A program made the position numbers and the translations under genes. A stretch of 64,000 nucleotides of DNA from Saccopteryx bilineata. Lineage: Eukaryota > Chordata > Mammalia > Chiroptera > Emballonuridae. The number at the start of each line of letters is the position of its first letter. The first letter of the stretch is position 1. The notes under the pieces were generated by a model that had not been told where the DNA came from, made no database searches, and saw only the letters and a program-made list of their open reading frames with translations. The DNA is taken from contig NC_089495.1 in NCBI RefSeq assembly GCF_036850765.1, positions 64,580,410-64,644,409 of the forward strand, read 5' to 3'. Positions 1-64,000 of the stretch are shown piece by piece.

Positions 1-911
1 AACAAACAAACAATCCAATAAAAAAATGGGAAGAGGATATGAATAGACACTTCTCCCAGGAAGAAATACAAATGGCCAACAGATATATGAAAAGATGCTC
101 ATCTTCTTTAGCTATTAGAGAAATGCAAATCAAAACGGCAATGAGATACCACCTCACACCTGTTCGATTAGCTGTTATTAGCAAGTCAGGTAATAGCAAA
201 TGTTGGAGAGGCTGTGGAGAAAAAGGAACCCTCATACACTGTTGGTGGGAATGTAAAGTAGTACAACCATTATGGAAGAAAGTATGGTGGTTCCTCAAAA
301 AACTGCAAATAGAACTACCTTATGACCCAGCAATCCCTCTACTGGGTATATATCCCCAAAACTCAGAAACATTGATACGTAAAGACACATGCAGCCCCAT
401 GTTTATTGCAGCATTGTTCACAGTGGCCAGGACATGGAAACAACCAAAAAGCCCATCAATAGATGACTGGATAAAGAAGATGTGGCACATATACACTATG
501 GAATACTACTCAGCCATAAGAAATGATGACATCGGAACATTTACAGCAAAATGGTGGGATCTTGATAACATGATACGAAGCGAAATAAGTAAATCAGAAA
601 AAACCAGGAACTGTATTATTCCATACGTAGGTGGGACATAATAGTGAAACTAAGAGACATTGATAAGAGTGGTGGTTATGGGGGGGAGGGGGGAATGGGA
701 GAGGGATAGGGGGTGGGGAGGGGCACAAAGAAAACAAGATAGAAGGTGACAGAGGACAATCTGACTTTGGGTGGTGGGTATGCAACATAATTGAACGACA
801 AGATAACCTGGACTTGTTATCTTTGAATATATGTATCCTGATTTATTGATGTCACCCCATTAAAAAAATAAAATTATATAAAAAATAAAAATTAAAATTA
901 AAAAAAAAAAG
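1..911 (+). mobile_element. LINE-1 (L1) 3' end, young, cut by window edge
   Basis: The segment holds the end of L1 ORF2, a short 3' UTR with a very G-rich tract (about 677-724), then an A-rich tail that ends near 911. The same 3' end recurs almost unchanged at 11103-11427, so this L1 family has moved recently in the lineage. The tail is followed directly by partial LTR sequence, so the L1 probably inserted into LTR A; the left target duplication lies outside the window. Confidence 0.93.
3..641 (+). CDS. L1 ORF2 protein, C-terminal part
   Basis: ORF2 encodes the L1 endonuclease and reverse transcriptase; only the last ~212 codons lie here and the frame is open from base 3, before the first ATG at 39, so the gene continues off the left edge. 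Recognisable family segments are the [18 protein letters not shown] block (a C-x3-C and H-x5-C cysteine-rich motif) and, further on, [29 protein letters not shown] and [11 protein letters not shown]. The protein ends PYVGGT at a TAA. The absence of stops or frameshifts across the visible part, with the near-identical 3' end at 11103, suggests a young copy. Whether the whole element is intact cannot be seen from this window. Confidence 0.9.
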
Positions 912-1444
912 AATCCTAGTATGCCTCAGATAAGTGACTATGTATCAGAGACTTCCTTGTTTATATATTGGATTAAGGGTTTTGATTTTTATATTATAAA
1001 ATGGGGTAGACCAGGAGCTTGCTCTCTCTCGGTTCCTAAGATTAGCATTAGAGAGGAGAGAGCAGAGAAAGGAGAGCAGAGAAAAAGTCACGAGGAGGAG
1101 GCCAGGAGAAACATCCAAGATGGTGGAGTGCTGAGGGGGAAGCCAGTTTATGCAGAATTTGTGCAGAGAGAAGGAGATGGGGATCAGAGGTGTGAATAAG
1201 GTTAGTGAGCTAGAAACCTTTGATTCTAGGAAAACTGGATAAGTCAGTAGCTTTGTGAACACTGAATGTGAGTGGGTTTTGGAGCCCAGTGTGTGTTTTT
1301 ACTTGCCTGATGGGTGCAAGCTAGAATTAAAGATGATGGCCCACCAGTTTTTGGCTCTGTTGTTTCATTACCGACTGTCCAAATTAAATGCAAACCTGCA
1401 TTGGCCTGGCAGCTGTGATGGTGGCCATGGCTATTGGTTTTACA
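912..1444 (+). mobile_element. ERV LTR A, 5' part missing (same family as B-E)
   Basis: It starts at the family's internal ATGCCTCAGATAAGTGACT segment just after the L1 tail, runs through the TATA region (TATAAAAT near 996) and the core near 1255-1300, and ends in TTTTACA at 1444, the same terminus as the complete copies. The part upstream of the TATA box is replaced by the L1. No retroviral coding sequence is attached, so this behaves as a solo LTR remnant. Confidence 0.75.
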
Positions 1445-1837
1445 AGGATTAAGTCATTTTGAGATTCAGTGCCTTAATTTTAAGTTAAAAATTATGAGTT
1501 AATTCAGTATTTAATTCTGAGAGAAAAAAAAAAAAGCTCTGGGAAAATAAGTAAAGTAAATAAATAAATGCTTACTAAAAGAAAAGATTAAAAGCTATGC
1601 TCCAATATTGAAGAAATGTAAAAAATACGTGCTGTCCAACATGAGACTTTTTTTTTTTTTTCTTGATTCTCTTCAGGCCTTCTGGTACCAAAATATATAA
1701 TTTTCTAAGAAATTTATTTAAATTTGACATGAAACCAACACTCAAATACCTTGCAATCATATTGCCACATAAGCACAGGATAGACAGGGTTACTGTTTTT
1801 GCTCCATGATTTAATTCTAGAGTTTTATGAGCAAAGA
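1445..1837. other. Unassigned AT-rich sequence between two LTRs
   Basis: I see no gene or recognised repeat here. It contains short A and T runs (about 1525-1535 and 1650-1661) and no long open frame with protein-like composition. Confidence 0.5.
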
Positions 1838-2073
1838 TGTTGGTCAAATAAGTTTGTAAATATGATGTATATGTTTGCTCATTTATAGTTTGTGTTGGGT
1901 GTGGGAGAAGGCTGTAGGTCGGCAAGGTCCCTTATAGCCTAAGGCTTAATTTTAAGACTAAGCCTTTCCCACCTTTTTAATACTAAAGTTTTTTTCAAAA
2001 CTAAGCTTTCCCCCACACTCTTGACTGTTGCATGATGTGGGGTGGTGCACTCTTATGAAGAATCCCATTTATG

Positions 2074-2447
2074 GCCCTGGCCGGTTGGCTCAGCGGTAGA
2101 GCATCGGCCCGGCGTGCAGGAGTCCCGGGTTCGATTCCCGGCCAGGGCATACAGGAGAGGTGCCCATTTGCTTCTCCGCCCCTTCTCCTCTCCTTCCTCT
2201 CTGTCTCTCTCTTCCCCTCCCGCAGCGAGGCTCCACTGGAGCAGAGATGGCCCGGGCGCTGGGGATGGCTCTGTGGCCTCTGCCCCAGGCGCTAGAATGG
2301 CTCTGGATGCAGCAGAGCGACGCCCCAGAGGGGCGGGGCATCGCCCCCTGGTGGGCATGCCAGGTGGATCCCGGTTGGGTGCATGCAGGAGTCTGTCTGA
2401 CTGCCTCCCTGTTTCCAGCTTTGGAAAAATGAAAAAAAAAAAAAAAA
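2074..2447 (+). mobile_element. Type I tRNA-derived bat SINE inside LTR B
   Basis: The head GCCCTGGCCGGTTGGCTCAG contains the pol III A box, GGTTCGATTCC near 2128 is the B box, and a CT-rich body and poly(A) follow. A 16-bp target duplication (AAGAATCCCATTTATG, 2058-2073 and 2448-2463) flanks it. The full 370-bp length and clean duplication suggest a fairly young insertion. Confidence 0.93.
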
Positions 2448-2664
2448 AAGAATCCCATTTATGCCTCAGATAAGTGGCTTTGTATCAGAGACTTTCTTAT
2501 TTGTATATTGGCTTAAAGGCTTTAATTTCTACACTATAAAATAAGAGAGATCAGGAGCTCTCTCTCTCTGGGTTACTGAAATTAGCTTTGCAGAGGAGAG
2601 GCAGCCAAGATGGTGGAATGCTAAAAAAGAAGTCAGTTTGTGCAGAGAGAAGGAGATGGGGAAC

Positions 2665-3369
2665 TGTTGGGCAGATAAAATGTATTATGCTCACTTTGTT
2701 AAAGAGGCCATTGCCCAGGCCTCTTTATTAATACACATATTAATGTGTGTTGGGGTGGGCTAAAGGCAGGGAGAATCCTTGTAGCCTGGGGCTTGGTTTT
2801 GGGATTAAGCCTTTGTAGGGCGGTACAATCCAATCATGCCTCAGAGAAGTGACTTTGTATTGGAGACTTCCCTGTTTTGTATATTGGATTAAGAGTTTGG
2901 ATTGCTACACTATAAAATGGGGATGAAGTGGGAGCTTGGGCTCTTGGTTCCTGAGGTTAGCATGAGAGAGCAGAGAGAATAGAGCCAGCAGCGGGTGGAG
3001 GCCACGTGGAGAAGGCCAGGAAAAGCAGCCAAGATGGCGGAGTACTGAGTGAGATGCCAGTTTGTACAGAGTTTGTATCTGGGATAAGGAAGGAAATGGG
3101 GAACTGAGGAGAATAAGGCTGTTGAGCTAGAAACCTTTGATTCTAGGAAACTCGGATAAATCAGTAGCTTTGTGAGCACTGAATGTGACTGGGTTTTGGA
3201 GCCCAGTGTGTATTTTTACTTGCCCTCCGGGTGCAAGCTAGATTAAAGACTATGGCCCACCAGTTTTTGGCTCCATGGTTTCTTTACCGACTGTCCGAAT
3301 CCAATGCGAACCTGTATGGGCCAGGCGGCTGCTATGATGGTGGCCCTGGCCGTGGCTCCTGGCTTTACA
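2665..3369 (+). mobile_element. ERV solo LTR C, nested in LTR B
   Basis: A complete 705-bp LTR begins TGTTGGGCAGATAAAATG and ends GGCTTTACA, the usual TG...CA boundaries. A perfect 5-bp duplication GGAAC (2660-2664 and 3370-3374) flanks it. A TATA box (CTATAAAATGG) lies near 2911. The 5-bp duplication would suit an ERVL-type or similar integrase, but without internal sequence the class is not settled. Short open frames in the LTR have no retroviral protein character. Confidence 0.88.
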
Positions 3370-3633
3370 GGAACAGAGATTAATAAGGCTGATGAGGTAG
3401 AAACCCCTTTGACTCTAGGAATACTCAAATAAGTCACTGGCTTTGGGAGCCCTTAAAGGAAAGGAAAGTGTTTTCCCACTGTGTGTATTTCTTGCCCACC
3501 AGGTAGGAGTTAAGATTAAAGGTAACAGCCCACCAGTTCTTGGCTTTGTTGTTTCATTACTGTCTGTCCGAATCAAAAGCGAACCTGCACAGGCCAGGAG
3601 GCTGTGATAATGGCTGTGGCTACTGACTTTACA

Positions 3634-3833
3634 GAAGACTTGAACAAACTAGTTACTTAGATTATTGCACACAGTGGATGTCCATTGCATAATTTCTGAA
3701 ATAATTTTTACTTCAGGTATATTGATTTTATATAGATTTATTTGATTTATTTTTTTTTCCTAGACATACAGAGGTGGGAAAAAGTAAGTTTATCAGAAAG
3801 AGTTTATTATTTTATTACTTATTTTTATATTAC
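3634..3833. other. Spacer between LTR B and LTR D
   Basis: AT-rich spacer of 200 bases with no recognised element. It ends with the ATTAC copy of the LTR D target duplication (3829-3833). Confidence 0.5.
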
Positions 3834-5215
3834 TGTAAAGCCAGGAGCCACGGCCAGGGCCAACATCACAGCAGCCAGACCCATGCAGGTTCGCATTGGA
3901 TTCGGACAGTCGGCAAAGAAACAACGGAGCCACAAACTGGTGGGCCATAGTCTTTAATTGTAGCTTGCACCTGGCGGGCAGGCAAAAACATACACTGGGC
4001 TCCAAAACCCACTCACATTCAGTGCTCACAAAGCCACTGACTTATCCGAGTTTCCTAGAATCAAAGGTTTCTAGCTCACCAGACTTATTCACCTCAGTTC
4101 CCCATCTCCTTCTGTTGGGCAGATAAAATGTATTATGCTCACTTTGTTAAAGAGGCCGTTGCCCAGGTGATATTGATGTGTGTTGAGAATTGTTGTAGCC
4201 TGAGGCTTGGTTTTGGGATTAAGCCTGTCCCACCCTTTTTGGTGTGAGGTGGTACAATCCTATCATGCCTCAGAGAAGTGACTTTGTATTGGAGACTTCC
4301 CTATTATGTATATTGGATTAGGGGCTTGGATTTCTACACTATAAAATGGGGGAAGAACGGGAGTTTGGGGCTTGGTTCCTGAGACTAGTATTAGAAGAGA
4401 GAGCAGAGGAGAGCAGAGAAAGGCCACGTGGAGGAGGCCAGGAGAAGCAGCCAAGATGGTGGAGTGCTGAGTGAGATACCAGTTTGTGTAGAGTTTGTAT
4501 TTGGGATAAGGAAGGAGATGGGGAACTGAGGAGAATAAGTCTGGTGAGCTAGAAACCTTTGATTCTAGGAAACTCGGATAAATCAGTAGCTTTGTGAGCA
4601 CTGAATGTGACTGGGTTTTGGAGCCCAGTGTGTATTTTTACTTGCCCGCCGGGTGCAAGGTAGGATTAAAGGCTATGGCCCACCAGTTTTTGGCTCCATG
4701 GTTTCTTTACCGACTGTCCGAATCCAATGCAAACCTGCATAGGGGAGGCGGCTGTGATAGTGGCCCTGGCTGTGGCTCCTGGCTTTACACCTTCCTTATC
4801 TCTGCACAAACTGCACAAACTGGCCTTTCACTCAACACTCGCCATCTTGGCTGCTTCTCCTGGCCTACTCTACGTGGCCTCCTTCTGCTCTCTGCTCTGC
4901 TCCCTCTGCTCCCTCATGCTAATCATCCCAGGAACCAAGAGAGCAAGCTCCTATTCTGCCCCTATTTTATAGTGTAGAAATCCAAACCTTTAATCCAATA
5001 TACATAATAGGGAAGTCTCTAATACAAAGTCACTTCTCTGAGGCATGATTGGATTGTACCGCCCCACATCAAAAAACGTGGGAAAGGCTTAATCCCAAAA
5101 CCCAGCCCCAGGCTACAAGGATTCTCAACACACATTAATATCACCTGGGTTACGGCCTCACGTGGACAGCACCATCTTTAGCAAAGTGAGCATAATATAT
5201 TTTATCTGCCCAACA
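3834..5215 (-). mobile_element. ERV solo LTR D, antisense, split by LTR E
   Basis: Read on the minus strand, this LTR runs from TGTTGGGCAG (5215 leftwards) to CTTTACA at 3834. Pieces 3834-4112 and 4790-5215 were separated by insertion of LTR E. A perfect 5-bp duplication ATTAC (3829-3833 and 5216-5220) marks the original insertion. The TATA box (TATAAAAT on the minus strand) lies near 4965-4973. No internal retroviral genes remain. Confidence 0.88.
4113..4789 (+). mobile_element. ERV solo LTR E, nested in LTR D
   Basis: A 677-bp LTR with TG...CA ends (TGTTGGGCAG ... GGCTTTACA) and a perfect 5-bp duplication CCTTC (4108-4112 and 4790-4794). A TATA box lies at 4340-4345. It sits in the opposite orientation to its host LTR D and entered almost the same place in the LTR as LTR C did in LTR B. 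Confidence 0.9.
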
Positions 5216-5220
5216 ATTAC

Positions 5221-6363
5221 ATATTTTACATAAAACTACTCTAAACCTACTTTTTCCTACCCCTGAATAAGAAATATTAAAAAGATAAATTTATATTTAT
5301 ATGTGTGTAATATTTATTCTGTAAAAATAATATGTGTATAATATCTTATAATTATTACACAAATGTAAAATGTCTTCTGGAAAAGCATGTTAACTGGAAT
5401 AGTTGAGAAATCCACCGATTATGAATCATATTAAATTTTAACTCCTGAGGTATTGTTATGCAATATTTTTTTCATCAGATAATCAGCAAAAAAAATGTTG
5501 TCTTAGAATTATTTTAAATAAAATTGTCCCTATTTGTGGACACTGGAAAAGAAAATAAACTAAATATTTATGCTGAAAGATTGGTGAAATAAAATTTTCT
5601 TTTAAATAAAGTTTGATTTTTAAATAGTACAGAACAAAATATTTTTGTTATAATAATTTTCAAAATGAATCAAAAAAAATTGAGGTTGTTAGAGAATAAA
5701 ATAGTTTTGTAAACTTAACCCCTGGATCTCAACTCTCTCCATTTTTTACAGACAGCATGACACAATGTTTTAAATACTTACATATAAAATTTGCATTAAT
5801 TTACCAATAACAATATAGATTACAAACTTTTTCATTAAAAGGGTATTATTTATGGGATTTACATAATGTATTAAACATTGCTGTGCTAAATACTAATAAC
5901 CTAAAAGATAAATTTTTATATTATTTTGATAGAAGTGTACATTAGTGAGTATAAAAGAGAATAGAACTTTCAGTGTTAAGGGCAAAATTAACAAAAAACA
6001 GTAGTTTCTGTTCTCTATTTTTCTGAAAGTATAATACAGGCATGCCTGTGTTTCTCAGGGACCAGTTTTCACCATCTTGATGTGTGACCATTTCAACATG
6101 TGGGTCAGGATGAGCCATATCAAGGCAAGAGAGAAATAGAAAACTTATATGTATTTAATTATCTCTTATCTGCAGTGTCAAAATTGATACCCAAAAGATA
6201 TTAATAGTTGTACCTGTCCAAATTTACTTGGTTACTTTGTAACAAATCTAAAGGGTAGGGCTGATACTGATAATTAATAGGAGGCTAGTTGAAATAATGA
6301 TGGAGACAGTCTGAGTCAGAGCCAGAGAACTATTTCTGAAAAAGGAACGTGGTGGCTACACTT
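5221..6363. other. Unassigned AT-rich sequence
   Basis: No open frame, RNA gene or repeat family could be recognised in these ~1.1 kb. Confidence 0.5.
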
Positions 6364-6765
6364 TGTTATTTGTTTGTTTGTTTGTTTTGTGATTTAAATT
6401 TTTAAAATCAATTTTTAAATTTTAATTTATTGTGTCTCCATGGATTCGAGTGTGCCACTGAATATAACACCCTCACTCCCCACCCCCATGTCCTTATTTA
6501 TATCCCCTTTGCCCCTCTCCTTCTAACTCCCTGCCCCCTTTCCTCTGCGATTTGCTGTCCTGTTATCTCTATCTCTGTGTTATATATATATAATTTCACT
6601 AATCCCTTCACCTTCTCTGATCCCCTCCCCTCATCCCCCTTTTCTTTGACAGCTGTCCTTCTGGTCCCTGTGACCCTGCTTCTGCCTCTATTCTGTTCCT
6701 CAGTTCACTTTGTTCATTAGGAAATGGTTGTTCACATACCCTTAGCCTTGGGGTTGGGGGTGGAA
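6364..6765 (-). mobile_element. L1-type LINE 3' UTR fragment, antisense
   Basis: Read on the minus strand, a GA-rich 3' UTR leads through a segment like 'cgaatccatggagacacaataaattaaaa' (shown here in part) to a CAAA-repeat tail (6364-6384 on plus). This resembles L1 3' tails with G-rich UTRs in bats. No ORF2 coding part is attached. Assignment is by general resemblance. Confidence 0.55.
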
Positions 6766-7110
6766 AGCTATTTGTCTAGCTTTAGTCTATTCTAAAAACT
6801 CCTGTATAAATCGGTAATATATACTTCAAACTCATCTGTCAGTATATATTTTCTTGTAAAGTAATAAGGAAAGATATATTTTTTTAAAAGAGGAAATTAT
6901 TAGAGTATCTAAATATATGAAGAAAAAGTTACAACGATGATAATGTATTCATAAGAAATGTAAAGAATCAATATGAGTAGTTAATTGTAGCTATTTTGTG
7001 TATAGTATAGGTTAAGTATGTTCTATTTCTTATTTCTCTTTCCAGCAATCTTTTTTTTTTTTTTTTGAATGAACATAGCAGCTACCTTACATTTGTGTAA
7101 GGTAGCAATT
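6766..7110. other. Unassigned sequence with a small perfect hairpin
   Basis: AT-rich sequence without a recognised gene. At 7081-7090 and 7097-7106 GCTACCTTAC and GTAAGGTAGC form a perfect 10-bp inverted repeat around a 6-base loop, next to a T run (7051-7066). Confidence 0.5.
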
Positions 7111-7124
7111 AAAAAGTTATTTTA

Positions 7125-7494
7125 GCCCTGGCCGGTTGGCTCAGTGGTAGAGCGTCGGCCTGGCATGCGGAGGGCCGGGGCACACAGGGGAGGCGCCCAT
7201 CTGCTTTTCCACCCCTCCCCCTCTCCTTCCTCTCTGTCTCTCTCTTTCCCTCCCGCAGCTGAGGTTCCATTGGAGCAAAGATGGCCGGGGCGCTGGGGAT
7301 GGCTCCTTGGCTTCTGCCCCAGGCGCTGGAGTGGCTCTGGGTGCAACAGAGCGACACCCCGGAGGGACAGAGCATCACCCCCTAATGGGCAGAGCGTCGC
7401 CCCCTGGTGGGCATGCTGGGTGGATCCCGGTCGGGCGCATGCGTGAGTCAGTCTGTCTCTCCCCGTTTCCAGCTTCAGAAAAAATACAAAAAAA
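7125..7494 (+). mobile_element. Type I tRNA-derived bat SINE
   Basis: The element has the same head and GC-rich body as the copy at 2074. The segment carrying the B box is shortened after GGCATGCGGAG, which removes GGTTCGATTCC. A 14-bp duplication AAAAAGTTATTTTA (7111-7124 and 7495-7508) flanks it. Confidence 0.92.
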
Positions 7495-7685
7495 AAAAAG
7501 TTATTTTATCATAGATATTATAAACAATGTAAAACCTTGTAACACTGGCATATTATGAAACTACTTACTGTTTAACCAATAATCTGAATTAAATAAATTA
7601 TTATTGAAACATTTTTTTTTCTCAAGGTGTAGAGGTTGATGATTACCAAATCAAGTAGGCACATTCAGATTTGAAAATATAACAA

Positions 7686-7783
7686 CGAGGCCTGACCTGA
7701 GGTCGTCATTTCAAAACACTGCACTTGTCTGGTCAAGGCACATATCGAAGTTGATGCTTCCTGCCCCTCCCTCCTTTCTCTCT

Positions 7784-7823
<40 letters not shown>

Positions 7824-7863
7824 TTCTGTCTCTCTCTCTCCTTTGTAAAATGAAAAAAAAAAG
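7686..7863 (+). mobile_element. Type II bat SINE with internal CT repeat
   Basis: The head GCCTGACCTGAGG and the segment GGTCAAGGCACATATCGAAG identify the shorter SINE family. The CT-rich part has expanded into a (TC)n tract (7790-7840). The duplication ATATAACAA is at 7677-7685 and 7864-7872. Most of the tRNA-like head is lost. Confidence 0.82.
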
Positions 7864-7872
7864 ATATAACAA

Positions 7873-8421
7873 AGAAATCAACAGCTCTGAATATCGCAAT
7901 AATCCACATTGCCAGCTGTGTTTTGAGCCTGTTACTACTTACCCTCCTGAGGTTTTAATACCACGAGACTTCCTTAAAATCTCTGTGGATTACAATAAAT
8001 CTGTGTTTTAAACTACTCTCTATTCCTGTTCAAGGTCAAAATGTCTGTTAAAGTTCTCTTTAGAGTAGTCATTCTAAAAATTCTTTATTACTCTGCTCTG
8101 TTTTCCTTTCTGACCTTTCAGCTTTCCGAAAATTGTAAGTATTGTAACTAGGCTCATCTTTCTGCCACCTCTTTCAGACTGGTACTCTATTAGGATGGTC
8201 TATCCAGAAGTTTATTTTATTTTTTAAAATACTACATCCTAAGTCACTTTTTCAGCTAGATTTATACCATCCTAAAAACAAAAAACAATTCTCTGAACCC
8301 CCACCAGTAGATCTCACTTCAGACTCAGTGCATCTACTTTATGAAAACTGTATTCTAAACCAAATTATTAGTGCACTAATTTGGATATTAAAAAGGGTTT
8401 GAACACATATAGCTAAATTTA
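7873..8421. other. Unassigned sequence
   Basis: No gene or repeat family was recognised; composition is AT-rich without long open frames. Confidence 0.45.
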
Positions 8422-8608
8422 TTTTTTTAATAATTTTTTTTTAGATTTTATTTTTTCATTTCTAGAGAGAGAGAGAGAGATGGAAGGGGGAACGAGGAGG
8501 AAGCACCAACTCCCATATATGCTTTGGCCAGGCAAGCCAGGGGCTTTGAACAGGCAAGCTCAGGGTTCCAGGTTGACACTTTATCCGCTGTGCCACTACT
8601 GGTCAGGC
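8422..8608 (-). mobile_element. Type II bat SINE, antisense
   Basis: Read on the minus strand from 8608, GCCTGACCAGTAGTGGCACA opens the element; the AGAGAG tract and T-rich tail lie at the left end. Differences from the intact copies indicate an older insertion. Flanks CTAAATTT and CTAAAATTTT may be a worn duplication. Confidence 0.8.
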
Positions 8609-11088
8609 CACTAAAATTTTAAAAAAAGTAGAATTTTGCTGATCGCTGTGACAAATCATTTCTTAGACTTTGGCACGATTTGTGGCTGTACTAAAACCCA
8701 AAGAATTATCTTTGCCTGTCATTTGATTAAAGAGATTTCTTAAATTTAAAAAGAAAGCTTTATGTGACAGTTTTAAAAATACATAGTGAAGTTTGAAGAT
8801 AAAAATCCAGCTAGACAACAGTAGTAGATAATTTGAATGAGCTGTCAGAATGTTCACATTGTCCTTGATGTCTTAGTTGATTTATTTTAATATCATTGTT
8901 TTAGCTGTGCTAGTTCATTTTCAAAATAGTGAACATTTTAAACTGTACAATTTGAGATATTGTTTATTTCTGAAAATGTCTTTCTGATGGAACTAAATTT
9001 GTTCATTAAAAAACATGGTGCATATAATGTGTGGCTTGAACATGTGCTGGAATAGACATCTCAAGTTCAGGCAAAGGAATAAAAGTGTAAGACTTAAGGC
9101 CGGGCAAACTTCAATATTAAGTTAAAGTTAAAAGTAGAAAATGAAGCTACAGAACTATAAAGACTAACACTATTCCACATTAAATATGGAAAATATTTCA
9201 AAATACCTTTCAAGGACAGTAAAATTGGAGAACAAATATAGAGCAGATTAAAAACAGATTGTATGGTTTTGAAACTATTTCCTAGTCTTTTATCATGGGT
9301 GATCATAGGAAAGCATTGTATAAAATAATTTCTAGATTTACTATATTCTTTCTTTAATATGTATCACTTATAACTTGATTTAATGCTGCCTGTAGGTCAC
9401 TTTGGACTTGAAAAGTTACTGTCAGCAAAAATGATGTTTCCCTTTGAGTAGTGTAGATTGTTTCTTTCATGAAATAAGAAATATATGGACATTCTTACCC
9501 CATTAGATGTTTACCATTTGCTTTGATCAAAAGAAGTTTAAACTTACATCTGTTTAGTATTTAAATTGCTAAAACTGTATTTCTCCATATCTTGAATTTT
9601 GATATTTCTATTTTAATACTTTAATCCTTATAGTTTCTTAGTTACAAATGTTAGTGTGTCATTAGAGGAAGTGTATGAGTCATAAGTAATTAGATATTGG
9701 CTGTGTTAGGCTCTTTTAGCCTGAAATATCTGAATTCCAACAAAGGTTGTTTCTGTTGATAAATATTTTTAATAGGATCAAGAAAAATTAGCTCAAGACT
9801 TCAAATGCCTCACGTTGAGATGATGGAAGTCAGGAATGTTGTCCAGGATACAGAGGAGCTCTGAGTGCAGCCTGTGTTTAGTAGTCCAGCTGGACGATCT
9901 GGCTACTACCTTGTCTCCTCAGCAGGCAGAACACATTGCTCCCTGCTCCAGTAACCCTACTTACACTGTGATTGTGACTCGGAAGTCCCCTATCTCTGCT
10001 TCTAGCTGTGATGGTTCCTCCGATACTATAAATATCTCTTTATGTCATTGTATCTGCATCTATGATTCTCTCCCTTGGATACGGCCTCTGCGCATTTCTT
10101 TTGACAATGCTTCTTATTCGTGTATCTGCCAGAATTTCTCTTCTTTTAGTGTATTTTTCATCTCCATGACAGTCTCATACATCTAACAAGAAGGATTAGA
10201 GTATATTTTGTTCATTGGCTTGTTAGGTAGAATTCTCCTCTGTGACAGCACCTAGACATTGCTTAGCCTATAGAAATCTGCCCAGCTATCTCTGTTTCAG
10301 TCAGCTTGTGGTACAAGATAATTGGCATGTAAGAAACCCTTTGATATATGATGTTCTTTGAATGTCAGAAAATTATGTTATCTCAGCTCCCATAACTGTA
10401 TTAGTCCTTGCTACAGAGAATTTTACATATTTTATATTTAATTGTTTTAAAAGAGCTATGTTATTTTAATAAAATATTATACTTATATTACACTATTATT
10501 TTCTAGTACAATTAATTAATTTAATTTATTTTAGCATGTAGAACTTACTCTTTTTTTCCTATAGCAAACTGTCTTTTCACTTTGCATTAAACAGAGATAA
10601 ATACAAATAGAATATTCTAATGTGTAAAAAGCCCCCCAAATTTAATTTGAGTCTATAAATAAAATGTTAACTAATAAAAAATTAAAACTAAAATGAAAAT
10701 TATATTTCCAAACCATAGAGAAAATTTTAATTTTGCAGAGGTAACAACTTAAATTACATATTATCATTTCTAAGAATAAATATTTAATTTAATTAATACA
10801 CAGTGAATTACAAAATTATTTATCTGAAAGAATAGACAGATTTTACAATAACATCAAACCATAAAGATGGAAAGTATGTCTCATGAATATATAATATTTT
10901 TAGAATATGTCAAAGATCTATGCAAGTTATCTTTTGTAAGTGTTAAGTTCTGTCTGAAAGACAAATTAAGATAAAATCTTATATAATATATATAGTTTAA
11001 TAGACATTCTGATATTATAAAAGAATAATATTGTTATCGAAATTCTTGTTTATCAACTGTACTATCTAAAGGTGCCAAATACATATTT
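8609..11088. other. Unassigned 2.5-kb sequence
   Basis: I see no recognised element. The stretch 9821-10190 is less AT-rich than its surroundings and holds a 116-codon open frame (9836-10186), but the translation has no recognisable domain and a composition typical of chance frames (many Ser, Cys and Ile). The rest is AT-rich with no frame of note. Confidence 0.45.
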
Positions 11089-11102
11089 AAAGAGATATTA
11101 CT

Positions 11103-11427
11103 CATGATATGAAGCGAAATAAGTAAATCAGAAAAAACCAGGAACTGCATTATTCCATACGTAGGTGGGACATAAAAGTGAAACTAAGAGACATTGATAA
11201 GAGTGTGGTGGTTACAGGGGGCGGGGGGGAATGGGAGAGGGAAAGGGGGAGGGGGAGGGGCACAAAGAAAACAAGATAGAAGGTGACAGAGGACAATCTG
11301 ACTTTGGGTGATGGGTATGCAACATAATTGAATGACAAGATAACCTGGACTTGTTATCTTTGAATATATGTATCCTGATTTATTGATGTCACCCCATTAA
11401 AAAAATAAAATTATTATAAAGATAAAA
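11103..11427 (+). mobile_element. L1 insertion, severely 5'-truncated
   Basis: This copy begins in the last codons of ORF2 (matching 569 onward in the L1 at the window start) and continues through the G-rich 3' UTR to an A-rich tail. A 14-bp duplication AAAGAGATATTACT (11089-11102 and 11428-11441) shows target-primed insertion of only ~325 bp. It differs little from the 1-911 copy, so both come from a recently active source family. Confidence 0.95.
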
Positions 11428-11441
11428 AAAGAGATATTACT

Positions 11442-12049
11442 TTGAAAATGAAGTCACTATGTGTACATGTATATCTTTTTTCATATTAGTTTCAACACTT
11501 TATTCCCAGTGTTACCAACTGAATCATTTAGAATGAAACCAATAAAACCTGACTAATGTCAACAATTTTTCTAAATTTTTTTCTTCCAGCCTCTATTTAT
11601 CAATTCATTTTTTGCCATCTCAGGTACTGTCTTTTGGACTCTCATGATGCTTTTCTCTCAGTCATTTGTACTCACAGTTATGATCATATAAATAATAACC
11701 TCAAATTTTAACTTCATTTCTAATCCAGGCTTTGCAATCTCTTATAATAAACATCTATCAGAGATCATCATGATCTTCATATTGACGGTTATTTGAATCT
11801 CAGATCATTTACTCAGATCTCAATAAGATATCTAACATATTGATTATTCCTTGACTTTAGTTTCTTCTATAAAACTAATAAAATTACTTATTTTTTCATT
11901 ATAAACAGTTGAAAATTAAAGTTTCTCTCTTGCTCTCTTTTTGCTACTTTTAGGTTTTAATATCAACGTCAAGATTTCTTGTTTACCTGGAACTATTTTT
12001 TTAATTTATGCTGACTTACCTTCTGTTTAAATCACGAGTCTTACAAGTT
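11442..12049. other. Unassigned AT-rich sequence
   Basis: Nothing recognised; no open frame of note. Confidence 0.45.
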
Positions 12050-12064
12050 GATGCTTTTCATCTC

Positions 12065-12097
<33 letters not shown>

Positions 12098-12160
12098 TAT
12101 TCTCAAACACACACACACACACACTTCTCTCTCACTAAAAAAAATAAACAAACAAATAAA
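12050..12160 (+). repeat. SINE remnant with (TCTG)n, (TC)n and (CA)n microsatellite
   Basis: The start AGTTGATGCTTTTCATCTC matches the 3' body of the type II/III SINEs. It is followed by CTGT, CT and CA repeats (to about 12124) and an A-rich tail with AAAT units. The 5' half of the SINE is missing. Confidence 0.65.
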
Positions 12161-12392
12161 TAATGACCAGCTCTAATAATTAGAAACTCTAAACAAATTA
12201 TTTATAAAAGGGAAAATTATGATTTATCTCAGGGTTTCTGATTATTTTGTCCTCTATTTAAAATCAATTCAAAACCATAGATCAACTAAATTTTTAACAC
12301 TCATGCATATATTGAGAATGAGATTAGAAACCTTGGCTGTATACTTTGTTTGGATGGAGCATCCTTCTGGAGCCTAAAGTTGCTTATTAGAT

Positions 12393-12473
12393 ATCCCAGT
12401 CAGGGCACATACAGAAGCATCTGAATGTCACTCTTCTCTCTCTCTGCCTGACTCTCTCTCTGGAAAAAAAAAA
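12393..12473 (+). mobile_element. SINE fragment
   Basis: CCCAGTCAGGGCACATACAG is the B-box-distal part of a tRNA-derived bat SINE, followed by a CT-rich body and A tail. The head is missing. Confidence 0.65.
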
Positions 12474-13414
12474 GAATGAAATAGGTAAAGAATTTCTGTC
12501 ACAATATAGTCTCTGAGGTGTATGGCCAATCTCTGACTTTAAAATTATATTCATCTGCTGTGTAAAAAAGGAAATACTGCCGTATTATTTTTGTAATAAC
12601 CAGATGTAGAGTTTCCTTGCATGTTTTAAATTATAACAGAAATCACCTTATATAAAATAACTGAGTCAATCTTGCTTGGTTGATCAAAACCCATTTTAAG
12701 GTTGAAAATATAAATATTTTATGAATTTGCAGTAATATTTTGTTTTAATCTCAATAGGAAAGAAAAATTTGACAGTCATTTAATACAGGGTTTTATTTAG
12801 TATTGTCATTTTATTTGTTTATGATAATATGCACTACCTTTATAATACATTGTCTACAATTTTCTGTTTTAATTTCTTTCATGAGCAATAAGAATGTAAA
12901 ACACTTATCATCCTAGAAATTACATTCCTACCTCCTTCATTTTTGACTCTCTCCTTGGCTAATAGAAAAAAATGTTTGTTGTCATCATCATTGTTTTATA
13001 CACAAAATCAAAAACAAAACCTACTTGTTTTTATATCAATTTCTTATTGGACACATTTTTTCATAAAAAGAATAAAAATGAGTATTTAACATATTAAGGG
13101 CATTAGTCTGCATGCTTAAAGGAGAAAGTGTGGTGTGGCAATTATTTTAAGGAGTCTGTGAAATGGGGGATGGTGAAGAGAGAGTGTACCTTACTTGCCT
13201 TCATTTCCCTTTCTTTCTGAATAAACATAACACACTAATATTGAACTACTTAGGTTTATTAAAACAAATTACCTTAAGGATACTTAAATATTATTTCAAT
13301 TGTTAAATGCAATATGATATAGAGAAATATTATGGCATCATTTAGCTGCTAAGAGCAAAGTTTTTATGCATTCATAGAATATAATAATAATATAATATTT
13401 GATTTACAAATATC
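12474..13414. other. Unassigned AT-rich sequence
   Basis: No gene or recognised repeat. The last eight bases before the hAT element belong to its target duplication (13415-13422). Confidence 0.45.
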
Positions 13415-14147
13415 CCATAAGACAGTGGTCCCCAAACTTTTTTGGGCCACGGACCGGTTTAATGTCAGAAAATATTTTCATGGACCGGCCTTTAGGGTGG
13501 GACGGATAAATGCACAAAATAAAATTATGCAACCGAAGTAAAAACTGTGGTATTTTTAAATATAATTGTCGAACTTATGATATTTATTGGTCTAAGTTAA
13601 AGGAGGAACGAGCATTTCCTCATTATTCATGTTGTATTTAAATTTGTTATTCTGACAACATTTCATGTATGACATCAATATGTAATATAATAAGTTCAGA
13701 CTTGCTACCAATCATGAACCTACAGCAATAAAAATAAACATGAATCTACTGTGTACTCGTATGCAACTTTATTAGAAGCATCCTCTTAACATTGCATTAA
13801 CAATATAACATGAGTAACATCCTCTCTACTTCCAAATACTTTCCAGTTGCTATGGTAACATTTAAACATGCCTTAAAAATAATATACAACACAAAAATAA
13901 ATATAAAGTGCATGAAAAATACAACTCACCATTGTTATAAATATTGTAAGTTAAGGGTTATTTATTATAATGTTTATATAGAATGAGAGATAGTAGCCTA
14001 TCTCTCAACAGCCATAACGCTAAATCAGTGGGAGCCCTGAGCTTGTTTCTCTGCAACAAGACAGTCCCATCTAGGGGTACGGGAGACAGTGACACCGAAG
14101 TGTGTTGCTTATGTCCAGTCTATTCCGTAATTTTGTTTTGGTTGCTG

Positions 14148-16178
14148 TCACTGCAGAAAATCCCACTTCACACAAATAGGATGTCGGAAATGGCAACAGG
14201 GTTTTAGTGCTTTTACGGCGATTTTAGGGTATTCTGCCATGACTTTAATCCAGAACACCGGCAGAATTGTAGTCTCGAACATATTTTTAAGGCCGCCATC
14301 ATTTGCGATCTCCAGTAGTTGATCCTCTTCTTGCATAGACACGCTGGATTCATCTGGTTTGTTGACAAATGGATAGCGGATCCATTCCTTGGCAATTTGT
14401 GGGTCTTTTGTTGTTGGGAAGTAGCATTCAAACTCTTTTAAAAGCAAATACAAGAGATCGTGCACCAGCTAGGACAATGAAGGCTTGGGCTCAGTATCTT
14501 CCAAAATTCCCACAAATGTTTGAAACATGTCAAATATACCCCTGTTCACATGTCGTCCCCACAAATCCAGTTTGGCTTTAAATGCAGCTACTTTATATGC
14601 CAACTTGAAGACAGTTGTCATTTTCCTCTGAAGTGACTGATTGAGTTCATTGAGGAGGTTAAATATGTCGCACAAGTAAGCGAGTTTTGCGACCCATTCC
14701 TCGTCACTGAAATGTGCTGCTAGCGGTGACTTTTTTTCTGAGAGAAATCTCTGCAGCAGCTCTCGTAATTCAAACTCTCTGGCCAGGGACCTCCCTTGGG
14801 ATAACGATCTTATTTCTGTTTATAAGAGAAGGTGTCTGTGCTTCGCGTTCATTTCTTCACAAAGCTGCTCGAACAGGCACAAGTGAAGGGTGTGTGCTTT
14901 GATGTGGTTAATAACTTTAACGACATCATTTAATACGCTGTTAAGTTCCTGTGCTATATTTTGGCTAGCCAGCATTTCCCTATGAATGGCATAATGTGTA
15001 GACTCACATTCAGGTGCAACCTCCTTAATCTGAGTAGTTAAACCAGACATCCTTCTGGTCATGGCAGCAGCTCCATCTGTGCATATGCTGACACAAAAAG
15101 ACCATTTCAGTTTTCCTGATATATAGTCATCCAGCAATTTAAATAGTTCTGGGGCTGCAGTTTTGGTGGGCAATGATAGTGCACATAACATATCCTCATG
15201 CATATCCTCGTGATAAAGATAATGCACGTAAACAAGCAGCACTGCCTTGTTGTCAATATCTGTAGATTCATCAACCTGGAGAGCATACCACAGTGATTTA
15301 TTAATCCTTTTCAACAATTGTGATTCAATGTCCTCTGCTATTTCCTCAATGCGCTGTGTGATGGTGGTAGCTGAAAGAGGCATCTGTGCTCTTTTTAACC
15401 GCAGCCTCTCCTAGAAGTTCACAACAAATGTCTTTAGTGGCTGGAAGGATCAATTCTTCACCAATGGTGAATGGCTTCTTAGCCTTAGCAATGCGATTAG
15501 CCACCAAGTATGATGTTCTTAGTGCACTCGCATTTATTGATGTAGTGGCCACCAGTAATTGTTTCTGTCCTTCTTGTTCATGCTTTTTTTCTTTTGAAAT
15601 ACTCAAAAGGCTTGTCTGTTAAAGTAGGGTGCTTGGTATCCAAGTGGCAAAGCCATTTTGAAGGCTTCATTGCCTCATTACTTAGCCCAGGGGTCCACAA
15701 ACTATGGCCTACAGGCCACATGCAGCCCCCTGAGGCCATTTATCCAGCCCCTGCTGCACTTCTGGAAGATTCACCTCTTTCATTGTGAGGAGAGGAGCAT
15801 AGTTCCCACTGAAATACTGGTCAATTTGTTGATTTAAATTTACTTGTTCTTATTAAATATTGTATTTGTTCCTGTTTTGTTTTTTTACTTTAAAGTATGT
15901 GCAGTGTGCATAGGGATTTGTTCATAGTTTTGTTTTTATAGTCTGGCCCTCCAACGGTCTGAGGGACAGTGAACTGGCCCCCTGTGTAAAAAGTTTGGGG
16001 ACCCCTGACTTAGCCGGTCGCCACATATTATGCAGAGCGGCCTTGGTGCGCAAGAATCCCCAGTTGTGATAAATCCATACTTCAAGTAAGACTCCTGATA
16101 TTGTCTGTTAAATGAAGCCTTTTTCTTTGAGGTCGTAGGTTCTTTTTCTGTCTCCTTACTGGCCCTTTTCCACTTCAC
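14148..16178 (-). pseudogene. hAT transposase, Buster/ZBED5-like, broken
   Basis: The product was a cut-and-paste transposase acting in the nucleus on the element's own ends. Starting at 16178 the minus strand reads MKWKRASKETEKEP, then a BED-type zinc-finger start (PLCIICGDRLS), where the MITE interrupts it. The frame resumes near 15606 (KKHEQEGQKQLLVATTSINAS). The 15383-14820 part includes VDESTDIDNKA and SICTDGAAAMTRRMSGLTTQ, which match the catalytic-region signatures of the ZBED5-like hAT group as I know it. The 14675-14469 and 14465-14148 parts continue to the end of the conserved domain. Frame changes and stops separate these pieces, so no functional protein is possible from this copy. 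Family resemblance is to domesticated ZBED5, but this is the transposon, not the host gene: it has intact ends and target duplications. Confidence 0.85.
15688..16007. mobile_element. hAT MITE (320 bp) nested in the larger hAT
   Basis: The termini CAGGGGTCC and GGACCCCTG are inverted repeats, and a perfect 8-bp duplication ACTTAGCC (15680-15687 and 16008-16015) flanks it. It has no coding capacity and would have been moved by a hAT transposase in trans. The ends and interior resemble a MITE family I recall from bat genomes, but I cannot name it with certainty. Confidence 0.92.
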
Positions 16179-16193
16179 AAAAAAAAACTTTCG

Positions 16194-16534
16194 GCCTGAC
16201 CAGGCGGTGGCGCAGTGGATGGAGCGTCGGACTGGGATGCGGAAGTACCCAGGTTCGAGACTCCGAGGTCCCGCGCGGGCTCATCTGGCTTGAGCAAGGA
16301 GCTCGCCAGCTTGGACCCAGGGTCGCTGGCTCCAGCAAGGGGTTACTCGGTCTGCTGAGGGCCCACGGTCAGGGCACATGTGAGAAGGCAATCAATGAGC
16401 AACTAAGAAGTCGCAACGCACAACAAGAAACTGATGATTGATGCTTCTCGTCTCTCTCTGTTCCTGTCTGTCTGTCCCTGTCTATCTCTGCCTCTGTGGG
16501 AAGAAAAAAAAAAAAAAAAGAAAGAAAAAAAAAC
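16194..16534 (+). mobile_element. Type III bat SINE nested in hAT element
   Basis: GCCTGACCAGGCGGTGGCGC opens a ~340-bp SINE with a tRNA-like head, a GGGCTCATCTGGCTTGAGCA region, and a CT-rich body with poly(A). The duplication AAAAAAACTTTCG (16181-16193 and 16535-16547) is exact. It lies 15 bp outside the start codon of the hAT transposase remnant. Confidence 0.92.
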
Positions 16535-16820
16535 AAAAAAACTTTCGATGAAATTTTGTTTTTCACTCATTATGCTAGTTTATGGGTTTAATTTTAGTGG
16601 CAACATATCACGTGACTGAGACAAGGGTCAGGAGAGAGTCTTAGACGGATGCAACATAGGAAATCTGGTCATTTTTTAAACAATAAAACATTGTTCAGAC
16701 TTAAATATAAATAAAATAGAAATAATGTAAGTTATTTATTCTTTCTCTGAGGACAAGTACCAAATGGCCCACGGACTGGTACCGGTCCATGGCCGGGGGT
16801 TGGAGACCACTGCCATAAGA

Positions 16821-17114
16821 AATATAAAATTCTAAGGTTCTATTTATTAATGCTTTACTTACAGAATACAATGTTTGACTGGTTGTTTTTATTTTGTTTT
16901 AGTCTATGTGCTGTGATAAAATAAACTCCGAAGTGTTATAAGTATATATAATTATACATTCTAGGACCTAGAAGATAACTAATGAAAGAAAAATAAGCTC
17001 AAACAAGGATTGTTGGATTCTTTACACTTCTTTTAGGCTGTTATTTTCCCAAACTTTCTAAATATTATAAGTTGGCAAACTTATAACTTTAATTTTAAAC
17101 TTCATATTCCTTCA
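16821..17114. other. Unassigned sequence
   Basis: AT-rich sequence with nothing recognised. Confidence 0.45.
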
Positions 17115-17305
17115 AAAATTGCTGACAGTTACTGAGTACTTATTATGTGCTAGGTGCAGTACCTGGAAGCTTAAATATATTGCCACATTTAGTAATCTCA
17201 ACATGACATGTCAAGTGTGTACCGTTTTTTATCTTCATTTTACAGATGTGAAAACTTAAGCAAAGAAAGGTTAGACAACTTGTTCAGTGAGAAAATGTTG
17301 GAGTC
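17115..17305 (-). repeat. MIR SINE fossil, antisense
   Basis: TACTGAGTACTTATTATGTG and CATTTTACAGATGTGAAAAC are the core and 3' signatures of MIR in reverse orientation, with the usual spacing between them. MIR is shared by all mammals and long inactive; this copy is diverged as expected. Confidence 0.85.
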
Positions 17306-17349
17306 AAGATTTATACTTATCTAATCTGTCTTTCAAGTGTACACTACAG

Positions 17350-17375
17350 GCCCTGGCCATTTGGCTCAGTAGTAG
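17350..17375 (+). repeat. Short type I SINE head fragment
   Basis: Only about 26 bases matching the A-box part of the type I SINE (GCCCTGGCCATTTGGCTCAG) remain; the following sequence is not SINE. Confidence 0.5.
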
Positions 17376-18828
17376 TCTTTTTGGAGGCTCCCAGGAAGAA
17401 TCTATTTCATTGCCGATTTCAGTTTCTAGAGCCTGCCCACATTCAATGGCTCAAATCCCTTCAACACTCTGACCTGTGCTTCCATTAACACATCTTCTTT
17501 ACAATACACTTGCATTTTTTTTACTCATAAGGATCTTTGTGATTACTTTGGGCCCCTAAATATCCAAGAATAAGCTCACCATCTCAAGATCCTTAATTTT
17601 ACATCTCTAAAGTCACTATCTTTGTGTAAGGTACGATATTGACAAATTTCTAGCATCAGGACATGAAAATCTTTGAGAAACCATTTTTTTCTGTATAGCA
17701 CAAAAGATACATCCTATTAAAAATCCTAGGATAGACTTTCCTTTTAGTAGAAGCAATAAAAACTTATAAATATGATTTTAAATTCATAAGAAAAATAATA
17801 TTTAGATGGATAAACAAAAGGACAGGAATTTTCTTCAAAAAAACCTAAAAATAAAAAAATTGTGGAAATATATTTGTAGAATAAATACACATTAATTCAG
17901 TTTATGTGTTCAAGTTAATTATATTTGCCTCAAGCAAATAATAAAAATATAATTTGTTGTTATTGACTTATTTGTTTTAAATCATCCTGGCTATAAATCT
18001 TAATCAAAGCAAGTTTCTGACAATTTATACAGAGTTCTAAGTAATAATTTTAGTTAATCCACTCTCTATTTATGCAGACCAGAGCTGCTGAACTATGTAA
18101 AGAAAAATCCAACTGTAAAGAAAAAGGAGAAAAAAAATTAAAACCACATTTTCATACTTGTTGAGAAAAATCCAGGGCAAATACAAAAAAAATAAATTGT
18201 TTACAGATTGACTTCTGAGAATGACTTTCACAAGGGACATTTTAAAGAAAAAAAAATAGTTACCTATCTGTTGTTTAAATCAGTCTCTAGACAGTGGAAA
18301 CAACTGTATGAAATTCATCACGGATATCAAATAGTAAACACTGTGTGAGCTTCCATGTGACATAATAGAACTTACTTCTTAATAATATCTTGGCTCATTA
18401 GAACTCATTTTGAAAAGAAATAAACTAGGGTCATATGAATCTGAACAATAGCTTTCTGATTAAAAACACATGAGCTTCAGGAAATGGTTTGCTTGAGCCA
18501 GTTTGTTTTGAGAAAGGAAGTGAATTTCTGAGCCAAGGTTTTTAATGATATGCATAAACGATAAAGCTGAAACTGTTATCCAAACCCTCAACCAAGAAAC
18601 TGATTGTAGGAAAATCTAAATTTGCTACTAGTGATGAAAAATGCATTTCAATAATCCTAATATTTGCCTTCTCATTTAAATACCCACCATGGTGGGTCAG
18701 TTCCAATACAATTATACTGTCATTTTTTTAAGACTTTCAGGCTGATGTTAATTGATCTGAATGTGGAAGGTGATGCAACACTTGTTTAATATAGTGGTTG
18801 CATGTCAGACTATGTCATATGTTTTCAT
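17376..18828. other. Unassigned sequence
   Basis: No recognised gene, RNA or repeat in ~1.4 kb of AT-rich sequence. Confidence 0.45.
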
Positions 18829-19058
18829 TTTTTTTTGTGACAGAGTCAGAGAGAGAGAGAGACAGAGAGAGGGACAGATAGGGACAGACAGACAGACCGA
18901 GTGACCCCTTGCTTAAGCCAGTGATTTTGGACTCAAGCTGGTGAGCCTTGCTCAAACCAGATAAGCCCGCACTCAAGCCGCGTAACCTCGGGGTTTCAAA
19001 CCTGAGTCGTCTGCATCCCCTCTGATGCTCTATCCACCGCACCACCAGCTGGTCAGGC
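18829..19058 (-). mobile_element. Type III bat SINE, antisense
   Basis: Read on the minus strand from 19058, GCCTGACCAGCTGGTGGTGC and GATAGAGCATCAGAGGGGAT form the head, followed by two 'caagc...ggtgagc' style blocks and a GACAGAGAG-rich 3' body. Mutations at several head positions show moderate age. Confidence 0.85.
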
Positions 19059-19125
19059 TCCTGTACTTTCATTTTTAAAATTTTGAATCACATGAATCAA
19101 GCACATTAAAACATTAGCAACTAAA

Positions 19126-19275
19126 CAGACCTGCGGTAGTGCAGTGGATAAAACGTTGACCTGTAACGTTTAGGTGGGTGGTTCAAAACCCTGAGTTTTC
19201 CCAGTCAAGGCACATATGGAAGTTGATGCTTCCTGTTCCACCCTCCTCTAAAAATGAATAAAATCTAAAAAAAAG
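19126..19275 (+). mobile_element. Type II bat SINE, diverged
   Basis: GCAGTGGATAAAACGTTGAC, GGTTCAAAACCCTGAG (B box region) and GGCACATATGGAAGTTGATG follow the order of the type II SINE, ending in AAAAATGAATAAAA. The CT-rich tract is nearly gone. Confidence 0.82.
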
Positions 19276-22200
19276 AATAATAACAAAAATAAAAAAATAA
19301 AATAAAAGATAAGCAACCTTATCATACTTTCATTCTATTTAATGAACATATTTATAGGGTAGAATAGATACTGTGCCAAATATTTTTTTTGTACCACTTC
19401 AAAATCCTTTGGCCTTACTTTTCGCTCCAGCCACTAATAAAAGCATCAATTCCACACAGACTGCCGACAAAAACTGGCAGCACGTCACACAATGCCAAAC
19501 ACTGCCTTGCGGCTTGTCTGATGCTGACATGTAGTTACCTTGAGAACTGCTCCACACTCACTCTGATGCAATAAAAAAAGTGACCTAGCAATTAGTTCTG
19601 CAGGGTCATCCTTGAAAAGGTGAGGAAGAGACAATAATAAGTGCTTTCCCCTTCCATGCTTGGCAGTTTGTTCTCAAACACATTTTATAAATTTCTCAGA
19701 AATTCCCTATGGATTTAACATCAGTAATTTATTTAAGTGGTCAACCAAATAGCATATCTTAGTACTTACTGTCTTTTCCTCATTTTCCATTTTCTCTCCT
19801 AGAGCTTATCTCCTATTTGCTGATTTTCTCCTAATCAATACACTTGCAGTGAAAGCATTGTTTTGTGCTCCTTCAGAGAACCAAGGTTAATACATTATTC
19901 TATCTGAGCTGGTTTAGCTAGAATGGAGTAAAGCAAAGTTCATGGCTTACTGCCAGATAAACATGAATTTCAAAGCAAGTCCTGCCATTTTTTACTTTGA
20001 TCTTAATATGCCTATATAAGAAATGGATTCAATAATGTGTGATTTGAGATATTTGCAGAGATCTGAAAAGAAATCAAATAACACATGTAAGTAATAAATT
20101 AAAAAATACACTTGACACATGTAAAAATAAAACAACCTATAATTCTGATTCAGACTTTTATATAAACTACTTTATAAATATTTTCTTAAAAAATGTAACA
20201 TTAACACTGAATCTTCATTTTTAAAATTATGGGAGTGGAATATTGAACTAAGGACACATGCATATTTTTAATGATAGGTCCCTCGGTGTCCTGGAGACCA
20301 CTGATATCAGCTCATATGCCTTTTCAGCATATCTCCTTCCAAAGACGTCCACACTCTGAAGTCTATCTTGCTATCTATAATGTCAATGAAGAACCTGGTG
20401 TGTACAATGCAGTATGTGTACAACACATAATGAAATAAATTACTCATAAATAATGATCATTCTGACAAAGAAATATTAAACACAATTCTATAATGAATTT
20501 CATTTGAATTTTAATTTCTCATTTTTAAATCATGACAATAGCATGGTAATTTAAAACATCTGTATATCTTAAATTTCACATACATGCTATTTTAGATTTA
20601 ATTAGATTTTTAGCACATTCATAGTACTTTCTAATAAAGAAAATCAAATTAATTAATTAAATTAGTAAAAAGAAAGACATCACCATTATTTGTTTATGTT
20701 TTTTAATAAATAAATAAAATAGTCCACCTCACATTGTATTACAGCAGTTCCTAATATCAATTAAGATCGATTTTTCAGTAAAAGTTCATATGGATAACAG
20801 GCGTTATGCTAAACATATTTTATAGTACTTTCACATATTTTGAAAAAAATGAAAAACATGTATATCAATGAGAAAAATAAAGCTCAGAATAGAGTTGCTA
20901 AGTTCAATAGCAAATTGGAAGTGATTAATTTACTATATATCCACACTGTAGCCCAATTTTTAATGCAAAACTTTTGAGACAGCTTAAAGTAATAAAGATT
21001 CAATTATATAATAAAAAATAAAGTGGCAAATCAGGAGAAGGGGAAAAGTAACTTCGCATAAATTTCACATTTGGCTTTGATCTTAGAAGAAGAGGAAAAA
21101 ATAAAAAAGAATCTTATTATTTGTTTGTTACGTTTGATCATAAAGGAGAAAGCAAAAAAGTGCTTTAGGGAATATAAACTTTTTTTTAAGAAATAAAAAA
21201 TTATGTAACTTCAAAATGTTATAAAATTTTTATATTGTAAACACTGATTGCTATAATAAATATCTTCAGAAATAGCTTTATAATAACTGAAGTGATGAAT
21301 ATTGTGTTATTATATATTGTGAAATCCCTTAACAAAAGCTAAGAGGATGATAAAACACGCCTTCATCCAGGTGAAATTGTGTGTGAAGAATGAAATCAAT
21401 GTGGTAAAACTTAATTCGAGCATGAAATGTAAATATTGTTGCTCTCTTAAGTAATCTTCAGTTTCTAGAACAGTATCAATTCTCTTACTCTGGTTTGGTT
21501 AGGAATAGAATAACAGGCAGTTCCACTCAATGTCTGGAGGGCTGGTATTCTGATAGTTGAAAAGTCCAAGGATATGCTTTGGAAACCAGATAAACCACTT
21601 GAAATGTTGACATTAGAAGTCATTCAGTTTTCTCAACTGAATGGAAAACTACTCCCAACCCCCATGACACATAGTTTCTGAATGAAGCAAACTTTCTCCT
21701 CAGGAGGGACCTTTGGATCTGCTCAAAGAGGAAAACATGCAGAGTTCTCAACTATGTAAATTATACCAAAGAGATAATAATTCTGTCTCAGAAAATTAAA
21801 TAGATCCAATTAAGCTATTTAATTATTCAACAAATAGATAATATATAAATACAAATTTATATGAATTAATATAAATTTTATTTTATATTACACTACATCT
21901 CTAAAATGCCCTAGGCTTAGTACTCAAGCAGCTCAGAATTTGGTGGAAGAAACACACTAAGGTAGTAGAACAGTACAGACAGTAATATCAGAAAAAATAG
22001 AGTGTTGTGACAGTAGAGAAAAAGAATGTAAACTTAATGCCCCATTAATGTCTTATGTATTCAAATGCTTTATAACTGTGTAAGAAATTTCATGTAATAA
22101 TAGAAATAAATAAATAACTAAAATGATATAGCATTCTATAACATTAACATTTTTTCAAGACAATATCCATGCAAACTAAGTTTATAATATAATAATAGAA

Positions 22201-22470
22201 GCTTTTATTCTTTCTTACCTGAAGAGAGAGAAAGAATTCCTTCATCTTTCTCTTTTACAGAGGATCATGGCTCACTCACTCCAGTGAGGCATTTGCTCAA
22301 CATATTTCTTCTCTGGGACATCATCTTTGACTATAAGGGACACTTACACTCTTTGTTCTACCTTACCCTCTTTTATTTTCATAATTATTTATGGCATTAA
22401 TTACACACCAAATATTATAAAATACATGTGTGTATTCTCTATCACAGCAATTATTATAAAAGTTTAAAAA
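19276..22470. other. Unassigned 3.2-kb AT-rich sequence
   Basis: I found no gene, RNA or repeat I could name. The part near 19400-19620 is less AT-rich and may be an old unrecognised repeat or unique DNA. Several short palindromic AT runs occur (for example around 21830-21890). Confidence 0.45.
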
Positions 22471-22478
22471 CCAGAGAG

Positions 22479-22877
22479 GCCCTGGCCATTTGCTTCAGTG
22501 GATAGAGTGTGGAACCCATATGGAGAAGTCTTGGGTTTGATTCCCAGCCAGGGCACACAGGAGAAGTGACTATCTTCTCCCCTCAGCTTCTCCTTCTCTT
22601 TTTCTCTCTGTTCCTTTTCTGTACTTATGGCTTGATTGATTAGAGTACATCAGCCCCAGGTGCTAAAGGTGACTTCTTTGAGCTTCTGCATCAAGCCCTA
22701 AAAATGATTCAGTCGCAAGCAGCACAGACAGGTGGAGCACTGGCCCCAGAAGGGTTTGCTAGGTGGATCCCCATCAGGCCACATGTGGGATTCTCTCTAT
22801 ATATCTCCTCTATTCTCACTTAAAAAATAAAACAAACAAACAAAAAAAACAAAGAAACAACAACAACAACAAAAAAT
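22479..22877 (+). mobile_element. Type I bat SINE, older
   Basis: The head GCCCTGGCCATTTGCTTCAG, B box GGTTTGATTCCC and CAGGGCACACAGGAGAAG are clear; the body is more diverged than in the young copies. The tail is a (CAAA)/(CAA) repeat. The duplication CCAGAGAG (22471-22478 and 22878-22885) flanks it. Confidence 0.88.
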
Positions 22878-23104
22878 CCAGAGAGCTTGTTTTTACTGTT
22901 GTATGACATTATAGGAGTGCCTAATACTTATTATTTCTTTAGTAAGCATTTATTGAATAAATCATTTACGGCATCATTTGACCTTCCATATTTGCCTAAA
23001 TTATTTTCAAAAAGTAAATCAGTGGTAATTATATAAAAAAGTATAACAAGAATTGGAAATTTATTTACCATATTTAATAATGTCAAAATTTATGAAAAAA
23101 CATA

Positions 23105-23409
23105 TTTTTATTTTTATTTGCCTTGTTTTCCAAGTGAGAGGAGGGGAGATAGAGAGACAGGTTTCCACAAGTGCCCCAACCCGGATTTACCCGGCAACCC
23201 CCATCTGAGGCTGCTTGTCACAAGCTATGTTTAGCACATGAGGCAGAGGCTCCAGGGAGCTATCCTCAGGGGCCCAACAATCTTTTTGAACCAATAGAGC
23301 CATGGCTCTTGGAGAGGAAGAAAGAGAGAGAGAAAGAGAGAGAGAGAGCGAAGAGGGGGGAAGAGAGAGAAGCAGATGATAACTTCTCCTGAGTGCCTTG
23401 ACCAGAGCA
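23105..23409 (-). mobile_element. Type I-like bat SINE, antisense, old
   Basis: On the minus strand TGCTCTGGTCAAGGCACTCA leads into a CT-rich body, then CCAAGAGCCATGGCTCTATT and the downstream body in the usual order. The tRNA-like head is missing or replaced, and the AG-rich tract (23317-23360) has expanded. Confidence 0.7.
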
Positions 23410-23891
23410 TTATTTTTAAAAATATATAAAATTTGATCCCTTCATCTTAGAATACAATCTTGGAACCTCATCATCTGTGATTCCCACTAGCGAAACACTA
23501 TGAAAAAATGTTTGTATATTATTGATAATTATTCCCATCAGCAAAGATAAATAATTTCTTAACACTGCCTTGATTGTTATTGTTGTCTGTTTTTCTGTAT
23601 TTTTCTATATATGTTTATTTGTGTGTATTGTATTGTTGGTGTGTGTCTGCATTATTATAGACTGGGAATATTTTCTTTGGAAAAGATAATAAACAATGGT
23701 CTTTAAATCAATGTAATTAATAATTAAGGATGCAATCAAAACAAATAACATGGGATGTGTCAATATATACTTTTAGATTTCTATTTTTAAGAAATAAAAT
23801 TTTAAAATGTGCAAATTATCTTATCAGTCTTTTTAAATGGGATGTACCGCTACATTCAAGTAAACTTTGGATTTGCACATAGTAAGATCGA
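23410..23891. other. Unassigned sequence
   Basis: Nothing recognised. The right end abuts the TAT duplication of the CACTA-like element. Confidence 0.45.
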
Positions 23892-23894
23892 TAT

Positions 23895-26233
23895 CACTGG
23901 GGAACAAATTTTTTCATTTTCTGTTGCATGAGGTTTTAGAACTGTTTCTATATATATCTGCATTGCTGATTCCAAATCTGAAATCTGTTTTTGGTGCACG
24001 CTCTAGTTTTTATGCAATTTTATTTTATTTTATTTTTTACAGTTAATGGCATGCATTGGTTTTTCAATTGACGTTAAAGGGCAACGACTCTTGGATTGAA
24101 CATCACCACAAGGCAATTAATGTTTTACAAACATCACTTTTACATAATTGTAGTTGCTTTTAAATATAAAAAATCATTATCTGATAAAAACACCCTCTTA
24201 TTTTGTTTTAAGATTGAATCATGGCTTCTTTGACTAGGTGTAAATGTAAGAATAGTTCTTTTACATTATGTTATATGTATATATGTGGCTGTTACACACT
24301 TCAACATCAAAGGCACAATATTTCATCATTTGTGACACATGCATATATTGCCTATTTTCAAGTTCCCCTTGGTGATCAAGACAAGAATTGGGCTCCTCAT
24401 ACTGTGTGTCATAGTTGTGAGGAAATGCTTTGTGACTACACAAAGAAAAAAAAATGCAAAGGAATGCCTTTTGGTATTCCCATGGTTTGGTGTGAACCTA
24501 AGGACCACAGCAATGACTGTTATTTCTGTCTGATTCATACAAAGGGCATCAACAAGAAGAAACAGCATATGATTGCATATCCTAATATTCCTTCAGCAAT
24601 ACGACCTATCCCACACTATGAGAGACTCCCGGTTCCAGTTTTCAATGGTTTTATTTTTTCTAAGGATGAAGAAAGTGAAAATGGTGATCAAGTGTATTTT
24701 GATAAGATGCATGAGAAAATGGTTCTAGAATCTGAAGGGTCTTCTTCTGATGCCAAGAATCATTAACCCCTCAACAGTTTAGCCAACTCAAATTGAATGA
24801 CTTAGGAAGAGATTTGGGCCTATCAAAGAAAACAGCTGAGTTACTAGCCTCCAGGCTTCAAGAAAGGAATGTACTTCACTGGTCAGCTAAAATATCCCAT
24901 TTCAGGAAGCATGAACAAATTTTTGTGGACTTTTTTTCTGAAGACAAGCACTTTGTTTACTGTCATGATATCAGTAGTCTTCTCAGCCAGCTAGGTGTTA
25001 CCACTTACAGTCCAACAGAAAGGTGGCTACTTCTTGAGAGCTCTAAATGGACTCTGAAATGCGTTCTCCTATAGAACAGTAATGGTTATGCAGTGGTTCT
25101 AATTGGTTACTCAACTCATCTGCGATAAGATTATAATGACATAAAATTGTCCTTGACTTTCTGAAGTATGAGGAGCATAACTAGATCATTTGTGTGGATC
25201 TTAAAATCGTAAATTTCCTCCTAGATTGACTGAGAAGTATCACAAAGTATCCTTACTTTCTGTGTTTATGGGACAACCGAGCTTGAGAGAAACACTGAAC
25301 ACAGAAGGAGTGGCCAAAACCTGAAGCTGTGGAAGTAGGGATGCAAATATTGTGAATGAACCTGTAGCTAATTGAGACAGGATCATTTTTCTCCCACTTC
25401 ACATCAAACTTGGCTTAATGAAGCAGTTTGTTCAGGCTTTGAATAGAGAAAGTGAATGCTTTCAACATATTATTTCTGCTTTTCCTGACCTATCTTTCAA
25501 GAAGATAAAAGCAGGTGTATTTAATGGATCTCAAAATCAAACCCTCATATGTGATGAAGAATATGCCAGGAAGGTGAATAAGGAGGAGAAAGCAGCATGG
25601 CAGTCTTTTGTGGCAGTTACAAAGAACTTCCTTGGAAACAAAAAAGCAGAAAACTATGAACTTCTGGTTAAAAGGATGCTGTTGGCTTTCCATGACATTG
25701 GATGTCACATGAGCATTAAGATTCACTTCCTGAACAGTCACCTTGATAAGTTTTCCGAAAATCTTGGAGCTGTTAATGATGAGCAGACTTCTGCTGAAGT
25801 ATCAATCAAGATTTTCCTCAACAAGTACACAAACGGAAGAACAATTCAATAAAAATACAAATTTTTGCCTGAATAGAATTGAAATAAGTTTTGCACAAAT
25901 TTTATGATTAAAATAAGTGTTTTAATATGTTTTATTTTGAAATTGTAGACAAATTCTGGTGCAATTATGTCTTTTAGTGTATTAGTGTATTTACTGCTAC
26001 AGTAAATATAAATTATTATATTTTCACAAAGATGATACCCAAGAAGATATTCTATTTCATTATGTTAAACTAAATGTTGAAAATTTTACAATAAGATAAA
26101 AACCTAAAATCTTGAATTGCAAAAAAACCTGTAGCTTAAAGAGAAACACTAATGTCAGACTTGAGATCAGTACACTCGAGTTAGGTAAGAACAAGTGTTT
26201 TTGTGGATGCAACTAAAATTTTGTTCCCTAGTG
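23895..26233 (+). mobile_element. CACTA-like DNA transposon, copy 1 (2.34 kb)
   Basis: The left end CACTGGGGAACAAATTTTTT and the right end, read on the minus strand, CACTAGGGAACAAAATTTTA are inverted repeats (GTTGCAT recurs further inside both). The flanks are TAT at 23892-23894 and 26234-26236. CACTA/G ends plus a 3-bp duplication are the hallmarks of the CACTA (EnSpm/CMC) superfamily. Between them lies a decayed ~1.6-kb coding region. A second copy at 28498-30481 in the opposite orientation independently defines the same ends. The superfamily name is my inference; hAT is excluded because no 8-bp duplication is present. Confidence 0.82.
24221..25852 (+). pseudogene. Transposase-like zinc-finger protein of CACTA-like element, copy 1, broken
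   Basis: The frame starts with an ATG at 24221 (MASLTRCKCKN) and is open for 181 codons. Cysteine pairs are visible: CGCY region, CHSC, CYFC. Conserved blocks QVPLGDQDKNWAPHTVCHSC and PNIPSAIRPIPHYERLPVPV follow. A stop at 24764 and a frame change lead to LGLSKKTAELLASRL ... VYCHDISSLL ... KWTLKCVLL (24793-25074). After several stops the frame resumes at 25418 with MKQFVQALNRESECFQ, GVFNGSQNQTLICDEEY, NFLGNKKAENYELLV, GCHMSIKIHFLNSHLDKFSE and NDEQ. I recognise the whole as a protein family seen as many 'uncharacterized' copies in invertebrates such as cnidarians and insects; biochemical function is not known to me. Its position between inverted termini makes it the presumed transposase. After NDEQ the expected C-terminal segment is absent and the protein ends 20 residues later. 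Confidence 0.75.
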
Positions 26234-26236
26234 TAT

Positions 26237-26768
26237 TCCACCTTAAGCCCAAATAAACATGATATACATTGAGAGGATAGAAATCTTTGTCTCTTTTCCC
26301 TTCTCAGAAATAACTCAGTTACAACATTTAGGTGGATGAATATCTGTTACAGGATGTGGTGTCCTCTGCAGTTGTAGCCTTTACAACTGCTTTGCAGGGC
26401 AAGGATATGAAAATAATTTGCTGTCATTTTCTCTTTTTCTAAATTTCTCATAGACTGCTCTCACACCATTTTCTCAAATATTGATTCACTGTTTTTACCA
26501 TATTCAAAATATATTCTTAATATATTCAAAACACTGTTGAAAACATCCAAGTTTAAGAGACATGCTTTTGGAAAATAATACTTACCCTCACTATACTTTT
26601 GCTTATACCCAACCTTCTGAGTGAAAATGTAATGGGAAATTAATTTTGCAGATTTCCAAGACCTGGATTTGGTTCCTGGATCTGGATAATTGATACTTGT
26701 GTCATCTAAGGAAAACTATTACCATGTATGACCTTAATCTTTTCTCAGCAACAAAGCTATTTTAACAC
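26237..26768. other. Unassigned sequence between the CACTA-like copies
   Basis: Nothing recognised in this part of the 2.26-kb spacer. Confidence 0.45.
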
Positions 26769-26976
26769 CTCAAGTGAGACCATGGGGCCATCGTCATCAC
26801 CCAGGGTCAACTTTCTGAAACCATTTGAGCCATGACTGCAGAAGATGAAGAGCGAGAAAGAGAGAGAGAAGGGGAAAGAAGCAGATGGTAGTTTCTTCTA
26901 TGCACCCTGACCAGGAATCAAACTGGGACATGCACATACCTGGTGAAACTCTACCACTGAGCCAACCAGCCAGAGC
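26769..26976 (-). mobile_element. Type I bat SINE, antisense, 3' part lost
   Basis: Read from 26976 leftward, GCTCTGGCTGGTTGGCTCAG with GGTAGAG gives the head, then the B box region (TTTGATTCCTGGTCAGGGTG), an AG/CT tract and GGCTCAAATGGTTTCAG. The A-rich 3' end is not recognisable. Confidence 0.85.
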
Positions 26977-27024
26977 TAAATCTTTTAGTTTTAAAATGTG
27001 ATGGCCCAAGTTTTATTAAAAATT

Positions 27025-27235
27025 GGGCCCTTGCCTGTTAGCTCAGTTAGTTAAGAGAGTCATCCTAAAATGACAAGGTTGAGGGTTTGATCTCCAGTCA
27101 GAGCACACAAAGAAAAGAACCAATGAATGCACTACTGAGTGGAACAACAAATGAATGCTTCCCTTCCGTCTCCCCTCTCTCTCTCTCTTCTTCAATCTGT
27201 CTGTCTAAAAGTCAGTCAATAATTATTTTAAAAAT
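27025..27235 (+). mobile_element. VES SINE (older bat SINE family)
   Basis: Sequence blocks GTTAGCTCAGTTAGTTAAGA, GGGTTTGATCTCCAGTCAGA, CCAATGAATGCACTACTGAG and GGAACAACAAATGAATGC occur in the order of the VES SINE as I remember it. It differs from the type I-III SINEs elsewhere here. This is the best single clue that the genome is chiropteran. Confidence 0.82.
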
Positions 27236-27238
27236 TAA

Positions 27239-27400
27239 ACCCGGAACAGATAGCTCAGTTTGTTGGAGCATCATCCTGAAGTTCAAAGGTTGCCAGTTTG
27301 ATTCCTGGTCAGGGCATATAGAGGAACGATTCAGTGTCCTTGTTTCTCTATCTCACTCTCCCTGCCTCCTACTTAAAAAAAAAAAAAAAAAAAAAAAAAA
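27239..27400 (+). mobile_element. VES-like SINE, short
   Basis: GATAGCTCAGTTTGTTGGAG (A box), GTTTGATTCCTGGTCAGGGC (B box) and a short CT-rich body end in a 26-base poly(A). It directly follows the previous SINE and is colinear with it. Confidence 0.8.
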
Positions 27401-27432
27401 GATTTCAAATGTGTAAGAACAATTGTAACTGG

Positions 27433-27829
27433 TTTTTTTTTTTTTTTTTTGTATTTTTCTGAAGCTGGAAATGGGGAGAGACAGTCAGACAGACTCCCGC
27501 ATGCGCCCAACCGGGATCCACCTGGCACGCCCACCAGGGGGCGATGCTCTGCCCACCAGGGGGTGATGCTCTGCCCCTCCGGGGCGTCGCTCTGCCACGA
27601 CCAGAGCCACTCTAGCACCTGGGGCAGAGGCCAAGGAGCCATCCCCAGTGCCTGGGCCATCTTTGCTCCAATGGAGCCTTGGTTGCTGGAGGGGAAGAGA
27701 GACAGAGAGGAAGGAGGGGGGGGGTGGAGAAGCAAATGGGCGCTTCTCCTATGTGCCCTGGCCAGGAATCGAACCCGGGTCCCCCACATGCCAGGCCGAC
27801 GCTCTACCGCTGAGCCAACCGGCCAGGGC
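27433..27829 (-). mobile_element. Type I bat SINE, antisense, young
   Basis: A poly(T) at 27433-27450 is the reversed tail; on the minus strand the head GCCCTGGCCGGTTGGCTCAG starts at 27829 and B box GGTTCGATTCC is intact. It retains the duplicated 'CCCCCTGGTGGGC' segment of long copies. Possible duplication TTGTAACTG/CTGTAATTG is imperfect. Confidence 0.92.
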
Positions 27830-28074
27830 CTGTAATTGTTTTTTAAATGGCATAAATATATGAAAGATATGTATTTTGAGTTTTTAAAAAATATTAAACT
27901 AAATATTCTCTGCGTGTTTTATATCTGTATTATTAAGACAATATTTCAAAAAGTGGACATGTGGTACTAATTAATGTTACTGTCTCTCTTTAGAAATTAA
28001 TTGTTCTGTTTCTTTTTTAATGTATAACTCTATATTTATAAATATAATTTTAACATTTACCTTTTTTAAAAAAA

Positions 28075-28345
28075 ATAAGGGAACTGATGAGAGAGAGCAA
28101 AAAAGAACCAAAAACCCTCCAAAGAACAAAACCTCATGGACACAAACAACAGTGTGGTGATTGCCAGGGCAGGGGAGGAATTGGAAGAGGGAATAGGAGA
28201 AAGAAATAATGATGGATGGAGATTTCACTTGGGAGGGTTAACATACAATATGATGTACAGAGATGAGTTGTAGGATTGGGTACCTGAAACCTGAATAATT
28301 GTGTTAACTAGTTCCACTGTAATAAATTCAACAAAAAATTTAAAA
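28075..28345 (+). mobile_element. L1 3' UTR fragment
   Basis: CACAAACAACAGTGTGGTGA, a G/A-rich stretch, GTACAGAGATGAGTTGTAGG and GTACCTGAAACC followed by GTAATAAATTCAAC match the order of an older L1 3' tail. Nothing upstream of the 3' UTR is left. Confidence 0.75.
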
Positions 28346-28412
28346 AGATATATATATAATATTATATATATAATTATATAATTATATAATTATATATTAT
28401 ATAATTATAAAG
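28346..28412. repeat. (AT)-rich simple repeat
   Basis: ATATATA and TATAATTATATA units form an imperfect palindromic AT tract right after the L1 tail, probably grown from it. Confidence 0.85.
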
Positions 28413-28497
28413 CAAAAATACATTATAAATTATTTTTAAATGTTAATTTTGAGTTAGTAAGTCTATTAACAGAGAAAATATTACTCTATATAAATAA

Positions 28498-30481
28498 CAC
28501 TGGGGAAAAAAAGTTTTGTTGCATCCACAAAAAACACTTGTTCTTACCTAATTCGAGTGTACTGATCTCAAGTCTGATTTTAGTTTTTCTCTGTAAGATA
28601 CAGATTTTTTTGCAATTTAAGATTTTAGGTTTTCATCTTATTGTAAAATTTTCAACATTTAGTTTAACATAATGAAGTAGAATGTCTTCTTGAGCACAAT
28701 CTTTGTGAAAATATAATAATTTATATAATGCAGTAAATACACTAATACATTAAAAGATATGATTGCATCAGAATTTGTCTACAATTTCAAAATAAAACAT
28801 ATTAAAACACTTATTTTAATCATAAAATTTGTGCAAAACTTATTTTAATTCTATTCAGGAAGTATTTGTATTTGTAGCTCTTACATTTGTGTACTTGTTG
28901 AGGGCAATCTCAACTGATGCTCCAGCAGTAGTCTGCTCATCACTAACAGCTCCAAGATTTTTGGGAAACTTATTAAAGTGACTGTTCAGGGAATGAATCT
29001 TAACGCTCATGTTACATCTAATGTCACAGAAAGCCAATAGCATCCTTGGAACCAGAAGTTCATAGTTTTCTGCTTTTTTGTTGCCAAGAAAGTTCTTTTT
29101 AACTGCCACAAAAGACTGCCATGCTGTTTTCTCCTCCTTATTCATCTTTTTGGCAAATTCTTTGTCATGTATGAGGGTTTGAATTTGAGGTCCATCGAAT
29201 AAACCTGCTTTTATCTTCTCAAAAAACAAGGCAGGAAAAGCAGAAACAATATCTTGAAAGCATTCACTTTCTCTATTCAAAGCCTGAACAAACTGCTTCA
29301 TTAAGCCAAGTTTGATGTGAAGTGGGGAAAAAATGATCCTGTCTTGATTAACTACAGGTTCATTCATAATATTTTGCATCCCTACTTCCAGAGTTTCATG
29401 TTTCAGTCACTCCTTCTGTGTCTGGTGTTTTTCCCAAGCTCGGCTGTTCCACAAACACAGAAAGCAAAAATATTTCATTAAACCTCTCTATTGTTCTAGC
29501 CAGAAATTTACTGTTTTAAGATCCACATAAATGATCCAGTTATTCTCCTCATACTTCAGAAAGTCAAGGACATTCTTACTAAGTCATTCAAGTCGGGTTG
29601 GCTAAACTGCTGAGGGGTTAATGACTGCTTGGCTTCAAAAGAAACCCTTCAGATTCCACAACCATTTCATCATGCATCTTATCAAAATACACTTGATCAC
29701 TATGTTCACTTTCTTCATCCTTAGAAAAAATAAAACCATTGAAAACTGGAACTAGGAGTGTCTCAGAGTGTGGGATAGGTCACATTGCTAAAGGGATATT
29801 AGGATATGCAATCATATGCCATTTCTTTTTGCCAATGCCCTTTGTATGGATCAGACAGAAATAACAGTCACTGCTGTGGACCTTAGGTTCACAGCAAACC
29901 ATGGGAATACAAAAACGCATTCCTTTGTGTTGGTTTTCCTTCTGTCCAGTCATGAAGCATTTCCTCACAATTATGACACAATATGAGAAGTCTAATTCTT
30001 GTCTTGATCACCAAGGGGAACTTGAAAATAGGCAATATATGCATGTGTCCTAAATAATGAAATATTACACCTTTGACATTGAAGTTCATAACAGCCACAT
30101 ATATAACAGTAGGTGTTATGACTATTCTTACATTTATGCCTAGTCGAAGAAGCCATGTTTCAATCTTAAAACAAAATAAGAGGGTGTTTTTTATCAGATA
30201 ATGATTTTTTACATTTAAAAACAACTACAATTATGTAAAAGTGATGTTTGTAAAACATTAATTGCCTTGTGGTGATGTTCAATCCAAGAGTCGTTGCCCT
30301 TTAACTCCAATTTAAAAACCAATGCATGCCATTAACTGCAACAAAAAGAAATTAAAGTTGCATAAAAACTAGAGCGTGCACCTTAAACATATTTCATATT
30401 TGGAATTAGTGATGCAGAAATATATAGAAACAGTTCTAAAACCTCATGCAACAGAAAATGAAAAAAAAAATTTCCCCAGTG
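28498..30481 (-). mobile_element. CACTA-like DNA transposon, copy 2 (1.98 kb), inverted
   Basis: The left end CACTGGGGAAAAAAAGTTTT with GTTGCATCCAC, and the right end (minus strand) CACTGGGGAAATTTTTTTTT with GTTGCATGAGG, are inverted repeats flanked by TAA at 28495-28497 and 30482-30484. It aligns in reverse with copy 1 along its whole length except for ~340 bp of copy 1 (about 24812-25147) that are absent here. The different target duplications show two separate insertions, not an inversion of one. Confidence 0.83.
28855..30156 (-). pseudogene. Transposase-like zinc-finger protein of CACTA-like element, copy 2, broken
   Basis: From the ATG at 30156 the minus strand gives an N-terminus like copy 1, including AYIAYFKxPLGDQD-type sequence (here HAYIAYFQVPLGDQDKN), a CYFC pair (CYFCLIHTKGIGKKKWHM), and several stops. 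The middle region with LGLSKK...LKCVLL of copy 1 is deleted. Following sequence not easily read in copy 1 is clearer here: FLKYEENNWIIYVDLK. The last open segment (29379-28855, 174 codons) covers NEPVVNQDRIIFSPLHIKLG, LMKQFVQALNRESECFQ, GLFDGPQIQTLIHD, FLGNKKAENYELLV, and ends SDEQTTAGASVEIALNKYTN and a short tail. As in copy 1 the protein stops soon after DEQ. The two copies share the NKYTN tail, so the short C-terminus pre-dates both insertions. Confidence 0.74.
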
Positions 30482-30484
30482 TAA

Positions 30485-31185
30485 TCAGAATGATCTTATT
30501 ATGTTTGAAATAAAGTTATGTGAGTTAGCCTTCCAAAAACCATTTACTTCTCTAGAATAGAAAGACTACATTGATAACAGTAACAAATATACTATATATA
30601 AGCATAGAGAAAATTCAATTCCCTGCTAAGGTGTCAAGATACAAAAGCTAAATTAATGTCCATGTTGTCATTTTTTTTTTAAATCTATATTGATTATATA
30701 AATTCAAGTGCAACTTATGATTGTTGTTTGATTCAACTCTAGTTTCAAACAACTCAAGTAACTCAGAGTTTCTATCATATAAAAAAGAAAAACTACCATG
30801 TGCCTAGTAATAGAAGCCTCATTTGTCAAACAGATGTTCCATATAAAAAGGCAGGAGCTTTCCAGAAGTGTTAATAACCATATGTTTTCATTTTACTATC
30901 AAATAAAACTATTCTTTTCAAATGTGAATGTATGTTTAAATTAAAGCTATGAATTAGGGCTACGACTAAATTTCCAGGTCATTTAGTATATCACCATTAA
31001 AAGATTAAATCAGGTTTCAGATCAGAGTCATACAGGCCATTCTTAATTCTCAGATGAGTGTAAGACTTAAGGTTAAATGTCATATCAGTTAAACTGTGAT
31101 ATCTGTGAAGCTTAATAAGTTAATTATTTTCCTCAGACTTGAAGAAGAGTGATAAATAAAATTTGGAGTCATAAGGTATCATTGT
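30485..31185. other. Unassigned AT-rich sequence
   Basis: No gene or repeat recognised. Confidence 0.45.
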
Positions 31186-31372
31186 AAATTTTTTAAAAAT
31201 ATTTTATTTGTTCATTTTTGAAAGAGAGAGAGAAAAAAAGGAATTAGAGGAGCTGGAAGCAACTCATAGTTGCTTCCCATATATGCCTTGACCCAGCAAG
31301 CCCAAGGTTTTGAACTGGTGACTTCAGCATTCCAGGTCAACTTCTTACCCACTGCACCACCACAGGTCAGGC
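31186..31372 (-). mobile_element. Type II bat SINE, antisense
   Basis: On the minus strand from 31372, GCCTGACCTGTGGTGGTGCA, GACCTGGAATGCTGAAGTCA and GGGCTTGCTGGGTCAAGGCA are ordered as in the type II family; the CT tract and A tail end at about 31186. Confidence 0.86.
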
Positions 31373-33159
31373 TTGATGTAAGATTAAAGGATTAATTTTT
31401 AAATAAATGAATTGTGAACAATGAATTATGAAATTAAATGTTGGTTTCTTAGGATAAAACTGCAATAATAAAAGAAAGTTCTCACCCTCAAATAAAAAAA
31501 TTTTCAGCACACAGTAATATTTTGTTATAATATGAATGTGAAAATATATATTTGCATGAAGAACATATAAGATTATGTGGATTATATGCACACACAACAG
31601 CAAAAAATATGCTTGTGTGTGTATGTGTGCTTAGATGTAGGTATCTGTGTAGTAATGTAAGAATTAGTATATTTTCTTTATTACAATATATTTGTTTTTT
31701 CTCCTGTAGTTGTGAACTCTCATGACATAAGGCAAAGACTCACTTTAGTCAGGTGAATAGGCAAAAATCTTCTAAATGACTGTCATTAGATCAAGTTGAA
31801 TATATATGAAACACATATGCACATTCAAACACACTCTTTATGAATATAGACACCGACAAACAGTTAAATAGTATTTGAAATAAGTATATTTGTAATTTAA
31901 TTTGGCTTTTAGCTTTGAATACCCAAAGGCATCTATGTATATATGACAAATAAGTGCAAAGCACACAGATGTTGATATGCTTCTTCACAAATAAAGAAAG
32001 AAGGCTTCATTTTGCAAATGGTTTCTCAAATGTCCACAAACTTTCAGCATATGCCATTTCATTAATGCACTCAAATATAGACTTTGCTTTCCATTTCCCT
32101 GAAAAAGGAGAGACAATCTGTCCTTGCACATTGCCTTTTCTTCATTCAGAAAAAATCTGCCCTTGCTTCTTGTAAGCCAGCATTTGAATAAGTGGAATAC
32201 ATCAATATCATTGTCCCTAATTTCCTTGCATCTGCCATTTTCAATTTCTTCTATATTTTCCAAAAATAACTTATACATATGTTAGTGCTTATTTTGACAT
32301 ATATATATATATCAGCTAGCAGATGAAGGTAAATCAGTAATGTGATCAAGGTTCACATATGCAGTATTAAGCCATGTGGATAGCATGTACTTTTGATATG
32401 AATAGTTGAGAATGGCATTTTACCTCTGTGGTCTTTCTCTCTAAATTAAGAAATTCATTCTAATTATGAGAAAAATGTCAGTCAAATTTCAACTGCCCAA
32501 CATTCTACAAAATACCTAACCAAAACTCTTGAGAAATATCAATTTCATCAAAAACAAGAAAAATTGAGAAACTCAGCTAAGAGAAGTCTTAGGAAACATG
32601 ACACCAAAATGTTATAGGTTCTGCAATAATAATTTTAAAAGGTTTAGCTAAAACCAAAGAAATATGAATAATGGATGAACTTTAATTAGTAATCATTTAT
32701 TACTATTTGTTCCTTAATAGTGACAAATGTACTATAGTGATGCAAGATATTAACAAATAAAGTTGTATACTGGGTATATTAAAAATTTTCTGCTATCTTT
32801 GAAATACATTTTCAATTAAAACCTTTTCTATAATTAAAAAAATATTTTGAAAATAGGTGTCTTAAATTAAAGCAACAGCAGCAGTTCTCTTGATATGGGA
32901 GAAACCATTGTGAACTACACTAAACCCCAAACCCCAAATTTTTTCTCCTAGGCACACAGCTAGAATACATTTTTAGAATTCCTAGTAACATAAGGACAAT
33001 GTGTCTAGTTATCACCAATGACATGTGAACAGATCATTTTAGTTCATAAAAGTTAAGAAGCAGGGGTACCTTCCTGTGTGTTATTTTTACCCATCTGTTA
33101 TATGAATAGAAAAGTACCGAGAGTTTCTAAAGGATGAGAGAGCCACTTAATAACAGATA
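31373..33159. other. Unassigned 1.8-kb AT-rich sequence
   Basis: No recognised family. A 97-codon minus-strand open frame lies at 31985-32278; its translation (MYKLFLENIEEIENGRCKEI...) shows no domain I know, and nothing around it suggests a promoter, splice sites or a poly(A) context. A (TA)n run is at 32301-32312. Confidence 0.45.
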
Positions 33160-33430
33160 TAGCCTATGTTCCTGCTTCCTGAGACGCTCCTCTCCCATAC
33201 ATTCACATTGCTCACTTCCTTGCCTTTATCAAGTCTTTATTCAGCTATTGCTTTTTCAGTGAGGCTTTCCATGCCACAGTATTTTAAAATACCATCTCCC
33301 AATTCCTTATGCCTTGTTTTTTGCTTCATTTTTGTCAAATCCATATCATCATGTATATGCTATAATCTTTACACATTTATCTTGTCTACTATAGTTTATT
33401 TATGATTATGAATAATTTGATGAGTTAAAC
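33160..33430 (+). repeat. L2 LINE 3' fossil
   Basis: CATTCACATTGCTCACTTCC, TTATCAAGTCTTTATTCAGC, AGTGAGGCTTTCCATGCCAC and a TATAGTTTATTTATGATTAT segment follow the order of the L2 3' region. L2 has been inactive since early mammals; divergence is high. Confidence 0.75.
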
Positions 33431-35169
33431 TTGAAAACATAAAACATAAAGAACATAAAACATATTAAATGGATCATATTAAATACAAGTAATAAGTGAA
33501 ACATATTCAAGCTACAAAAGAGAAGAAAGCAACAAGCTTATTAGAATGATTTTCTACAAGCTAATTAACTTCTCCTTAGATGGCTTGACATTTTTTAAAT
33601 TATAGGTTTTATTTTCTAACAGTGATCTTAACTGCTTGTTTAAGTGCATTGTTTAATAAACAACAGATTGTATCTATGACTATTAATATCCTAATCTACC
33701 AACCATAAAATATTCCCTTATGGTAAATGTGTCTTTTACAAAAATAAATTTAATTTTGTTATTTATACTAGTTATTTAAAAATTGTGAATATCTATGTTT
33801 ATTTCTCTGTTTACATAATTATTCCAATCTACCTAAAATAATACATTCAAAGACTGTTTTAAAGCACACCTTATTTTAAGTAATAGACTAACTGAAATAT
33901 ATATACACATAATATATATTATTTAATATATATGATAATTATTATTTATTTCCTTAGGGTAGTTATGTATACATATTATAACTATACAAATAAATTATTT
34001 GTAATAAATATTTATATATGTATTTCTGCTAAGAAAAATATAATTATATATATTTGCATCTTTTTATATATATTTTCTTGCTCTCAAAAAAAAGGTAATG
34101 AGTAATTATAGTCACTTAAACCAAGAATTTGCTATGCAAGGTTTTGTGACAGCATATGGATAAAGCACTTATTGATAACTGAGGTCAAAAGTAGTTTCAG
34201 ATGAAGACAAATAGTAATTGAATTTAATACTCTAGAAAATAGTAGCTAGATGAATAACTTATAAAAGGCATTCCAAGACTCAGAACAGTATATAGAAAGA
34301 TTTGAGGACAAATAATACTGTAGAGGAAGGATTTCTTGTTCTGGATAATATAATTTTGTTACAAAAGTCTAACTTCTGAAAATGACAATAAAAACTGTTT
34401 GATTACAATTGCAGTCAGGTTTGAGGGAAAAACTTCTATAGATAAAATAAATACTGAGATGAGCCTAATCTGTACTATGCCTGATTTTCCCCCAGGTATT
34501 TGTTATTTAGTGAGCAATATGTGCAAGAAGTGTATGAGTAGAGAGCTGCCACCAAGCAGTAGATAAACAGAGCTTTTAATAATCTCATGCATTTAAGTGA
34601 GATAAATAATGTAGTATATGGTCAAAAAGGTACTAAGAATATGTGCAGTAAGACTAAAGAAAATGGGAAGAAGAAAAGTGAGCACATACTCTGCCTTTCT
34701 TTTCACCTTGAGACAGACTGATCTGTATTCAACACTGGATTAGAGGTATGAAGTGCTGTAGAAAGTATTGAGTAAAAGGGGAGAGGTGTTGGGAAATACC
34801 TTGGATCATATTCAAATTAACTGAATTGTTCTACTTGCAGTATGGCAGTAGATTTAAAAAAGACTTTACAAAGATTGAAATCAAACCACTAAACCCTTTA
34901 GTTCTCAACTACATAAGGTGACCTGTCATACTCAACTTACATATTGAAAACAATAAATAAATAAATAAATCTCCCTTGGTGAAAGACAAAAAGCATCATA
35001 AACAACAAGCCTAAAAAATAGAACTGTTAAAATTTTAATTTAAAAGATAAGACCTAAAAGAATAAAAAGAAATTGGACAGAACTAGAATGTTACTGGATT
35101 TATTGAAAATGCCCTTTAAAATACATTTTTTTAAGGAAAATAGAAGACAATTTAAAAAATGTCAATAGA
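33431..35169. other. Unassigned AT-rich sequence with ATAT-rich block
   Basis: Nothing recognised apart from an AT-rich low-complexity block at about 33896-34075 with many ATATA units. Confidence 0.45.
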
Positions 35170-35795
35170 AGTAGAAAGTAGTAGAAATTTGTTAATAAAA
35201 CTTCAAGAACACAAAATTAAAATGAAACTACCTTATAATCTAACAATCCCATTTCTGGTTAAATATGTGAAGGAAGTGAAATTATTATCTCAAAGTGATA
35301 CCTGCATTCTTATGTTTCATGTTCATTGCATCATTATTCATATTAGTCAGGACTTATGAATAACCTAAGTATTGATGTGTGAGATGATAAATAAAATGTT
35401 ATATACATAAGGTTATATACATTAAAAATGAAACTCACAGAAACAGAGTAAAACTCTAATTTCCAGAAGTTGGAGAAGAGGGATGTGAGAAATGGGGAGA
35501 TTGGTCAAAGGGTAGATACTTTGTTGTAAGGTGAATAAATTCTGAGTATCTAATGTATAGCATAGTGACTATAGTGTATAATATTGTATTATATACTTGA
35601 ACCTGGTAAGAGAATGATCTTAAGTATTCTTTCCCCACTCAAAAAGATGGTAACTATTTGAGGTGAAAAATGTGTTATTAACTTGATTATGGTAACTATT
35701 TTACTATGTATAACATACCAAAACATCACAGTGTTTGACAAATATACACAGCTTTTATTTGTCAATTATGTCTCAGTAATGCCGAGGAAAAAAAA
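35170..35795 (+). mobile_element. Old L1 (L1M-type) 3' end
   Basis: The end of ORF2 is recognisable but decayed (CTTATAATCTAACAATCCCA; translates like the 'YDLAIPFL' block), followed by the L1M 3' UTR: GGTCAAAGGGTAGATACTTT, ATAGCATAGTGACTATAGTG and GATTATGGTAACTATTTTAC, TTTATTTGTCAATTATG. No intact frame remains. Confidence 0.85.
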
Positions 35796-35980
35796 TTTAA
35801 CAAATAGTATTAAATCTCAAAAGATGTCATAAAAAGCAATTTTGATACAAGAAAATACATGAAAATTATAGTGGAAACCAGATTAAGAAAAATTAAGTTA
35901 AAGCACAAAAGGAAGAGGTACTTGGATTAATCGTGAAAGGTTGATCTTTTACACACCTTATAAAAACATATACAAACAAG

Positions 35981-36890
35981 CAGTGGTGAGATTCAAATGA
36001 TTTAACACCCAGTTTTCTACTCTAATTACCATTTTAAGTATAAAAAATACTTAAAGGTATTTTATTATTTCATGCATTTAATACTTAAATAAAAACGATA
36101 AAAGAAATACACAAAATTAGATTATGTTCTAAGAAAGAGTTTTAAAATATTAATGAGGCCCTGGCCATTGGCTCAGTGGTAGAGCATTGGCTTAGCATGT
36201 GAATGTCCCAGGTTTGATTTCTAGTCAGGGTACACAGGAGAAGCAACCATCTACTTCTCCAACCTCCCTTTTTACCCTCTCTCATTATATCTAGCTCTTC
36301 CCCTCTGGCAGCCAGCCAGGGCTCAATTAGAGCAAGTTGGCTCCCTAGCGCTGAGGATGGCTCCATGGCCTCACCTCAGGCACTAAAAGAGCTCAGTTGT
36401 TGAGGAGCAAAGCATTGGTCCTATATGGGCAGTGCACTCCCCTATTGGGGGCTTGTTGGATGGATCTTGGTAGGGGCATATATGGGAGTCTGTCTTTCTG
36501 CCTCCCATTTCTCACTTAAGAAAAACTAAAAATAATAATAATAATAATAATAATTAAAAAATACAAAATAATACCTGACAGAAAACAATGAAACTTTTAT
36601 TTAAGATATTTCCATATAGCCTCTTGTTTGGCATCCTTACTTGCAAATATTTTTTATCTGTGGATGGAATGGACACTACTAAGTGCTTAGAATGCACTGT
36701 TTGCAGATGAATGTTAAAAAAAGAGAAAGGAATGTAAATTTGTGATTTCCATATTGGGCACTGCCCAGGCACCCGCCTTAGAGAGAATCCTAAAAACAAG
36801 TGCCATTTTAACAACCGGTTTACCAATCTGAACAAAAAATTAGGTATGAGTTCTGCCAAACCATGGCGAAACAGTTGAATCCCACCACTG
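35981..36890. mobile_element. hAT-type MITE, split by a SINE
   Basis: The left end CAGTGGTGAGATTCAAATGA and, read on the minus strand, the right end CAGTGGTGGGATTCAACTGT are inverted repeats. An exact 8-bp duplication CAAACAAG (35973-35980 and 36891-36898) identifies hAT. Without the nested SINE (36157-36560) the element is ~500 bp and has no coding capacity. A second copy of the same family is at 52806-53317. Confidence 0.9.
36157..36560 (+). mobile_element. Type I bat SINE nested in hAT MITE
   Basis: The head GGCCCTGGCCATTGGCTCAG, the B box region GGTTTGATTTCTAGTCAGGG and the long body with CTTGTTGGATGGATCTTGG are present; the tail is an (AAT)n repeat. Divergence suggests middle age. Confidence 0.88.
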
Positions 36891-37109
36891 CAAACAAGTG
36901 GGAGTTTGGGAGACAAAGGATTGAATGAGGAATAAAAATTAAACAATAACAATGAAAAAGAAAATAAAGATAATTAAATTTCAATCCTAAATTGAAAGGA
37001 ATTCTACAAAACACCTTACTAGTAACATTTGAAACTACCAAGGGCATCTTTTGAGATTTTAGCTAAATTACTCCATGGTATTGCTACCTCAGCATCAATT
37101 TTGTTTGGC

Positions 37110-38170
37110 CTAGCTTCTTTTTTTTTAATTTTATTTTGAAAATTAGATTTAACAGGGTGACATTGATCAATAAGAGTACATTGGTTTCAGGTAAACATTC
37201 CTATAGCTTTGAACTGTTTATTATGTTTTATACCCATCACCCAAAATCAAATCATTTTCTGTCACCTTTTATTTGTCCTTCTTTATCCCCTCCCACACCC
37301 CCCCTCACATTCCCCTCACCCATGGCCCCTCTCCCTGGAACCACTTTTATCTCCGTCCATGACTTTCAGTTTTATATCCCACCTATGTGTGAAATCATGC
37401 AGTTTATAGCTTTTTCTCATTTACTAATTTCACTGAGTATAGTGTTCTCAAGGTCCATTCATATTGTCATAAATGGCACTACGTCATCATTTCTTATGGC
37501 TGAGAAGTAATCCATTGTACACACATACCATATCTTCTTTGTCCAATCCTCTATTTAGGGACACTTTGGTTGTTTCCATGTCTTGGCTACTGTAAATAAT
37601 ACTGCAATGAACTTGGAGGTGCATGTGTTTTTATGTACCAATGTTTTGAGTTTTTAGAGTATATACCCAGTAGAGGGATTGCTGAGTCATATGGTAGTTC
37701 TAGTCTTAAATTTTTGAAGAACGACTAACCATACTTTCTTTCATAATGACTGTACTAATTTGCATTCCCAGTAGCAGTGAATGTGATTCTTTTTTCTCCA
37801 CAGCCTCTCCAACACTTGTTATTACCTGCCTTGTTGATAATAGCCAATCTAACATGTGTGAGGTGGTATCTCATTGTAGTTTTGATTTGCATTTCTCGAT
37901 TAGCTAGTGAAGATGAGCATCTTTTTATATACCTGTTGGCCATTTGGATGTCCTCTTGGGAGAAGCACCTGTTCAGGTCTTTTCCTCCTTTTTAAATTAG
38001 ATTGTTAGCTTATTTGTTACTGAGCTTTGTCAGTTCTTTATGTATTTTGGATATTAACCCCTTATCAGAGTAGTTGTTTGCAAATAGCATCTCCCATTTA
38101 GTTGGCTGCTTATTTGTTTTGTTGTCAGTTTCTTTTGTTCTGCAAGCTTTTTCATATAGTCTAAATGTTC
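37110..38170 (-). mobile_element. L1 3' half, antisense, 5'-truncated
   Basis: On the minus strand this holds the C-terminal part of ORF2 and a 3' UTR with a T-run tail at 37110-37130. ORF2 blocks are visible: [20 protein letters not shown] (near 37943) and, further on, 'CWRGCGEK' sequence, the [16 protein letters not shown] block near 37670, and [15 protein letters not shown] sequence near 37500. Frameshifts and stops are present, so it is older than the 1-911 copy. Confidence 0.9.
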
Positions 38171-39152
38171 ACCTTCAGCAATAGAATATAACTTACAGCT
38201 GGGCAAATAATCTCCCAGCTCAACAGTGAACTTCCTATTAAACATTATTGATATACGCAGCAAATTATACAATTTCTGAGTCACAGCCTTTAAACTTTTT
38301 ATTTCCCATCAGGATAAGAAATGTTTAAGAAAGAATATACTACATTATTAAATATTACAAATTAATTAAATTATTTTAATAATATATTATTAAAATATTT
38401 TTATTTAATTTTTATAGAAATATAATTTGAACCAAATGTTTTGGACATTCTGAAATACACTTGATAAATATAATTATTTTATCTTCACTATACTATGTAA
38501 TATTCACTTATAATCATATTTTGTAATTGAGAAAATTGAAATTTAAGAAGTAATTTTTCAAAACCTAAAGTTATTGCATAGCATAAATGACAAAGTTCAC
38601 ATGCAAAACCACTCCATGTCACTTCAAAATCTAGAATTTAATGTATATTTTACAAAATTATTTATTTTCAAGAAAAAAGTCATGTTAAAAATGGAAAATA
38701 ATCAGTGAATGGCAAAAAGAAAATGCTTACAATCAACTTCAGTGATTATTTTGCTGATTCAATTCTATGCAGAAAATTATATGCTTAGGCCTAATCGTTC
38801 ATTTTATGCTGAAGCAAGGAGAAAAAAGAAGGGAATGCCAAACTGTCAAGATTTAAGCTGTGCAGTTTAATGTAATTTTTTCTTATAGCATGAAGCTGTG
38901 AAATTAAGTATGAGAACACTATGCGTAAGGCACATTACATAAAAATAATTGATGCACAAGAAACTTAAGAAACATTCAATGTAATTAGTTATTGATCTAA
39001 TTTTATCTTAATTAGAATGTAAGTCAACTAATTAAATGTTTTTCACTAGACAAAAATCTAAACCTCATAGAAGTTTAAAAATTATAAAATTTCTTTGAGG
39101 CCTGAGTTTGCATTGATAGAGTAGATATTAATTTTTATTCAAATATGACATT
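38171..39152. other. Unassigned AT-rich sequence
   Basis: No gene or repeat recognised. Confidence 0.45.
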
Positions 39153-39167
39153 AAAAGATTAAGATAC

Positions 39168-39411
39168 GCCTGACCTGTGGTGGCACAGTGGATAAAGCGT
39201 CGACCTGGAAATGCTGAGGTTGCCGGTTCGAAACCCTGGGCTTGTCTGGTCAAGGCACATATGGGAGTTGATGCTTCCAGCTCCTCCCACCTTCTCTCTC
39301 TCTCTCTGTCTCTCTCTCCTCTCTCTCCCTCTCTGTCTCTCTCTCCTCTCTAAAAATGAATAAATAAAATTTAAGAAAAAAAAAGAATAGTCATAATGCT
39401 AATTAAAAAAA
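39168..39411 (+). mobile_element. Type II bat SINE
   Basis: GCCTGACCTGTGGTGGCACA, GGTTCGAAACCC (B box) and GGTCAAGGCACATATGGGAG, then a CT-rich body and an AAAAATGAATAAATAAAA tail. The exact duplication AAAAGATTAAGATAC (39153-39167 and 39412-39426) makes it a young copy. Confidence 0.94.
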
Positions 39412-39426
39412 AAAAGATTAAGATAC

Positions 39427-40456
39427 AATTGCTCTTTCTAACAGCAGTGATTCCATTTTGCAAACACATTTTTACCGGGCAGAATAAGCATAAAGTACTG
39501 ATGGTAGAATCTGTGTCTGGTAATTAAGAGTAAACTAAAGTCTCTGATAGGTGTCACACACAATAAAATGTTGAGAAAGCAGAGTTTTCAGTGGAGTTTT
39601 AAATGCAGTAATCTAATTGAATGTTTTCATTGTAAATGAGATTGCTATTAACTTCTATTCAAATTCTTGAAACGTATTTTAATTAAAGAAAAGTTGTACC
39701 AGAAAACGATAGGGTTTTCTGGTACAAAAACCCTATACCAGAAAGTATAGGGTTACCAAGTAGAAAGTATCTGATAAGTTGTTTCCTAGGGTATGTTAGA
39801 GTTAAGATAATACTACTGTTGTAGAAATGTGCTAAGCAAAACATTAAGAACATAATATTATTCCCCCTTTTTCTTTTTCTTCTCTACTATATTATTATTA
39901 TGTACTTTATATCATTTAAATGTTAACATCAATAATGTCTTTCTTTTTTAAATATACATTAAGACAAAATATGAAAATATCATAAAATGAACAAATGATG
40001 AAGGTGGTCTTTTCTGCTTAGTGATGAAGAAATCAATATTACTTGTATAAATAAGTCCTTAAAAAAGTTTTGAACCACAAATTTTCTTATTTTTAATATG
40101 TTATGTGTAGCACCTTAATTTTGACACTTTAAAAAATGCTCTATTTTTTGTCACTTAGTATCTAAATGAAACATATAAGAAAACTTGTTTAGATTGAAAT
40201 AGATTGAAACTTATTTACCAAAGTGATATAATATAATGTCTATACAGTAACTTATGAAAAAATAATATATTTTTCTTTAAAAAATAAACACAGAATTTAA
40301 ACAAAATATGAAGTGTTTTATTTTATTAACTATTTATTAAATTACATTTTAAAATACTCCTCTAAACAACAGCAGTTATAAAAAAATGTTTATTATTCTT
40401 ATCTTTAAGATGTGTAAAATCTAGCAAAAGAAAAAAATATATAATTGACTGAAATC
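39427..40456. other. Unassigned sequence with a double hairpin
   Basis: AT-rich with no gene. At 39696-39754 two perfect stems lie next to each other: a 12-bp stem (39696-39707 with 39714-39725) and a 9-bp stem (39729-39737 with 39746-39754). The loop/stem units also form a direct repeat (TACCAGAAA.. GATAGGGTT). Confidence 0.55.
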
Positions 40457-40475
40457 TAACATTAAAATATGTTAG

Positions 40476-40803
40476 ATTTGTGTGTGTGTGTGTGTGTGTT
40501 ACAGAGACACAGAGAGACAGAATGAGGGACAGACAGGAACAGACTGAAAGGAAGAGAGAAGCATCAATTCTCCATTGCAGCACCTTAGTTGTTCATTGAT
40601 TGCTTTCTCATATGTGCCTTGACTGGGGGCTACAGCAGACCAGACCAAGTGCCCTTTGCTCAAGCCAGCAACCTTGGGCTCAAGCTGGTGAGCCTTGCTC
40701 AAACCAGATGAGCCTATGGTCTAGCTGTTGACCTCAGGTTTCAAATCTGGGTACTCCGTGTCCCAGTCTGACACTGTATCCACTGCACCAGTGCCTGGTC
40801 AGC
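40476..40803 (-). mobile_element. Type III bat SINE, antisense
   Basis: On the minus strand from 40803 the head is GCTGACCAGGCACTGGTGCA; further on the body has CAAGGGCACTTGGTCTGG and the CT-rich end with (AC)n expansion at 40479-40499. Duplication CTAACATTAAAATATGTTAG at the left and CAACATCAAAATATGTAAG at the right is imperfect. Confidence 0.88.
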
Positions 40804-40909
40804 CCAACATCAAAATATGTAAGGCAAGAATTAACAAACTCTAACACAAGAGATGAACCAATAAAGTGTATCTAAGGAACTTAGTAAAAGCTTCACAGAA
40901 GTAACATTT

Positions 40910-41072
40910 TTTTTAAAGATTTTATTTATTCATTATAGAGAGGGGAGGGGGGGGGAAGAGCAGGAAGCATCAACTCCCTTATGTGCCTTAACCAGGTAAG
41001 CCCAGAGTTTTGAACTGGCAACCTCAGCGTTTTCAGGTTGACGCTTTATCCACTGCGCCACCACAGGTCAGG
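40910..41072 (-). mobile_element. Type II bat SINE, antisense
   Basis: The minus strand from 41072 reads GCCTGACCTGTGGTGGCGCA, then the usual order to the tail TTTAAAAAAA. The duplication CAGAAGTAACATTT is exact (40896-40909 and 41073-41086). The CT tract is short and CCCC-rich. Confidence 0.93.
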
Positions 41073-41241
41073 CAGAAGTAACATTTGAACTGAGTGTTGA
41101 AAAAATATGTTAATATATAAACAAGACAATAAAGGAAAAGAAATAAGTAGTTCATTTGTTGCTAAACTGAATACTAAAGAGTCTTATAGTTTATCATGGG
41201 ATTAGTGTAGCAAAGAGGAGACATAAAAAGATACATGATAG

Positions 41242-41453
41242 GCCTGACCTGTGGTGGCGCAGTGAATAAAGCGTCGACCTGGAAATGCTGAGGTCACCGG
41301 TTCGAAACCCTGGGCTTGCCTGGTCAAGGCACATATGGGAGTTGATGCTTCCAGCTCCTCCCCCCTTTCTCTCTCTCCTCTCTGTCTCTCTCCCTCTCTC
41401 TCTCCTCTCTAAAAATGAATAAATAAAATTAATAATAACAACATTATAAATAA
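41242..41453 (+). mobile_element. Type II bat SINE
   Basis: This is one of the best-preserved type II copies (GCCTGACCTGTGGTGGCGCA; GGTTCGAAACCC B box). The exact 17-bp duplication AAAAAGATACATGATAG lies at 41225-41241 and 41454-41470. Confidence 0.95.
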
Positions 41454-41470
41454 AAAAAGATACATGATAG

Positions 41471-41796
41471 AAAAAATAACTTGGTAGCACTTGTGTTATT
41501 ATGATAAAGAATTATAATCTGCCCTATTAATTAAAAGTTTTTAAATTATTAGCATGCTATTTGAATTAAATACTAATGGATCTCCACTATTTATGATAGA
41601 TAAAAATTTTCTAAGAAAGCTACTCAGACCTTATAAAAAATGTTTGGATATAACTATCAATAATAATAAAAATAGCCTAAAATTCTTATTTGTTAATCTT
41701 TTCACAGAATAGGCAGATAGAGAGATAAATATAAATATATATTTTAACTAAGTCTCATACTTTACATTTTGATACTTGTTAAAGTATCTTATAATA
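41471..41796. other. Unassigned AT-rich sequence
   Basis: Nothing recognised up to the TA target site of the Tigger element (41797-41798). Confidence 0.45.
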
Positions 41797-41798
41797 TA

Positions 41799-44335
41799 CA
41801 GTGGTACCTTGAGATACAAGTTTAATTCATTCTGTAACTGAGTTTGTAAGTCAGTCAACTTGTATATCAAATTTCTTCCATTTAAAATAACAGAAATAGA
41901 TTTAATTCATTCCAGCCCTGTGAAACATCCCCAAACCATCCTAAATTATGAAGAAAGACATGTTTTTAATTAAGAAACACACATGTATACTTTACCAATG
42001 CATAAAAAAATATATGAAATAAAAGAAAAAAGTGTTATTTAGTTTTGAATTCTTACCTTGGAGACAGATGAGTGCGGCTAAAGGAGGTGAATGGCAGAGG
42101 AGGAGAGAGGGAGGAAGAGATGCAGGCACTGTAGACACGTAAACTAAAACTGCACTTTCTTAACACTAAATGTAAACTAAAACTGCATTTTCTTTACTTT
42201 AAACAAAACTAGAACTGCACTTTCTTAACTTAAAATAAAAAACTTAGTTGTAAAAAATGCACTTTCTTAACTTTAAATTTAACTTAAGCTTAACATTATG
42301 TATTTTTTATTTAATCATCACCTGTTTTTGCCTTTTTGGCTGCACTTTCAGCATGTTTAGTTGTAAATCTTTTGAATAAAAATCTATCCAAAGAGGTTTG
42401 CTTTTGCCTGCCTTTTAAAATGTTACGGAAATGTGACAAACAAGTGTCATTAAAAAGTGCTGAAGCACGACCAGTTCAAACTTTTTCTGGTGTTTCTTTT
42501 CAATGAAACTTGAAAGCTTCTCCCACATTGCCAGCATGTCTTTAATTTCACTTGTAGAAATCACTTCCTCTGACTCTACCTCCTCCTCACTACTAATCTC
42601 TTGCAGAAGCTCAGTATGCTGCATCATCTGTAGCTCCTTCAACTCCTCAGTTGAGAGTTCCTCCTTGTGTTCCTCGATGAGCTCGTTTACATCACCCTCA
42701 TCTACCTCCAGACCCATCGACTTTCCGAGGGACACAATCTCCTCCAACGGTTCTACCTTGGTCTTGGTCTCTGGTTCAAATCCTTCGAAGTCCCTGTCTG
42801 CAACAACATCAGGCCATAACTTTTTCCATGCCAAGTTCAAGGTTCTTCTTGTAACCTGTTGCCATTCCAAGTCAATAATGCGTAAACATATTACGATGTT
42901 GTAGTGATCTTTCCAAAATTCTCAAAGGGTTAGATTTGTATTTTCAGTCACCTCAAAGCAGCGGCAGAACAAGTGCTTTGTGTAGAGCTATTTAAAGTTG
43001 GAAATGACCTGCTGATCCATAGGTTGCAAGATTGAAGTCGTGTTGGGTGGGAGGTAGAGGATTTTCACAAATTTGAACTCATTGAGAATGTTTACTTCAA
43101 GATCAGGCAGATGGGCTAGAGCATTTTTAAGGATTAGTAATGCTTTCATTTGGAGTTTATTTTCTTGAAGATATTTCCTCACTGCAGGACCAAAAACGAG
43201 ATTTACTCATTCAATAAAAAAGTGCCGCGTAACCAATGCCCTAGCATTTGTGAGCCACATAAGCTGCAGCTTTTCTTTAAAAATCTTGTGAGTCTTAAAG
43301 GCTCGAGGATTTTCAGAATGATACACTAACAGTGGCTTTACTTTACAGCCACCGCTAGCATTTGCACACAATGTAAGGATCAGACAGTCCTTCATGGGTT
43401 TATGGCCTGGCAGCTTCTTCTCCTCTGCAGTAATGTAAATCTTCCAGGGCATTTTTTTCCAAAACAATCCTGTTTCGTCACAGTTGAACACTTGTTGGGG
43501 GATGTAGCCTTCGTTTGCGATAAGTGCAGCAAAACGTGAGATGTATTCCTCAGCTGCCTTAACGTCAGCACTCATGGCTTCACCATGCCTCACCACTGAG
43601 TAGATGCCAGATCTCTTCTTGAAATTTTCAAACCAGCCGTGACTTGCCTTAAATGTATCTTCTGTTGCTTCTTTTGAGATTGATGGTTCTTTCTTCTTCA
43701 AGATGCCATAAATAATAGGTGCCTTGTTGCATATTACAGTCTCCTTCACTGTATCTTCTGCCAGCTCTTTCTCTATCACCCACACCAGCAGAAGCTTCTC
43801 CATTTCTTCATGGATATTTGTCCTTAATTGGGAAAGAATTGTAGTTCTTTGCACTGGACTTGCACTTTGGATGGCATCTTTTTGTTTAAGAATGATACAA
43901 ATTGTAAATGTATTGCGGTCGTACAGTCTTGCCAGTTCAATTACTGATACACCACGCTCATGTTTTTCTATTATTTCTTGCTTTACTTCTATTGACTTCA
44001 TTCTCTTCCTCTTCTCACCACTGTCCTTTACACTCACTTTCTTCAGCCCCTTGATAGCACACAAAAAAAGTTAGTAAAAAATGCAAAAATAATGCAAGAA
44101 CGAGTACAGCGCACAAGATTTGACTTGATTCTGCAGGTAACGTGAGAAAGAAAGAGATGCTGGTGTTGTGCTGCCAATACTAGAACTGTGCGCCAACATG
44201 CCAACTAGTGGCAGCTTCTTGAATCACGATTCATATCTCAGAATTTTCTTGGATCTTGAACAAAAATACGGACTGAGTCGCAGCTCGTATCTTAAAATTC
44301 ATATGTTGGTTTGTTTGTATCTCAAGGTACCACTG
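41799..44335 (-). mobile_element. Tigger-type (Tc1/mariner) DNA transposon, complete ends
   Basis: The element starts CAGTGGTACCTTGAGATACA and ends GTATCTCAAGGTACCACTG; these are inverted repeats. TA dinucleotides at 41797-41798 and 44336-44337 are the target duplication of Tc1/mariner elements. The length is 2,537 bp, near the expected full length of Tigger elements. No other element has inserted into it. The transposase runs on the minus strand. Confidence 0.95.
42415..44064 (-). pseudogene. Tigger transposase (CENP-B/jerky-like), three nonsense stops, no frameshift
   Basis: This would be a transposase that binds the inverted repeats in the nucleus and cuts with a DDE/D domain. The segment 44064-42415 is one frame of 550 codons. 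The N-terminus (EKRKRMKSIEVKQEIIEKHERGVSVIELARLYDRNTFTIC) is a psq-type helix-turn-helix. The second, CENP-B-type HTH carries LLLVWVIEKELAEDTV, and FKASHGWFENFKKRSGI is its characteristic end. The catalytic region has FNCDETGLFWKKMP, then CANASGGCKVKPLLVYHSENPRAFK, and LPPNTTSILQPMDQQVISNFK. An acidic C-terminal region (EELSTEELKELQ; EISSEEEVESEE) follows, as in the family. In-frame stops are at 43207-43209 (TGA), 42988-42990 (TAG) and 42922-42924 (TGA). The 44064 start is a TTG; the first ATG is at codon 22, so the original start is probably also lost. The stops rule out a full-length product; it is not the host TIGD gene because the transposon ends are intact. Confidence 0.88.
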
Positions 44336-44337
44336 TA

Positions 44338-44844
44338 AATACCTTTCTATTAGTTAATATATTCAAACCAGTTCTTGATTTTGCTGAATAGAATAAAATA
44401 TTATCTGTTTTTACTTTATGTATATAAAATGTTTTAAAGTATTTGTCAGCCAACAGACACATCTATATCTAATCAGACATGCAGTGAAAATCTTGAGAAA
44501 GAAAGACCATCTTGTTAAATATCCAGTAGAACATGATGCAATACAAATGTGGGCCTCAAGAAAATAATTAAGATACAAATATTAACATTTGCTTTTCTTT
44601 TCTTAAGCAACAACATTAGTCTGCCTGCTCATACTACTTTTCTTTCACTCTGACAGAATTGGTGATTAATGCCAATCTGCATATATTTGTCACATAATTA
44701 TAAAGCTAAATTTTTTCTCCTATAACTCTACTCCTTAGACTGCATTATTCTCATTTTGGACATAATTAAGTTTCTTCTTTACTACTTCAATTTGGCAAAA
44801 GTATGCCAAGTTCTAATTCTATTCAAGTTGAACTGTGTATGACA

Positions 44845-44883
<39 letters not shown>

Positions 44884-45115
44884 AATATATTAATATATAA
44901 AATTTTATATATAGATATATATATATAAAAGTGTATTCTACAATGTCATAGATTTCTCACTAGAAAAAAAGAAGTAAAAGATAATGACCTTTCTGAAATA
45001 TTTGTTCTTGTAATGGATGAATGCTTATTAGCATCAATTATCCCCCATGCATTCATAACAGAACCTCAATATTTTATTAACTATACAGAACTAACTTCCT
45101 ATAGTGAATATATAT
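44338..45115. other. Unassigned sequence with (TA)n
   Basis: AT-rich sequence without a gene. A (AT)n microsatellite covers about 44846-44880, followed by TATATA clusters to 44930. Confidence 0.5.
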
Positions 45116-45125
45116 CAATAAATTG

Positions 45126-45513
45126 ATTTTTTTGTTTTTTTTTGGGGGGGTTGTATTTTTCTGAAGCTGGAAACAGGGAGGCAGTCAGACAGACTCCCGC
45201 ATGCGCCCAACTGGGATCCACCCGGCATGCCCACCAGGGGGTGATGCTCTGCCCATCCGGGGTGTCGCTCTGTCGAGACCAGAGCCACTCTAGCGCCTGG
45301 AGCAGAGGCCAAGGAGCCATCCCCAGCGCCCGGGCCACCTTTTGCTCCAATGGAGCCTTGGCTGTGGAAGGGGAAGAGAGAGACAGAGAGGAAGGAGAGG
45401 GGGAGGGGTGGAGAAGCAGATGGGCGCTTCTCCTATGTGCCCTGGCTGGGAATCGAACCCAAGACTCCTGCACGCCAGGCCGATGCTCTACCACTGAGCC
45501 AACTGGCCAGGGC
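45126..45513 (-). mobile_element. Type I bat SINE, antisense, young
   Basis: On the minus strand GCCCTGGCCAGTTGGCTCAG starts at 45513 and GGTTCGATTCC is intact. The body is full-length; the reversed tail is T/G-rich at 45126-45150. Duplication CAATAAATTG (45116-45125 and 45514-45523) is exact. Confidence 0.94.
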
Positions 45514-45523
45514 CAATAAATTG

Positions 45524-45860
45524 TTTTCTTGCTGTTTCATTTGTCATTCCCTTTAGTTTTTATTGAGTATTATTTTTTAAGAATTATTTTAGAAATAATT
45601 ATGTACTTAGCTAATGTATATAAGACTTGCATTTTCTGTTCACAAAAAAATAGAGGATAAGAGATTAGAATGAAAATAAGATTAAACTGGTACACTATTT
45701 GCTTTTGTAAAACTGTTTGACCATTGGTAACTTTCTAGAATTACCTGGTTACTTGAGAATTATTATACAGTTAGGGTAATCAATAAGTTAGTTTGTAACT
45801 ACTACAGTTTAAAAAAAGTAGATATATGGCAAATTGCAGTTTTTCAATTACCTTTTCTGG
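45524..45860. other. Unassigned AT-rich sequence
   Basis: Nothing recognised up to the TA target site of the Tigger MITE. Confidence 0.45.
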
Positions 45861-45862
45861 TA

Positions 45863-46105
45863 CAGTGATACCTTGAGATAAGAACAGACCAATACACAAA
45901 TTTTTTTTAAGATACGAGCTGCGACTCAGTTCATATTTTTGTTCGAGATCCGAGCGCAATTCCGAGATACGAGTCGTGATTCGGGAAGCTGTCGCTAGTT
46001 GGCACATTGGCACATGGGTCCAATATCAGCAGTTTAATATAAGAGTTGACTGACTTATGAGCTCGGTTACAGTACGAATTAAATTCGTATCTCAAGGTAC
46101 CACTG
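45863..46105 (+). mobile_element. Tigger-derived MITE (243 bp)
   Basis: The ends CAGTGATACCTTGAGATA and GTATCTCAAGGTACCACTG are those of the Tigger at 41799-44335, with TA at 45861-45862 and 46106-46107. Roughly the first 165 bases align with the Tigger end that lies upstream of the transposase; the last ~60 align with the other end. It is an internal-deletion derivative with no coding part. Plus is set as the transposase-sense orientation. Confidence 0.93.
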
Positions 46106-46107
46106 TA

Positions 46108-46589
46108 TTTGAAAGCAATACTGCCTAATTCAAAGAGATCTTTTTAGGATTAAGATAACGTCTATAAAATATGTGGCATGACATAGAAGTATGTCAAGGA
46201 GACCCAATTGGAGTGGGTATCACATAAAGAAATGGGCTGAAATATGTGGAATCTAGTAAATATGATGTGATAGAAGTCATTTCAAAGTTGTTAAAGATAA
46301 AACATTTTCCAGATAAATGCTCTGCATTGTGCAATATATTTCCCTATAGCCTCATACAAGATCGGTAATAAGAAAAATATTAGAAAATATTTGCAATGTT
46401 GGAATTTTTTAACAAACATAATTAGGGACTAAATCTACCATTTTAGTACAAACTATATAGAAGAAAGAACACATGACAATTTAGAAATTTTGTTGGTGTT
46501 ATTTTTAGTTCAATATGTTTTTTTAAAATCTCTTCACCTGGACGACGTTTTTTTCCTGAATATCTTAAGTTCTATTTGATTGAGAGATA
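46108..46589. other. Unassigned sequence
   Basis: No gene or repeat recognised. Confidence 0.45.
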
Positions 46590-46845
46590 TTAAGTATATA
46601 ATATAATGGTCAAGCACATGGATCCTAAGACAGAATGCTTTGGTAGAAAAGGCAGATGTTGATTCTCAGCTATACCATTTGTTGTCATCCTTTGGCAATG
46701 CTGTACACTCCTCTTTATCTCAGTTTACTCACCTAAAAAGCTGGGATTATCTAATTAATGTTGTTTAGAGAATCAACTGTGCAAAAAATATTCATAAAGC
46801 TTTCAGAATAATTACTAGTACATATCAGGTATTCAATGTGAAGGA
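46590..46845 (+). repeat. MIR SINE fossil
   Basis: In order: AATGGTCAAGCACATGGATC (tRNA-like head), GATTCTCAGCTATACCATTT, CTCAGTTTACTCACCTAAAA (core) and the end part CATATCAGGTATTCAATG. This is the sense orientation of MIR with strong divergence. Confidence 0.85.
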
Positions 46846-49334
46846 AAATGTAATATTTACTCATTTAGTTGATTTTTTACTAGTGCAATTATGGTAACTC
46901 CACCCTACAATACTGGCTTGAATGGAAGTGTAGCAGTTTCTTCAGAATAATGGGAGAAGTTAGAGTAAATGGCAGTCTTACGCTTACTTTTAATTTAGAA
47001 GCACATTGAAACACAAATTTCTGGTGAAAATTTAGTGTGGAATAATGAAATAGAAAGAAAAGAATAAAAATTGAGAAAGGGTAGGACCAATACAGTTAAT
47101 GATAATGGGAAAGTTATTGCTGCAGCTAACCAAGGCCCCTCTCACTGGGAATGTTTAGAAATGTGTTTCTAAGAAAGTTGAGTGCTAGAGCACATGAGAA
47201 GTGAAGGATCTGAAGTATCTATCAAGTTTTTTCCATCAGTGTTCCCATATGGTAACTCTCCAGCAACTGCAGCCTGCCCCAATTAGGAGCAGGCACATCT
47301 TTACATCCAGAGGATGTCTTCAAGCACCATCTTCTGTTAGTTCTGGAATAAAGCACTTTGTCCCTCATTCTTAAATCCAAGCAAAATGGGTGCTTGAATA
47401 GGAGCCATTTTTTGGGAACACTGTGTATCGCAAACTCCCAAACATAGAAAAATTATTTTTGTCCCTTCAAACCCCATATAATACATCTTGCAACTTTGAT
47501 AACCAAGTATATAAGCTTTTCATAGAAGTTTGTTGTGAGTGGAATTGAGTTATCCAAGTTATGGTATGTGAAATAAAGCACCAAGTAGTAAATAGACAGA
47601 AGAAAACCACAACTTCTCTGTGAAATCAAAAGAAAACTATGAATGGCTGCTTTTTTTGGACAGTGCAAGTAAAAAATAATTATATATATATTATATATAA
47701 TATATAAATTATATAACACACATAAGTTATGGGAATTACAGGGGGAAAATTACCAACGAATGTTTATGAGGAAAAAATTAAAATTTATGAAAAGTTGAAA
47801 TTTGTTATTGGGACTTGAGAACTTAAAAATAAAAAGAAACAAGCTACTATTTGGACTAAGTTTGTGTTGGATCGAGTTCAATTTTACATAATAGTTGTTG
47901 TGGGATGTATGACTGAACAGTTTAAAGTGTAGTGTTGGAAGTGTTTATAAGTCTCCAGGCCAAGAAAAGATTGAAACTTTTATAGAAAAAAAAAACTGAT
48001 GGGAGAGAAGAGAAAATATATGGGATGCAGTTTGAGGTTTTGGGGTGTGTTGTTGAAAGAACTGTGCATTTGGAAGTCAAAGTGATATTAAGAATAGTTC
48101 CAGTAATAAAAATAATTTGAAAAGACTTACTCTCTGTAAAGTTGAAAGATTTTGAGATTTAAATGATGTTATACACAGACAGGCAGAGAATTGTGTAAAT
48201 ATTTGCCAGAAGAGAATGTAAATGTGGAGTTAGAGGTAGAGTATACTAAGGATTCTTGTAGGAACTAAAGTTGGAAAGGCTCAGATGGTGGGAACAGGGC
48301 TTGGAGCCAGAAGGAAAGTAAGACACAAGCCAGAGTTGAAAGAAGAGTGGAAACCAGCCAAGGACATTATAAAGATAAAGTAGAATGAGTTTCAGAAAGA
48401 TGAGAAATGAAGAGAGATGGAACACACATATGGCATTAGAGAATACAGAATGGAAAGGGATGGGAACTGATAAGGACCTACTGCTCAGTCTACAGAAGCT
48501 TTATATTTCCAATAAGTAGAACTTAAAGACACACATCATAAAAATAAATAAAAATTAATGGAGATAACAGATTTTCCTTTACTATATACAGTACATATAC
48601 AGTGGAAAAATGTGGAGGAAATGAACTTGATAGGAACACTATTTATCAAAACTTTATTTTTCTTAACATTACCATGATGGTGTCTTAACTTTTTATTTTA
48701 TTTTTTAGAGATAAATCTATTTTAACAGTTTGAATTATACCTTTAAATATTTAATTTCACTATCATTAAAAAGAGAGAGAAAAATGTAAAATAATAAAGT
48801 ACTGGATTACAGATAAATGAATAATGAGTTTTTAAAAAATATATTTTTATCCTACTACTAATCTTTCTCAAAAGTAGATTTCTTGCCTCAAAAGTTAGAC
48901 AAACATAGATGAGAATCCAAAGGAGAGACAAGGTACCAATTTATCAATGGTTTAAAAGAACCCAAATACTTCTTCCAGTTTTGGAGAAAGTTTGATTTGA
49001 ATATCTGTCCAGGTTCAAAACACTTGAATGAGGCTTATTGCTTTTTATTCTGAATCTAAGTTACCAGTTCTAATGGAAAGAGTCACCGAACTATTCCTGA
49101 AAATCTGGGAGAGTAAAATGTGGAAAATCTACTGACCATATGCACTCCAGAAGCTGAAATAAAGGGTAAAAGTCTGGAGAACTCACTTTATGAATAACCT
49201 CAAGTGAACCAGTTAAATGTGATCCAGATAGTGGTCTAGTAAAGAATCAATATAAAACTTGTCTTTCCTGTTAAGGGAGCAGGCGGATATAGATCAGATG
49301 TGGAAAAGAATATAAGAGCTTAAAAACCAATAGA
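46846..49334. other. Unassigned 2.5-kb sequence
   Basis: No recognised gene or repeat. A TATATA cluster lies near 47680-47710. The region 48000-48450 is AG-rich but without periodic structure. Confidence 0.45.
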
Positions 49335-49480
49335 GTATTTATTCGTTCATTTAGTTATTCACTTAATAAATATTTATAGTATCTTATGTACCAAGCATTT
49401 ACTAAGTATTGAGGATGGATTTTTTGGAAGCCAAGACAGAAGCAGTTTCCAGTTCGAGGGACTTTTCAACTCCAGTAGGA
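49335..49480. repeat. Probable ancient repeat fragment (LINE/MIR-like)
   Basis: TTCGTTCATTTAGTTATTCA, TAAATATTTATAGTATCTTA and GTACCAAGCATTTACTAAGT resemble the common mammalian motif around 'AAATATTTATTGAGCACCTA'. The family could not be fixed. Confidence 0.4.
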
Positions 49481-50601
49481 AATATAAAAATATTAACTAA
49501 ATAAGAAAAATATCAGAAATTGGTTTATGCTATGTAGATAATAATTTGCTAGGATGAAAGTGTGACCAACATACTTGCAGGAGTAGAATGGGTAGATAAT
49601 TCACTCTCAGGTGCCGAGGTTCAGCTGAGGCCTTGATACTAAGCCAACATCAACAATTCTGTGAATAGAGTATTCCAGTCAGAATTAAAAGTAAAGTATA
49701 TTTAAACTTGTTATGGTGAAGATGGTTGATGAATTTCTGAAAAAGAAAGATAAGCAGGGCAAGAGCCATTTAGTGACTGAGGAATAAATAACAGGACAAT
49801 ATTTTCTAAGGGCAAGCAAGATCCATTCAGGTTCTAGTAGTAAGAAGTACTTATTTTCTATTGTATTCCAAGTTTAATGGGAAGTCACTTTTAATTTGTT
49901 TAAAATTAATTTACCTGTTTAAGGTAAAAAGCATGAACTACTATTTATAATAATTTGAGTATGTGGACACACACTAACTAAAAGATCTATTAAACTGACA
50001 TGTTTTTTCACTTAAAAATGATACAATTCAAATCAGAGCATGTGTTTACATACAACATTTACAAAAAATGTAAATTAATGTCTTCAATACTTTTAGGGAA
50101 TGAGAAGGAAAAAGTCATGATTTTTTAAGGATAATTTGCCTATCATTTGTTGTTCCTTTGAGACTGTCTCGTTATCCTGTTCTGCTCTGTTTCAACAGCT
50201 GATTCTACTATGATCCTTGTAATCTATTTCTTGGTTCCCTGATGAGTTAGCTTTCAGTTAGATTTCACATCTGAGAGGCTCTGGCAAAAGTTTTGAAGAA
50301 AGTGTATGAGAGAACGCCAAGGCAGTTTCTTCCCCTCCACATCAAGAAGTGTCTCTTGGAGTGACTGAAAGTACCCCCTGAGAAGCTCAAGCATAGCTCT
50401 AGAATCTAGAATTCACTATGCAGCTAGAGCTTTCAAGTTATAGCAACATCCATGTTTCTCTTGTAACCTTGAACTCAGTAGGTACAGTATCTTATACTGT
50501 TACTAATTTCTGTGTCTCACAATCCTTGTCCTTTCGTTTTTGTTTTCAAATGCTATAATTAGATTCTCTTATTAAGTTCCTCTTTTGACTAATGCAAGTT
50601 G
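49481..50601. other. Unassigned sequence
   Basis: No gene. The part 50160-50570 is less AT-rich and may be an ancient repeat, but no family signature was clear to me. Confidence 0.4.
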
Positions 50602-50615
50602 GTTCTGGTTTGTTA

Positions 50616-50945
50616 CTTTTTTGTTTTGTTGTTGTTATTATTATTATTATTATTATTATTTACAGAGACACAAAGTCAGAGAGAGGGACAGACAGACAGG
50701 AACAGAGAGAGATGAGAAGCATCAATCATCAGTTTTTCATTGCGACACCTTATTTGTTCATTGATTGCTTTCTCATATGTGCCTTGACCGTGGGCCTTCA
50801 GCAGACTGAGTAACCCCTTGCTCGAGCCAGCGACCTTGGGGCCAAACTGGTGAGCCTGCACTCAAGCTGGCGACCTTGGGGCCTCCAACCTGGGTCCTCG
50901 ACATCCCAGTCCAATGCTCCATCCACTGCCCAACCTGGTCAGGCA
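50616..50945 (-). mobile_element. Type III bat SINE, antisense
   Basis: Minus strand from 50945 starts GCCTGACCAGGTTGGGCAGT with GGATGGAGCATTGGACTGGG, then the SINE body and the GACAGAGAG-rich end. A (TTA)n repeat (50634-50660) marks the reversed tail. The duplication GTTCTGGTTTGTTA is exact at 50602-50615 and 50946-50959. Confidence 0.93.
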
Positions 50946-50959
50946 GTTCTGGTTTGTTA

Positions 50960-51395
50960 TTTGTTTGTTTTGTTTTGTTTTTGTTAAACATGAGTGATTT
51001 AAATTCTTATTTTCTATTTATCTTGTTTCAATATGATAGATTGTTTCACAATTTTCTTTATATTCATTCTAATGCTTTACTTTTAAAGAATATTTACACT
51101 ATTGGTGTTTATTTAGTCCTTTTTTTAATTATAGAATTCCCAGTGCTAAGTACATCTAAAAATAAGGATTTAAGACACTCAGTGTATGAGAGAACTGAAC
51201 TCTCATGTGTGAAACTCATTGATGTGGCTGATTAGGATCAATAATTTTTTTGATGAAAATGAAAATTAAATGGCAAGTAGGCTTCTGTGTTATAATTATT
51301 AGGTATAGAAATATCTACTCTTTAGATAAATTCTCTGAAATTTCATCATTATTTTAACAAGTGACTTTTTAAATATATAAACAAATATAAAAAAG
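50960..51395. other. Unassigned AT-rich sequence
   Basis: Nothing recognised. Confidence 0.45.
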
Positions 51396-51832
51396 TGACC
51401 CTGACCTGTTGGCTCAGTGGTGGAATGCTGGCCTGGTGTGTGGAAGTCCCAGGTTTGATTCCTAGTCAGGGCACACGGGAGAGGCGTTCATCTGCTTCTC
51501 CACCCCTCTCTTTCTCTCTTCTTTCTCTCTCTCTCTCCCTTCTCTCTTCTCTCTCTCTCTCTCTCTCTCTCTTGCTCTCTTTCTCTCTCTCTCACTCTTC
51601 TCTTCACCTCTTGAAGCCATGGCTCAATTATAGTGAGTTGGCTCTGGGTGCTGAGGATGGCTCCATGGCCTCCACCTCAGGTGCTAAAAAATGGCTTCGA
51701 CTGCAATGCAGCAAAGGTCCCAGACGGGCAGAGCATCACCCCCTAGTGGGCTTGTCAGGTGAATTCCAGTTGGAGTACATGCCTCCCCTCCTCTCACTAA
51801 AAATATTAACAACAACAACAACAACAACAAAA
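51396..51832 (+). mobile_element. Type I bat SINE with CT expansion
   Basis: The head GACCCTGACCTGTTGGCTCA, B box GGTTTGATTCC, a (TC)n expansion (51512-51605) and the remaining body with CACCCCCTAGTGGGCTTGTC are present. The tail is (CAA)n. Confidence 0.9.
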
Positions 51833-52254
51833 CTAACACTTTAGGACACATGCTTGATGATTCATTCCTTCTAGTAAACCAAAGTAGTTAAATGGAAATA
51901 AGATTTTGCACAAAAAATAGAATAATAAGGTTTAGAATAATAAGGTTTTTGAGCATTCTGGTTGAAGCATGGAAGTAAAGGATATTGAGAGGCTACTAGA
52001 AAGCATTAAAAAAATAAAAGGAGTAACTAGGTAATATGTGGATAGCAGAAACCATGCCAGAAAAGAAAGGGAGATTAAGAGAACACTTTAAAAAATGTGT
52101 GCTCATATGGCATTGATATATATATTCTTATAATACCTGCCATTATTGATTTCACATATCATGAATAATTTAGCTTTTTATCACCAGGAACAGGCTTATG
52201 GTTGATATAAATGACCGAAACTGAATGAATTAAAAAAGCAGTTTGTTATTTGAC
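51833..52254. other. Unassigned AT-rich sequence
   Basis: Nothing recognised. Confidence 0.45.
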
Positions 52255-52324
52255 CTTTTTTTTCTTTCTTCTTTCCTTCCATTCTCCCTTCCTTCCTTCC
52301 TTCCTTCCTTCCTTCCTTCCTTCT
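52255..52324. repeat. (CTTC)n microsatellite
   Basis: About nine uninterrupted CCTT units follow a degenerate TTTC tract. Confidence 0.95.
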
Positions 52325-52426
52325 CTTTTTCCTTTCTATGGTACTTATTTTCTTTTTTCCTTCTTCTCCTTACTCAGTTGTAAATTAAATCTGAATAAAG
52401 TATCAGTTGAAAAAAAAATTAAAAGA

Positions 52427-52568
52427 GCCTGACCTGTGGTGATGCAGTGAATTAAGCATAGACTGGAATGTTGAGGGCAACCTTACAGTTGCCCAGTCAA
52501 TGCACATAATACTATGAGTTAATGCTTCCCTTCCCCCACCTCCAAATAAAATAAAAAAATAATAAAAG
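52427..52568 (+). mobile_element. Type II bat SINE, degraded
   Basis: GCCTGACCTGTGGTGATGCA starts it and GCCCAGTCAATGCACATAAT follows; the B box is damaged and the CT body is nearly absent. Tail is AAATAAAATAAAAAAATAA. Confidence 0.82.
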
Positions 52569-52689
52569 AAAATATTAAAGGTATTATTTACACCAAGTAA
52601 CTCAGTTGTATTTATGTGGGGAATCTAGAAATGTCTGGAAGGAAAAATTAACTTGAAAACTTAAAAAAAAAAACTGTATTAATTGAAAA

Positions 52690-54590
52690 TAATTAGATGG
52701 TATTTTCAATAAATGGTTTTGAGAACACTAGACAAATCATCCAAAAAATGAAACTAGACCAGCTTCTTACACAATACACAAGAATTAACTCAAAATAGAT
52801 TAAAGCAGTGGTGGGATTCAGCCAGTTCTCACTGGTTAGGCAGAACTGATATCTAATTTTTGTTGAGTTCTGTGAACTGATTGGTAAAAAGGCACTTGTA
52901 ATCAAGGTTCTCTCTGAGGTGGGTGCCTGGGCAGCCACCCAATATGGAAATCACAAATTTACATTCATTACTTGTTTATAAGATTAATATGCAAAACAGT
53001 ATATTCTAAGTGCCTGTAGTAATGTTCATTCTGTCCATAGGTTAAAAAAGTTGCAAGTTAGGACGCAAATCAAGAAGCAGTATGAAATATCTTAAATAAT
53101 AGTTTTATTGTTTTTTTCAGGTATTATTTAATATTTTTCATTAATATTTTAAAATTTATTCTTATCACATAATCTAGTTTTGTATACCTCTTTTATTTTT
53201 CTTATTTAACTATAAAATGCATGAAATAATATAATATCTTTCAGTGTATTTTTTTTATACTTAACACAGTCATTAGGGTAGAAAATTGTTTGTTAAATTG
53301 TTTGAATCTCACTATTGGATTTAAGACTTAGATGTTAGACTTAAAACCATAAAAGTCCAGGAGAAACTATAGGAGGTAAAATCTTGGATATTTTTCATAG
53401 CAATATATTTTTCTAATATATCTTTTCAGGCAAGGAAAACAAATAAGACTACATTAAACTGAAAAGGTTTTGTATAACAAAGAAAATTATCAACAAATTA
53501 AAAAATGACCCTTTAATGGAAGAACGTATTTGACAACATCTGATAGGGCTAAATATCCAAAATTTACAAAGAACGTATAATTATGCTAAATTTCAACACC
53601 AAAACCACAAACAATCCAATTAAGAATTGGGAAAAAGAAATCTGAATAGCAACTTTTCCAAAGAAGACATAAAGATATTCAATAGGCATATCAAAAGATA
53701 CTAAATATCATTAATCATCAGAGAAATACAAATTAAATCCACAATGAAATATCACCTCACACCTATGAGAACTGCTATTATCAATAAATCAACAAACAGT
53801 AAGTGTTGGCAAGGGTGTGGAGAAAAGGGAACCTTCATGCAATGGCAATAGAAATGCAGATTGGTGCAGCCACTGTGAAATCCATTATGGAGTTACCTTT
53901 AAAAACTAAAAATGGAATTACCTTATGACCAAGTGACCTCTGAGAATATAAACTAAGAAACTCAACCAAAGTACTAAATTGAAGGAATTTACTCATGTTT
54001 ATCTTTATTGCAACATTATTTATAACAGCCGAGATTTAAAAGCTGCCCAAGTATCCATTAGTAAATGAGTGGATAAAAATGCTATGGTACATTTACACAA
54101 TGAAATACTGCTTAGTCATAAAAAAGAGAGAAATCTTACCCTTTGCAACAACATGGACGGACCTGGAGAGCATTATGCTAAGTGAAATAAGCCAGTCACA
54201 GAAAGACAGATACCATCTGATTTCACTTATATGTGGGCCATAGGGACCAAAATAAACTTAACAAACAACATAGACAGATGGAGATCAGGCTGACAGCTAT
54301 TGGGGTGTGTAGATGAGATTAGAAGGATTAAGTAAAAATTAAAAACAAAGAGAAAAATCTCCTGGATATGTACAACAAAGTGGCGATGGCCAGGCAAAGT
54401 GAGTTAAGGGGAGGTATATAAGGATATGGGGGAAATAAATGGTGATGAAAGAAGACTTGACTTGTGGTGGTGAATACACAATGCAGTGCAGAGATGCTGT
54501 GTTATGGAATTGTGCACCTCAAACGTATATAATCTTGTTAACTAACATCACCTTAATAAATTCAATTTAAGAATAAAAATAAATAAACAA
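52690..54590 (+). mobile_element. Older L1, 3' part, split by a hAT MITE
   Basis: ORF2-derived sequence begins near 52690 (ATTTTCAATAAATGGTTTTG ... CACAAGAATTAACTC), is broken by the MITE 52806-53317, and continues through TAAGACTACATTAAACTGAA, CTATTATCAATAAATCAAC, the CGGACCTGGAGAGCATTATG motif of the ORF2 end/3' UTR, and a tail at 54590. The coding frame is destroyed. The long stretch from ORF2 to tail is about 1.4 kb without the MITE. Confidence 0.93.
52806..53317. mobile_element. hAT-type MITE inserted in L1
   Basis: Ends CAGTGGTGGGATTCAGCCAG and (minus strand) CAATAGTGAGATTCAAACAA are inverted repeats. Flanking octamers GATTAAAG (52798-52805) and GATTTAAG (53318-53325) match at seven of eight bases. 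This is the family of 35981-36890, present here at 512 bp in opposite orientation. No coding capacity. Confidence 0.88.
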
Positions 54591-54779
54591 ATAAAAACTT
54601 TAATAGTAGAAAATTAGACCTACTAAAATCACATATGGAAATGAAGAGCTTACCTTATGAAATTCCATTAAGAACACTGTTGTGATAACATGTTTATATA
54701 TATATATACACATATATTTAATATACACATTCTCCATATACATTAAAGGTTTGAAAAATCTTTACTATGAGCTTTTATT
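54591..54779. other. Short unassigned sequence with (TA)n
   Basis: AT-rich, with TATATATATA near 54697; no other feature. Confidence 0.45.
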
Positions 54780-54905
54780 CTTTTTTTATTAAATTTATTT
54801 TGGTGACATTAGTTAATAAAATTATGTAAGCTTCAAGTGTACAATTCTATGATATGTCATCTGTTTATTCCATTGTGTGTTTTCCAAACAAAGTCAAATC
54901 ATCTT
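54780..54905 (-). repeat. L1 3' UTR tail fragment, antisense
   Basis: TATTAAATTTATTTTGGTGA and GTAAGCTTCAAGTGTACAAT are the reverse of an L1 3' end like those elsewhere here; the fragment is short. Confidence 0.6.
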
Positions 54906-55232
54906 TTATGAATTAAAACTCCTAAAAGTTGAAGATATTATTATAGTTCAGAAAACCAGCTTAAATCCAGAAAACTGATTGTATATAAAATACAAAGACC
55001 AAAATCCTTCAATTGTCTAAATTTTTGAATAGTCATTTAATTGATCATTTTTTCTACATAAATTATTATTGTATACCTAAGATTTTTTTTTCTATAAAAA
55101 TCTGGACTTATGCTAGTAGAGTAACAGAAGAGTCTCAAGTAGAATATAAATTATTTAATTATTTTGTTACCTAATTAGAAAAATTACAGTGAAGAATGTT
55201 ATTTTTTAGTCAGAAAATGTCTTTTATTGTGT
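54906..55232. other. Unassigned AT-rich sequence
   Basis: Nothing recognised. Confidence 0.4.
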
Positions 55233-55540
55233 GACAGAGACAGAGAGAGACAGAGAGAGTCAGAGAGAGGGACAATCAAGTAGAGAGAGAGATGAGAAGC
55301 ATAAATACTTTGTTGTGGCACCGTAGTTGTTCATTGACTGATTTCTCATATGCGCCTTGACTGGGGAGCTACAGCAGAGTAAGTGACCCTTTGCTCAAGT
55401 CAGTGACCTTGGGCTGAGGCTGGTGAACCTTGCGCTCAAACCAAATGAGCCCGCACTCAAGCCAGAGACTTGGAGTTTTCAAACCTTGGTCCTCTATGTC
55501 GAGTTGACACTCTATCCACTGCACCACCACCTGGTCAGGC
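55233..55540 (-). mobile_element. Type III bat SINE, antisense
   Basis: On the minus strand GCCTGACCAGGTGGTGGTGC starts at 55540; GGATAGAGTGTCAACTCGAC and both repeated blocks follow to the CT-rich end with GACAGAGAG reversed. Confidence 0.88.
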
Positions 55541-56421
55541 ATTTGTGTGTTCTTATTAATTCATGGAGCCACTAGTGACACTGCACATTTTTTATTTTAC
55601 CAAAGTCATCCTTTTTTACAAAACATGTAATTGCTTCACAGCCAAGCTTATCCCTCTTTATTAAATTTTTTCATAATAAGGTTTATATTTTGAAAAATGT
55701 AATCATTCTAAATCTGTATACTTATATGTATTTAAAACCTGCCCTGTGTTCATCACGAAATTACTCTTCTCCCACAGTAATATAGTTTTAAATAAGTCCA
55801 AAATATTCAATAGATTTACTAAATTTTTCTAAACTTTTAATTCCTAGTCAATTAATGTTTAGCTTTAATAAAACCATTTCCTCATGCTTAGTATAGCACT
55901 CTCTTAGCTGTGTTCTTTTGTTAGGTTTCTTGTAAGATTGCTGTATATACTACTAAAGGAACATTTGAGTTTGATTTATACTTGAAAAGCTTCTACTTTT
56001 TGGCTCAGATTCTCAGTTTGCACACCTTAAAAACAGAAGTACTTTATAAAGTCCTTTGGTATCTTTTTATCAAAGAAACTAAGGAAGAGCTATTTCATCT
56101 TTAGTTTTACTTTGATTTGTATTTTTCAGCATTAGAACTGGGTTAAGCTCCTTGTCACATTATATAACAGAAATATCTTGTCATATGCTGACATCTTGTT
56201 ACCTAAATAATGATTTATGGTCCTGGTGAGCTTACAGAGAAAGGTTCTGGCAATTATCAAATGTCTCAGCTCTTCTTTTGGCATTTCCAAAACTATAATC
56301 TATTTGATATATCACTTGTGTTTTTGCAGAAAATATTGCCCTAGACACTCATTCTGAGCCTAACTGAAAGATTCATGTGCTTACATAAAATGAGAATAAT
56401 ATACACTCTTCCATATGCTTC

Positions 56422-56423
<2 letters not shown>
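55541..56423. other. Unassigned sequence
   Basis: No gene or repeat recognised. Confidence 0.4.
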
Positions 56424-56490
<67 letters not shown>

Positions 56491-56512
56491 CACACATATA
56501 CATATATATATA
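56424..56512. repeat. (TA)n-(CA)n compound microsatellite
   Basis: A (TA)15-type run turns into a (CA)15-type run and then mixed ATACACAT units. Confidence 0.95.
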
Positions 56513-58153
56513 AATCAGAATATATTTACACTGGCTACTTCATAAGAATTTCAAGAATGTAAATTAAGTGTAAATGAAATATAAATGGAAAATGTTAAAA
56601 ACTTAGAAGTGAGGAGGTAAGCTACATGGATACCTAGATCAAAAGCATTCTAAACAGAAGTGACCATTGCACTACCTATTCAAAGACAAGTGATGAGACC
56701 AATATGGCTGAAGCAGAGTGAACTATGCAAGAATGAGGAGAAAGAGTTAGCAGAGGGCCAGAACATGTGAGCTACTGCAGGAGAAAAACACCATCGAGTT
56801 CATTTTTAGTGAAATTAAAAGTCATTAGAAGTTAATGAAAGGATGCCATTCATTTGTTCAGCAAGTATTTATTAAATATCCTCAGGTATATCACCTGATA
56901 TTCTAGATGCTGGGCACAGCGTAGTAAACACCAACTGTTTTATTTAAATCATATATATTACAGATTTTGAGTAGGGCAAAAAATTGTTATATAGCCAATA
57001 GGCCAATGCTAGGTAGCCGTAGCCATCTTTCTCATATTAGAACATGAGAAATGCCATGGAAAAACATAAGAAGAGATTAAATGGCTGGAAAGTTAACTGT
57101 GTATTGATAAGTTGCTGCTATTTTATGTAAGGTTGTAAGATACAACCAATACTTTCTTTTTTCTACATCTGTATGCTTTATGATAGGGAGTTATTATAAG
57201 AAGGCATGATTAGAATCCCAGCAACCAATTTGGAGAGAATTACGATAATAAAGGGAAGAGGTGAATTTGGCTTTAACTTGCAGATGGAGGCAGAGATGAC
57301 AAAAAGTCATGAGGTTGTAAGTTAATTTCAGAAGGATTGATTTCAGAACATGATTTGCTGTTGTATTGCATTCTAGAAAGAGACAAAAGGAGGAATCAAG
57401 GATAACTGAGAATTATAATGAAGCAACTGAATGAACCAATTTAACAGAGATAAAAAACATTGATGTGAAAGATAGGTTGAAAGAGTAAAAATGTGCAAGT
57501 TTGAGTTCAGTGTAGCACATAGGAATTAGCATAGAAATTTAGAAAAAAAAAGAACTTACTAGAAAAGTCAGTGAGTAGATAAGAAGAGTTTAAATAATAA
57601 ATTCTAGCTTGGATTGTCAGAACTTCAGAAGTAATTTCTAGAACTTTTGAGAAATATCTAAGCAGGGTTTTTGCTATATTTTTTGGGGGGTATCATTTGA
57701 ATACAAAACTCTGATACTGACTCAATCAGATCAACCATGGTTAGATCCAAGGAAGCTAGAGGATGGACATCCAATGATGCAATATAATGATTAAGAAGCC
57801 ACTGACATCACTTCTGGCATTTCCACTGTTATTCTACATTCATGGCATGTAGAATAATATACTGCAGGCAAAAATTCATGTTTTCATAGAATTTTTGAAA
57901 TTCTATGAAATTTGTTCCTTCTTTGGCAACAGGAACACTAAAAAAATGTAAAAGAAAAGGTCTTAATTTTCTGAAATGTTTTATACTCAGAAACAGTTAA
58001 TATCTAGTTTTTCACTTCTCAATACAGAAAAGAAAAATATGATTTTATAAATGTTGTAGAAATCAGCACAGTCTATTTGCACAATGTGGTTGTCAAGTGC
58101 AATAGAATATAGGATATTTGAAACATGTTAAGTTTCAAGTAGATATGTGGTAC
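56513..58153. other. Unassigned sequence with one possible ancient repeat
   Basis: A motif like GCAAGTATTTATTAAATATC with TGATATTCTAGATGCTGGGC at 56860-56915 may be part of an ancient LINE/MIR-like element. Otherwise nothing is recognised. Confidence 0.4.
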
Positions 58154-58165
58154 CTGTTGAAGATT

Positions 58166-58525
58166 ACTTTTTTTTCTTTTTCTTTTTCTTTATTATTATT
58201 ATTTTTTGCAGAGACAGAGAGAGTCAGAGAGAGACGGATAGATAGGGACAGACAGACAGGAATGGAGAGAGATGAGAAGCATCAATCATTAGTTTTTCAT
58301 TGCCACACCTTAGTTGTTCATTGATTGCTTCTCATCTGTGCCTTGACTGTGGGACTACAGCAGACCAAGTAACCCCTTCCTTGAGCCAGTGACCTTGGGT
58401 CCAAGCTGGTGAGCCCTGCTCAAACCAGATGAGCCCACACTCAAGCTGGCAACCTCAGGGTCTTGAACCTGGGTCCTTTGCATCCCAGTCCGACCCTCTA
58501 TCCACTGTGCCACCGCCTGGTCAGG
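58166..58525 (-). mobile_element. Type III bat SINE, antisense
   Basis: Minus strand from 58525: CCTGACCAGGCGGTGGCACA, TCGGACTGGGATGC-like head sequence, and CAAGGAAGGGGTTACTTGGT. The duplication CTGTTGAAGATT is exact (58154-58165 and 58526-58537). The reversed tail is T-rich with TTCTTTTTCTTTT. Confidence 0.94.
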
Positions 58526-58537
58526 CTGTTGAAGATT

Positions 58538-60264
58538 CTATATATAGCTTACATATATGAATATGCTAAGCAAAGAACTGTTATATTATAAAAGATAATT
58601 TATAGGTAAAGTTTGAAATCATGAGAAAGGATGAAGTAATTTAAGGTTTGAATAAGCTTAGGGAAGAGAAAAGCTGACCATTCTGTTAGTGTGTTTCAGA
58701 GATAATAAAGCAATTTTCACCTTAAATTATTATTGGTAATAGACCATTAGAACACTTTTTCTAGTTCCTAATACAGAGAAGAAAAAAATGACATACACAA
58801 TAAAGGGAACACATTTTAAAAAATAATACAAATATGAAGATTGTTAAGGTCAGAGAGAAAGTTGTCTCACATTATAATAAAATGAATATGTATATCATTG
58901 AGGAAAAAATAAAAACTAGTTTCTATAGAAATCAATTGTAAAAGCAGTAATTCTAATAAATTCATTCATAAATAGTAGGATTTGATAAATATTCTGCATT
59001 TATTATAATTTCTGTTACAAATTATTCCAAAATGTAGCAGTTTAAAATAACAAACATTTATTTTGCACAGTTTTTGTGAATTGAAAGCAACTTAGCTATG
59101 TGGTTCTGGCCCAAAATGTTTCATGAGATTGTAGTGAAGTTGTTGGTCAGGGCTACAGTACTGTCTGAGGACACAGCTGGAAGTGATTTGCTTATAAGCT
59201 CAGTTATATCATTGATAACAGTTCCTCGTTCCTCAATGGCTATTAGCTGGAGACATTCGTTCCTTTACATATAGCATTGCTCACAACATAGCAGTGTGCT
59301 TTTCCAGAGTCAATTAGCCAATAGAAAGAGAGAGCATGAGGGTGCCCATGAAAAATGTTGCAGTCTTTTACACCCTAATCTGTTATACCCTAATCTTGGA
59401 GGTAACAAATAATTACTTATCTTAAATTCTATTGGTCACAAAAACAGCCCTGATACCATATGGGTGGGGGCCACACAAAGGTAAATAACAGGAGGCAAGA
59501 AACAGTAGAGATCACCTTAAAGGATGGTTACTTCAGTTAACCTTTTAGACCTTGAACAATTATGGAACTAGGTTAACAGTCTAAAAAGCCTGTTGTCTTT
59601 ATATGCATTTCTAAAGTCAGAAGTTCTGAAGAGAGTTAGGAACTATGGTTATAAAATGAGAGAGATTAAGCACAAGCTGGATCCCATTAGGAAGACTCCT
59701 CCAACTTCTGTCAGTTCTTATTGATTCTGAGCTTGGTGGTATAAGGGTCCTCAGAAGCCCAGGCCCTTGGTCATAGAGTTAGACACATAGATTTGGCCCA
59801 AAGATTTCCAAGGTTGAAGAAGGATCTCGGGAAGACAGTGTAGTTACAGGCCTATCTGTTTCCACCCTAACAAAATGAGCAAGCATTAAAGTGACAATGT
59901 ATGTAGGCTACCAAAAGGCTCCTGATTCACTTCTACCTTCCAAAGCTCCTATAGGGATCTCTTTAGTGGCCACTCTAACCCAAAACTTACAGAGAAGAAA
60001 AGTCTAGAAAATGTAGTTTAGTTCAGAAAAGTTATTACATTATAAAACCACCACAGATCATGAAACAAAGGCATCCCAGCTCCTCTGAGGAACAACTGTA
60101 ATTTGAAAGCATATAAGATATTCTAGAACAAATAAAAATATTTTTGCAGTCATACTGATTAAAATTTTTCTCTATTTCCTTTGTAAAAAAGCAACTCACA
60201 ACAAATATTCCAATTAAATATTTTATATTTCTTTCTATCTTTAGATTGCCATGTCTCTTTTTCT
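58538..60264. other. Unassigned sequence including a probable old repeat
   Basis: The part about 59010-59530 (ATTCCAAAATGTAGCAGTTT, AACAAACATTTATTTTGCAC, CTCACAACATAGCAGTGTGC, ATTCTATTGGTCACAAAAAC) strongly recalls a common ancient mammalian interspersed repeat, but I cannot name the family. No gene is seen in the remainder. Confidence 0.45.
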
Positions 60265-60390
60265 CTTTTTTTAATTAAAACATAATTGACATATAATATT
60301 AGTTTCAGCTGTACAACATAAAGAATTGATGTTTGTATATATTACGAAATGATTACCAAAAAGTCAAGTTAATATCTTTCACCATATATA
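60265..60390 (-). repeat. Old L1 3' tail fragment, antisense
   Basis: TTTAATTAAAACATAATTGACA, GTTTCAGCTGTACAACATAA and AAAGTCAAGTTAATATCTTT form the reverse of a common L1M-type 3' end. Confidence 0.6.
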
Positions 60391-61337
60391 GCTCTATTTT
60401 TCTTTTTCTGTCTCTATTTGTTCCTTATTGATGTCACCCTGAAGTCTCAGTTGGGGAGGAATTAAGAGTCTTGGACAATACCTTGACCTGGAATGAGATG
60501 TTCAAAGACCTTGGGCTGGTGGCCTCTTCTCCCCTGAAAGACAGACAACAAAGCACTTTTTAGACACTGTCATGCTCCTCTAGAGCAGGAACTCTACCAA
60601 TACCTACAGACATACACAGCTGACATTTCCAAACTGACCTTCCATTTATTTTTTAGGAAATGTAGGAGTTAGTGTGACTATACAAAGAAGCTTCCCCATA
60701 AGAGAAGAGACAGAGAACTCAGATAAATGAAACACAAAGTGGTTCTCCCATCTCTTGAGTCCTTTCTTCAGCTCCAATGAGCCAAAGTTTTGCTTACTGG
60801 GGTTCTTGCAGGATACTTGATTGGTTTGAGTTTTTTAAATAGATACATTTTTTTTTTTTACTATGTGGAGAGAATATGTATGTGCCACAGGATGGAGTGG
60901 GAGGGTAATGCTGTAGGCAGAGGAGGACTTGTGTCAGACATTCCTAGTATGGGAGCCAGTGCAGGCAAAAGTCTCCTGTCTATTTCCTGATCTATTCAGT
61001 CTCTCACCCCTTAGGCAGCATTCACCACTCCTGACCATATTAATGATTTTGTTTTGTTAAATATATTTTTCAAATCTTAATGTATTATTATATTTTATTA
61101 TTATTTCATATATAATTAATATTACATTATCATATAAATTATATCACATGTAAGTCAAATATTAATCAACATCTTATTTTGCTGACTTAAATAGGTCTTT
61201 GTAAATACAAGCCCTCACACATACCTGGACCATGTGTATAATAACTCAGTGCCAGAGGTAGATTTTAATATCCACAATAGAAATAGATTGGTAAATTAAC
61301 CCTCATGTCTTTACCTCCAACATATGGATCTTAAAAG
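60391..61337. other. Unassigned sequence
   Basis: No gene or repeat recognised; 60790-60990 has a 66-codon frame of no protein character. Confidence 0.4.
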
Positions 61338-61348
61338 GTCTATTTCTG

Positions 61349-61725
61349 GCCCTGGCCGGTTGGCTCAGTGGTAGAGCATCGGCCTGGCATGCAGGAGTGC
61401 TGGGTTCGATTCCTGGCCAGGGCACACAGGAGAAGCACCCATCTGCTTCTCCACCCCTGCCCCTCTCCTTCCTCTCTGTCTCTCTCTTCCTCTCCTGCAG
61501 CCAAGCTCCATTGGAGCAAAGTTGGCCCGGGCACTGAGGATGGTTCTATGGCCTCTGCCTCAGGTGCTAGAATGGCTCTGGTTGCAACAGAGCAATGCCC
61601 CGGATGGGCAGAGCATCGCCCCCTGGTGGGCATGCCAGGTGGATCCCAGTTGGACGAATGCGGGAGTCTGTCTGACTGCCTCCTCCTCGTTTCCAGCTTC
61701 AGAAAATAACAACAACAACAAAAAA
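61349..61725 (+). mobile_element. Type I bat SINE, young
   Basis: GCCCTGGCCGGTTGGCTCAG head, GGTTCGATTCCTGG B box, full body and (CAA)n A-rich tail. The exact duplication GTCTATTTCTG lies at 61338-61348 and 61726-61736. Confidence 0.95.
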
Positions 61726-61736
61726 GTCTATTTCTG

Positions 61737-63898
61737 CTTAAACAGTCAGTGTGTGTGACTTCCAATATTATTTATTATTTTTTTCTCATCAACTTCGAAG
61801 TGATATAAAAGTAAATATTCATATTTATTAGTTTTAGTCTTGTAAAGATAAGAAACAAAGATTGAGATAGATTCATGAATGTTCTTGTGTTTTATTTTGT
61901 CTCCTTTAACACTTCTAATATAGTTGGAAAGTTGAGAATATAAGAGGATTTATCCCATAGTCCTAAAACACTACAAAATTTAATAGGTAAGTGGAGCTGA
62001 GGAGAAGAGTAAAACAGTTCAAAACAAGATTCCTAAATTAAATAAAAGTCACCTTTGTTTCATTCTCTTACGGGGTCTATGCTCTCTAAAACTTTGACTA
62101 AGTGTAGAGGAGGAAGAAATTCACATGACATAAGCTAAATAATAGCCTAAATATGAAAGTGCAGATTCATAAATTGTATTGTTACGTTCTCTTACTATCG
62201 TTTCCCTGCATGAAAAGTCACTAGCTGTTTTACATAATATCTTCCACTTTACTCATGTAGAAATACTACAGATCAATGGACATAATTCACAGTGAAATGA
62301 GGAACTGCAAAGTGCTTTTCTGTCAGATAACTTTTCTTTTAATATTTTCTTACGAATTCAATTTTCTAACTGCACACATTGAATTAAACCATTCATTATA
62401 TGTTTCAGTTAACATTTTATTTTAGCTAGCAGAGACATGTATAAAAAAAGATTCCCACTGTGTCTAAAATAATTGGCTTGACCTGGCAAAGTATGAGCCT
62501 TAGATATATATACATATGTCTGAATTAGGCATCATCTGACGTATTAATCTTAATTGGGTTCACCTGCTGCTTGCTATTTAATAGGCTTCAGAGTTTCCTA
62601 AATATCAGTAACTTTATAAAAGTTTAAGAGTTCTCAAATATAAGTATTCTTCTTTATTTAGCAATTTGTTTCTGGGAGAAACATGCTCATATTTCAGGGT
62701 TTGCACAATATGAAATGAGAGCTAGAGTGTCTCCGGAAGAATACGAATAATTATTAGACAATACTCTATAAAAGATGTTATCTTGATACTGTAGACAATG
62801 GAATGGGATGGATAATATCCCTCCTGGTTTCTTTTTTTTATCACAAAGAGCATATCATAGTTTATTTCTTGCTTATATGTTACAAAATACTCTAAATATG
62901 CATAAATAATTTAGCATTGTATAAGAATAAAACTAAACAACATTTTTAATGTTATAGAGAATTGCAACAGATAATAATTAGGCTTAAAATGAGAAGGGAG
63001 ATGACAGGCAGAGGGTGAAAAATGAAATGTTAAATTGATGCAGTCTCTGGCATATTTTCCATTGGCAGAGAATATCTATGGGAGCTCTGTCAAACAACAT
63101 TTTAAAGAATATCAGTTTATTTAAAATATATTCTGTCATCTAAATGCAATAATATTAAAATTAAACCCAAGAAAATGAAAGAACCATGTCTATTATTTCT
63201 CAAAACAGGCTTCATATTTGTTTGAGGTCTACTTTATGCACATACATAATGTTGAATAAATTGGCCTCTGTCCCTTAATGAGGAGCTGTCATACTTTAGG
63301 CCCAGTCTAATGTCATGTCTCAGTAAATCTCAGTCTAATTCCACTTATTTTGGTATGTTCTAGTTATATAATGAAACACTGTAGTCAGTGCTTTGATATA
63401 ATTCTTTTCATCATTCATATTTTGTTATGTTTATACTATCAGTTAGGAAGGTAAAATATAAAAATAAATAAATAAATATATATATTTATAAAATTATTCC
63501 AATATGTAATAAAGATTTTGACAACTATCAGGTTTGGTTTATCATCAGAGCTGTAGAAAATCAGTAACTCCCGACCAAGAACCTATTTTATTTATCACTC
63601 GTCACTTTGCATTTAATGGTTTAATCACTTATTATTTTCTACTATTATTCAGTGAACTCCAGTTCTATAAACCAAAGTCATGGCAAAGACCACATTGAAG
63701 AAATTAACTTACTTTATTTTTACTGTCCAGATTCTCAGTTCACAGGCCAAGTGACTATCTAGCTTGTTTTATTGAAAACTCTTTCAAATGTAATTCTAAA
63801 TCAGATGCAAAAGTATGGACTCATTGTTTTGGACAGAAAGTAGGTTAGAGAACCTGAATAGATCAGATTGATTCATACTATTATTTAAACTAAACTTA
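61737..63898. other. Unassigned 2.2-kb AT-rich sequence
   Basis: No recognised gene, RNA or repeat; a short (AAAT)n run lies near 63463-63478. Confidence 0.4.
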
Positions 63899-64000
63899 GA
63901 CCCTGGACGGTGGCTCAGTGGCTAGAGCGTTGGCCCAGTTTATGAACGACCCTGGTTCGATTCCTGATCAGGGCACAATGCAGAAGCAACCATCTGCTTA
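63899..64000 (+). mobile_element. SINE head, cut by window edge
   Basis: GACCCTGGACGGTGGCTCAG, GGCTAGAGCGTTGGCCCAG and the B box GGTTCGATTCCTGATCAGGG start a type I-like SINE; the window ends inside the CATCTGCTT segment. Confidence 0.88.

What the first reader, a model, noticed from the sequence alone, without database searches (positions are those of the whole stretch)
23895..30481. CACTA-like DNA transposon family in a bat genome
Two copies have ends beginning CACTG/CACTA, matched inverted repeats and 3-bp target duplications (TAT and TAA). They carry a cysteine-rich protein family I know mainly from invertebrate genomes. CACTA (EnSpm/CMC) elements are not a familiar part of mammalian genomes, so this could be a horizontal transfer into bats or an undescribed mammalian family.
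Basis: partly seen in the sequence, partly recalled or inferred. Interest (0 to 1): 0.85.

Follow-up and report, generated by a model that had tools for sequence, protein, structure and literature searches.

The report
Chapaev3 DNA transposons in a bat
The window holds two worn-out copies of a cut-and-paste "jumping gene" of the Chapaev3 type, whose enzyme folds like the RAG1 protein that cuts our antibody genes; the family is young, has thousands of copies in this bat-like genome and probably came in from an arthropod, but its type is already known from another mammal.

Summary

New here: the window copies belong to a non-autonomous subfamily. All 41 copies examined share one 76-bp frameshifting deletion (GCAG microhomology) that cuts off most of the catalytic helix; its junction occurs at least 2372 times in the 2.61-Gb genome. 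Undeleted copies also exist, one with an uninterrupted but decaying 571-aa ORF. Sampled copies lie 2-6.5% from consensus (roughly 10-30 Myr), and their proteins group with arthropod sequences. Horizontal transfer followed by trans-mobilisation is the best reading, but no related bat genome was available to test lineage restriction. My searches of the held library listed no report of a bat Chapaev.

The parts
23895..26233 (+). Copy A: Chapaev3-type transposon, long subtype with the 76-bp deletion, 2339 bp
   Evidence: Terminal inverted repeats and alignment to B and to 39 genomic copies
23892..23894 (+). Left 3-bp target duplication TAT of copy A (preceded by A)
   Evidence: Read directly
26234..26236 (+). 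Right 3-bp target duplication TAT of copy A (followed by T)
   Evidence: Read directly
24221..25876 (+). Decayed transposase gene of copy A (ATG to the ancestral TAG), interrupted by stops and frameshifts
   Evidence: Frames; protein homologues of sister copies; C-terminal frame
25786..25787 (+). Junction of the 76-bp deletion in copy A
24811..25141 (+). Internal segment present in A but missing from B and the short subtype (limits approximate)
28498..30481 (-). Copy B: same family, short subtype, 1984 bp
28495..28497 (+). 3-bp target duplication TAA of copy B, low-coordinate side
   Evidence: Read directly
30482..30484 (+). 3-bp target duplication TAA of copy B, high-coordinate side
   Evidence: Read directly
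28851..30156 (-). Decayed transposase gene of copy B (ATG to the ancestral TAG)
   Evidence: Frames; longest open piece 183 aa
28932..28933 (-). Junction of the same 76-bp deletion in copy B

Best explanation
Both copies are dead members of a recently active Chapaev3 (CMC group) cut-and-paste DNA transposon family. A RAG1/Transib-like DDE transposase, supplied in trans by undeleted sister copies, recognised the CACTGGGGAACAA ends, excised the element and inserted it between A and T at TWA targets, duplicating 3 bp. The window copies descend from one progenitor that had lost 76 bp of the transposase gene. That progenitor was non-autonomous and was amplified to at least 2372 junction-bearing copies, including a second subtype with a further internal deletion. 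The family most likely entered this bat lineage horizontally, with arthropods as the likeliest donor side, some 10-30 Myr ago, and is now decaying. Shown: ends, duplications, copy number, shared deletion, existence of undeleted copies, fold of a homologue, relative youth. Inferred: enzyme activity, trans-mobilisation, donor, lineage restriction, host being a bat.
For: Ends and duplications: 18 of 35 copies have exact 3-bp duplicates (8 TTA, 6 TAA, 4 others); 17 of these 18 are preceded by A and 18 of 18 followed by T. PMC4079192 gives this TWA-between-A-and-T signature for all Chapaev3 it examined.

Protein: 1899 homologues at E<=0.001. The 76-sequence alignment keeps C354/C357, L402 H403, H511/H516, D281, D335 and E530, matching the C(2)C, LH, H(4)H and DDE motifs named in the paper.

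Deletion: 41 of 41 copies examined show the junction in the printed sequence, L013 with one extra base and L031 with one substitution. In the undeleted copy L057 the missing stretch is exactly 76 bp between GCAG repeats. The ancestral C-terminus is still readable in another frame. Genome count 1217 + 1155 = 2372 at up to 2 mismatches, backwards control 0.

Undeleted copies: one search scored 150 of 3096 candidates; one search prints the intact segment for L057 and 6 of the 7 other loci looked at, and L053 reads through it in its ORF.

Age: non-CpG K2P to the 41-copy majority has mean 3.2%, range 2.2-6.5%; A 5.5%, B 6.5%.

Origin: in a 25-row tree the bat ORFs join an unnamed ENA sequence (100/99), then a stick-insect group (99/98).

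Empty site: L042 sits in a dispersed repeat whose other copies run through the insertion point.
Against: No sequence labelled Chapaev3 was available for direct comparison, so membership rests on features. 17 of 35 copies lack an exact duplicate, and 12 of 35 have T instead of A before CACTG; 10 of those 12 have imperfect duplicates, which I cannot explain. The 39 fetched copies were the best matches to a piece of A that includes the deletion junction, so the sample is biased towards the deleted form and towards young copies. The one open ORF (L052/L057) has 7 of 107 family-invariant positions changed, so no demonstrably active copy was found. Undeleted copies could not be counted. No related bat genome could be searched, so horizontal transfer and lineage restriction are inferred.
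Confidence: 0.8

Rival explanations
1. A CACTA/EnSpm element proper.
For: CACTG/CACTA ends and a 3-bp duplication.
Against: TWA target between A and T, C(2)C/LH/H(4)H motifs and a RAG1/Transib-like core are the published Chapaev3 features. No Pfam transposase family is hit in any of 76 homologues at E<=0.01.
Confidence: 0.06
2. An old mammalian family inherited vertically, not a horizontal transfer.
For: Chapaev3 occurs in another mammal, the tenrec (PMC4079192); lineage restriction could not be tested here, and the sampled copies are biased young.
Against: The 41 sampled copies are 2-6.5% from consensus, far too young for placental ancestry. L042 inserted into an already dispersed repeat. [quoted passage not shown]
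Confidence: 0.06
3. A domesticated transposase: the undeleted copy with an uninterrupted 571-aa ORF is a host gene kept by selection.
For: The ORF is open, while the other seven loci returned show shorter open pieces; dN/dS is 0.45 against 0.69 pooled in nine decaying copies, whose single values run from 0.51 to 1.28 (uncorrected counts).
Against: 7 of 107 family-invariant residues are changed, including the LH histidine; my rough estimate for neutral change is about 6. Both transposon ends are present. 19 synonymous and 33 other changes against 144 and 386 is a weak contrast.
Confidence: 0.04
4. Insect DNA contamination of the assembly.
For: Closest named relatives are arthropods.
Against: The 40 scored places lie on the large contigs C1-C13 (59-408 Mb), 2372 junctions were counted genome-wide, flanks have their own duplications, and copies have decayed individually.
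Confidence: 0.01

Closest known systems
Conan (Chapaev3-1_ET) of the tenrec and anole lizard
   Same: Chapaev3 group, in a mammal, attributed to horizontal transfer (26-36 Ma in tenrec), 5'-CAC...GTG-3' ends and TWA duplication (PMC4079192).
   Different: Host lineage. Conan_ET is 1,865 bp, one 461-aa exon, 88 copies; here about 2.0-2.3 kb, at least 2372 deleted copies, and a 571-aa frame in an undeleted one. Sequence identity could not be tested (Conan not held).
Merrow (lampreys, fish, dragonfly) and Garfield (insects, a bracovirus)
   Same: Chapaev3, 2.3-2.45 kb in full-length form, 556-562-aa transposases, shared across distant animals (PMC4079192).
   Different: Those are reported as two-exon genes; the bat family reads as one frame (in one copy; in a majority sequence, with one stop). 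Not compared by sequence.
Transib / RAG1
   Same: Core fold aligns over residues 193-572 of the homologue P0003.
   Different: About 10-14% identity in the best rows; no RAG2 partner was looked for. The profile match to the RAG1 of this genome was not significant.
Kenshin and Buster2 (bat horizontal transfers)
   Same: DNA transposons of bats with invertebrate relatives; Kenshin ends in CACTAG(A) (PMC4298943).
   Different: piggyBac and hAT superfamilies, with other transposases.

Membership tests
CMC-Chapaev3 | 5'-CAC ... GTG-3' termini | tested here: met
   A, B and most of 35 two-ended copies; majority sequence of 10 long copies has 13 perfect TIR bases, CACTGGGGAACAA
CMC-Chapaev3 | 3-bp TWA duplication, flanked by A and T | tested here: met
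   18 of 35 exact; 14 of those TTA or TAA; A before in 17 of 18, T after in 18 of 18; re-pairing mean 5.7, max 13. 17 of 35 are not exact
CMC-Chapaev3 | C(2)C, LH and H(4)H motifs with DDE | tested here: met
   C354/C357, L402-H403, H511/H516, D281, D335, E530 invariant or nearly so in the 76-row alignment. That E530 is the catalytic Glu is inferred from its match to E962 of the RAG1 in this genome
CMC-Chapaev3 | RAG1/Transib-like transposase core | tested here: met
CMC-Chapaev3 | N-terminal cysteine-rich Chapa domain shared with RAG1 | tested here: inconclusive
   Conserved Cys pairs; weak zf-AD hits in 6 of 76; hhalign places the region on the RAG1 N-terminus but without significance
CMC-Chapaev3 | Clusters with named Chapaev3 transposases in a tree | not testable with these tools
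   No Repbase or Dfam sequence held
CACTA/EnSpm proper | EnSpm-type transposase | tested here: inconclusive
   No Pfam transposase model hit in 5 window pieces or 76 homologues; absence of a hit is weak evidence
CACTA/EnSpm proper | CACTA/CACTG ends with 3-bp duplication | tested here: met
   Met, but shared with Chapaev3, so not diagnostic
Conan family of Chapaev3 | At least 80% nucleotide identity to Conan_ET | not testable with these tools
   Sequence not held

The most novel reading that the evidence does not exclude
A second, independent Chapaev3 invasion of mammals, in one bat lineage. A RAG1-like transposase from the arthropod side entered the germ line roughly 10-30 Myr ago and was then overrun by a single 76-bp-deletion derivative, whose long-subtype copies still carried about 520 codons of a transposase that has lost most of its catalytic helix. 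Such a product could bind ends without cutting and so may have helped to shut the family down.
Probability: 0.45. Interest if true: 0.6.

Novelty: new member of a known kind. Interest (0 to 1): 0.42.

Why it matters
Bats are described as repeated recipients of DNA transposons, but the bat reports I could read concern hAT, piggyBac and Tc/mariner elements (PMC4298943 parts 1-2, PMC4971623 passages). A young Chapaev3 family with thousands of copies would add a RAG1-like transposase to the set that invaded mammals, beside the tenrec case. Because undeleted and deleted copies survive in one genome, it would be a clean case for asking how a defective derivative takes over a family.

Tried and rejected
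Led nowhere: Pfam on the window pieces and on 76 homologues gave no transposase family. PDB by sequence gave one hit, E 0.63. tblastn of P0003 in the phage records gave none. Scans of viral and prokaryote contigs gave 72 and 52 pattern matches, none a relative. Paper searches around Chapaev, CMC, CACTA or bat transposon transfer listed no title or abstract on a bat Chapaev. Of the papers listed for Chapaev with bat or bats (11, 14) I opened five: PMC4298943, PMC4411706, PMC3501640, PMC12730594, PMC7397244; none reports one in the text seen. The paper I recalled on bat transposon transfers (10.1093/molbev/msad092) is not held, so 'undescribed' is limited to this library. The 5'-end pattern (96 matches) is no copy count, because its T-run varies in length. 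A pattern count of undeleted copies and a 3'-end count did not complete.

Considered and rejected: (a) the shared tail after SDEQ as foreign sequence; it is the ancestral C-terminus in another frame. (b) E533 as the catalytic Glu (my note); the RAG1 numbering points to E530 instead, which the deletion spares by one residue. (c) Domestication of the open copy.

Papers seen: PMC4079192 parts 1-4 of 6; PMC4298943 parts 1-2 of 4; PMC4411706, PMC4971623, PMC5664122, PMC3501640, PMC12730594 and PMC7397244 passages; others as search listings only.
Full report
WHAT IS THERE. The finding's span 23895-30481 holds two related elements in opposite orientation, separated by about 2.3 kb with SINE-like repeats. 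Copy A is 23895-26233 and copy B 28498-30481 (reverse strand). A is flanked by TAT, B by TAA. Each has its own duplication, so they are independent insertions. They are 87-88% identical in shared parts; B lacks about 0.33 kb that A has. A search of the window with A and B found no further copy.

FAMILY IN THE GENOME. The window lies in a 2.61-Gb assembly. A 496-bp piece of A gave 40 scored matches (A itself, 39 others at 93-94%) out of 2821 first-look candidates. I fetched the 39 others. Of 41 copies including A and B, 17 are of the long and 24 of the short subtype. Of 35 with both ends, 18 have identical 3-bp flanks; re-pairing gives 5.7 on average and never more than 13 in 20,000 trials; no copy has 4-bp identity. 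The exact duplicates are 8 TTA, 6 TAA and one each of TAT, CAA, TTT and ATA; 17 of 18 follow an A and all 18 precede a T. Of 37 joined flank pairs held against the window and the fetched loci only, one (L042) matches a dispersed repeat (LINE-1 by recall) straight across the insertion point, in five places at 66-75% identity. The empty site printed reads TAA there, L042's right flank reads TAA and its left flank TAT; a 12-base gap lies just beyond the site. Against a simple picture: 12 of 35 copies have T directly before CACTG and 10 of these lack an exact duplicate. I have no explanation.

THE SHARED LESION. In 41 of 41 copies the junction after SDEQ is the same in the printed sequence, L013 with one extra base and L031 with one substitution. 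The tail that follows is the ancestral C-terminus in another frame. Comparison with the undeleted copy L057 shows the loss of exactly 76 bp between two GCAG words. The loss removes most of the helix that begins at E530 (helix 530-546 in the model) and shifts the frame. The ancestor of this subfamily was otherwise nearly intact: the majority sequence of 10 long copies is 2321 bp with 383 + 166 codons in one frame, parted by one stop. The junction word occurs 2372 times with up to 2 mismatches, none in the backwards control. Copy A itself differs from the word at 3 places, so the count is a lower bound; the undeleted copy differs from it at 5 places, so such copies are not counted (my comparison of the printed letters).

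UNDELETED COPIES. A 59-aa C-terminal query scored 150 places out of 3096 candidates. The intact segment was printed for L057 and for 6 of the 7 other loci looked at; the seventh, L053, reads through it in its ORF. One copy (L052/L057) has an uninterrupted 571-aa frame and both ends, with an insertion in its 3' untranslated part; its flanks read TTT and TTA. It differs from the deleted-family majority by about 3.5%. Its dN/dS is 0.45, against 0.69 pooled over nine decaying copies (0.51-1.28), and 7 of 107 family-invariant residues are changed. I read it as a lucky relic, not a working enzyme or a host gene.

AGE AND ORIGIN. Non-CpG distances to the 41-copy majority average 3.2% (range 2.2-6.5%; A 5.5%, B 6.5%); eight undeleted loci lie 1.5-4.1% from their own majority. 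At 2.2e-9 (recalled) to 2.9e-9 per site per year (the tenrec rate in PMC4079192), and with age taken as distance over rate (that paper divides by twice the rate), this is about 11-15 Myr for the sample mean and 19-30 Myr for A and B. Both samples favour young copies. In a 25-row tree of rows that I chose (midpoint root, bat rows under half filled) the bat ORFs join an unnamed ENA sequence (P0001; 82% identical to the query), then a stick-insect group (support 99/98). This fits transfer from the arthropod side, but neither donor nor date is fixed.

COMPARISON WITH WHAT IS KNOWN. PMC4079192 (parts 1-4 read) describes Chapaev3 elements with CAC...GTG ends, TWA duplications between A and T, C(2)C/LH/H(4)H motifs and repeated horizontal transfers, including Conan in the tenrec. 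PMC4411706 (passages) places Chapaev3 in the Transib/RAG1 superfamily. Four Chapaev3 features tested were met, one (Chapa domain) was inconclusive and one (tree with named members) was not testable; on that I file the family there. Whether it is Conan could not be tested. PMC4298943 describes other bat transfers (hAT, piggyBac). My ten paper searches listed no Chapaev in bats.

VERDICT. A real, young, multi-copy Chapaev3 family in a bat-like genome: a new member of a known kind, with a well-resolved deletion history. The CACTA label should be replaced.

Noticed in passing
window 43207-44070 (-): 287-aa open frame of another DNA transposon, pogo/Tigger-like (name recalled): Pfam HTH_Tnp_Tc5 (2.4e-9) and DDE_1 (3.3e-9).
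   Followed up: partly
window 26790-27835: Several SINE-like repeats between A and B, recalled as bat VES/Rhin-type; a similar SINE is inserted inside the Chapaev3 copy L037, so such SINEs were active after that insertion.
   Followed up: partly
window 42139-42240: Short minisatellite, period 32-33, about 3 copies.
   Followed up: no
window 61349-61425 (+): ARAGORN calls a tRNA-Ala (GGC anticodon); bacterial settings, may be a pseudogene.
   Followed up: no
L010, L015, L016, L022, L026, L028, L042, L045, L046, L047 (5' ends): T instead of A directly before the 5' end, with imperfect duplicates; seems too frequent for random decay and is unexplained.
   Followed up: partly
window 7-338, 37674-38006, 53605-53928: Fragments of one dispersed repeat (LINE-1 3' part by recall), which serve as empty sites for the L042 insertion.
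   Followed up: partly
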